Origin: an uncultured Croceitalea sp.
Lineage (GTDB): Bacteria > Bacteroidota > Bacteroidia > Flavobacteriales > Flavobacteriaceae
Assembly (NCBI GenBank): GCA_937969515.1
Contig: CALBVX010000170.1
Span: forward strand, 1-35,965
Direction: 5' to 3'
DNA: 35,965 nt
Shown: one piece after another, positions 1 through 35,965 of the stretch
Numbering within the stretch: position 1 is the first letter of the stretch
Layout: every line of letters begins with the position of its first letter
Program-made: the position numbers and the translations under genes
The notes under the pieces: model-generated
What the model was told of the DNA's origin: nothing
Databases searched by the model: none
Seen by the model: the letters and a program-made list of their open reading frames with translations, nothing else

Positions 1-316
1 CAGTATTACCCTTAGCAAGATGCGTAATAAAATTAGAAATATTGCCTCCTGGGCAAGCAGCGACCATAAACATCCCCAATGCAATACTAGGCAGTGGTCG
101 CAATAGCCAAATCAATAAAAAGGTCACAAAAGGCAGCACTACAAACTGACTAAATACGCCTGTAATTACGACTTTCGGTTTTTTAAATAGTTCTTTAAAA
201 TCCTTAACTGAGATTTCTAAGGCAATTCCGAACATCACTAGGGCTAAAGCCATATTCAAGGTCCAAAGCGTGCTAGGGTCAAAATTTATATGAACTTTAT
301 CTATGATTTGCTCCAA
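1..316 (-). CDS. Bile acid:sodium symporter family protein (BASS/SBF), 3' end beyond window
   Basis: About 105 N-terminal residues are present and the rest lies left of base 1. The protein has a hydrophilic start followed by hydrophobic segments (LWTLNMALALVMFGIALEI, then VVITGVFSQFVVLPFVTFLL) and the CPGGNISNF stretch typical of BASS transporters (YocS/SBF family), which move organic anions with sodium across the inner membrane. In this frame the upstream stop allows no ATG, so TTG at 316-314 (L-E-Q-I-I-D-K-V-H-I) is the probable start. Only an internal ATG, inside the first membrane span, is available otherwise. Family call is firm; substrate is unknown. It is divergent from the thioredoxin-like gene at 503. 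Confidence 0.8.
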   Translation of the reverse strand, partial: MEQIIDKVHINFDPSTLWTLNMALALVMFGIALEISVKDFKELFKKPKVVITGVFSQFVVLPFVTFLLIWLLRPLPSIALGMFMVAACPGGNISNFITHLAKGNT

Positions 317-467
317 ATAGTAGTCATTTTTGGTCGGTTCGGCATATTAAAATAGAATGCAATAACATCTAAGATAAGATATTCGTTAATAAAGTCTGTA
401 ACCGCATTCCTGTTAAGGAACTAACTCAAGGTGAAATCTAATTACCCGCAGTTTCATCGATAAGAAT

Positions 468-475
468 TAACTTTG
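468..475 (+). promoter_or_regulatory. Bacteroidetes -7 box TAACTTTG before the thioredoxin-like gene
   Basis: The sequence matches the Bacteroidetes TAnnTTTG element and ends 27 bases before the ATG at 503. I see no clear -33 TTG at the usual spacing, so the assignment rests on the -7 element alone. Confidence 0.4.
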
Positions 476-502
476 CATTGAAAATAAATAACTGAGAAAA
501 TA

Positions 503-1057
503 ATGGCTAGAACACCGAGCAACATGCTGGCCCTAGGGACTAAAGCACCTGATTTTGAGCTTTTTGATACTGTTAGCGACACTGTTTTAGGTTTACAACA
601 ATTAAAAGGAGAAAAAGGCACCGTAGTAATGTTTATCTGTAACCATTGCCCTTTTGTCATACATGTGAATCCAGAGATAGTACGGTTAGCAAATGCTTAC
701 CAAAAAAAAGGAATCAACTTTATCGCGATTTCAAGCAATGATGTGGAAAATTATCCTCAAGATGCTCCGGATTTAATGACTAAGGTGGCAAAGCAGGAAG
801 GGTACCCATTTCCTTACTTATATGATGCAAGTCAAGAGACTGCCAAGGCTTATGATGCAGCTTGCACTCCAGACTTCTATTTGTTCGATTCTGATTTAAA
901 TCTAGCATACCGCGGTCAACTGGACGATTCTAGACCAGGAAACGGAATACCCTTAACCGGCAACGACCTGCGTAATGCACTGGATAGTCTTTTAAATAAT
1001 AAAACAATTGATCAAAATCAAAAACCAAGTATAGGCTGCAATATAAAATGGAAGTAA
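503..1057 (+). CDS. Thioredoxin-like / AhpC-TSA family protein with CNHC active site
   Basis: This 184-residue cytoplasmic protein has no signal peptide. Residues 10-150 form a thioredoxin/peroxiredoxin-like fold (APDFEL near 15-20). The active-site motif is C46-N-H-C49-P50 and the later CTPDFYLFD provides the cis-proline loop. Two more cysteines (in DAACTPDF and in SIGCNIKWK near the C-terminus) could join in disulfide exchange. It belongs to the redoxin group often annotated 'thioredoxin family protein', with thiol oxidoreductase or peroxidase activity expected but no known substrate. Its end overlaps the following GNAT gene by 10 bases, so the two are probably co-transcribed and translationally coupled. 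Confidence 0.85.
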   Translation: MARTPSNMLALGTKAPDFELFDTVSDTVLGLQQLKGEKGTVVMFICNHCPFVIHVNPEIVRLANAYQKKGINFIAISSNDVENYPQDAPDLMTKVAKQEGYPFPYLYDASQETAKAYDAACTPDFYLFDSDLNLAYRGQLDDSRPGNGIPLTGNDLRNALDSLLNNKTIDQNQKPSIGCNIKWK

Positions 1058-1569
1058 CCATTGATGCTGTTACAAAGGAAAATATTAATGATTATATAGC
1101 TGTTGGTATACAATCATACAAAGAGCACTACCTCCACCTATGGCAGAATAACGACCCAACTCCATTTATTGATGCATATCTTAAGAAAGAACCTATTTTA
1201 AAGGCACTGAAAGACCCTAAACAGCTATTTTATTTGATAAAAGCAGGCACTAGCAATGTGGGTATTTTAAATCTTACTTTTGACCTAGAGCAAGAAAAGA
1301 ACATCCCTAAACGGAATCTTTTACTTAATAAAATCTACTTGCTCAAATCATATTCGGGGATGGGTATAGGTAGCAAAACATTGGAATTCGTTTATGATTT
1401 AGGTAAGAAATACCAAAAGAAAGTTCTTTGGTTGTATGCCATGAAGAAAGGTAAGCCTTTAAACTTTTATAAAAATCATGGCTTTGATGTACTCAAAGAA
1501 GCTTTTATTCATTTACCCCATGTTCTTGACGAAGAAAAAGAAATGTGGCTAATGGTTAAAAAACTTTAG
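1048..1569 (+). CDS. GNAT family N-acetyltransferase
   Basis: A 173-residue single-domain acetyltransferase. The acetyl-CoA pyrophosphate-binding motif A is visible at about residues 97-115 (KIYLLKSYSGMGIGSKTLEF), followed by the motif B region with LNFYKNHGFD, the usual NFYxxxGF of the family. It would transfer acetyl from acetyl-CoA to an amine; the acceptor cannot be told. The ATG lies inside the last codons of the upstream redoxin gene (10-base overlap). Its TAG at 1567-1569 directly abuts the stop of the opposing YfiT-like gene, leaving no room for a terminator. Confidence 0.85.
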   Translation: MEVTIDAVTKENINDYIAVGIQSYKEHYLHLWQNNDPTPFIDAYLKKEPILKALKDPKQLFYLIKAGTSNVGILNLTFDLEQEKNIPKRNLLLNKIYLLKSYSGMGIGSKTLEFVYDLGKKYQKKVLWLYAMKKGKPLNFYKNHGFDVLKEAFIHLPHVLDEEKEMWLMVKKL

Positions 1570-2112
1570 CTACCAAACATTTCTTTCTATGAGATTTTTG
1601 ATATGTGCAAAATGATGGCTTCCGTGCCAGGCATAGCGGCCTACATTTTCGGCTAGCGTAGTTTCTTGGTTACCTTCAGGATGCGTGAATTTTCTCTGCA
1701 AGTCTTCGACCGAAAGGCCTTTTAACAAATACACTAGCTTAGCATGTACAGCACTTAAATGATTTAAAGACATTTGAATAGGTGCAGTTTTAGCATCGAA
1801 CAAGTTGGACCATTCTTTTTCAAAGTAAGGTTTTATTATTGGGTTATCTTCAGTCAGTGCCCATTTGAAACGGATATAGCTATGATGATGACTATCTGAA
1901 ATATGATGAACTACCTGTCTAACAGTCCAACCGTCTGGTCTATAAGGAGTCTCTAATTGTTCTTCGGAAAGGCCCTTTACCAATGCCTCCAATTTAGCGG
2001 GCAAGTGTTCCAGAACTGCAATCCAATCATTTAAATGTTCGGTAGTTATCGAATTTGGTATATCGTATTTACCAATGGGATATTTTAAATGCTCCAAGGT
2101 ATCTTTTTCCAT
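1570..2112 (-). CDS. yfiT: YfiT-like DinB-family metal-dependent hydrolase / bacillithiol transferase
   Basis: The 180 residues run closely parallel to Bacillus YfiT: LKYPIGKYDIP at the start, GWTVRQVVHHISDSH at 61-75, SYIRFKWALTE at 78-88 and YAWHGSHHFAHI at 160-171. The metal-binding histidines are most likely H69 or H70, H163 and H167. In Firmicutes the DinB/YfiT group includes bacillithiol S-transferases, and some Bacteroidetes make bacillithiol, so a thiol-transfer or detoxification role is a reasonable inference. It is a single-gene unit convergent with the GNAT gene, the two stops being adjacent. Confidence 0.85.
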   Translation of the reverse strand: MEKDTLEHLKYPIGKYDIPNSITTEHLNDWIAVLEHLPAKLEALVKGLSEEQLETPYRPDGWTVRQVVHHISDSHHHSYIRFKWALTEDNPIIKPYFEKEWSNLFDAKTAPIQMSLNHLSAVHAKLVYLLKGLSVEDLQRKFTHPEGNQETTLAENVGRYAWHGSHHFAHIKNLIERNVW

Positions 2113-2208
2113 ATTTTAAACTACAATTTCTAGTTAGACTTTCACTTTATTTAATAGAAAACTTACAAAGAATTAAAATAAAATTCCTCATTACCAACAA
2201 ATTAATTG

Positions 2209-2216
2209 TATTTTTG
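2209..2216 (+). promoter_or_regulatory. -7 box TATTTTTG of the cold-shock gene
   Basis: A perfect TAnnTTTG element ends 30 bases before the csp ATG. The predicted leader is about 25 nt, much shorter than the leader of E. coli cspA, so a cspA-type RNA thermosensor is not apparent. Confidence 0.5.
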
Positions 2217-2246
2217 CACTTCAATTAATTTTTTTTAATATTTATT

Positions 2247-2441
2247 ATGAGTAAAGGAACAGTAAAATTCTTCAATGATTCTAAAGGTTATGGTTTTATC
2301 ACTGAAGACGGTTCAAACACAGATCACTTTGTACACATTTCAGGCTTAATCGATGAGATTCGTGAAGGTGATGTTGTAGAATTCGAACTACAACAAGGTA
2401 AAAAAGGATTGAACGCCGTAAATGTACAAGTTATAGATTAA
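2247..2441 (+). CDS. Cold-shock protein (CspA family)
   Basis: A 64-residue single cold-shock domain, the usual size. RNP1 is seen as KGYGFI (residues 13-18) and RNP2 as HFVHI (27-31); G-T-V-K-F-F-N at 4-10 is the conserved first strand. Such proteins bind single-stranded RNA and DNA and melt secondary structure, acting as RNA chaperones in the cytoplasm. It is monocistronic, with its own -7 box at 2209 and an intrinsic terminator 28 bases after the stop. Confidence 0.95.
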   Translation: MSKGTVKFFNDSKGYGFITEDGSNTDHFVHISGLIDEIREGDVVEFELQQGKKGLNAVNVQVID

Positions 2442-2468
2442 GGTAAACAGCACACTTTTTTATAGTAT

Positions 2469-2500
2469 AAACCCCCGCCAAACGGCCGGGGTTTTTTATT
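2469..2500 (+). terminator. Intrinsic terminator after csp
   Basis: The arms AAACCCCCGCC and GGCCGGGGTTT pair with a single C-C mismatch around a four-base loop (AAAC) and are followed by a T run. It lies directly downstream of the cold-shock gene. Confidence 0.85.
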
Positions 2501-2547
2501 TTCATTTTGTTTAACTTTTTACGCAACCAATTCAAAATATTGCCTCT

Positions 2548-2562
2548 TATTGTTAAACAATA
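2548..2562. repeat. 15-bp palindrome TATTGTTAAACAATA upstream of small gene 1
   Basis: Two perfect 7-bp arms surround a single central A. It lies about 20-30 bases before the start of the first tiny membrane-protein gene and has no T tract, so it looks more like an operator than a terminator. The binding protein is unknown. Confidence 0.35.
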
Positions 2563-2581
2563 TAAGTTCCCCAGACTTTAA

Positions 2582-2680
2582 ATGAAGATAACCATGATTA
2601 CCTTTTTTGGAATACTTTCTATACTGCTTGCCATTAATATTTTTATGTTATTTGCGAGTATTAGTAAATCTAAAAAATAA
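2582..2680 (+). CDS. Tiny single-span membrane protein, TFF-IN family, member 1
   Basis: The ORF encodes 32 residues from ATG 2582, or 28 from ATG 2594. The second start is preferred because it aligns the protein (M-I-T-F-F-G-I-L-S-I-L-L-A-I-N-I) with members at 2751 and 18586. It is a hydrophobic helix of about 20 residues ending in Ser-Ile-Ser-Lys-Ser-Lys-Lys, which suggests a positive tail in the cytoplasm. No function is known to me. That three copies with the same pattern sit in one window is the main evidence that it is translated. Confidence 0.6.
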   Translation: MKITMITFFGILSILLAINIFMLFASISKSKK

Positions 2681-2701
2681 GTAGGGTTTTTCTGCGTTAA
2701 G

Positions 2702-2729
2702 TTGTTATACATGAAAGCGTCATTCTTTG
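2702..2729 (+). promoter_or_regulatory. Candidate promoter of small gene 2
   Basis: TTG at 2702-2704 and ATTCTTTG at 2722-2729 are separated by 17 bases. The -7 element differs from TAnnTTTG in its first two bases. It ends 21 bases before the ATG at 2751. Confidence 0.35.
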
Positions 2730-2750
2730 TAAAAAATAACCGATACCCTT

Positions 2751-2834
2751 ATGAACACATTCTTTACGATTTTACTTGTTTTACTGATCATCAATATTTT
2801 TTTATTATTGGTCAGTCTTAATAGTGCAAAATAA
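2751..2834 (+). CDS. Tiny single-span membrane protein, TFF-IN family, member 2
   Basis: The protein has only 27 residues: M-N-T-F-F-T-I-L-L-V-L-L-I-I-N-I followed by F-L-L-L-V-S-L-N-S-A-K. It is almost entirely one transmembrane helix with an Asn in the middle and a short Ser/Asn/Lys tail. It lies 70 bases after member 1 on the same strand, with its own candidate promoter, and ends directly at a terminator hairpin. The pairing with member 1 suggests tandem duplication. Function is unknown; a regulator or accessory subunit of a larger membrane protein is a guess only. Confidence 0.6.
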   Translation: MNTFFTILLVLLIINIFLLLVSLNSAK

Positions 2835-2868
2835 AAAAGCCTCCTGAAATAGGAAGCTTTTCTTTTTT
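2835..2868. terminator. Bidirectional terminator between small gene 2 and the isomerase gene
   Basis: The arms AAAAGCCTCCT and AGGAAGCTTTT pair with one mismatch around a GAAAT loop. T runs follow on the plus strand and, read in reverse, on the minus strand, so it can serve both convergent genes. Confidence 0.8.
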
Positions 2869-2886
2869 AAAGTCTTTTACGCTCTA

Positions 2887-3828
2887 CTATTTGACATCCA
2901 TCAATTCAACATCAAATATTAAAGTTGCATCTGGTGGTATCACTCCCCCCGCACCGGAATTACCATAACCTAAATGCGACGGAATTACAAAGCGGGCCTT
3001 ATCACCTACTTTCAATAATGCAATCCCTTCATCCCAACCAGATATTACCTGCCCTACGCCAAGTTGAAAATCTATTGGTTGATTTCTTTTAAAAGAAGAA
3101 TCAAAAACCTGCCCGTTTGGCAAACTACCTTCATAATGAACCGACACGGTCTTCCCCTTTTCGGCTTTGACACCAGAACCAGTTTGAATCATTTTATAAC
3201 GCAATCCAGATTCTGTTTTATCAAAACCGGCAGCAAGCTTCTCCATGGCAGCTTCGGCTTTAGCTTTTTCTTCTGCAATTCTTTTTGCGCGAGAGCCTTC
3301 AAAAGTACGGAAAGCTTCAATTGCGTTCCAATTTTCTGCCTCAACTCCAGACCTAACAATTTCTAAACTATCTATCGTATCTCCTTGAGCTATGGTATCT
3401 ACAATTTCTTGTCCGTGTTCAACATGACCAAAAACCGTGTGCTTATTATCTAACCAAGGTGTTGGCACATGAGTGATAAAAAATTGACTTCCATTTGTAC
3501 CTGGGCCAGCATTTGCCATAGATAAAACTCCTGGCTCAGAGTGATTCAGTTCAGGATGAAACTCATCATCGAATTGATATCCTGGGCTTCCAGTTCCGGT
3601 TCCTTGCGGGCACCCTCCTTGTATCATGAAATCTGGGATTACCCTATGAAATTTTAGACCGTCATAATAAGGTTTACCCTGTGGCTTGGCCTTATTTTCC
3701 ATATTGCCCTCGGCAAGGGCAACAAAGTTACCTACTGTTCCTGGGGTTTTATCGTGGGTTAATTTCACTAAAATCTCGCCTTTTGTAGTATTAAATTTTG
3801 CGTAAATACCGTCTTGCATCTTACTCAT
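2887..3828 (-). CDS. Dual-domain peptidyl-prolyl isomerase (cyclophilin-FKBP fusion)
   Basis: Of 313 residues, 8-160 are a cyclophilin domain: FHRVIPDFMIQGG with catalytic R62, GTNGSQFFIT at 110-119 and W125 in the position that binds cyclosporin. Residues 165-205 form a charged helical linker rich in Ala, Glu and Lys. Residues 205-313 are an FKBP domain with Y/F pocket residues (VHYEG, VFDSS), W265 in ISGWDEG and the GYG...IPPDATLIFDVEL end. Both active sites look complete. Fusions of this order are known as dual-family immunophilins (CFBP) in Flavobacterium. No signal peptide, so it folds proteins in the cytoplasm. It is monocistronic. Confidence 0.93.
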   Translation of the reverse strand: MSKMQDGIYAKFNTTKGEILVKLTHDKTPGTVGNFVALAEGNMENKAKPQGKPYYDGLKFHRVIPDFMIQGGCPQGTGTGSPGYQFDDEFHPELNHSEPGVLSMANAGPGTNGSQFFITHVPTPWLDNKHTVFGHVEHGQEIVDTIAQGDTIDSLEIVRSGVEAENWNAIEAFRTFEGSRAKRIAEEKAKAEAAMEKLAAGFDKTESGLRYKMIQTGSGVKAEKGKTVSVHYEGSLPNGQVFDSSFKRNQPIDFQLGVGQVISGWDEGIALLKVGDKARFVIPSHLGYGNSGAGGVIPPDATLIFDVELMDVK

Positions 3829-3841
3829 TTTTATTAAGCGG

Positions 3842-3849
3842 CAAAGGTA
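3842..3849 (-). promoter_or_regulatory. -7 box TACCTTTG of the isomerase gene
   Basis: On the minus strand a perfect TAnnTTTG ends 13 bases before the ATG, implying a leader of only about 8 nt. A -33 TTG is not evident. Confidence 0.45.
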
Positions 3850-4005
3850 GGGGTTTTTACACTTTATGAAAATTTCCTGGACAAAAGCTTTTCTACAGAA
3901 ATTTTGGAAAATGAGAATACCTGAGCGTTGTTTAGAAATCTAACATAAAAATATAGTGATATCCCTGTCAGAAAAAAGATAAGACTCAATAAAATCTAGC
4001 CAAAA

Positions 4006-5403
4006 TCACCCTTTTACCTTCTTTTGCTGTTGAAAACCGTACTTGTCGACCAAATACACCAAGCTGGCCATAGTTGCAGCACCCAGTTCTAATTCTCTTT
4101 TGTTAACATGTTCAAAAGTATCGTTCTCAGCATGATGATGGTCAAAATAACGTTGTGAATCGGGTCTTAATCCTGCAAGTACTAATCCTTCATCTTTTAA
4201 AGGTCCTATATCGGCACCGCTACCCCCTTTAACGAACATATGAATCAAATAGGGCTCGAAAAGACTCTTCCAACCCAAAATCTGTTTAAAATCTTCATCG
4301 GAACAATCAAAAGAAAAGCCACGAGGCGTAAATCCGCCAGCATCACTCTCAAGGGCGAATACATGATTTTCTTTTTTGCTTTTGGCCACTTCAGCGTATT
4401 TATTTCCTCCTCGTAGACCATTTTCTTCGTTCATAAAAAGAACCGCACGTATGGTTCTTTTTGGTTTATACCCACTTGCTTTGATTAAACGAAGTACATC
4501 CATACTCTGTACCACACCCGCACCATCATCATGAGAACCGTCACCTAAATCCCAAGAATCCAAATGGCCACCAACAACCATAACCTCGTTAGGATATACC
4601 GAACCCCGTATTTCACCTATAACATTATACGATTCTACATCGGCATATTGTCTACAATTCTGTTTGAAGTAAAATTTCACATCAGGATTCAACTTTAACG
4701 TCGTACTAAGTAATTCTGCACCCTTGGTGCTAATTGCGGCTGCGGGTATTCTATTTGCAATTGATGTTTCGCCATAACCCATAGAACCGGTATGTGGATA
4801 ATCGTCTAAGCGCAAATTCATAGACCTTACAATTACCCCGGAAGCACCATATTTTCCTGCAGCTTCAGCGCCTGAGTAACGCTGGTCTACACAACCTGAA
4901 TACGCTTCAAAAGTGCTTATTTTCGTGGGATCCATGGGGCGATTAAAGAAGATTATTTTCCCTTTTATTTTTTCTGCCCCAAGGGTTTCTAAATCTTCAA
5001 TACCCTGAACTTCAATTACATTTCCCTTTAATCCGCCATCTGGTGTTGCAACAGAACCACCAAGTGCACAAATGGGCACATTGGTAGTTAAACCTGGCTT
5101 AGTTTCTATATAGGCAAATTCAGGAGTTCCCCTGGTCCACTTTGGCACCATAACCGGTTGTAGCCAAACCCTATCCAACCCAAGAGAATCCATCTGCCTT
5201 TTTGTATATTCTACAGCCTGTTGTGCTTCTACAGAGCCCGACAAACGCCCACCTATTTGATTCGATAGGTAATTTAACCATTCATACGCCTTGCCATCGG
5301 TTAAAGCCTTATCATATATCGCTTTTAGCTGTTTTTCATCTTCAGACTGCCCAATTGTCGGGCCCGAAATACACAATACAATAAGTAATACTAGAATTCT
5401 CAT
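4006..5403 (-). CDS. Secreted M28-family zinc aminopeptidase/carboxypeptidase
   Basis: 465 residues with a signal peptide (MRILVLLIVLCISGPTIGQ). Residues 100-250 form an inserted PA-like region. The M28 catalytic core shows H280 and D282 in GGHLDSWD, D292 in HDDGAG, E326/E327 in MNEENG, D354 in ESDAGG and a HHH cluster at 422-424, together making the two-zinc site. The closest family type is carboxypeptidase Q/glutamate carboxypeptidase-like, releasing amino acids from peptides in the periplasm or outside. Its ATG overlaps the ppk2 stop as ATGA, so the genes are translationally coupled. Confidence 0.88.
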   Translation of the reverse strand: MRILVLLIVLCISGPTIGQSEDEKQLKAIYDKALTDGKAYEWLNYLSNQIGGRLSGSVEAQQAVEYTKRQMDSLGLDRVWLQPVMVPKWTRGTPEFAYIETKPGLTTNVPICALGGSVATPDGGLKGNVIEVQGIEDLETLGAEKIKGKIIFFNRPMDPTKISTFEAYSGCVDQRYSGAEAAGKYGASGVIVRSMNLRLDDYPHTGSMGYGETSIANRIPAAAISTKGAELLSTTLKLNPDVKFYFKQNCRQYADVESYNVIGEIRGSVYPNEVMVVGGHLDSWDLGDGSHDDGAGVVQSMDVLRLIKASGYKPKRTIRAVLFMNEENGLRGGNKYAEVAKSKKENHVFALESDAGGFTPRGFSFDCSDEDFKQILGWKSLFEPYLIHMFVKGGSGADIGPLKDEGLVLAGLRPDSQRYFDHHHAENDTFEHVNKRELELGAATMASLVYLVDKYGFQQQKKVKG

Positions 5404-6284
5404 TTGTTTTCTTTTTCCAATTCTACTTTGAAGTTCTCCAAGTTAGCCTTTATTTTTTCGTCTAACTCGGGCTCCTCAATATCTTTGTATTTTTTTAACG
5501 CTTCCAAAAGGATAGAAGCTACGGTTAAACGCGCTGCTTTTTTATTATCTGCAGGAATAATGTACCAAGGGGCATGCGGTTTTGAGGTTTTATTTATAGC
5601 CTCTTCATAACACTCTTGATATAAGTGCCAAAGCTTGCGCTCTTTTAAATCACCAGGGGAAAACTTCCAATTTTTTTCTTTTAGCTCCAACCTTCTTAGC
5701 AAACGCTGTCGCTGTTCTTCTTTTGAAAGATGTAGAAAGAACTTAAAAATTAACGTGCCATTTTCAGCAATATGCTTTTCAAAATCATTGATTTGGCGGT
5801 ATCTATTATCCCAAAAATTCTCATCAATATCTGATACATTATTGATACCCGGGATGTTTTCACCTAAAATATATTCTGGATGGACCTTTGTAACCAAAAC
5901 GTTCTCATAGTGCGTACGGTTAAATACACTGAATTTTCCCCTTGCCGGTAACGCAATATAATGTCGCCACAAATAATCATGCTTTAGCTCAAGTTCTGTG
6001 GGCACTTTAAAACTATGGACTACTACGCCTCTAACATTGAAATCTTTAAATACTTCGCGTATTAGACTATCTTTCCCAGAAGTATCCATGCCCTGTAAAC
6101 AGACCAAAACACCATATTTACCGTGAGCATAAAGAGTGTCTTGAAATTTACCCAATGCTTCTCTTACATCTTCTAGTTCTTTCTTCAGTTCTTTATCAGA
6201 ACGCCCTAAATCTTGTAAAGTATCAATTTCTGAAAGCTTCACTTGCTCTTCTACGCGAAAGCTTTTTTCTTTTAATTCATTCAT
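5400..6284 (-). CDS. ppk2: Polyphosphate kinase 2 family protein (class III-like)
   Basis: 294 residues of the PPK2 P-loop fold. Walker A is G65-M-D-T-S-G-K71-D, the lid module runs through LKHDYLWRHYIALPARG (99-116), and Walker B is FNRTHYENVL (121-130). GMDxSGKD followed by SFKxPTxxELxHDxLWR is the pattern of class III enzymes, which phosphorylate AMP or ADP using polyphosphate. The acidic and lysine-rich tail is typical. It heads a two-gene operon with the M28 peptidase, an association without an obvious metabolic reason. Confidence 0.92.
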   Translation of the reverse strand: MNELKEKSFRVEEQVKLSEIDTLQDLGRSDKELKKELEDVREALGKFQDTLYAHGKYGVLVCLQGMDTSGKDSLIREVFKDFNVRGVVVHSFKVPTELELKHDYLWRHYIALPARGKFSVFNRTHYENVLVTKVHPEYILGENIPGINNVSDIDENFWDNRYRQINDFEKHIAENGTLIFKFFLHLSKEEQRQRLLRRLELKEKNWKFSPGDLKERKLWHLYQECYEEAINKTSKPHAPWYIIPADNKKAARLTVASILLEALKKYKDIEEPELDEKIKANLENFKVELEKENK

Positions 6285-6344
6285 AAGAGGTAAGATACAT
6301 AAATTTCAAAATTCAGTTCTCGTAAAAACACTACTGTTTAACGA

Positions 6345-6352
6345 TATTTTTG
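6345..6352 (+). promoter_or_regulatory. -7 box TATTTTTG upstream of the unknown secreted protein
   Basis: A perfect TAnnTTTG lies 98 bases before the ATG at 6451, implying a 5' leader of about 90 nt, longer than the others in this window. Confidence 0.35.
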
Positions 6353-6450
6353 TTTTAAGCGTGCAGAACGCAGAGAATTCGGGCTTTCTACCGATAGATT
6401 TTTTTAATCTTTTAGTGGTACCATATCTTTAAAATCCCAAATTTATTATA

Positions 6451-7161
6451 ATGAAAACCTACAGAAGCCATATACTTCTTATTACCGCCCTACTCGGTAT
6501 ATTTGGCCTATTACCGATAACCTCTTTCACTAGCTACAACGCTTGTGAGTTTGCCAACAATAACTCTATCTATATTAAAGACCAAACTTTACTTGCTTAC
6601 GAAGCTGATGAGTTTAAAATGGTAAAATACCACGCTTACAAAGCTTTAACAGGAATCGAAAGAGCCAAAAACAGCTTTAAAGACTGTGGTTGTGACACTG
6701 CCATCGAAAGTATAGATCGTACAAAACTGAATCTAAAAAATGCAACAAAGTCGCCTTCTATTTATGACGCCAAGACTTTTGTTGAGATAGCGCTTAAAAA
6801 CACAGCACTTAGTATTGACGCCTTAACCAAGTATAAAAAAAACAGCAAAAGCACTTATGGTGAAGGATTTTTAACCATGAATACCAAACAGTCTAACGTG
6901 ATTGTCAACGATATTATGGAGTTGGAAGGACGAACACTTTCTGATAAGATAGAAAACGGAGTAGCTAAATTTCAAAAGTCTTTAGAGAATATGATCGCTG
7001 CAAATGACTGTGCTACTGCTTTAAATTATGTGCAAGAAACCCATGAAACCTCTTCACAAAAATCAATAGATGAAAATGTTTCACCGGGTAAAAGACATTT
7101 TCATAAACGAATTAAAGAAGTAACGGCAAACGCACTTACCAAACTAAAAGATTGTAAATAA
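6451..7161 (+). CDS. Unknown secreted helical protein with five cysteines
   Basis: I do not recognise this 236-residue protein. Residues 1-29 look like a signal peptide (LLITALLGIFGLLP). The rest is predicted largely helical, with many Lys and Ala, two similar-looking helical halves (about 50-130 and 145-235) and cysteines at 32, 79, 81, 187 and 235. C79-G-C81 and the late Cys pair could form disulfides in the periplasm. It is a monocistronic gene, divergent from ppk2, and its stop directly abuts that of the response regulator gene. No function is proposed. Confidence 0.75.
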   Translation: MKTYRSHILLITALLGIFGLLPITSFTSYNACEFANNNSIYIKDQTLLAYEADEFKMVKYHAYKALTGIERAKNSFKDCGCDTAIESIDRTKLNLKNATKSPSIYDAKTFVEIALKNTALSIDALTKYKKNSKSTYGEGFLTMNTKQSNVIVNDIMELEGRTLSDKIENGVAKFQKSLENMIAANDCATALNYVQETHETSSQKSIDENVSPGKRHFHKRIKEVTANALTKLKDCK

Positions 7162-8325
7162 CTATTTGCTCGCAAAAAGCTTTACATCATCTTCAGTAAC
7201 TTCTTTTCCTCCTAATATTATTAAACGTTCTATTACGTTACGTAGCTCTCGTACATTACCGGTCCAATCGTAGGTTTTTAGCAATTCGACAGCTTTTTTA
7301 GAAAAGTCTTTTGGTGCCGTGCCCTGTTCCGTGGCAATCTTTTTTGCAAAGTGCGAAATTAGCATTGGTATATCATCCCTTCGGTCATTCAAAGAGGGAA
7401 CCTTTATTAAAATAACCGCCAAACGATGATAAAGGTCTTCCCTAAAATTACCTTCTTCAATTTCCTTTTTTAGGTCTTTATTTGTAGCAGCTACTACCCG
7501 CACATCTACCTTAATATCCTTATCGGTACCTACACGAGAAATTTTACTTTCTTGTAAAGCGCGCAAAACTTTAGCTTGGGCAGAAAGGCTCATGTCTCCT
7601 ATTTCATCTAAAAATATAGTGCCCTTATTCGCTGCCTCAAACTTTCCAGCTCTATCTTTCACAGCCGAAGTAAACGCCCCTTTAACGTGCCCGAAAAGCT
7701 CACTTTCAATAAGTTCTGAAGGAATTGCAGCACAATTAACTTCGATAAAAGGCGCCGAAGAACGTTGGCTTTTTTCATGAATCCAATGGGCTACCAATTC
7801 TTTACCTGTACCGTTAGAACCGGTTATAAGAACACGTGCATCGGTAGGGGCAACTTTTTCGATCATATCTTTAATAACACCTATTTCTTTGCTCTCACCG
7901 ATCATCTCATAATTTTTGCTGACCTTTTTCTTGAGAATCTTATTTTCAACAACCAATTCTTTTCTGTCGAGCGCATTACGCACTGTGGTCAGTAAACGAT
8001 TCAGATCCGGTGGTTTTGAGATATAGTCAAAAGCCCCTAAACGCATCGTGTTTACCGCGGTGTCTAAATCGCCGTGACCGGATATCATAATAAAGGGAAT
8101 TTCAGGCTTTAGCTTTCTAGCGGCCTCAAGAACTTCGACCCCATCCATTTTTGGCATTTTAATATCGCAAAGTACTAGGTCAAAATCTTCCTTTTTAATG
8201 GTTTCGATACCCTTAAGTCCATCTTCTGCCTCTTGCACATTATACGAATCACTTTCTTCACTTAATATTTTCACCAAAACTCTTCTAATCGCCGCCTCGT
8301 CTTCAATTACCAGTATTTTTGACAT
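7162..8325 (-). CDS. Sigma-54-dependent response regulator without DNA-binding domain
   Basis: 387 residues. Residues 1-120 are a receiver domain with acidic pocket E8-D9, phospho-acceptor D54, S82 and K104. Residues 140-370 are a sigma-54 AAA+ domain: Walker A GSNGTGKE (169-176), the sigma-54 contact loop GAFTSA (216-221) and Walker B GTIFLDE (235-241). The protein stops at EVTEDDVKLFASK, just where the C-terminal Fis-type helix-turn-helix of NtrC proteins should begin, so it probably acts without binding DNA, as known for FlgR of Helicobacter. It is the last gene of a five-gene unit and has no adjacent histidine kinase. Confidence 0.93.
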   Translation of the reverse strand: MSKILVIEDEAAIRRVLVKILSEESDSYNVQEAEDGLKGIETIKKEDFDLVLCDIKMPKMDGVEVLEAARKLKPEIPFIMISGHGDLDTAVNTMRLGAFDYISKPPDLNRLLTTVRNALDRKELVVENKILKKKVSKNYEMIGESKEIGVIKDMIEKVAPTDARVLITGSNGTGKELVAHWIHEKSQRSSAPFIEVNCAAIPSELIESELFGHVKGAFTSAVKDRAGKFEAANKGTIFLDEIGDMSLSAQAKVLRALQESKISRVGTDKDIKVDVRVVAATNKDLKKEIEEGNFREDLYHRLAVILIKVPSLNDRRDDIPMLISHFAKKIATEQGTAPKDFSKKAVELLKTYDWTGNVRELRNVIERLIILGGKEVTEDDVKLFASK

Positions 8326-8335
8326 TCTTTTTTAT

Positions 8336-9220
8336 TTAAAAAATTCCAATTTTAAAACCTCCTCTAAAGTACATATTTCCCTGATTGTTCAAGAGAAAAA
8401 CTTCGTTACGCCGATCGTCTCGCAAGACCCCGTTCTGTGTCAAGGTATAGCCAAATAGGCCGTAGAGCGAAATGTACTTAGTTATATGATATTGATATCC
8501 AAAAGCCCCTACTAATGCGGATAGCGAAATATTGCTACCTAGTTCATCATCTGGCAGCACAATATCGTTTTGAATATTTATATAGTAGCCATCCAATAAT
8601 AATGCCGTTTGTAAGGTATGTTTTTTTGAAAGGTGATATTTAAAGTTCATTCTAGGAATACCAAGGGTATATGACCAATTTGGATGAAACCTCTTATAGT
8701 AACTTACCAGAGGCAAAGGAAAAGGCAGCCCTGCATTACTATTGTACGCCAGACCTAAAGCTAAACGAAAAGGTTTTTCAATGTCCTTAACATCCTTTAG
8801 TAAAGTAGCCGTTAAATTCAACCGCATATCCTCGGCCAAAATTTCTCCAGTAAAATTTGAAGCCAAACGGGGTGTTACAATACCTATTAAACGCCAGTTA
8901 TCATTCCATTTTGTAATATAACCAAGATTTAAGTCTATTACATATAGGCGGTTAAGTTCTCTGGTCTCAAAAGGAAATTGCACCGAAGTTTCAAAGTCAA
9001 AACGGTTGTATTCCGCACCGGTCACCAAATACTTATCATTCTTCAATTTAATAGGAACATTTACCAGAAATCGATATCTCGTTGTTTCGATTCCGCTATT
9101 GTTTTCGGGAACGTGGGTTGTTTCTATCCGCAATAAATCGGTGCTCTGGGCATGACAAAAAATACCAGCAAAAAACAGTAAAATTAGAACTCCAATACTA
9201 GTAACGCTGGTATTATACAT
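8336..9220 (-). CDS. Outer-membrane beta-barrel protein (DUF6268-like)
   Basis: The start is taken at ATG 9220, giving 294 residues and a clean signal peptide (MYNTSVTSIGVLILLFFAGIFCHAQ). A longer reading to 9259 would put 13 poor residues before it. The mature part alternates polar and aromatic residues in strands (YRFLVNVPIKL, YVIDLNLGYI, LYGLFGYTLT) and ends in an aromatic strand, FRGGFKIGIF, as outer-membrane barrels do. It resembles the DUF6268 group, but that label is tentative. It overlaps the MscS gene by 8 bases and precedes the regulator by 10. Confidence 0.72.
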   Translation of the reverse strand: MYNTSVTSIGVLILLFFAGIFCHAQSTDLLRIETTHVPENNSGIETTRYRFLVNVPIKLKNDKYLVTGAEYNRFDFETSVQFPFETRELNRLYVIDLNLGYITKWNDNWRLIGIVTPRLASNFTGEILAEDMRLNLTATLLKDVKDIEKPFRLALGLAYNSNAGLPFPLPLVSYYKRFHPNWSYTLGIPRMNFKYHLSKKHTLQTALLLDGYYINIQNDIVLPDDELGSNISLSALVGAFGYQYHITKYISLYGLFGYTLTQNGVLRDDRRNEVFLLNNQGNMYFRGGFKIGIF

Positions 9221-10118
9221 TATCCTTATTAAGCTGTTGTTGAATAATGTGAACGTCACGCTGCGGGAATGGAATACTAATATTATTGGCCCTAAACTTT
9301 GTATCTATACGATAACGTATTTCACTTTTTATTCTTGGGTCACTAAAACTATCATTAATAAAAAAGTTTACCGAAAAAAGTAATGCAGAATCTCCAAAAT
9401 CATCAAACAGCACAAACGGTTTCGGATTTTTTAAAGCCCCTTTTTGTTCACCTACGGCTTCTAACAACAAGTTGGTTACCAATTCAACATCACTTCCGTA
9501 GGCAACACCGACACTAACCTTTTCACGAGTACTTTTATGGTTCTGCGTATAGTTATAAATAATATCACTTATAAAGTGATGATTAGGTATGATAATAACC
9601 TTATCGTCTCTCGTAATGGCCCTTGTTGTTCGTAACTTGATCTCGAATACCTTTCCGACTTTACCATTTACCTCCACAATATCACCAACTCTAAGCGATT
9701 TATCTATTATTATGAATATCCCACCGATAATATCTTGAAATAGCTCTTGTAAGGCAAGACCCAGACCCACAAATAGTGCAGCAGAAGCGGTCAGAATAAC
9801 CGTTACATTAATACCCGCAGCACTCATTGTTAATAAAATAACAACTACATAAACTACATATTTAATAAACTTGAAAATGCTGATAAACTTCAACTTATCG
9901 TCACTTTCCATTTTACGGGTAAATAATTTGCGGAGCCATTTTAAGACAAAACCTGTCATTATCATGGTCACCGTTAGCAGAAGTAAAAGCCCAACGGTAA
10001 TATGAATTGAATTTTCACCTTCACCATAGTGAAAACCCAAACCCAAAAACTCTTCAATAGAGCCCCAGATATCTTCTTTGATGATTTCTTCTATACCACT
10101 TTCTTCATCTTGAAGCAT
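9213..10118 (-). CDS. Small-conductance mechanosensitive channel (MscS family)
   Basis: 301 residues. Membrane segments lie at about 43-62 and 82-105, followed by the pore helix TM3 with the Ala/Gly pattern ASAALFVGLGLALQELFQDI (about 113-132). The beta domain follows (VGDIVEVNGKVGKVFEIKLRTT, then IIIPNHHFISD) and a C-terminal alpha/beta domain. Such channels open on membrane tension and release solutes during hypo-osmotic shock. It lies 3 bases from the ABC permease upstream and overlaps the barrel gene downstream, so it is part of one transcription unit with them. Confidence 0.93.
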   Translation of the reverse strand: MLQDEESGIEEIIKEDIWGSIEEFLGLGFHYGEGENSIHITVGLLLLLTVTMIMTGFVLKWLRKLFTRKMESDDKLKFISIFKFIKYVVYVVVILLTMSAAGINVTVILTASAALFVGLGLALQELFQDIIGGIFIIIDKSLRVGDIVEVNGKVGKVFEIKLRTTRAITRDDKVIIIPNHHFISDIIYNYTQNHKSTREKVSVGVAYGSDVELVTNLLLEAVGEQKGALKNPKPFVLFDDFGDSALLFSVNFFINDSFSDPRIKSEIRYRIDTKFRANNISIPFPQRDVHIIQQQLNKDNV

Positions 10119-10121
10119 GTG

Positions 10122-11453
10122 CTAGTATTTTAACCATTTAAATAACTCACGATAGGTAGTTTTTTTACCATACATTAATATACCTACTCGATATATTTTG
10201 GCGGCAAGCCAAACGATACCCAAAAAGGTAATAATTAAAAATACAATACTCGTTACTAATTGCCATAAAGGCACACCACCTTCGCCAATTCCGCCAGGCA
10301 ATCGCATTAGCATCACAATAGGTGAGGTCAGTGGAAAAAGAGAAAAACCTACGGCTATTGGTCCATGAGGATTACTAAAAACCGAAAAGAAACCTACATA
10401 AATTGCCAACATCAAAGGTAAAATTATTGGGAATATAAATTGCTGGGTATCCGTTTCATTATCCACCGCGGCACCAATAGCAGCATAAATAGAACTATAA
10501 ATTAAATAGCCTAGTATAAAATAAATAATAAAAGACACCAATAATAACAATAATGGTAGATTGAAGAATTCTTTTGCCCAAAACTCCATTTCACTTTCTT
10601 GCGGAGTTGGCATATTCATCATAGGGTTAGAGGTTAACGCAGGATTTGAAGCCATAACACCCAAATCAATATCGAGTACCAACAAAGCAACAATGAGCAA
10701 TAATGAAGCTGAGAAAATCCAGATAGCAAATTGCGTTAATCCAGCCAACGAGGTACCAATAATCTTACCCAACATCAATTGAAACGGTTTAACCGAAGAA
10801 ATAATCACCTCGATTATTCGGCTTGTTTTTTCTTCGATTACGCTTCGCATTACAAAGCCCCCATAAATAATGATAAACATCATAATCAAGTAACCAAATG
10901 CCCCACCAACAAAAGCTTTCATCATATTTAGTCCTTTTACGTTTTCTTCGCCTTTAAAAGTTGCCGTTCGTATATCAAAATTCTTTTCGATACTTGCAAA
11001 ATCTTCTGAGGAAACCCCTATTTTTTGCAACCTGTCTTGCCTTAAGCGATTTTCAAAAACCCGTTCCAACCTTTCTAAAATATAACTTACCGGGTTATCT
11101 TTAGTATATAAAAAGGCACCGTTAGATACTTTCTCTAGACTCTCTTCTTTAGGAATATAAAGCAGTCCATATAAGCCCATTGAAAGAGTTGAATCTTTGG
11201 CAGTTTCAAGGTCTAAATCTTTATACTTTATATAAGAAACAGATGCCGATGCATTAAATTCATTTGAAAAGTAATCACTCTCATTTAATACCGCTATTGT
11301 TCTTTTCTCACTATCGTTCACCTTGGTCAAGAATGCAATCAAAACTATCATGCCTACCATTAAAATAGGACTCAAAAATGTCATAATCACGAAAGACTTG
11401 TTTCGAACTTTCGCTAAATACTCCCGCTTTATTATCAATTTAAGCTTGCTCAT
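10122..11453 (-). CDS. ABC transporter permease (ABC-2/NatB type)
   Basis: 443 residues. A first membrane span lies at 20-42 (SFVIMTFLSPILMVGMIVLIAFL), then a large extracytoplasmic domain (about 45-175), then five further spans from 178 to the end. This is the layout of NatB/YhaP-type ABC-2 permeases, in which the big outside domain sits between TM1 and TM2. The start codon overlaps the stop of the ATPase gene (ATGA), so the two form one exporter. NatAB exports sodium in Bacillus; the substrate here is not known. Confidence 0.9.
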   Translation of the reverse strand: MSKLKLIIKREYLAKVRNKSFVIMTFLSPILMVGMIVLIAFLTKVNDSEKRTIAVLNESDYFSNEFNASASVSYIKYKDLDLETAKDSTLSMGLYGLLYIPKEESLEKVSNGAFLYTKDNPVSYILERLERVFENRLRQDRLQKIGVSSEDFASIEKNFDIRTATFKGEENVKGLNMMKAFVGGAFGYLIMMFIIIYGGFVMRSVIEEKTSRIIEVIISSVKPFQLMLGKIIGTSLAGLTQFAIWIFSASLLLIVALLVLDIDLGVMASNPALTSNPMMNMPTPQESEMEFWAKEFFNLPLLLLLVSFIIYFILGYLIYSSIYAAIGAAVDNETDTQQFIFPIILPLMLAIYVGFFSVFSNPHGPIAVGFSLFPLTSPIVMLMRLPGGIGEGGVPLWQLVTSIVFLIITFLGIVWLAAKIYRVGILMYGKKTTYRELFKWLKY

Positions 11454-12382
11454 GCGTTCTTAGAATTAACGGTTTGTATAAAAATATCGTTTGCCGAAGG
11501 TATCGTTTCATTAAAATGATTAATGTTTCCCAAAGCCGCTAATTTCTTAAGGATGATCGAGGTATCATCTGAAGGTAATTTTACGGTAAAATCAAACTGT
11601 TTTTCGTCGGTGTTGAATTCTGAATGCGTAATTTCAAAGGCCTCATTTAAATCCTGTAACAGGCTTTCGATATTTCCTTCAGTCTGCAAACCTATCTTAA
11701 ACACATTGTTCTTGTAGGCCTTTTTTATATCTGAAAGTTTCCCGTCCAATAACTTTTCAGATTCATGAAGCAGTGTAATATATTCGCATAATTCTTCAAC
11801 AGATTCCATTCGATGGGTTGAAAAAATAATGGAAGTTCCTTTTTCTTTTAACGACAGAATCTCATCTTTTATCTTATTGGCATTAATCGGGTCAAACCCG
11901 CTAAAGGGTTCATCAAAAATAAGCAGTTTTGGGTCGTGCAATACGGTAACAATAAACTGTATTTTCTGGGCCATTCCCTTTGATAGTTCTTGTATTTTCT
12001 TGTTCCACCAATCTCCTATTTCGAATTTCTCAAACCAAAATTTTAAGCGTTTTTTTGCTTCCGTTTTAGAAAGTCCTTTTAATTGTGCCAAATAGAGCGC
12101 CTGCTCCCCAACTTTCATACTTTTATACAGACCTCTTTCTTCTGGTAAATAACCTATAGCCGCAATATGGTGAGGTGCTAAAAGTTCACCATCAAAAAAT
12201 ACTTTTCCGGTATCAGGAAACGAGATTTGATTAATGATCCGAATTAAAGTAGTCTTTCCAGCTCCATTAGGACCGAGCAAACCGTAGATACAATTTTTAG
12301 GAATTTCAAGGGAAATGTTGCTTAGCGCGGTGTGTGTTCCAAATTTTTTAGAAACCCCCTCGGCAACAAGTATATGGCTCAT
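11450..12382 (-). CDS. ABC transporter ATP-binding protein (NatA-like)
   Basis: 310 residues with Walker A GPNGAGKTT (37-45), Q-loop near 52, signature LSKGM (133-137), Walker B LLIFDEP (153-159) and H-loop STHRM near 188. The C-terminal 85 residues form a DUF4162-like extension found in NatA/YhaQ-type subunits. It powers the permease encoded next. It is the first gene of the 12.4-7.2 kb unit and has its own promoter candidate just upstream. Confidence 0.92.
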   Translation of the reverse strand: MSHILVAEGVSKKFGTHTALSNISLEIPKNCIYGLLGPNGAGKTTLIRIINQISFPDTGKVFFDGELLAPHHIAAIGYLPEERGLYKSMKVGEQALYLAQLKGLSKTEAKKRLKFWFEKFEIGDWWNKKIQELSKGMAQKIQFIVTVLHDPKLLIFDEPFSGFDPINANKIKDEILSLKEKGTSIIFSTHRMESVEELCEYITLLHESEKLLDGKLSDIKKAYKNNVFKIGLQTEGNIESLLQDLNEAFEITHSEFNTDEKQFDFTVKLPSDDTSIILKKLAALGNINHFNETIPSANDIFIQTVNSKNA

Positions 12383-12402
12383 TCAGTTATTTTTATTAGT
12401 GG

Positions 12403-12431
12403 TAAAGATATCGAAAAGGTTCTATTGCCAA
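12403..12431 (-). promoter_or_regulatory. Promoter candidate for the ABC-MscS-regulator unit
   Basis: On the minus strand TTG (12431-12429) and TATCTTTA (12410-12403) are 18 bases apart. This is the expected Bacteroidetes spacing; the last base of the -7 box differs from TTTG. It ends 20 bases before the ATG of the ATPase gene. Confidence 0.45.
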
Positions 12432-12470
12432 CTTTATTAAAAAGGCACATTTCTTAATTGAAATTGCCCT

Positions 12471-12508
12471 AAAAACAAAACCCACCCTTAAAACAAATCA
12501 AGGATGGG
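12471..12508 (-). terminator. Intrinsic terminator after dnaJ
   Basis: Read on the minus strand, CCCATCCTT pairs with AAGGGTGGG (one G-U) and is followed by a T-rich run at 12480-12471. It separates grpE-dnaJ from the ABC unit. Confidence 0.8.
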
Positions 12509-12600
12509 AAAAAAATTGCTATGAAAAAGAAAATTAGATACTGTAAAACAGTATCAATTCCAAATATACGTTTTTTATTTAATTCTAAAATTTTATTTGA

Positions 12601-13710
12601 TTAGGAGAACATATCTTTTACTTTCTCAAAGAAAGACTTATCAGATTTCTCTGGTTTAGGCACAAAATTTTCGTCGTTTTGCATTTTTTCGAAAAATTCT
12701 TTTTGTTCACGATTTAATTCCTTTGGAGTCCAAACATTAACATGAACCAAAAGATCACCTGAACCATATCCATTAATACTGGAAACCCCTTTACCTCTTA
12801 GTCTGAGAATTTTACCCGATTGAATACCTGGCTCTAATTTGATACGCACTTTACCTCCAATAGCATCAATCTCTTTTGAATTACCCAATACCGCTTCCGA
12901 AAAACTTATATATAGGTCGTAATGCAAATTATCACCTTCTCTTTTCAATGTAGGATGCTCCTCGGTCTCAATGGCTACTAATAAATCTCCCGAAATTCCG
13001 TTACCAGGGGCTCCATTACCTTTTCCTGAAACTTTAAGCTGCATACCTTCTTCAACACCTGCAGGAATTTTTATGGATACGGTTTCTTCAACTACCTTTA
13101 AACCTTGAGCATCTGCCCCACTAGGTCTTTGGTCTATCATTTGGCCTGCTCCGCCACAAGTGCTACAAGTTGCAGCAGTTTGCATTCTACCTAAAATAGT
13201 ATTGGTTATTTTGGTTACTTGCCCATTACCATTACAAGTAGAACATGTTTTATAGGTTACTCCGTCCGCTTGTACTTTTCTTCGAACTTTCACCTTCTTC
13301 TCTACTCCATTTACTATTTCTTCTAAGGTAAGTTTAACGCGAATACGAAGATTACTTCCTTTTACTCGCCTTTGACCGCCGCCACCAAAACCACCAAAAC
13401 CACCGCCACCGAAAGCACTACCAAAGATATCGCCAAATTGACTGAATATGTCATCCATATTCATACCACCGCCACCAAAGCCGCCACCTTCAAATGCCTG
13501 ATGGCCAAATTGATCATACTTTGCACGTTTGTCTGGGTCGCCTAAAACTTCGTAAGCCTCGGCCGCTTTTTTGAACATCTCTTCAGCAGCTGCATCACCA
13601 GGGTTTTTATCAGGATGATACTCAACGGCCTTCTTACGGTAAGCTTTTTTTATCTCGGCCGCCGAGGCGCTTTTGGAAACTCCTAATATTTCGTAAAAAT
13701 CTTCCTTCAT
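12601..13710 (-). CDS. dnaJ: Chaperone DnaJ with a reduced zinc-binding region
   Basis: 369 residues. The J domain (1-70) has the HPD motif in EYHPDKNPGD. A Gly/Phe-rich region follows (about 72-115), then the substrate-binding beta domains and the dimerisation C-terminus. Only two CxxCxGxG motifs are present, CSTCNGNG and CSTCGGAG, where classical DnaJ has four. By position and by the intervening GQV...Q-T stretch these match motifs II and III, so zinc site II is kept and zinc site I lost. It stimulates DnaK in protein folding. It lies 9 bases after grpE and is followed by a terminator. Confidence 0.95.
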   Translation of the reverse strand: MKEDFYEILGVSKSASAAEIKKAYRKKAVEYHPDKNPGDAAAEEMFKKAAEAYEVLGDPDKRAKYDQFGHQAFEGGGFGGGGMNMDDIFSQFGDIFGSAFGGGGFGGFGGGGQRRVKGSNLRIRVKLTLEEIVNGVEKKVKVRRKVQADGVTYKTCSTCNGNGQVTKITNTILGRMQTAATCSTCGGAGQMIDQRPSGADAQGLKVVEETVSIKIPAGVEEGMQLKVSGKGNGAPGNGISGDLLVAIETEEHPTLKREGDNLHYDLYISFSEAVLGNSKEIDAIGGKVRIKLEPGIQSGKILRLRGKGVSSINGYGSGDLLVHVNVWTPKELNREQKEFFEKMQNDENFVPKPEKSDKSFFEKVKDMFS

Positions 13711-13719
13711 AAATTGGTC

Positions 13720-14283
13720 TTAGTTACCTACTACAACTTTTGGGTGTCGAATAATTCTATCGCCAAGCTTAAAGCCTTTTTCAATAACGTCTATAATTTT
13801 GCCCTTTAATTTCTTTTCCGGGGCAGGAATTTGAGTTACCGCGTCGTGCATCTCAGCATCAAACGCATCTCCTTGACTTACCTCCATCTCCTCCAAGCCT
13901 TTATTCTTTAAGGTTTCTCGGAATTTGTTATTTATCAAATCAACCCCTTTGAACAATTCTTTGTCTTCAGATTTAGAAATTTCTTTTAAAGCTCTATCGA
14001 AGTCATCCATAACAGGAAGAAGTGAAACTATTACATCTTGTCCTGCTGTTTTAAACAAATCCATTCGCTCTTTAGAGGTTCTTTTCTTGAAATTTTCAAA
14101 TTCCGCAAAAAGACGCAAAAACTTATCCTTCTCTTTGGCAAGGTCTTCACGAAGTTGTTCTTCTACGGAAACCTCTTCTTCTTGCTGTTCTTGCCCTACC
14201 TCTTCGTTAAGTTCAGTTTCATTAACGGATTGTGAGTTTTCCATTTCTTCATCCATTTCTTGAACCTTACTTTTTTTACTCAT
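13720..14283 (-). CDS. grpE: Nucleotide exchange factor GrpE
   Basis: 187 residues. The first 50 are highly acidic and probably disordered, residues 35-100 form the long coiled-coil dimerisation helix (LAKEKDKFLRLFAEFENFKKRT), and the C-terminal beta wing carries the signature DPxxHxAV-like FDAEMHDAVTQ and GFKLGDRIIRHPKVVV. It releases ADP from DnaK and acts with DnaJ, encoded next. No CIRCE element is visible upstream. Confidence 0.96.
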   Translation of the reverse strand: MSKKSKVQEMDEEMENSQSVNETELNEEVGQEQQEEEVSVEEQLREDLAKEKDKFLRLFAEFENFKKRTSKERMDLFKTAGQDVIVSLLPVMDDFDRALKEISKSEDKELFKGVDLINNKFRETLKNKGLEEMEVSQGDAFDAEMHDAVTQIPAPEKKLKGKIIDVIEKGFKLGDRIIRHPKVVVGN

Positions 14284-14314
14284 GTGATTAAAATTTATAT
14301 CATTTCAAAGATGG

Positions 14315-14322
14315 CAAAAGTA
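14315..14322 (-). promoter_or_regulatory. -7 box TACTTTTG of grpE-dnaJ
   Basis: On the minus strand a perfect TAnnTTTG ends 31 bases before the grpE ATG. Just upstream of it, at 14335-14350, lies a tandem 8-bp repeat (TCAAAATG twice on the plus strand), in the place of the -33 region; it may bind a regulator or supply the -33 TTG. Confidence 0.45.
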
Positions 14323-14363
14323 CTGCCAATTGACTCAAAATGTCAAAATGTCATCACTATTTA

Positions 14364-14391
14364 TAAAAAAATCCGCACTATGGCGGATTTT
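14364..14391 (-). terminator. Intrinsic terminator after the TIGR01777 epimerase gene
   Basis: The arms AAAATCCGC-like and GCGGATTT form a perfect stem of nine pairs around ACTATG. Read on the minus strand it is followed by a run of seven T. Confidence 0.85.
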
Positions 14392-14415
14392 GTTTTGTTT
14401 CGAAAAAAGTTCTCG

Positions 14416-15375
14416 CTAAACATATTCTTTGGAAAAAGAAGACATCGTTTCTTCTTTTGCGGCTTGTTTCCCGTAAATTTCTTTTAAAGCGTCACAAACA
14501 GACTTAAAATTAAATTTAAAGCCTTTTGTTTCAATTCGCTTACTACTAACTCGTTGGCTAGCGAAAAGCAAATATGACATTTCCCCAAGAATTGTTTTCA
14601 TCGCAAATTCAGGGATGTTTGGCAGAAATAAAGGTTTTTCCAACACTTTAGCCAATTCTTTAGTCATTTTGATATTGGTCACAGGGTTCGGTGCTACCCC
14701 ATTGTAAATACCTTTAAGATTATGCGCTATTGCAAAAACGAACATTCTTGCCAAATCATCAACATGGATCCATGATTGCCATTGTTCACCAGAACCAAAT
14801 GCTGCACCAACATAATTTTTTATTGGTCTTGCCATCTGCGGCAGTGCTCCGCCTTCATTAGACAAAACGAGGCCAATTCTAATTTTTGCGACGTTAAAAC
14901 CAAAATTTTTAAACGTATCTATTTCTTCTTCCCAAGCTTTTACGACATCACCCAAAAAGCTCTCGTCGACCTGTTGCTCTTCTTCGGTATAAAAAGAGGA
15001 GAGGGAATTTGGATAAATACCTATTGCCGAAGCGGAGACTAAAGCGGTAATTGTGTCTGAGCCAGATTTTTCGATACCTTCTTTTAAGGTTCGTAAACTA
15101 TCGATACGACTATCTAATACCTTGGCCTTGTATGAAGTCGTCCAACGTTTTGATATGCTTGCTCCTGCTAAATTGATAATGGAAGTAACACCTTCAAAAC
15201 AATCTAAATCAATCTCATTTTTTACAGGATTCCAATAATATCCCTTATAATTTTCTTTTGCTACAAGTTTTGCCTTCGAAGTGGTCAAGTAATTCACCTG
15301 AACTCCATTGTCATTCAATTCGTTTACAATCGCTTTTCCTACCAAACCAGTCGCGCCTGTAATCAATACCTTCAT
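14416..15375 (-). CDS. TIGR01777 family NAD-dependent epimerase (SDR39U1/YfcH-like)
   Basis: 319 residues of the extended short-chain dehydrogenase fold. The nucleotide-binding motif GATGLVG is at 7-13 and IINLAGASISKRW near 66-78 is typical of the TIGR01777 group. SASAIGIYP and WQSWIHVDDLARM are further family marks, and a DUF1731-like C-terminal part ends the protein. The substrate of this group is not established. It has its own promoter and terminator. Confidence 0.9.
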   Translation of the reverse strand: MKVLITGATGLVGKAIVNELNDNGVQVNYLTTSKAKLVAKENYKGYYWNPVKNEIDLDCFEGVTSIINLAGASISKRWTTSYKAKVLDSRIDSLRTLKEGIEKSGSDTITALVSASAIGIYPNSLSSFYTEEEQQVDESFLGDVVKAWEEEIDTFKNFGFNVAKIRIGLVLSNEGGALPQMARPIKNYVGAAFGSGEQWQSWIHVDDLARMFVFAIAHNLKGIYNGVAPNPVTNIKMTKELAKVLEKPLFLPNIPEFAMKTILGEMSYLLFASQRVSSKRIETKGFKFNFKSVCDALKEIYGKQAAKEETMSSFSKEYV

Positions 15376-15389
15376 GTTATCCTTTTTTA

Positions 15390-15397
15390 CAAATGTA
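15390..15397 (-). promoter_or_regulatory. -7 box TACATTTG of the epimerase gene
   Basis: A perfect TAnnTTTG on the minus strand, ending 14 bases before the ATG at 15375. No clear -33 TTG is seen. Confidence 0.45.
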
Positions 15398-15513
15398 TAT
15401 GATTCAAGAGCTGATGAAGAATACTTAAAAAAGGTTTAACAGTATTGTTTAAGGCTTAGGTTAATTTATCTAAAAAATACTAATAGCTCTTAAGAAGACT
15501 TTATGAAAACCAT

Positions 15514-16173
15514 TTATTTTGTCGCTCTCAACATTTCTCGCTTTCCTGGTGGGCCAGGTAAACGCTCTACATTAAAACCGACCGCTTGCATTGCTCTGCG
15601 GACACTGCCTTTAGCGGAATAAGTAACCAAAATACCCCCTGGTTTTAAAGCCTTGAACATTTTTTCAAATATAGCCTCTGACCATAATTCTGGTTGCACC
15701 CGATAACCAAAAGCATCAAAATAAATAAGGTTGAACAAATTTTGATACGCTAATTCTTGAAAATCCGATTGACTTTTAAAAAGTAAGAAGTCGGGTGTTA
15801 TTTTTTGCCGCTTGCCCCATGCTGATTGGTGCATTAGAAAAAAATGCTCTTTAAAGGATAAAAGATTAAGTGTCTCAATATAGTTCAAGGCTTCTACTTC
15901 TTCCATACTTACAGGAAAAGCCTCTACACCTTCATATTGAATTTTTAAACCCCTTTTTGTCGCTTCCGAAAGGGTTATCAACGCATTAAGTCCGGTCCCA
16001 AATCCAACTTCGAGCAATGCGATTTCCTCATTTTTGAATTGGTCAAGACCATTTTTAATAAAAACATGATAGGCTTCTTGGACGGCTCCATGAATCGAAT
16101 GGTACTGCTCATTCCAATCTGTTATTTGAATGGTCTTAGAACCGTCGCCGGTAGTAATAATTTTACGCTCCAA
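15514..16173 (-). CDS. mnmD: tRNA 5-aminomethyl-2-thiouridine methyltransferase MnmD
   Basis: 219 residues. The SAM-binding motif is LLEVGFGTGLNAL, followed by YEGVEAFPV, YFDAFGYRVQPELWSEAIFEKM and the family's closing PGPPGKREMLRA. This is the stand-alone methyltransferase half of MnmC (DUF752), which completes the mnm5s2U34 modification of tRNA. The oxidoreductase half is absent, as is usual in Bacteroidetes. It follows the DUF4920 gene by one base and is therefore co-transcribed. Confidence 0.93.
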   Translation of the reverse strand: MERKIITTGDGSKTIQITDWNEQYHSIHGAVQEAYHVFIKNGLDQFKNEEIALLEVGFGTGLNALITLSEATKRGLKIQYEGVEAFPVSMEEVEALNYIETLNLLSFKEHFFLMHQSAWGKRQKITPDFLLFKSQSDFQELAYQNLFNLIYFDAFGYRVQPELWSEAIFEKMFKALKPGGILVTYSAKGSVRRAMQAVGFNVERLPGPPGKREMLRATK

Positions 16174-16174
16174 A

Positions 16175-16657
16175 TCACTTTTTAATTAGTACCCCGTCAG
16201 CTTCAAAACGTAGTGTTTTCTTTGGTTTTGTGATTTTTTCTATTTCATCTTTAGTTGCTCCTTTGTCTTCAGCATAGTGTCTTTGCTCGTCTACGGACAC
16301 CTCTTCTACAAAAGCCTTTCCATTCATGACAACCTTGTTGCCAGAAGCATCTAAGGGCACAAAAAAACCATAGTCCTTAAATTTTACGAAAACTTCTTTA
16401 TTTCCTGCTAAGTTAACTTTCATCCAACATCCTTTGGCTTGGCAAACTTCCTTTATTGAACCAATAAGTTGTGTGGTAATGGTATCTTTTGCTTGAATAT
16501 TTTGATATACTAAAGAATTATCTTCTGCGCCTTCGACCTCTTCAAAATTTGCTCCGAATGCTCCATAATTTTTGGAGGATGCATTGTCTTGAGCATAAGC
16601 ACCTGCAAACATGAAACAAACCATTAAAATGATAGTAAAAATGTTAAATCTTTTCAT
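16175..16657 (-). CDS. DUF4920 domain-containing secreted protein
   Basis: 160 residues with signal peptide MKRFNIFTIILMVCFMFAGAYAQ. The mature protein shows the DUF4920 pattern: IKEVCQAKGCWMKVNL (two cysteines, a possible metal or disulfide site), KFKDYGFFVPLD and a MNGKAFVEE...HYAEDKGAT end. Its role is not known. It leads a two-gene unit with mnmD although the products act in different compartments. Confidence 0.88.
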   Translation of the reverse strand: MKRFNIFTIILMVCFMFAGAYAQDNASSKNYGAFGANFEEVEGAEDNSLVYQNIQAKDTITTQLIGSIKEVCQAKGCWMKVNLAGNKEVFVKFKDYGFFVPLDASGNKVVMNGKAFVEEVSVDEQRHYAEDKGATKDEIEKITKPKKTLRFEADGVLIKK

Positions 16658-16765
16658 TGTACTTAAAAATTAGTTACACGTTAACAAAACAACGGATTTA
16701 AAATTAAGAAAAAGGGAAAAACTTATGATAAATAGCTAATTTTAACTTTTATAATACCTTTTAAA

Positions 16766-17833
16766 ATGAATGCTCAACTAATGAATATAGCAGTAGAAAA
16801 AGTAACGTCATCAAAAATCAATGAAGTTGATTTTGACAACTTGGCTTTTGGAAGTGTCTTTTCTGATCACATGCTTGAGTGCACCTATAAAAATGGCGCT
16901 TGGGAAACACCGAAAATTGTTCCCTACCAACCCATAACTTTGGATCCATCTTCAAAAATCTTTCATTATGGACAATCCATTTTCGAAGGCATGAAAGCCT
17001 ATAAGGATAAAGATGGAGGTGTTTGGCTTTTTAGACCATTAGAAAATCAAAAACGCCTTAATATTTCTGCAAAACGTATGGCGATACCCGAATTGCCGGA
17101 AGAATATTTTATGGAGGGGCTAACTTCCCTTTTACAGGTAGATAAAAACTGGATTCCTGAAAACGATGGAAGCTCGTTGTATATAAGGCCTTTTATGTTC
17201 GCATCGGGCAATGGTTTTCACGCTTCACCTGCCGATGAGTATAAATTTATAATCGCTACCGCCCCCTCGGGAGCTTATTTTTCTGGAAAGGTAAGCGTAC
17301 TTATTGAAGAGAAATATTCTCGCTCAGCGAACGGTGGTGTTGGTTTTGCAAAAGCAGGAGGTAATTATGCAGGTCAATTTTACCCTACCCAATTAGCTAA
17401 AGCCAAAGGATATCAACAAGTTATCTGGACAGATGACAACACACATGAATATATCGAAGAAGCCGGAGCAATGAATATTTTCGTAAGAATAAACGATACT
17501 CTTATTACTGGGCCGACCAGTGATCGTATACTTGACGGAATTACTCGAAAAAGTATTTTGGATATCGCTGCAGATGAAGGTATTAAAGTCGAAGTTCGAA
17601 AAATAAGTGTTGCCGAAGTGGTTGCGGCAGCAAAATCAGGGGAGTTAAAAGAAATGTTCGGTGCTGGTACGGCAGCCGTGGTTTCTCCAATTTCCGGTTT
17701 TGGACATCAAGGCACGGATTATGACCTACCTGAGTTGGAGAATGGCTATGCCATGCGATTGAAAAAGCGTATTACGGACATACAATATAACAGGGCCGAA
17801 GACAAGTTTGGATGGCGCTATAGGGTTATCTAA
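16766..17833 (+). CDS. ilvE: Branched-chain amino acid aminotransferase
   Basis: 355 residues of the fold-type IV PLP aminotransferase family (BCAT type II, as in mitochondria). The PLP lysine is K196 in GFAKAGGNYAG, preceded by the substrate-side YIRPFMFAS (139-147) and followed by EEAGAMNIFV and the TRKSILDIA phosphate-binding stretch. It interconverts leucine, isoleucine and valine with their 2-oxo acids. It is monocistronic and ends at a strong bidirectional terminator. Confidence 0.95.
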   Translation: MNAQLMNIAVEKVTSSKINEVDFDNLAFGSVFSDHMLECTYKNGAWETPKIVPYQPITLDPSSKIFHYGQSIFEGMKAYKDKDGGVWLFRPLENQKRLNISAKRMAIPELPEEYFMEGLTSLLQVDKNWIPENDGSSLYIRPFMFASGNGFHASPADEYKFIIATAPSGAYFSGKVSVLIEEKYSRSANGGVGFAKAGGNYAGQFYPTQLAKAKGYQQVIWTDDNTHEYIEEAGAMNIFVRINDTLITGPTSDRILDGITRKSILDIAADEGIKVEVRKISVAEVVAAAKSGELKEMFGAGTAAVVSPISGFGHQGTDYDLPELENGYAMRLKKRITDIQYNRAEDKFGWRYRVI

Positions 17834-17834
17834 T

Positions 17835-17868
17835 AAAAAAAGCGCCGATGGCGCTTTTTTTATTTTTT
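17835..17868. terminator. Bidirectional terminator between ilvE and the pyrophosphohydrolase gene
   Basis: A perfect 12-bp stem of A6-7 GCGCC and GGCGC T6-7 around GAT, with T runs on both strands. It overlaps the last bases of the opposing gene. Confidence 0.9.
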
Positions 17869-18246
17869 TAAGATAGCTTCAATATTCGGTTTAAAGTAAT
17901 TGGGTCCTTTAAGTACTTTACCATCTTCACGATAAATGGGTTTTCCATCTGCACCCAACTTGCTCATATTGCTCCTCTGAATCTCTTCAAAAACTTCTTC
18001 AATTTTATATTGCATACCATGCTCTAAGATTGTTCCGCAAAGTATATACAACATGTCGCCTAAAGCATCTGCAACTTCGACCAAATCATTATTCTGGGCG
18101 GCCTCATGATATTCCTTATTCTCTTCATCCATCAAATTAAAACGCAATAAATTCTTTGCTTTGCCCAAATCTGCGGTCGGTTCATGCTTAATCCCAAGTC
18201 CGAATGCGCTGTGAAATTTTTCTACTGCAGCTATTTTATCTTTCAT
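17860..18246 (-). CDS. MazG-like nucleoside triphosphate pyrophosphohydrolase
   Basis: 128 all-helical residues of the MazG/PRA-PH superfamily. The Mg-binding acids are in DEENKEYHEA (about 40-49) and EVADALGDMLYIL (about 57-69), giving the ExxE(12-28)ExxD motif of the family. The C-terminal NMSKLGADGKP...YREDGKVLKGPNYFKP resembles proteins annotated as phosphoribosyl-ATP pyrophosphohydrolase-like. It probably hydrolyses NTPs or modified nucleotides to NMP and PPi. It is divergent from the 62-residue membrane protein. Confidence 0.87.
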   Translation of the reverse strand: MKDKIAAVEKFHSAFGLGIKHEPTADLGKAKNLLRFNLMDEENKEYHEAAQNNDLVEVADALGDMLYILCGTILEHGMQYKIEEVFEEIQRSNMSKLGADGKPIYREDGKVLKGPNYFKPNIEAILKK

Positions 18247-18259
18247 TGTTTAAATCAAT

Positions 18260-18267
18260 TAAATTTG
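18260..18267 (+). promoter_or_regulatory. -7 box TAAATTTG of the 62-residue membrane protein gene
   Basis: A perfect TAnnTTTG in the 39-base divergent gap, ending 18 bases before the ATG at 18286. Confidence 0.45.
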
Positions 18268-18285
18268 CGCTAAAATAAATGTTTT

Positions 18286-18474
18286 ATGTTCAGCACCGGA
18301 CAATTGATTTTTGCAGTATTTTTCGCGATATCTTTTATATCCCTTATCGTCTTCTCTTATAAAAAAGACAAAAAAATACATTTAAAGAATTACAAAGGTG
18401 TGGTTTGGGTGCTGTTTTCGTTTGTATTTTTCTTAATATTTCTCTTTTTAATTAAATACTTCCTTAAAAATTAA
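18286..18474 (+). CDS. Small two-span membrane protein, unknown
   Basis: 62 residues, not recognised. Two hydrophobic spans (about 6-25 and 39-60) enclose a short, strongly basic loop (YKKDKKIHLKNYKG), so both ends are probably outside and the loop is in the cytoplasm. A -7 box lies directly upstream, which supports expression. It does not share the T-F-F...I-N-I pattern of the nearby tiny protein at 18586. Confidence 0.65.
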   Translation: MFSTGQLIFAVFFAISFISLIVFSYKKDKKIHLKNYKGVVWVLFSFVFFLIFLFLIKYFLKN

Positions 18475-18554
18475 CAAGAAAATTACTTACACCACAAAAA
18501 TTTCGACTTTCACAACATAATTGGGCTCTTGAACGTATAATATAAGAAAACACG

Positions 18555-18562
18555 TACTTTTG
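18555..18562 (+). promoter_or_regulatory. -7 box TACTTTTG of small gene 3
   Basis: A perfect TAnnTTTG ends 23 bases before the ATG at 18586. A TTG lies 23 bases upstream of it, slightly farther than the usual spacing. Confidence 0.5.
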
Positions 18563-18585
18563 TAGTGCAAAATTAACGAAGACCC

Positions 18586-18765
18586 ATGATTACATTTTTT
18601 AGCATTCTTCTTGTATTGCTTTGCATTAATATTTTGCTACTTGTGTTTAGTTTAAAAGGCGTGTCTGGAAACAGTAAAAAGAACATTCATAAGATTTCTC
18701 AGAACGCTGTTCCTAAACTTTATCCTGAACAATACTCGAAAACCGCCTACAAAAAAGCTGTTTAA
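18586..18765 (+). CDS. Small single-span membrane protein, TFF-IN family, member 3
   Basis: 59 residues. The N-terminus M-I-T-F-F-S-I-L-L-V-L-L-C-I-N-I followed by L-L-L-V-F-S-L matches the whole of members 1 and 2. A basic tail of about 35 residues follows (SGNSKKNIHKI, then PKLYPEQYSKTAYKKAV). A -7 box sits just upstream, so it is likely a real gene. The tail, rich in Lys and Tyr, is probably cytoplasmic and could contact RNA, lipid or a protein partner; this is inference. It lies between the two-span small protein and crcB. Confidence 0.72.
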   Translation: MITFFSILLVLLCINILLLVFSLKGVSGNSKKNIHKISQNAVPKLYPEQYSKTAYKKAV

Positions 18766-18873
18766 TTCATACCTTTATAAGGATATAAATAATATGCTGG
18801 TCGAGTCGTTATTTTAAAAAGACTGTCACTACGGTTTGTATTCCTCTCCTTTGCATGAATTAAGGACAAGTAA

Positions 18874-19242
18874 ATGAAGCAAGTCTTATTTGTATTTATA
18901 GGTGGTGGTTTAGGTAGCGCACTAAGGTTCTTAATAGCAAAAGCCTTAAACCCAACTTTTCAAAATTTCTTTTTAGGTACTTTCTTGGTTAATATACTAG
19001 GTTGCCTACTGATAGGTCTTATACTTGGTTTTTCAGCGAAAACCAATTTTCTATCTGAAAATCATACGCTTCTTCTAGCTACCGGTTTTTGCGGGGGCTT
19101 TACCACATTTTCAGCATTTGCATTTGAAAAACACTCTTTATTAAAATCTGGAGAACTATTTCATTTTTCAGTTTACACTCTTTTAAGCATAGCCATAGGT
19201 ATTATGGCTGTCGCACTTGGGCTATGGCTTACCAAGTCTTAA
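18874..19242 (+). CDS. crcB: Fluoride exporter CrcB/FluC
   Basis: 122 residues with four membrane spans. Family motifs are GGGLGSALRFL (9-19), GTFLVNILGCLLIG (36-49) and GFCGGFTTFSAF (71-82), which hold the channel's polar track, sodium site and Phe box. It works as a dual-topology dimer that lets fluoride out of the cell. I see no fluoride riboswitch in the 108 bases upstream. Confidence 0.93.
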   Translation: MKQVLFVFIGGGLGSALRFLIAKALNPTFQNFFLGTFLVNILGCLLIGLILGFSAKTNFLSENHTLLLATGFCGGFTTFSAFAFEKHSLLKSGELFHFSVYTLLSIAIGIMAVALGLWLTKS

Positions 19243-19371
19243 ATACTTTTTACCTCTATCATTCAAATACTTAATTACCTAATCGAGTTTATTAAACCGA
19301 TTATCTGGTTACATGTTTACTAAACTTTTTAGTAGAATCAATAATAATATATTTTTTTCGTATTTAATTTG

Positions 19372-19407
19372 ATATACCCCTAAAAAAATAGGGGTATATA
19401 TTTTTTT
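19372..19407 (+). terminator. Perfect 11-bp hairpin with T run between crcB and glnK
   Basis: The arms ATATACCCCTA and TAGGGGTATAT are perfectly complementary around six A, followed by T7. It lies 130 bases after the crcB stop and 57 bases before the glnK -7 box, so it most likely ends crcB transcription; an operator role for the ammonium genes cannot be excluded. A second perfect repeat, TACTAAA/TTTAGTA, lies at 19318-19334. Confidence 0.65.
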
Positions 19408-19463
19408 GTCGTAAAAATACATATCAGACCCTTATTAATTTAACCTTTATTTAAGTATTAATA

Positions 19464-19471
19464 TATATTTG
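19464..19471 (+). promoter_or_regulatory. -7 box TATATTTG of the PII-amtB unit
   Basis: A perfect TAnnTTTG ending 24 bases before the ATG at 19496. I do not see a sigma-54 -24/-12 element, so nitrogen control, if present, may use another factor. Confidence 0.5.
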
Positions 19472-19495
19472 GACAGTTAACTAACAAAATCAATT

Positions 19496-19834
19496 ATGAA
19501 AAAAGTCGAGGCAATTATTCGAAAATCAAAGTTTGATGAGGTGAAAAAAGCACTTCATGAAATCGAGGTGAACTTCTTCAGTTATTGGGATGTAACCGGA
19601 GTAGGAAATGAAAAACAAGGTCATGTATATCGTGGTATTTCATACAGCACTACAGATATTCAAAGAAGATATCTTTCAATAGTGGTATCTGACGAATTTC
19701 TAGAAAGAACCGTAAACACACTATTAGAATCTGCAATGACAGGTAATGTAGGAGATGGAAAAATATTTGTCTCTGAAATCAGTGAAGCCTACAGAATTAG
19801 AACCAAAGAAAGCGGTCACGCAGGAATCAACTAA
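19496..19834 (+). CDS. glnK: PII nitrogen regulatory protein (GlnK type)
   Basis: 112 residues, the normal PII length. The T-loop region (about 36-55) holds Y50 in YRGISYS, aligned with the uridylylated Tyr51 of GlnB, although its neighbours differ from the usual AEYMVDF. The ATP/2-oxoglutarate-binding B and C loops are present as TGNVGDGKIFV and YRIRTKE. It lies 24 bases before amtB, and GlnK proteins plug AmtB when nitrogen is plentiful. Whether this one is uridylylated is unknown. Confidence 0.93.
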   Translation: MKKVEAIIRKSKFDEVKKALHEIEVNFFSYWDVTGVGNEKQGHVYRGISYSTTDIQRRYLSIVVSDEFLERTVNTLLESAMTGNVGDGKIFVSEISEAYRIRTKESGHAGIN

Positions 19835-19858
19835 AACTAACCAACGAACATTTTTAAT

Positions 19859-21115
19859 ATGGAAGCAGGATTATTTACAGCAAACAACGTATGGATGATG
19901 GTTTGTACCGCATTGGTATTCTTCATGCATCTAGGATTTTCTTTTTTGGAAATCGGACTAACACGACAAAAAAATACGGTAAACATTTTATTTAAAAATG
20001 TTTTTATCATTACCGTTGGACTTTTACTTTATTATATCGGAGGCTTTAACTTAATGTACCCTGGTTTTGAAGAGGGGGCAACTGGCTTTTTCAAATTTGC
20101 CGGTTTCGGTATTGCGGCACCAGAAAATGGCATGACCCCAGAATATGCAGATGGAGGTTACACGTGGTGGACGGACTTCCTATTTCAAGGGATGTTTGCG
20201 GCCACTGCAGCAACAATAGTTTCTGGAGCTGTTGCTGAACGCGTAAAGCTTGGTGGCTTTATGATTTTCACTATTATTTATGTAGGCCTAGTGTATCCTA
20301 TTGTAGGTTCATGGCAATGGGGCGGAGGATTTCTTTCTTCACTTGCTTATGGAGAAGCAGAAGGCTTTTATGACTTTGCAGGTTCAACATTAGTTCACTC
20401 CGTTGGGGGATGGGCAGCTTTAATTGCAATTTATTTATTAGGGGCTAGAGTTGGAAAGTTTGGAGAAGATGGAAAACCAAAGGCAATACCAGGTCATAAT
20501 TTACCATTGGCAGCAGCAGGTGTGTTAATTCTATGGTTAGGATGGTTTGGTTTTAACGGAGGCTCAGTTTTATCAGCCGATCCGGCAGCTACTTCTTTAG
20601 TATTAGTAACCACTTGTTTAGCAGCCGCAGCTGGTGGTGTTGCAGCATTTTTAACCTCAACTGTACTTTATAAAAACTATGATTTGACCATGTTCTTAAA
20701 TGGTATTTTAGGTGGTCTAGTCGGTATTACAGCAGGTGCGGACCAAATGTCACCAAACGAAGCGGTCATTATCGGGCTTATTGCCGGGGTAATCATTGTA
20801 TTAGGTGTGGCATTAATTGATAAGTTAAAACTTGATGACCCAGTAGGTGCAGTTGCAGTTCACTTGATATGTGGAATATGGGGAACTTTAGCCGTGGGGA
20901 TTTTTGGAGCTATGGCCGGTTTCGACCAGTTCTTGGTTCAGCTGGCGGGAGTTGGCGCAGCAGGAACATTTTGTTGCCTTTCTGCCTTCATCATTCTATT
21001 CATAATCAAAAAAGTGGCAGGCTTACGAGTATCAGAAAAAGAAGAACTAGAAGGTTTGGATATTCATGAACATGGTATGGATGCTTATCCTGACTTTAGA
21101 ACAAACGAGCACTAA
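19859..21115 (+). CDS. amtB: Ammonium transporter AmtB
   Basis: 418 residues with about eleven membrane spans. The twin histidines of the ammonia channel are in STLVHSVGGWAAL and AVHLICGIWGTLA, and the periplasmic ammonium site aromatic region is in WQWGGGF. It carries ammonium into the cell. The C-terminal tail (LRVSEKEELEGLDIHEHGMDAYPDF) is the AmtB segment that contacts PII. It is directly downstream of glnK and upstream of a porin gene. Confidence 0.95.
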   Translation: MEAGLFTANNVWMMVCTALVFFMHLGFSFLEIGLTRQKNTVNILFKNVFIITVGLLLYYIGGFNLMYPGFEEGATGFFKFAGFGIAAPENGMTPEYADGGYTWWTDFLFQGMFAATAATIVSGAVAERVKLGGFMIFTIIYVGLVYPIVGSWQWGGGFLSSLAYGEAEGFYDFAGSTLVHSVGGWAALIAIYLLGARVGKFGEDGKPKAIPGHNLPLAAAGVLILWLGWFGFNGGSVLSADPAATSLVLVTTCLAAAAGGVAAFLTSTVLYKNYDLTMFLNGILGGLVGITAGADQMSPNEAVIIGLIAGVIIVLGVALIDKLKLDDPVGAVAVHLICGIWGTLAVGIFGAMAGFDQFLVQLAGVGAAGTFCCLSAFIILFIIKKVAGLRVSEKEELEGLDIHEHGMDAYPDFRTNEH

Positions 21116-21128
21116 ATCTAAAAAAGGA

Positions 21129-21156
21129 AACGGAGCACTTGGCAGAGTGCTCCGTT
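21129..21156 (+). other. Intercistronic hairpin between amtB and the porin gene
   Basis: A perfect 11-bp stem (AACGGAGCACT and AGTGCTCCGTT) with loop TGGCAG starts 14 bases after the amtB stop. It is not followed by a real T run, so it is more likely a stability or processing element, or a partial terminator, than a full stop. Confidence 0.6.
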
Positions 21157-21238
21157 AATAACCTTTTCAACAAATTAATCAGTTACAATTAAACTCAAAA
21201 ATTTAATAGCGCCTTTTGGGTGCCCTAAACATTGAAAT

Positions 21239-22267
21239 ATGAAAACGATTATAAATACAAATTTCGTAAAAAATTTATTTTTGGCAGGTTTTGCGTTAAT
21301 GTCAGCAGCTTCTTTTGCACAAGAGGAAGAAGAAACAGAAAAGAAATTTACACTTGGAGGTTCAGTCGATACCTATTTTAGAACTAACTTAAGCTCAACA
21401 GATGTTGGCGCCCAAAATCCAGGGACCTCTTTTGCAGATGGTACCGGCTTTAATCTAGGTATGACTAATTTAATTGCTTCTTACGAGAGCGGTAAAGTAG
21501 GTGCCGTGGCCGATTTAGTTTTTGGCCCAAGGGGCGATGCCGCTGTAGGTGGTGATATTCCTTATGTAAATCAACTGTACGCATATTGGAATGTTTCCGA
21601 AAGCACTACACTTACTTTCGGTAGGTTCAATACATTCTTAGGTTATGAGGTTATTTCCCCAACAGGAAATTTCAACTACAGTACTTCTTATTTATTCTCT
21701 AGCGGTCCTTTTTCACATGTAGGATTGAAGGCTGATTTTGCCTTATCAGATGATTTTAGTTTAATGCTGGCCATTATGAACCCAACTGACACCAATTTTA
21801 ATTCAGGAACCGGAGCTTATTCTTTGGGTGCACAACTCGGTTACTCTGGTCAGTATTTGAATTTTTACTATGACGGCGGAGAAGTCTTAGGGTTTGAAGT
21901 TGACTACACTGGCGGTGTTGATTTATCTGATGACTTCTTTTTGGGGATAAATGCGGCATTAGCTACGGATGAAGGAAACGGTTTTTACGGGGCAGCATTG
22001 TATCCACAGTATAAAACAAGCGAGGCTTTCACGCTTGGTTTGAGAGGTGAATATTTTCAACCAACAATTGACGGTATCGATACAGGAGATATTCCATCCG
22101 TTTTAGGATTAACATTAACAGGGAGCTATAGTGTCGACAATTTAACTTTTAAACCAGAAATTAGATTGGACAGTTGGAGCGATGATGCTCCGGTATTTTT
22201 TGACAATGACGGAGAAGCAACAAATGGATTGTCTTCATTCTTAATTGCAGCAGTCTATTCTTTCTAA
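21239..22267 (+). CDS. Outer-membrane beta-barrel porin, ammonium-locus type
   Basis: 342 residues with signal peptide (cleavage near SAASFAQ-EEE). The mature protein begins with an acidic run, then alternating strands throughout (FTLGGSVDTYFRTNL, GKVGAVADLVFGPRG, LTFGRFNTFLGYE) and ends in an aromatic strand, FLIAAVYSF. It matches porins of the OprB/'outer membrane beta-barrel' group that follow amtB in flavobacteria. It probably lets ammonium or small nitrogen compounds cross the outer membrane; this is inferred from position. A terminator follows. Confidence 0.82.
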   Translation: MKTIINTNFVKNLFLAGFALMSAASFAQEEEETEKKFTLGGSVDTYFRTNLSSTDVGAQNPGTSFADGTGFNLGMTNLIASYESGKVGAVADLVFGPRGDAAVGGDIPYVNQLYAYWNVSESTTLTFGRFNTFLGYEVISPTGNFNYSTSYLFSSGPFSHVGLKADFALSDDFSLMLAIMNPTDTNFNSGTGAYSLGAQLGYSGQYLNFYYDGGEVLGFEVDYTGGVDLSDDFFLGINAALATDEGNGFYGAALYPQYKTSEAFTLGLRGEYFQPTIDGIDTGDIPSVLGLTLTGSYSVDNLTFKPEIRLDSWSDDAPVFFDNDGEATNGLSSFLIAAVYSF

Positions 22268-22291
22268 ATAATAGAGGACATATAAATTCTT

Positions 22292-22330
22292 AAAGTCCTC
22301 CAACGGCATGTTGGGGGACTTTTATTTTTT
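22292..22330 (+). terminator. Terminator after the porin gene
   Basis: AAAGTCCTCCAAC pairs with GTTGGGGGACTTT (one T-G pair) around GGCAT and is followed by TTATTTTTT. It overlaps the end of the convergent DUF1684 gene. Confidence 0.85.
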
Positions 22331-22966
22331 ATCGAAAGCCTTTACTCCTGCCATCACCTTAGTTTTCAAATAATTTTGCCTTGGCACTAAGGGGCAGGAG
22401 TATTTTTTATTGTAAGCACAATATGGGTTATAGGCCCTGTTGAAATCGATAATAATTGTATCTCCTTCCGGAATCGTTAAGTCTATGTATCGGCCTCCTC
22501 CATATGTTTCATCACCATTGGTTTCATCTAAAAAAGGTAAAAACAGATAGTCTTTATATTCTTCCTTTTCTATAAGACCTAAGCTTTGATAAATTTCAAG
22601 TTCATGTTTTTCACCGTTAAGCTCAAAATGAGCTATACCGTATAAAAGCTCCTCTGTTTTTCTATCCGTAGTTGTAGCTAGCATAAAAGGCAGGGCATCA
22701 GGTGTTCGTTCAAACCTTGCCTCAACAATATAACTTGTATCTGGTTTAAAGAAATCTAGCTCTTCAAAATCTTTCCGATACCTATCGGGTAATGGTGAAG
22801 TTTCGGGGTCTTTGTACTCAGCATTCAACTCCTCTTGAAAATTTAAGATGGCAGCGATTCCTTTTGATGCAACCATTTCTGCATCACTATTAGTGTTATG
22901 GTATTTTTTATCTTGACCACAGGTTAACAACGAAAAGCTAAAAAAGAATAAGATTATCTGTCTCAT
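22322..22966 (-). CDS. DUF1684 lipoprotein
   Basis: 214 residues. The signal peptide ends in the lipobox LLTCG with lipidated Cys16. The DUF1684 marks are RYIDLTIPEGDTIIIDFNRAYNPYCAYN and SCPLVPRQNYLKTKVMAGVKAF near the C-terminus, with the two Cys in CAYNKKYSC. The family has no known activity. The start is fixed by the signal peptide; a -7 box is only 4 bases upstream, which would make the mRNA almost leaderless. Confidence 0.88.
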   Translation of the reverse strand: MRQIILFFFSFSLLTCGQDKKYHNTNSDAEMVASKGIAAILNFQEELNAEYKDPETSPLPDRYRKDFEELDFFKPDTSYIVEARFERTPDALPFMLATTTDRKTEELLYGIAHFELNGEKHELEIYQSLGLIEKEEYKDYLFLPFLDETNGDETYGGGRYIDLTIPEGDTIIIDFNRAYNPYCAYNKKYSCPLVPRQNYLKTKVMAGVKAFDKK

Positions 22967-22970
22967 ACTA

Positions 22971-22978
22971 CAAAAATA
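22971..22978 (-). promoter_or_regulatory. -7 box TATTTTTG adjacent to the DUF1684 start
   Basis: A perfect TAnnTTTG on the minus strand ends only 4 bases before the ATG, so transcription would begin at or near the A of the start codon. Confidence 0.35.
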
Positions 22979-23032
22979 CTAAGGATTTCCTTTTTAAATT
23001 TTTACCTTGAAATCCAATTTCAAATTTACAGG

Positions 23033-23764
23033 ATGCGAAACATAGTTCTCATTATAATATTGGGTTTTATCCTCTTTGGATGTAGAGAAAAAACACCCGC
23101 AGTAGCTAAAAAAGAAAAAAGACATCTTCCTAAATTAGAACCAAACAGATATAATGTAGCGTTTTTAATAATGGACGGAGTCTACAACACAGAGTTTACA
23201 GCACCATATGATATCTTTCAGCATACGCAGTACAGAAAAGGCATTAAAGCCATGAATACCTTTACAGTAGCTAATACGCTTACTCCTATAACATCTTTTG
23301 AAGGCGTTCGTATTTTACCAGATTTTGACTATACTGAAGATTCGCTACCTAAAATTGACATCTTGGTTGTACCGAGTGCCGAACATCATTTAGATACTGA
23401 CCTTAAGGACACCATCATGCTAAATTTCATTAAAAAAGTTGATAAAGAAGCCCTGTTTATGACCTCACATTGTGATGGTGCTTTTGTTTTAGCCAAAGCA
23501 GGATTGCTAGATAGTGTTGTTTCTACTACTTTCCCCAGTGATATTGGCAGCTATAAAAAGATGTTTCCAAAATTGAAGGTAAAAGACAGCGTTTTATTTG
23601 TGCACGATGGAAAGTACATTACCTCTGCCGGAGGGGCTAAAAGTTTTGAAGCAGCACTATATCTCTGTGAGTACCTCTATGGAAAGGAAATTGCAGAGTC
23701 GTTAGCGGGCGGTCTTGTAATTGATTGGAACTTATCGGAAGTGCCTAAATTTGTTAATCAGTGA
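23033..23764 (+). CDS. DJ-1/PfpI-family protein with lipoprotein signal
   Basis: 243 residues. Residues 1-17 form a lipoprotein signal with lipobox LFGC17. Residues 40-230 are a DJ-1/PfpI (GATase1-like) domain: VAFLIMDGVYNTEFTAP at the start, VVPSAEHH, and the nucleophile elbow TSHC147DGAF; EFTAPYD supplies the usual acidic residue near 54. The domain resembles the sensor half of GATase1-AraC regulators, but no helix-turn-helix is present. Export of this fold is unusual. It overlaps the convergent hydrolase gene by 11 bases. Confidence 0.85.
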   Translation: MRNIVLIIILGFILFGCREKTPAVAKKEKRHLPKLEPNRYNVAFLIMDGVYNTEFTAPYDIFQHTQYRKGIKAMNTFTVANTLTPITSFEGVRILPDFDYTEDSLPKIDILVVPSAEHHLDTDLKDTIMLNFIKKVDKEALFMTSHCDGAFVLAKAGLLDSVVSTTFPSDIGSYKKMFPKLKVKDSVLFVHDGKYITSAGGAKSFEAALYLCEYLYGKEIAESLAGGLVIDWNLSEVPKFVNQ

Positions 23765-25169
23765 TTTTGTAACGGGCCTCGTCAAAATACTTCTCTACTA
23801 ATTTATTATACTCCGGTGCTATACGAAGCAGCGCTGTATGCTCTAACCTATCAAGCCTCTCTTTGTTTTTAAATCCCTTTTTAAAAGCTTCTTCTAAATA
23901 AAAAAGTGCCGTGCCATATTCCTCATATTTTGAACTTAATGAAATTACATTTAAGTAGTAATCATAGTTTTTTGGCTCACTGATTGTTTTAAGCATAGAT
24001 AACAAAATCAAAGCTTCATCATCAACAATTTTTTCAGACTTTACAATATCGATGTTATCTTCTATGAGGGCATTCAAAAATCCGCAGAGGCGTTTGCCCA
24101 TTTGTCGCTCAGCTTCCGTATCACCTTTAATAAACTTATTCAATTCGCCTACCTGATAATTCCACCAGCCCAAATTATTATAATTATAGGTGTATAAATC
24201 TTCTTCTAAATAATAGATGTAATCTTCCCTCAGAAGCTCTTCCTTGAAAAAAGCAGCACTTTCGTTTCTTTTCAAACTTCGATATTGCTTATCCTTTTTA
24301 ATATTTTTTCCTATGGTTTTTAGCGAGTCTAAATCTTTATGCGTTCGGTATACATTAAGCATTTCAGAGATTTCTCTATCTGCCAAGAGCAATTTTTGTT
24401 CTTTCTTTAATTGTTCAATAAGAGTAACATCTTCATTGTAAGCTCTTTTGATGTATAAAGAATCTTTGGTTTCGTGGCCTTTTGCCATTGCCGATAAAGT
24501 AAATAGCCGCAACGCTTTCTGAAGATATACGGCCTTAGGCCATTCTTTTCCGCCATCAAATACAAGCAGGTTATTAGGAATGTTAAGTCCATTTAAAATC
24601 TTTTCATGGGATAATAAAGTTGGATAGTTATAATCTTCTTTACCTACTATACCAATAAAGTGAAAAGGATTTTTAGAAGTTAGAAGTTCCACATTCGCCA
24701 ATCCTGCACCACAAGAAATTACGCCTTCGATATCTTTAAAAAAAATAGGCATCAAATTAGCCATACGTCCACCACTATCAAAACCAGCAGTATAAATTCG
24801 GTTTAAGTTTATCGGCAGTAGGCTATTTACTTCAGAGAGCATGCGCTTGGTTATAAGCACATTTTTCGCTACCGATATTGAATCGTTAACAGCGTTGGAA
24901 GCAGCTAAAATATAATTCTCTTTTTCGGCAACCTGACGAAACATCCCTAAAGCCTGCTTACCTCTTCCCTCACCATCAAATACGAAAAGAATTGGCCATT
25001 GTCCTTTATTTTCAAATTTTGTGGGCAGGTATAACGAAAACGTTTCTTGAATAGAATCTTTGACCGTTATGGAGTCTATAATTACACCCTTCTGCAAAAC
25101 AAGACCTTGAGAAAAACTAAAGTTTAAAACAAAAAATACAAGAAGTACAGGTAAATAATTTCTTTTCAT
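23754..25169 (-). CDS. Secreted alpha/beta-hydrolase-fold protein, probably lacking the serine nucleophile
   Basis: 471 residues with signal peptide (ending SFSFSQ). Residues 25-230 look like an esterase domain of the PHB-depolymerase type: SLYLPTKFENKGQWPILFVFDGEG, then IYTAGFDSGGRMA. In related esterases the elbow reads G-F-S-x-G-G; here it is G129-F-D131-S132-G-G, so Asp is in the nucleophile place. Residues 235-471 are helical, perhaps TPR-like (YYLNVISLSSKYEEYGTALFYLEEAFKKGF). Role unknown: a modified hydrolase or a binding protein. Confidence 0.68.
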   Translation of the reverse strand: MKRNYLPVLLVFFVLNFSFSQGLVLQKGVIIDSITVKDSIQETFSLYLPTKFENKGQWPILFVFDGEGRGKQALGMFRQVAEKENYILAASNAVNDSISVAKNVLITKRMLSEVNSLLPINLNRIYTAGFDSGGRMANLMPIFFKDIEGVISCGAGLANVELLTSKNPFHFIGIVGKEDYNYPTLLSHEKILNGLNIPNNLLVFDGGKEWPKAVYLQKALRLFTLSAMAKGHETKDSLYIKRAYNEDVTLIEQLKKEQKLLLADREISEMLNVYRTHKDLDSLKTIGKNIKKDKQYRSLKRNESAAFFKEELLREDYIYYLEEDLYTYNYNNLGWWNYQVGELNKFIKGDTEAERQMGKRLCGFLNALIEDNIDIVKSEKIVDDEALILLSMLKTISEPKNYDYYLNVISLSSKYEEYGTALFYLEEAFKKGFKNKERLDRLEHTALLRIAPEYNKLVEKYFDEARYKITD

Positions 25170-25230
25170 ACAGCAATTACATCAAAAATCTAGCCAAAAA
25201 GATTCTGGATATTCCATAAAATTAACGTTT

Positions 25231-25686
25231 TTATGTGTTACCTATTTTAGTTATGGGAACATTCGAAGCTACATTTGACAAAATAATATGCGTTCTTGTC
25301 TCTCCATAGGTTATTAAGGTATCAATAAACTGTTCTAAATGGAACTGATCTTTTAAAACTACTTCCATTATAATATTTTCATTGCCAGTAATTCTATAGC
25401 AGTTTACTACCTCGTTAAATGTATCAACCTTACTTAAAAAGGGTTTCAATTTACCGACAAAAGCTCTTAAAGCAACTATCGCCCTTAGTTGCAATCCTAT
25501 TTTTGAGTGAGAAATAACCGTATTATAACCTTCAATTATTCCCAAATCTTCCATCTTCTTTACGCGCTCCGCCACCGCTGGGGGAGTTAGCCCAACTTTC
25601 TTTCCAATATTCACAAAGGACTCCCTTGCGTTTAATTGCAAACACTCTAGTATTTTCCAATTAATCTTATCCACTTTATTTTTCAA
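25231..25686 (-). CDS. Lrp/AsnC-family transcriptional regulator
   Basis: 151 residues. An N-terminal helix-turn-helix (about 8-55; NWKILECLQLNARESFVNIGKKVGLTPPAVAERVKK) precedes a RAM/ligand-binding alpha/beta domain (about 68-145) with the family's Gly/Asn turn in YRITGNENIIMEV. Such proteins sense amino acids and bend DNA as octamers. It is divergent from the gene at 25805; a palindrome in the gap may be its operator. Confidence 0.93.
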   Translation of the reverse strand: MKNKVDKINWKILECLQLNARESFVNIGKKVGLTPPAVAERVKKMEDLGIIEGYNTVISHSKIGLQLRAIVALRAFVGKLKPFLSKVDTFNEVVNCYRITGNENIIMEVVLKDQFHLEQFIDTLITYGETRTHIILSNVASNVPITKIGNT

Positions 25687-25713
25687 AGTCTTGGTATTTT
25701 AATTCTTTCTTTA

Positions 25714-25734
25714 ATAAAGTAAAAAAAACTTTAT
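25714..25734. repeat. Inverted repeat in the Lrp divergent region
   Basis: ATAAAGT and ACTTTAT are perfect 7-bp arms separated by seven A. It lies between the lrp start (25686) and the gene at 25805, where an Lrp-type regulator would autoregulate. Confidence 0.45.
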
Positions 25735-25804
25735 CATTTATTTTATAAATTTAATTTTTATTTTTCAGATGTAATTTTATAGTAGAAATTGTTTTTGAAA
25801 AAAG

Positions 25805-26194
25805 ATGAAGCACACACCCTACTACGCATTACCTGTTTATCAAAAATCGCTAGCGCTTCATGATTTAAGTTCGGCGGTAGCTTCATATTTCTCAAAGGAA
25901 AAACATATTTTGAAGCTTAAAAAAACCGCTAGTTTGAGGGAGCAAATTGCAAGTTCTTTATTTATAGATTCTAATCTAATCGCTAAACAGATAGAGCAGG
26001 CCGTAACCACTAACTCATATGAAGCTAGACTACAAAGTGCCTCTTTTATTAATACGATTACAAGAAATTTAAGCTCATACTGCAATGGCCTTGATTATGA
26101 TGGGGTTAAGGAAAAAGAGTATGTAAACTTATTGCGCAGGGAGTTGAAATCTTTCCGCGTTTCCTTTAAGCAATGGCGTAAATCATTGAAATAG
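25805..26194 (+). CDS. Unknown small helical protein
   Basis: 129 residues, not firmly recognised, with no signal peptide or membrane span. It appears to be four helices (about 10-30, 36-75, 80-98, 105-127), basic at the C-terminus (ELKSFRVSFKQWRKSL). The opening 'YALPVYQKSLALHDLSSAVASYF' resembles in style the four-helix-bundle proteins of the 23S-rRNA-intervening-sequence/Avd group, but the core motifs are not conserved, so this is only a suggestion. Its place beside a divergent Lrp regulator suggests shared control. Confidence 0.6.
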   Translation: MKHTPYYALPVYQKSLALHDLSSAVASYFSKEKHILKLKKTASLREQIASSLFIDSNLIAKQIEQAVTTNSYEARLQSASFINTITRNLSSYCNGLDYDGVKEKEYVNLLRRELKSFRVSFKQWRKSLK

Positions 26195-26319
26195 ATACCT
26201 TTAAAACTTTTAAAAACAGGCCGAAACAAAATTTCAAAAAGGGCAGTTCTGCGAGCTATGTGTAAGTGATTCGAACTTTTCTTTATACGCTGCTATGCTT
26301 TTTAAAATAGACGCTCTGT

Positions 26320-29300
26320 TTACATATTTCTACGGTACTGCCCACCCACCTGAAAAAGTGCATTAGTAATCTGACCCAAAGAACAATATTTGCTAACCTC
26401 CATCAACTTATCAAAAATATTTTCATTCTTAATAGCGGATTCCTGCAACTCTTTTAAAAGCTTTGTAGACTTTTCTTTATTTCTAGTTTGCAGACTCTGC
26501 AGTGTTCGTATTTGATTTTGCTTTTCCTCCTCCGTCGCCCTTATAACTTCCGCAGGCAATATGGTCGGTGACCCTTTAGAAGATAGAAAAGTATTTACCC
26601 CTATTATGGGATAGGCACCAGAATGTTTTAAGGTTTCGTAATGAAGACTTTCCTCCTGAATTTTAGAACGTTGGTACATAGTTTCCATAGCACCAAGAAC
26701 CCCACCTCTTTCTGTAATTCTATCAAACTCTAAAAGCACTGCCTCTTCAACCAAATCGGTTAGTTCTTCAATAATAAACGAGCCTTGTAGCGGATTTTCA
26801 TTTTTGGCAAGACCTAATTCTTTATTTATAATTAATTGAATTGCCATTGCCCTTCTTACCGATTCCTCCGTAGGTGTCGTGATTGCCTCATCATAGGCAT
26901 TTGTATGTAGCGAATTACAATTATCATAGATTGCATATAATGCTTGAAGCGTAGTTCTTATATCATTAAAATCAATCTCTTGGGCATGTAAGCTTCTACC
27001 CGAAGTTTGAATATGGTACTTCAACATTTGTGCACGTGGTCCGGCACCATATTTTTCTTTCATGGCTTTGGCCCAGATACGTCTAGCAACACGTCCTATT
27101 ACTGCATATTCAGGATCAATACCATTAGAATAGAAAAAAGACAGGTTTGGACCAAATTTATCAATGTCCATTCCCCTACTTAAATAGTACTCTACATATG
27201 TAAAACCGTTAGAAAGGGTAAATGCCAGCTGTGATATTGGGTTTGCTCCCGCTTCGGCAATGTGATAACCTGATATAGATACCGAGTAGAAATTTCTTAC
27301 ATTCTTTTGAATAAAATATTCTTGTACGTCACCCATTAAGCGCAGGGCAAACTCTGTCGAAAAAATACAGGTATTCTGTGCTTGATCCTCTTTCAAAATA
27401 TCGGCCTGCACCGTACCCCTCACTTGACTTAAGGTATTTTCTTTTATTTTTTGATATACTTCTTCAGGTAAAACCTCATTACCAGAAACCCCTAAAAGCA
27501 TGAGACCCAAACCATTATTACCTTCGGGTAAATCACCAACGTAAGAAGGTCTTTCTACCTCTTTATTTTTGTATATCTTTTTGATTTTTTCCTCAACCTC
27601 TTTTTGTAGTCCGTTTTCAAGAATATACTTTTCACAGTTTTGATCAATCGCGGCATTCATAAAAAACCCAAGTAGCATTGGAGCAGGACCGTTAATCGTC
27701 ATACTCACCGAGGTCATTGGATTACTTAAATCAAAACCTGAGTATAATTTTTTCGCATCATCTAAACAACAAATAGAAACACCAGCATTACCGATTTTAC
27801 CATAAATATCGGGGCGATGACCTGGGTCATTTCCATATAAAGTCACTGAATCAAAAGCAGTTGATAGACGCTTTGCATCCATATCAAGACTCACATAATG
27901 AAATCTTCTATTCGTACGTTCTGGCCCACCTTCACCTGCAAACATTCGAGTAGGATCTTCGCCGGTTCTTTTAAATGGGTACAGTCCTGAGGTGTATGGG
28001 AAATCTCCTGGAACATTCTCTTGAAGCATCCAATTTAATAAATCGCCCCAACCTTTATATTTTGGCAACGCAACCTTAGGTATTTGTGAATGCGAAAGTG
28101 ACTCTGTATGTGTTTCTATTTTTATTTCTTTATCGCGGACTTTAAAAGAATAAATAGGCGCTTTATAACTTTCCACCTTTTGAGGCCAATTTAGAATCAA
28201 ATCCCAATTGTGCGGGTTTAAATCCATTTTTACCCTATCAAACTCTTTTATTAAAAGTGAAATCAGCTCTTTATCACTTTCATTCGACTGCGCTATTATT
28301 TTGGTCTCATCTAGTCCCGATTTTAATAAAATGGACTCTTCGTTCTCTGGCGAATTTAGTCGTAAAACAGATGAAATGGTTTTGAAAATACCGTACAAGC
28401 GTTGCGCTACATCTGCCTGCTCTTTAGATTTTAAATCATACGTTCGATTATTTTCAGAAATTTCAGAAAGATATCTCGTTCTTGCAGGTGGTATCACAAA
28501 AATTTTCTCGGCCATTTCATTACCGACCTCAAAAGTAGAATCTAATTTAGCATCTATTTTGTCTACTAAAATATTCATTATCGATTTGTACAATCGATTC
28601 ATCCCAGGGTCATTGAATTGAGAAGCAATGGTACCATAAATGGGCAATGCATCTTGACTTATATCCCATAGCCCATGATTACGCATGTATTGCTTTTTAA
28701 CGTCGCGCAAGGCATCTAAAGAACCTCTTTTATCGAACTTATTGATGGCTACTATATCGGCAAAATCTAACATGTCGATTTTTTCCAACTGTGTTGCCGC
28801 ACCAAATTCGGGGGTCATTACGTATAAAGAAACATCGCTATGTTCTAAAATCTCAGTATCGGATTGGCCAATACCAGAGGTTTCTAAAACTATTAAGTCA
28901 AATTCAGCAACTTTTAGAATATCGACCGCTTCACTCACATATTTGGACAAGGCCAAGTTTGATTGCCTTGTTGCTAAGGACCGCATATAGACACGCTCGT
29001 CATTAATCGCATTCATACGAATACGATCACCTAATAATGCCCCACCTGTTTTTCGTTTTGATGGGTCGACAGAAATTATTCCGAGATTTTTATCAGGAAA
29101 ATCTATCAAAAACCTTCTTACCAACTCATCTACAAGACTAGATTTTCCGGCCCCGCCAGTTCCCGTAATTCCTAATACAGGGACATTAACATCTGATTTT
29201 TTTAAGCTTGCAAAATGAGCTTCAAATTCTTCGTGGCGATTTTCGGCCAGCGATATCATTCTGGCAATGGTATTTGTATTCTTTGCCTTAAGTAAATCTG

Positions 29301-29781
29301 TTAAATTAGCTTCTTTGCCAATTTTCAATTCCGGTACGGCAGTGTCGGCTTTTGAGACCAAATCATTAATCATGCCTTGAAGGCCCATTTTTCGGCCATC
29401 ATCTGGAGAATAAATCTTAGTAATACCATAATCCATTAGCTCTTTGATCTCTTCCGGAAGAATTACGCCTCCACCACCACCAAAAATTTTGATGTGTTCA
29501 GCTCCTTTTTCCCTTAGCAAGTCATGCATGTATTTGAAATACTCATTATGACCACCTTGATAAGATGTTATTGCTATGGCATTTGCATCTTCCTGAATTG
29601 CACAATCAACTACCTCGGCAACACTTCTATCATGACCTAAATGAATTACCTCAACACCGGTTGCCTGAATAATTCTTCGCATGATATTAATAGCGGCATC
29701 ATGACCATCAAATAACGATGCTGCGGTTACAATTCTAATTTTGTTTTTAGGTTGGTATGGCGCTTGTTGTTCCATTAGCAA
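26320..29781 (-). CDS. icmF: Fused adenosylcobalamin-dependent acyl-CoA mutase with GTPase chaperone (IcmF type)
   Basis: 1153 residues in the IcmF order. Residues 14-145 are the B12-binding domain ([16 protein letters not shown]27 as the cobalt ligand). Residues 200-400 are a MeaB-like G domain with Walker [13 protein letters not shown] (204-215) and NKFD for guanine. A linker follows, and from about 580 comes the mutase barrel: [19 protein letters not shown], then [27 protein letters not shown] carries the Phe expected in isobutyryl-CoA mutases rather than the Tyr of methylmalonyl-CoA mutase. It interconverts isobutyryl- and butyryl-CoA in that family. Slightly longer than typical IcmF proteins. 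Confidence 0.9.
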
Positions 29782-29891
29782 AAAAGAATCAAATTTTTGG
29801 GTGCAATTTACGATAAATGCAAAGAAAAAAGGATTGCATTTCGAATTTTATAAAAATACTTAACATTAAGCCTACTCTTTTTTGAATACTA

Positions 29892-29899
29892 TAATTTTG
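29892..29899 (+). promoter_or_regulatory. -7 box TAATTTTG of purU
   Basis: A perfect TAnnTTTG ending 17 bases before the proposed TTG start at 29917, which supports a start at that place. Confidence 0.45.
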
Positions 29900-29916
29900 A
29901 AGGCTAAATATCTATT

Positions 29917-30765
29917 TTGAAGCTTACTATAGTAATACATTGCACGGACCAAATTGGCATAATCAGTGCCGTTACCCACTTTTTACACAAAAAAGGTGGA
30001 AATGTTGTTTATTTAGACCAGCATGTTGATACAGAAACAAACGTCTTCTTTATGCGTATTGAATGTGAGTTTGATAATGGTTTCAATAAAACCAATTTTG
30101 ATATTGACTTTAATTCGCAATTAGGGAATAGCTATAATATGCAGTGGAGTTCGCACGCTCAAGATGTTAAACCCAAAATGGCAATTTTTGTTTCTAAATA
30201 CAACCATTGCCTATATGACTTGTTAAGCAGATATAATTCGGGAGAGCTTGCAGTTGAAATTCCTTTTATAATCAGCAACCATGATGATTTGGCCTACATA
30301 GCCCAACAATTTGATGTTCCTTTTTACCATATCCCAGTATCCAAAGAATCAAAAGACCTAGCTGAATCAAAGCAATTGAAGTTATTGAAAAAACACCAGA
30401 TAGACTTTATTGTTTTAGCAAGGTATATGCAAATAGTTTCAACAAAGTTAATTAATGAATACCCTAATAGGATTATCAACATTCATCATTCCTTTTTACC
30501 CGCCTTTGCGGGAGCTAAACCCTACCATGCGGCATTCAAGCGAGGTGTAAAAATAATTGGTGCTACAAGTCATTATGTTACCGAAGAATTGGATGCTGGG
30601 CCAATAATAGAACAAGGTGTAACTCGAGTCACCCATTCGCATTCTATTAAAGATTTTATTACCAAAGGAAAAGACCTGGAAAAAATTGTTCTTTCTACCG
30701 CTGTTAAACTGCATATAGACAGAAAAACCATGGTGTGCAATAATAAAACTTTGGTATTTTCATAA
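29917..30765 (+). CDS. purU: Formyltetrahydrofolate deformylase PurU
   Basis: 282 residues starting at TTG: the frame has a stop at 29905-29907 and no ATG between it and the conserved KLTIVIHCTDQIGI. Residues 1-80 are an ACT domain and 85-270 a formyltransferase-type domain with NIHHSFLPAFAGAKPYHAAF, holding the catalytic Asn and His, and the final ELDAGPIIEQ with the catalytic Asp. It hydrolyses 10-formyl-THF to formate and THF, balancing one-carbon pools. It is divergent from icmF. Confidence 0.93.
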   Translation: MKLTIVIHCTDQIGIISAVTHFLHKKGGNVVYLDQHVDTETNVFFMRIECEFDNGFNKTNFDIDFNSQLGNSYNMQWSSHAQDVKPKMAIFVSKYNHCLYDLLSRYNSGELAVEIPFIISNHDDLAYIAQQFDVPFYHIPVSKESKDLAESKQLKLLKKHQIDFIVLARYMQIVSTKLINEYPNRIINIHHSFLPAFAGAKPYHAAFKRGVKIIGATSHYVTEELDAGPIIEQGVTRVTHSHSIKDFITKGKDLEKIVLSTAVKLHIDRKTMVCNNKTLVFS

Positions 30766-30793
30766 ATGGTACCTTTACCGTAAACAAATTATC

Positions 30794-31507
30794 ATGAAAA
30801 AAATAGTCATATTTCTTATAATTTTTCAGTTGATGGGCTGTGCCGAGCTACAACAGGTGGTTAATCAATTGCCTCAAGGTGGCACTTTAGGAAATGCCGA
30901 AATAGCTCTAGGTCTAAAAGAAGCCCTTAATATGGGCATTGAAAAGCAGGTAAGTAAATTAACCTTAAAAGATGGCTTCTACAAAAATGAGCTAGTCAAA
31001 ATACTACTTCCGGAGGAATTGAAAAAAGTTGACAATACCTTAAGAAATATTGGCCTTGGCAACCTTGCCGACGAGGGCCTAAAAGTGTTAAATAGAGCCG
31101 CAGAAGATGCCGTAAGCGAAGCGACACCAATTTTTGTGGAAGCTATAAAAGGAATAACTTTTAATGATGCAAAAAATATATTACTCGGAAGCAATAATGC
31201 GGCAACGAACTATTTGCAACAAGGAACAGAAACCAAATTGTACGAAAAGTTCAATCCGATAATCAAAAACTCTTTTGAGAAAGTTGGTGCTGATAAGATA
31301 TGGGAAAACCTAATTACCAAATACAATAATATCCCGCTTACGAAAGATGTAAATCCTAATTTGACCGACTATGTGACCCAAGAAGCTCTTGATGGGGTAT
31401 TTACTATGGTCGAGATTGAAGAAAAAGCGATAAGAACAAAAATATCGTCTCGTACGACCGATATTCTCAAGAAGGTTTTTGCTCTTCAAGACCAAGGCAG
31501 ACAATAA
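30794..31507 (+). CDS. DUF4197 lipoprotein
   Basis: 237 residues. The signal peptide ends in lipobox LMGC16. The rest is helical and follows the DUF4197 pattern: GGTLGNAEIALGLKEALNMGIEKQV, DGFYKNELVKILLPEEL and FNDAKNILLGSNNAATNYLQQGT. Its function is unknown. It lies 28 bases after purU and may be read with it; a weak box TACCTTTA at 30770-30777 could give it a separate promoter. Confidence 0.9.
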   Translation: MKKIVIFLIIFQLMGCAELQQVVNQLPQGGTLGNAEIALGLKEALNMGIEKQVSKLTLKDGFYKNELVKILLPEELKKVDNTLRNIGLGNLADEGLKVLNRAAEDAVSEATPIFVEAIKGITFNDAKNILLGSNNAATNYLQQGTETKLYEKFNPIIKNSFEKVGADKIWENLITKYNNIPLTKDVNPNLTDYVTQEALDGVFTMVEIEEKAIRTKISSRTTDILKKVFALQDQGRQ

Positions 31508-31649
31508 GACTCAAAAAATACCGTTACTATTTTAAGAAAACATAGCAATTATAACATATTGCTAAAATTCATTTAACCTTGGTAAAAGCCTTTTAAATGA
31601 ATTTTGTAAAAGTTTATTTGAGTTAACATTTTTTTGAGTTAGTTAGTTT

Positions 31650-31678
31650 AAAACCGGTGTCCGCATCGGTTTTTTTTG
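31650..31678 (+). terminator. Terminator after the DUF4197 gene
   Basis: AAAACCGGTG pairs with CATCGGTTTT (one G-T pair) around TCCG, followed by a run of T. It closes the purU-DUF4197 stretch. Confidence 0.85.
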
Positions 31679-31680
31679 TT

Positions 31681-31853
31681 TATGCAATTAATATTTTGAT
31701 AGTCAGTAGTTTATATTCAAACAAATTATAACTTCAATTTCACTTGTTAAAAGGTAACATCTTATCGGGATTTACTTTTTTTAAGATTTATTTAAGATTT
31801 CAACCTCTAACATTTTTTACCTTGTAGGGTAGTGCTAATTCATCAATCAAAAA
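31681..31853 (+). promoter_or_regulatory. Upstream region of the AraC gene with short repeats
   Basis: This is the rest of a 346-base stretch without genes (31508-31853). A tandem repeat TTTAAGATTT occurs twice at an 11-base period (31780-31800). At 31754-31773 GTAACATCTTATCGGGATT resembles the repeats at 33392-33429 before the susC-like gene. TACCTTG at 31820-31826 is a poor -7 box. No other features are seen. Confidence 0.4.
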
Positions 31854-33386
31854 ATGGGTTCATTGAAAGTAAAAATACTTTTCTTGCTCCTGCTAGCCAC
31901 GAAAATTGTATTTGGTGCAATCACACCCGCGAATACGATACTTGAAAAAGATAATATTAACTTGGCTTTTCCGCAGGATTCTATTCGCTGGGCTGACTAT
32001 TATTATAATATTCAGCGATTTGAAGACGCCATAAGGTTATATGGAAAAGGGTTAGAGCAAAAAGGGGTTAATAAATCAAAATTCTTAAAAAAGCTTGCAT
32101 TAAGTCAAGCTGGACTTAGAAATACCGAGAAATCTATTGAATACATTGAATCCTACTTGCTTCAAGAATTCAATACAGATTTTTTAAATCATGAAGGTTT
32201 TGATGATATTAGGGATACTTACCTATACAAAGCAGTTTTAGAAAAGTACACCCCGAACCTAAGTTTTTGGTCTTTCTTTTATCTTTTTGTAGCATTTATC
32301 GGTTTCTATACCGTACTAATGCTCAATTTCAATAAGAAAATAAGACTTTCCGCCAGACTTCTAATTAGCGGATTTATCTTCATTCATTCCTTTTTCATAT
32401 TCCATATTGGTCTAGTCATATCAAACTATCAATTTGAATATCCCCATTCTTATTTAATGTCCACTTGTTTTTCTTTCTTATACGGGCCCTTATTGTACCT
32501 TTATTTTAAGAAAGTAGTTCATAAGCATTCTTTTAAATATAGTGACATATTGCACTTATTGCCTACTGTTCTTTTCTTAATTTATATCGTTCCTATTTAT
32601 GCACTAAGCACTAGTGATAAATTATCCTTAATGTTATCTAGGGTACAAAAAGGTCTTAATCCATCAGATTCCGAACAATTAGTAACCATAGTCTTGCTTA
32701 AATTAACCTCTTTAATTGTATACGGGTTTTTTATAAGAAAACTGTATCTAGATAGTTCTAAAAGAAATGGTACTGAAAAATCAAATAGTGTTTGGCAGCG
32801 AAATCTTTACCATATCCATTTCTTGTATATTTTATCATATGCTATTTATGGAATCTTAATTGGTAATTCCATTTCTTCTGGTTTTTTCTATCATTTTCAA
32901 TTGGGCAGTATGGCTTTAATGGTACTATATATTGGTTATTCCGCAAACATTCAGCCAAGTGTCTTTAATGGAGTGATTTCATATACAAATCGTTTGTTTC
33001 CCAAGTACGAGAAATCAGGACTAACAGCAAGTTTATCGTTAGAACTTAAAAATCATTTAGAGTATCTTTTTAAAGATGAAAAAATCTATAAGGAAAACGA
33101 TATTAGTTTAGAAATGGTAGCCCATAAATTGAACACTTCAAGACATAATGCTTCACAAGTCATAAACGAACATTTTAAGGTTAGTTTTCATGAGTTGGTA
33201 AATAAATATAGAATTGAAGAAGCCAAGAAAATTTTAACCGATGATCAACAACGCAATTTGAATATTATAGATATAGCCTATGAGGTAGGCTATAACAATA
33301 AGGTAACTTTTAATAAGGCCTTTAAAAAAGACACCCAACTCACCCCTAGTCAATTTCAAAGACTTACCCCGCAAATACAGGCGTAA
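31854..33386 (+). CDS. Membrane-bound AraC-family regulator with periplasmic TPR-like domain
   Basis: 510 residues. Residues 1-22 are a signal-peptide-like segment, 40-110 a helical TPR-like part (YYYNIQRFEDAIRLYGKGLE), then about seven membrane spans (136-158, 168-190, 200-218, 231-250, 276-294, 319-338, 347-364). Residues 395-505 form an AraC helix-turn-helix pair: ISLEMVAHKLNTSRHNASQVI and IIDIAYEVGYNNKVTFNKAF...TPSQF. With the N-terminus outside, seven spans put the DNA-binding part in the cytoplasm. It may sense an extracytoplasmic signal and control the susC-like gene 231 bases downstream. Confidence 0.88.
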   Translation: MGSLKVKILFLLLLATKIVFGAITPANTILEKDNINLAFPQDSIRWADYYYNIQRFEDAIRLYGKGLEQKGVNKSKFLKKLALSQAGLRNTEKSIEYIESYLLQEFNTDFLNHEGFDDIRDTYLYKAVLEKYTPNLSFWSFFYLFVAFIGFYTVLMLNFNKKIRLSARLLISGFIFIHSFFIFHIGLVISNYQFEYPHSYLMSTCFSFLYGPLLYLYFKKVVHKHSFKYSDILHLLPTVLFLIYIVPIYALSTSDKLSLMLSRVQKGLNPSDSEQLVTIVLLKLTSLIVYGFFIRKLYLDSSKRNGTEKSNSVWQRNLYHIHFLYILSYAIYGILIGNSISSGFFYHFQLGSMALMVLYIGYSANIQPSVFNGVISYTNRLFPKYEKSGLTASLSLELKNHLEYLFKDEKIYKENDISLEMVAHKLNTSRHNASQVINEHFKVSFHELVNKYRIEEAKKILTDDQQRNLNIIDIAYEVGYNNKVTFNKAFKKDTQLTPSQFQRLTPQIQA

Positions 33387-33391
33387 ATTAC

Positions 33392-33429
33392 TAGTAAACA
33401 TTTATCGGATTAGTAAACGTTTATAGGAC
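33392..33429 (+). repeat. Two tandem 19-bp repeats upstream of the susC-like gene
   Basis: TAGTAAACATTTATCGGAT and TAGTAAACGTTTATAGGAC agree at 16 of 19 positions and lie back to back. The second contains the perfect palindrome TAAACGTTTA. The 19-base period (about two helical turns) fits binding sites for an AraC-type dimer. They begin 6 bases after the AraC gene's stop. Confidence 0.6.
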
Positions 33430-33485
33430 TTTCCTGAAAACCATTGCTCACGCTGTTAATTTGACCTAATAACTTAAAAATGTAG

Positions 33486-33585
33486 ACAGCCCTGAGACAT
33501 TTACGCTTACACGAAAAGACTAGACTTTGGTCTCATTTTCTATTAGAGTAATTATTTGAATTAGTCATCAAAACGTCAGGGCTGT
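33486..33585 (+). repeat. Long-range inverted repeat in the susC-like gene leader
   Basis: ACAGCCCTGA (33486-33495) and TCAGGGCTGT (33576-33585) are perfect 10-bp complements 80 bases apart. An overlapping alternative pair, TGAGAC (33493-33498) with GTCTCA (33530-33535), shares three bases with the first arm, so the two pairings exclude each other. Confidence 0.5.
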
Positions 33586-33617
33586 ACTTACATTCTAACT
33601 CAAAACAATAGTTAAGT

Positions 33618-35965
33618 ATGAAAAACAGGACTAAATGGTTGTGCATGCTCTTTTTAATGGGGATTTTCTCCGTATTCGCACAACAAAAAAATGTAACTGG
33701 AGCAATTACCGATTTTGAAGGTTTGCCGCTACCAGGAGTAAACATTTTGGTAAAAGGTACTATTACCGGTACGCAATCAGATTTTGATGGAAACTATACT
33801 ATTCAGGCAAGTACTGGAGACGTATTGGTTTTTTCCTATTTAGGACAAAAAACGGTTGAAATTACTGTGGGGGCATCTGATACTATAAATGTTCAGATGG
33901 AACAAGACACCCAGGCACTTGAAGAAGTCGTTGTTGTTGGTTATGGTAATCAAGAAGAACGAAAAATTATTCAAAATGTGGGTATTGTCAAAGAAGAGGC
34001 CATTGAGAATTTGCAAGTGGTTTCCGCGGATCAATTATTACAGGGGCAAAGTGCTGGTACCCAAATTGTAAATGCATCTGGGGTTCTCGGGTCTGCCGCC
34101 GTTATTAGGGTAAGAGGGGTTAACTCAATTAACTCGGGTAGTCAACCACTAATAGTGATTGACGGGGTACCTATCACAGATACCGCCGGTAATACCTTAA
34201 ATAGAGGTGGAAATACAGGTATCAATCCACTATCTTATGTTAACCCAAATGATATTGCATCTTTAACGGTTTTAAAAGATGCTGGTGCAACATCTATTTA
34301 CGGTTCTCGAGGAGCTAACGGTGTAATTTTGATTACTACTAAAAAAGGTAGAAAGAACTCTAGAACTTCGGTTACATTAGACGTAAATACCGCGTATTCT
34401 GAATCCACAGATGTTCCAGATATATTAACAGCCGACGAATTTCGTCAGTTTAAGTCAGAAGTAGCAACCTTACAAAATGGTACACCAACATCTCCTGAAG
34501 ATTTAGGATTAGGCGCTTTAGGTTCTGGAGGCACAGACTGGTTAGGTGGTGTACAACGAACAGGAATTTCTCAAAACTATAACTTAGGTATTAGAGGGGG
34601 TAGCGAAAAAACTTCTTTCTTCTTTGGATTGGATTTTCAAGATACCGAAGGTTTTATTGTTGGTAATGATCAGCAAAGAGCTGGTGCAAGAATTAATATA
34701 GACACAGAAGTTACGGAGTGGTTAAAGGCGGGAATGAATCTGGGGGTTACTAATAACCGCCTAAATAGAGTTGGTGTAGAGAATAATATTAATGCTCCTT
34801 TTACTACAGCGTTTCTTCAAAGCCCAGTTGTACGTGCATTTGATGATGAAGGTAATTTTGCGCAATCTGGTTCCTTTATTCCTAATATTTTTGCTCGTGT
34901 TGCTTTAAATACAGATGAGCTTAAAACTTTTCGTGTTATCGGTAATGCTTTTACCGAAGTTACACCTATTAAAGGTTTAACTTGGCGTTCAGAGTTTGGT
35001 ATTGATAAATTAAGTTTAGAGGAATTTATTCGAAATGCTGAATTCAATTCACCAGGTGGATTTGCACAGCAAATATTTGTTAATGAGGATCGTTGGCTGA
35101 CTAACCAAACTCTGAATTATACAGATACTTTTGCTGAAGATCATAGCCTAACAGTACTATTAGGTCTTAACTACGAGGAAACATTAAGAACACGCTCAAA
35201 TGTATCTTCAACCGGTTTTCTTACAGACGACCTTCGTAATTTAGGTTCAGGTTCTACACCAACCGTATTAAATGGAGATAGATTCCCTTCTAGATTATTC
35301 GGTTTGTTCTCAAGGGTCACTTACGACTACAAAGGAAAATATATAGCAGAAGGATCTATTCGGAGAGATGGGTCATCAAGGTTTGGAGCTAATAATCGAT
35401 TTGGATATTTCTGGTCGGCGGCAGCAGGTTGGACATTATCTGAAGAAGACTTTATTCGAGATCTGAACTTCTTCGATTTTCTATCACTTAGAGCAAGTAT
35501 AGGTACGGTAGGTAACGACAGATTAGGAACTTTTCCATCATTAGGATTGTTTAATGCCGGACCTATTGCAGATTACAATGGAGAATCTGGTGTAATTCCA
35601 AATCAACCTGAAAATCCCGACTTAAAATGGGAAGAAAGTGAAACTTTGGATATTGGCCTTAAATCTACATTTTTAAATGGTAGAGTAACATTTAATGCAT
35701 CTTATTTCCAAAAAACCACTAGAGATTTATTATTGAATCAGGTCTTACCACCACAAACAGGTTTTACCAGTATCAGTAGAAATATTGGTGAAATGGAAAA
35801 TACAGGTTGGGAGTTTGAGTTGAACACCGTAAATGTTAGAAAAGAAAACTTCACGTGGAGAACTAACTTCAACTTAACCTCTATTAAAAACAAGGTGTTG
35901 CGATTAAACGAAGATGCAGCTACTGATACACAGGGTAGACGAATTATAGACGGACCTATTCAAAG
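33618..35965 (+). CDS. SusC/RagA-family TonB-linked outer-membrane receptor, 3' end beyond window
   Basis: 782 codons are visible, with no stop before the window ends. Residues 1-21 are a signal peptide (ending FSVFA-QQK), 24-97 a carboxypeptidase-D-like regulatory domain (GAITDFEGLPLPGVNILVKGT, SDFDGNYTI), then the TonB-box-like ALEEVVVVGYG (100-110) and a plug domain (to about 230) with VRGVNSINSGSQPLIVIDGVP and DAGATSIYGSRGANGV. Barrel strands follow. Such receptors import glycans or peptides with a SusD lipoprotein, which would be expected just beyond the window. The substrate cannot be told. Confidence 0.95.
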   Translation, partial: MKNRTKWLCMLFLMGIFSVFAQQKNVTGAITDFEGLPLPGVNILVKGTITGTQSDFDGNYTIQASTGDVLVFSYLGQKTVEITVGASDTINVQMEQDTQALEEVVVVGYGNQEERKIIQNVGIVKEEAIENLQVVSADQLLQGQSAGTQIVNASGVLGSAAVIRVRGVNSINSGSQPLIVIDGVPITDTAGNTLNRGGNTGINPLSYVNPNDIASLTVLKDAGATSIYGSRGANGVILITTKKGRKNSRTSVTLDVNTAYSESTDVPDILTADEFRQFKSEVATLQNGTPTSPEDLGLGALGSGGTDWLGGVQRTGISQNYNLGIRGGSEKTSFFFGLDFQDTEGFIVGNDQQRAGARINIDTEVTEWLKAGMNLGVTNNRLNRVGVENNINAPFTTAFLQSPVVRAFDDEGNFAQSGSFIPNIFARVALNTDELKTFRVIGNAFTEVTPIKGLTWRSEFGIDKLSLEEFIRNAEFNSPGGFAQQIFVNEDRWLTNQTLNYTDTFAEDHSLTVLLGLNYEETLRTRSNVSSTGFLTDDLRNLGSGSTPTVLNGDRFPSRLFGLFSRVTYDYKGKYIAEGSIRRDGSSRFGANNRFGYFWSAAAGWTLSEEDFIRDLNFFDFLSLRASIGTVGNDRLGTFPSLGLFNAGPIADYNGESGVIPNQPENPDLKWEESETLDIGLKSTFLNGRVTFNASYFQKTTRDLLLNQVLPPQTGFTSISRNIGEMENTGWEFELNTVNVRKENFTWRTNFNLTSIKNKVLRLNEDAATDTQGRRIIDGPIQ

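Follow-up and report, generated by a model that had tools for sequence, protein, structure and literature searches.

The window examined here, a stretch of 35,965 nucleotides from an uncultured Croceitalea sp., carries three small open reading frames on the forward strand which code for single-span membrane proteins. Two of them lie close together: the first short gene (class B, 2594-2680) codes for a protein of 28 aa, MITFFGILSILLAINIFMLFASISKSKK, and the second short gene (class C, 2751-2834) for one of 27 aa, MNTFFTILLVLLIINIFLLLVSLNSAK. The third, the long gene (class A, 18586-18765), codes for a protein of 59 aa with a polar tail and the end YKKAV. The lengths given for these ORFs in the preliminary description were borne out by translation, and direct comparison of the translations reproduced the 13 positions reported there as identical in all three. 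An in-frame ATG four codons 5' of the first short gene is present in the window and absent in G003, which makes 2594 the likelier start of the 28-aa gene.

The short genes lie between a cold-shock protein gene (2247-2441, forward strand; Pfam CSD, 5.8e-19) and a gene for a cyclophilin-FKBP peptidyl-prolyl isomerase (2887-3828, reverse strand; Pfam Pro_isomerase, 2.5e-44, and FKBP_C, 3.4e-35) that is convergent with them. Both the short-gene and the long-gene sites were read in 36 genomes of 30 genera (the window, 30 blocks in one piece and five split pairs), all of them chosen for matches already seen at both sites. The isomerase gene is present at the short-gene site in 36 of 36 genomes, with the short genes near its 3' end and pointing towards it. 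The cold-shock gene is a usual, not a constant, neighbour: it was not detected in L075, L090, L091, L099, and L101, in L095 it separates the short genes from the isomerase gene, and L093 starts too close to tell. The next upstream neighbour of the long gene, a gene for a 62-aa hydrophobic protein (18286-18474, forward strand), keeps its position upstream of the long gene in the 36 genomes read, and its product matched no Pfam family above cut-off. On the other side, the long gene precedes crcB wherever crcB was detected (none was detected in L091, and L093 ends there). Gene order in the approximately 16 kb between the two sites is largely the same in the one-piece blocks. This conserved 16-kb block also contains a gene for a sigma-54-type response regulator (window 7162-8325), together with dnaJ and grpE.

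Coding, conservation, and the promoter sharing described below are features that can be read from the sequences themselves, and we regard the three ORFs as real genes of a conserved family of single-helix membrane proteins of marine flavobacteria which fall below the usual gene-calling limits. The preliminary description held that the resemblance among them exceeds chance. This was upheld by the findings that 232,095 bases of shuffled DNA yielded no ORF scoring as high as 9, the lowest score used, and that relatives hold ORFs with the same start and a similar length in the same places. It had also named a lack of homologues with synonymous-biased substitutions as evidence against the genes; such homologues were found. 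In close relatives, synonymous changes exceed amino acid changes per site in all three genes, and orthologue dN/dS was 0.06-0.24 in the 7 of 22 comparisons in which it could be computed, the synonymous sites being saturated in the others. Orthologues of the 28-aa gene occur in G001 and G003 (dN/dS against the window 0.10 and 0.12), and those of the 27-aa gene in G001, G002, G003, and G005 (pS 0.75 and pN 0.03 against G001); for the 59-aa gene, dN/dS was 0.12 against G001. Between the window's own 28-aa and 59-aa paralogues the ratio was 0.92, which points to divergence between these two at the level of the protein.

The ORFs had been presented as a family of three, which proved to be an undercount. 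Further members occur at several sites in Flavobacteriaceae, the family members ranging from 26 to 67 aa, and orthologues with conserved gene order are found across the Croceitalea-Maribacter-Zobellia-Arenibacter clade. The long form is present in 7 of 7 other genomes of the same genus, and a search of named genomes (53 loci, ten of which were left out of alignment A4) found it in Croceitalea, Croceivirga, Zobellia, Maribacter, Arenibacter, Kriegella, Euzebyella, and relatives. The three ORFs are the only matches to the long form at E up to 10 in the window's own genome (G000; 2.09 Mb, 54% complete). A second set comprised genomes in which the long form had matched and no short form was listed; of the 15 regions fetched, nine contained the isomerase gene, and a short gene was found at the isomerase site in six of these nine (with low scores in L277 and L281) and in none of L275, L279, and L288. 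In a family-level sample of 299 genomes, 177 had a match, often a weak one, at E up to 0.01. Weaker matches were checked at 20 loci, 15 of which held an ORF scoring as a member, two of them doubtful (L199 and L216), and five of which did not. Some of these members adjoin the 62-aa gene, and seven adjoin a uracil-DNA glycosylase (ung) gene (here and below, the ung, recR, LacI-like regulator, TrhO, and lipoprotein-like genes are named from sequence). When 295 genomes of the class were searched with a profile, no convincing member emerged outside Flavobacteriaceae: four genomes matched at E up to 0.001, namely the window's own, G220 (likely of the same taxonomic family), G533, and G510, and the matches in the last two, which lie inside frames of 154 and 178 aa, were not accepted as members.

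Two single loci add to this picture. In G175, the 62-aa gene and the long form are separated by a strongly diverged second member of 56 aa (L084, 1892-2062), which suggests a duplication there. In G123, recR-like and sodium-solute-symporter-like genes, both named from sequence, flank a member that ends in KKAS (L218, 1438-1620), and this is a further genomic site of the microprotein family.

Among 133 distinct N-termini weighted by similarity, from which two of the 53 loci (L117 and L134) had been dropped for a wrongly picked ORF, conservation was 100% for Asn15, 97% for Ser22, and 95% for Leu11, the value of 100% for Asn15 in the long set being partly by construction, since long forms from named genomes had been picked with an Asn15 filter. 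No such filter was applied to the short set, in which Asn15 is present in 56 of 56 under a scoring profile that itself favours this residue. Conservation peaks at 100 degrees per residue (permutation p ~1e-4), and the conserved face consists of F4, I7/L8, L11, N15, L18, and S22. The idea, raised at the outset, that the asparagine and serine mark a specific contact is consistent with conserved positions lying on one face at this periodicity. AlphaFold gave one helix at residues 3-24, and the tail of the long form was modelled with low confidence. The C-side of the helix is positively charged in 62 of 76 long forms, 50 of 56 short forms, and 10 of 12 other members, so that the positive-inside rule predicts an N-out, C-in topology. 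The long form ends in KKA plus one residue in 74 of 76 distinct sequences of the collected set (KKAV in 59 and KKAI in 11); other ends, such as YSIS or ATGS, are found in several members outside the main clade.

The proposal that the family is undescribed was sustained by all searches made. The three microproteins matched no Pfam or NCBIfam family above cut-off, nor anything in PHROGs or PADLOC at E up to 1; no Rfam family was found in the window at gathering scores; and the literature searched, which included few subscription papers, held no recognisable description of the microprotein family or of the GTAGGG box described below. Some weak similarities were considered and rejected. The YxzE-like putative bacteriocin family (PF25184) scored 13.6 bits with the long form and 10.1 bits with the 27-aa form (cut-off 40 bits), ComGC in NCBIfam gave E 0.0081 and 16.3 bits (cut-off 75), and the one match among solved structures (E 0.83) was taken as chance. 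A TatA/E translocase subunit was likewise not retained, with no TatA among Pfam hits that had passed the HMMER filters, which drop most weak matches; the short forms leave scant space for the amphipathic helix expected of TatA/E.

The DNA upstream of the genes is conserved differently for each of the classes A, B, and C. Promoter C of the second short gene (2681-2706, forward strand) starts directly after the stop codon of the first short gene and consists of GTAGGG (2681-2686), a spacer of 16 nt, and TGTT (2703-2706). The same GTAGGG-N16-TGTT box precedes fecR in 24 of 24 readable ECF-FecR loci, that of the window's own genome included (30 loci were fetched, six of which were left out of this count, their fecR start not being readable), and it lies 48-50 nt before the fecR start with N16 spacing throughout. 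At this locus fecR follows the gene for an ECF sigma factor of 166 aa, both identities being given by Pfam, and precedes a gene for a carboxypeptidase-regulatory-domain protein, as in TonB-type receptors, inside which the locus ends. Among the 56 short genes collected, counted with box letters fixed by the search pattern, the GTAGGG-N16-TGTT box precedes 24; two class C genes were scored as N13 because the pattern stops at the first TGTT, and in these an N16 TGTT is also present. Similar box patterns matched shuffled 90-nt segments at ~1e-4 each. In eight genomes the strict GTAGGG pattern gave 18 sites, in seven of the eight, versus 0 for the reversed control. Six of these sites lie before fecR and three before class C micro-genes; three precede a non-coding transcript candidate, two the gene for a hydrophobic protein of 54-55 aa, and four genes whose products are exported or lipoprotein-like. 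The strict pattern occurs in the window's own genome only before fecR and the class C gene. Promoter sharing is thereby well supported for the class C gene as far as sequence can tell, and so long a box shared with fixed spacing is strong evidence, short of proof, of shared sigma control.

The occurrence of the ECF sigma factor sets some limits on this assignment. With an identity of at least 73%, it was found in 37 of 38 genomes, and every one of the 24 genomes that have a short gene behind a C box possesses it; G315, which alone lacks a close ECF, has no C-box gene at its short-gene site. When co-loss of class C gene and ECF was examined, the ECF proved to be kept in all 11 genomes whose short-gene site holds a short gene of B type only. 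Thus the class C protein is not required by the system and would be an optional target of it. Since targets may be lost, these B-only genomes limit, without excluding, membership of class C genes in the regulon.

Two of the other outputs of the GTAGGG box may be described here. At L160, L171, and L161 (in G001, G003, and G005), a conserved stretch without a long ORF lies approximately 115 nt after the box; read by eye, it has small hairpins and a GC-rich, terminator-like end, and it is a candidate small RNA of the ECF-FecR regulon. The small RNAs of E. coli sigmaE follow a comparable logic. At L162 (G166) and L169 (G025), the box precedes the gene for a different hydrophobic protein of 54-55 aa (MDVINEII... 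and MDVLNVII...), and the protein at L162 matched no Pfam family.

Promoter B of the first short gene (2523-2548, forward strand) has ECF-like -35 and -10 elements, GCAACC (2523-2528) and, after 16 nt, TCTT (2545-2548), as opposed to the commoner TCTA. With the same fixed-letter scoring, GCAAC[CT]-N15/16/17-TC[TA] was found upstream of 28 of the 56 short genes; four of the 56 have neither a B nor a C box close by, two of them with a B-type box further upstream. The 17 genomes with a single short gene divide into 11 with a B box, five with a C box, and one with neither, so the paralogues are mostly distinguishable by promoter. At the ung site, a B-like box precedes four of seven members, with variant letters in three (L206, L213, and L215), and the remaining three (L199, L207, and L211) are without it. 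In four genome searches the B pattern was modestly above its reversed control, with 3 vs 4, 10 vs 2, 9 vs 3, and 22 vs 11 sites, four genomes of the last search having been chosen because a micro-gene in each had a B box. The 35 distinct B sites precede nine micro-genes, 12 lipoprotein-like genes, five TrhO/YceA genes, three family-2 glycosyltransferase genes, and one LacI-like regulator gene; three lie inside genes and two were not assigned. The Pfam search covered one TrhO-type protein, one glycosyltransferase, and two lipoprotein-like proteins, and neither of the latter two matched a family above cut-off. No ECF sigma or anti-sigma gene was recognised among the first ORFs after the 35 sites. 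The gene kinds behind the B box appear coherent, and we consider this box less certain than the GTAGGG box.

The long gene differs again. Its promoter block A (18534-18562, forward strand), CGTATAATATAAGAAAACACGTACTTTTG, ends at its 3' side in a TAnnTTTG box, TACTTTTG (18555-18562), and a TAnnTTTG box precedes the start of 31 of 37 long-type genes. Searched with up to two mismatches, the block was found once each in seven of eight genomes, always at the long gene, and not in G272. The reading of this promoter as part of a sigma regulon was dropped, block A being found only at that one gene; it has the look of a promoter of vegetative type that also carries the site of a private regulator.

We consider it fairly probable that these inner membrane microproteins of Flavobacteriaceae are outputs of envelope-stress signalling and act through one helix face, either on a partner that they share or on one another. 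Envelope signals would release ECF sigma factors, and these would then activate envelope genes along with a single copy of the membrane microprotein. The class C gene would be driven by the 166-aa ECF sigma factor of a system of the ECF-FecR-TonB-receptor type that also drives its own fecR, and the class B gene by a second, putative ECF-type sigma factor also controlling lipoproteins, TrhO, and a family-2 glycosyltransferase. The class A long gene would combine a gene-specific promoter with a flexible cytoplasmic tail whose nearly fixed KKA[VI] end would suit a cytoplasmic partner. The helix, lying N-out and C-in, would use its conserved face to pack against further copies or against a membrane partner common to all of them. 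The best-supported step is sigma control of class C in this scheme, as judged from the shared box; the contact made by the helix face, the binding of a partner, and the role in stress we infer from the patterns of conservation and promoters. Since the helix face is kept among copies with differing promoters and tails, these most likely have a single target in common or act on one another, and one membrane activity could in this way be switched by different signals. We put forward more tentatively, as a possibility that may well not hold, the broader idea that one transmembrane-helix module has become a general envelope-stress effector in flavobacteria, duplicated and rewired so that separate ECF sigma factors each have a private copy and a third copy answers to a gene-specific input.

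Other explanations have to be weighed against this one. The conserved face, the strong selection, and the presence in every other genome of the genus examined would fit a structural partner, and paralogues with different promoters and little difference in the helix would fit isoforms. The proteins might then be small isoform subunits of one inner membrane enzyme or transporter complex, for which CydX and KdpF are models, with paralogues swapped in under stress. We hold this for doubtful, though worth keeping in view: no constant neighbour at the short-gene site encodes a membrane complex, the neighbours being usually csp and the convergent isomerase gene, and ECF-type promoters are unusual for a constitutive subunit.

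It is also conceivable that the microproteins are feedback regulators of the sigma factor pathways themselves, with an anti-sigma factor or the FecR-processing intramembrane protease as their target, much as PhoQ is the target of MgrB. The promoter box that the class C gene and fecR have in common points in this direction. The predicted topology, with a positive C-side, is however opposite to that usual for substrates of RseP, none of the 11 genomes limited to a B-type short gene at the site has lost the ECF, and other targets would be needed for the other paralogues, which together render such a function unlikely, even if E. coli RseP is reported to cleave both FecR and small membrane proteins (PMC10470546).

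A toxic function is less credible still. Hydrophobic type I toxins held in check by antisense RNAs, such as Ibs, Ldr, Fst, and TisB, are alike in size, hydrophobicity, and tandem layout, and a scan for antisense promoters, made with the sigmaA consensus only, gave two full promoters at 37 long genes (0.65 expected). The same scan gave none at 56 short genes (1.2 expected), and inheritance at fixed sites, a conserved polar residue, a conserved end in the long form, and the lack of any PADLOC or PHROGs match all argue against toxins, so that we regard this reading as clearly unlikely. Finally, that the ORFs are not translated and the DNA is conserved only as promoters or small RNAs is hardly tenable: conservation does extend to the promoter boxes, and elsewhere the same GTAGGG box stands before a non-coding transcript candidate, but codon-position bias, low dN/dS, and an N-terminal pattern that recurs in open frames of 36 genomes from 30 genera speak for translation.

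Envelope-stress signalling, the reading that we prefer, can be set beside several known systems. MgrB and AcrZ are single-span microproteins which each act on one named membrane partner; no homology to them was found in the family searches made here. The microproteins lie outside every protein family tested, and their mode of action would resemble that of stress-induced small membrane proteins of E. coli. Among these, YohP is similar in its length of about 27 aa and its membrane location, and stress induction would be expected for the present proteins as well; one study links YohP to starvation and stationary phase (PMC12719787). The present family differs from YohP in that its paralogues are tied to ECF-type promoters and that one of them has a conserved tail. 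With regard to ECF sigma-FecR-TonB receptor signalling (FecR, PF04773; Sigma70_r4_2, PF08281), its fecR promoter box is common to the class C gene, and compared with the core parts of such systems the class C microprotein would be an extra target encoded elsewhere in the genome. A set of ECF-type promoters called SM6 has been reported for F. psychrophilum, and it includes that of YceA, a rhodanese-related gene (PMC9723704). The B box precedes a YceA-type gene in five genomes here, a likeness of gene kind only, and the SM6 promoters are described with a CGT box in the -10 region, in contrast to the TCTA of the B box (PMC9723704). What is new is the apparent assignment of tandem paralogues of one microprotein to different sigma factors.

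In this way, what was an anonymous hydrophobic ORF becomes a testable system with a conserved promoter box, a candidate sigma factor, and an output of 27 aa. The GTAGGG-N16-TGTT box offers a promoter signature for an ECF-FecR system that is kept in nearly every genome of the clade examined. Moreover, these findings suggest that the outputs of alternative sigma factors in Bacteroidota can include microproteins too small for usual gene calling.
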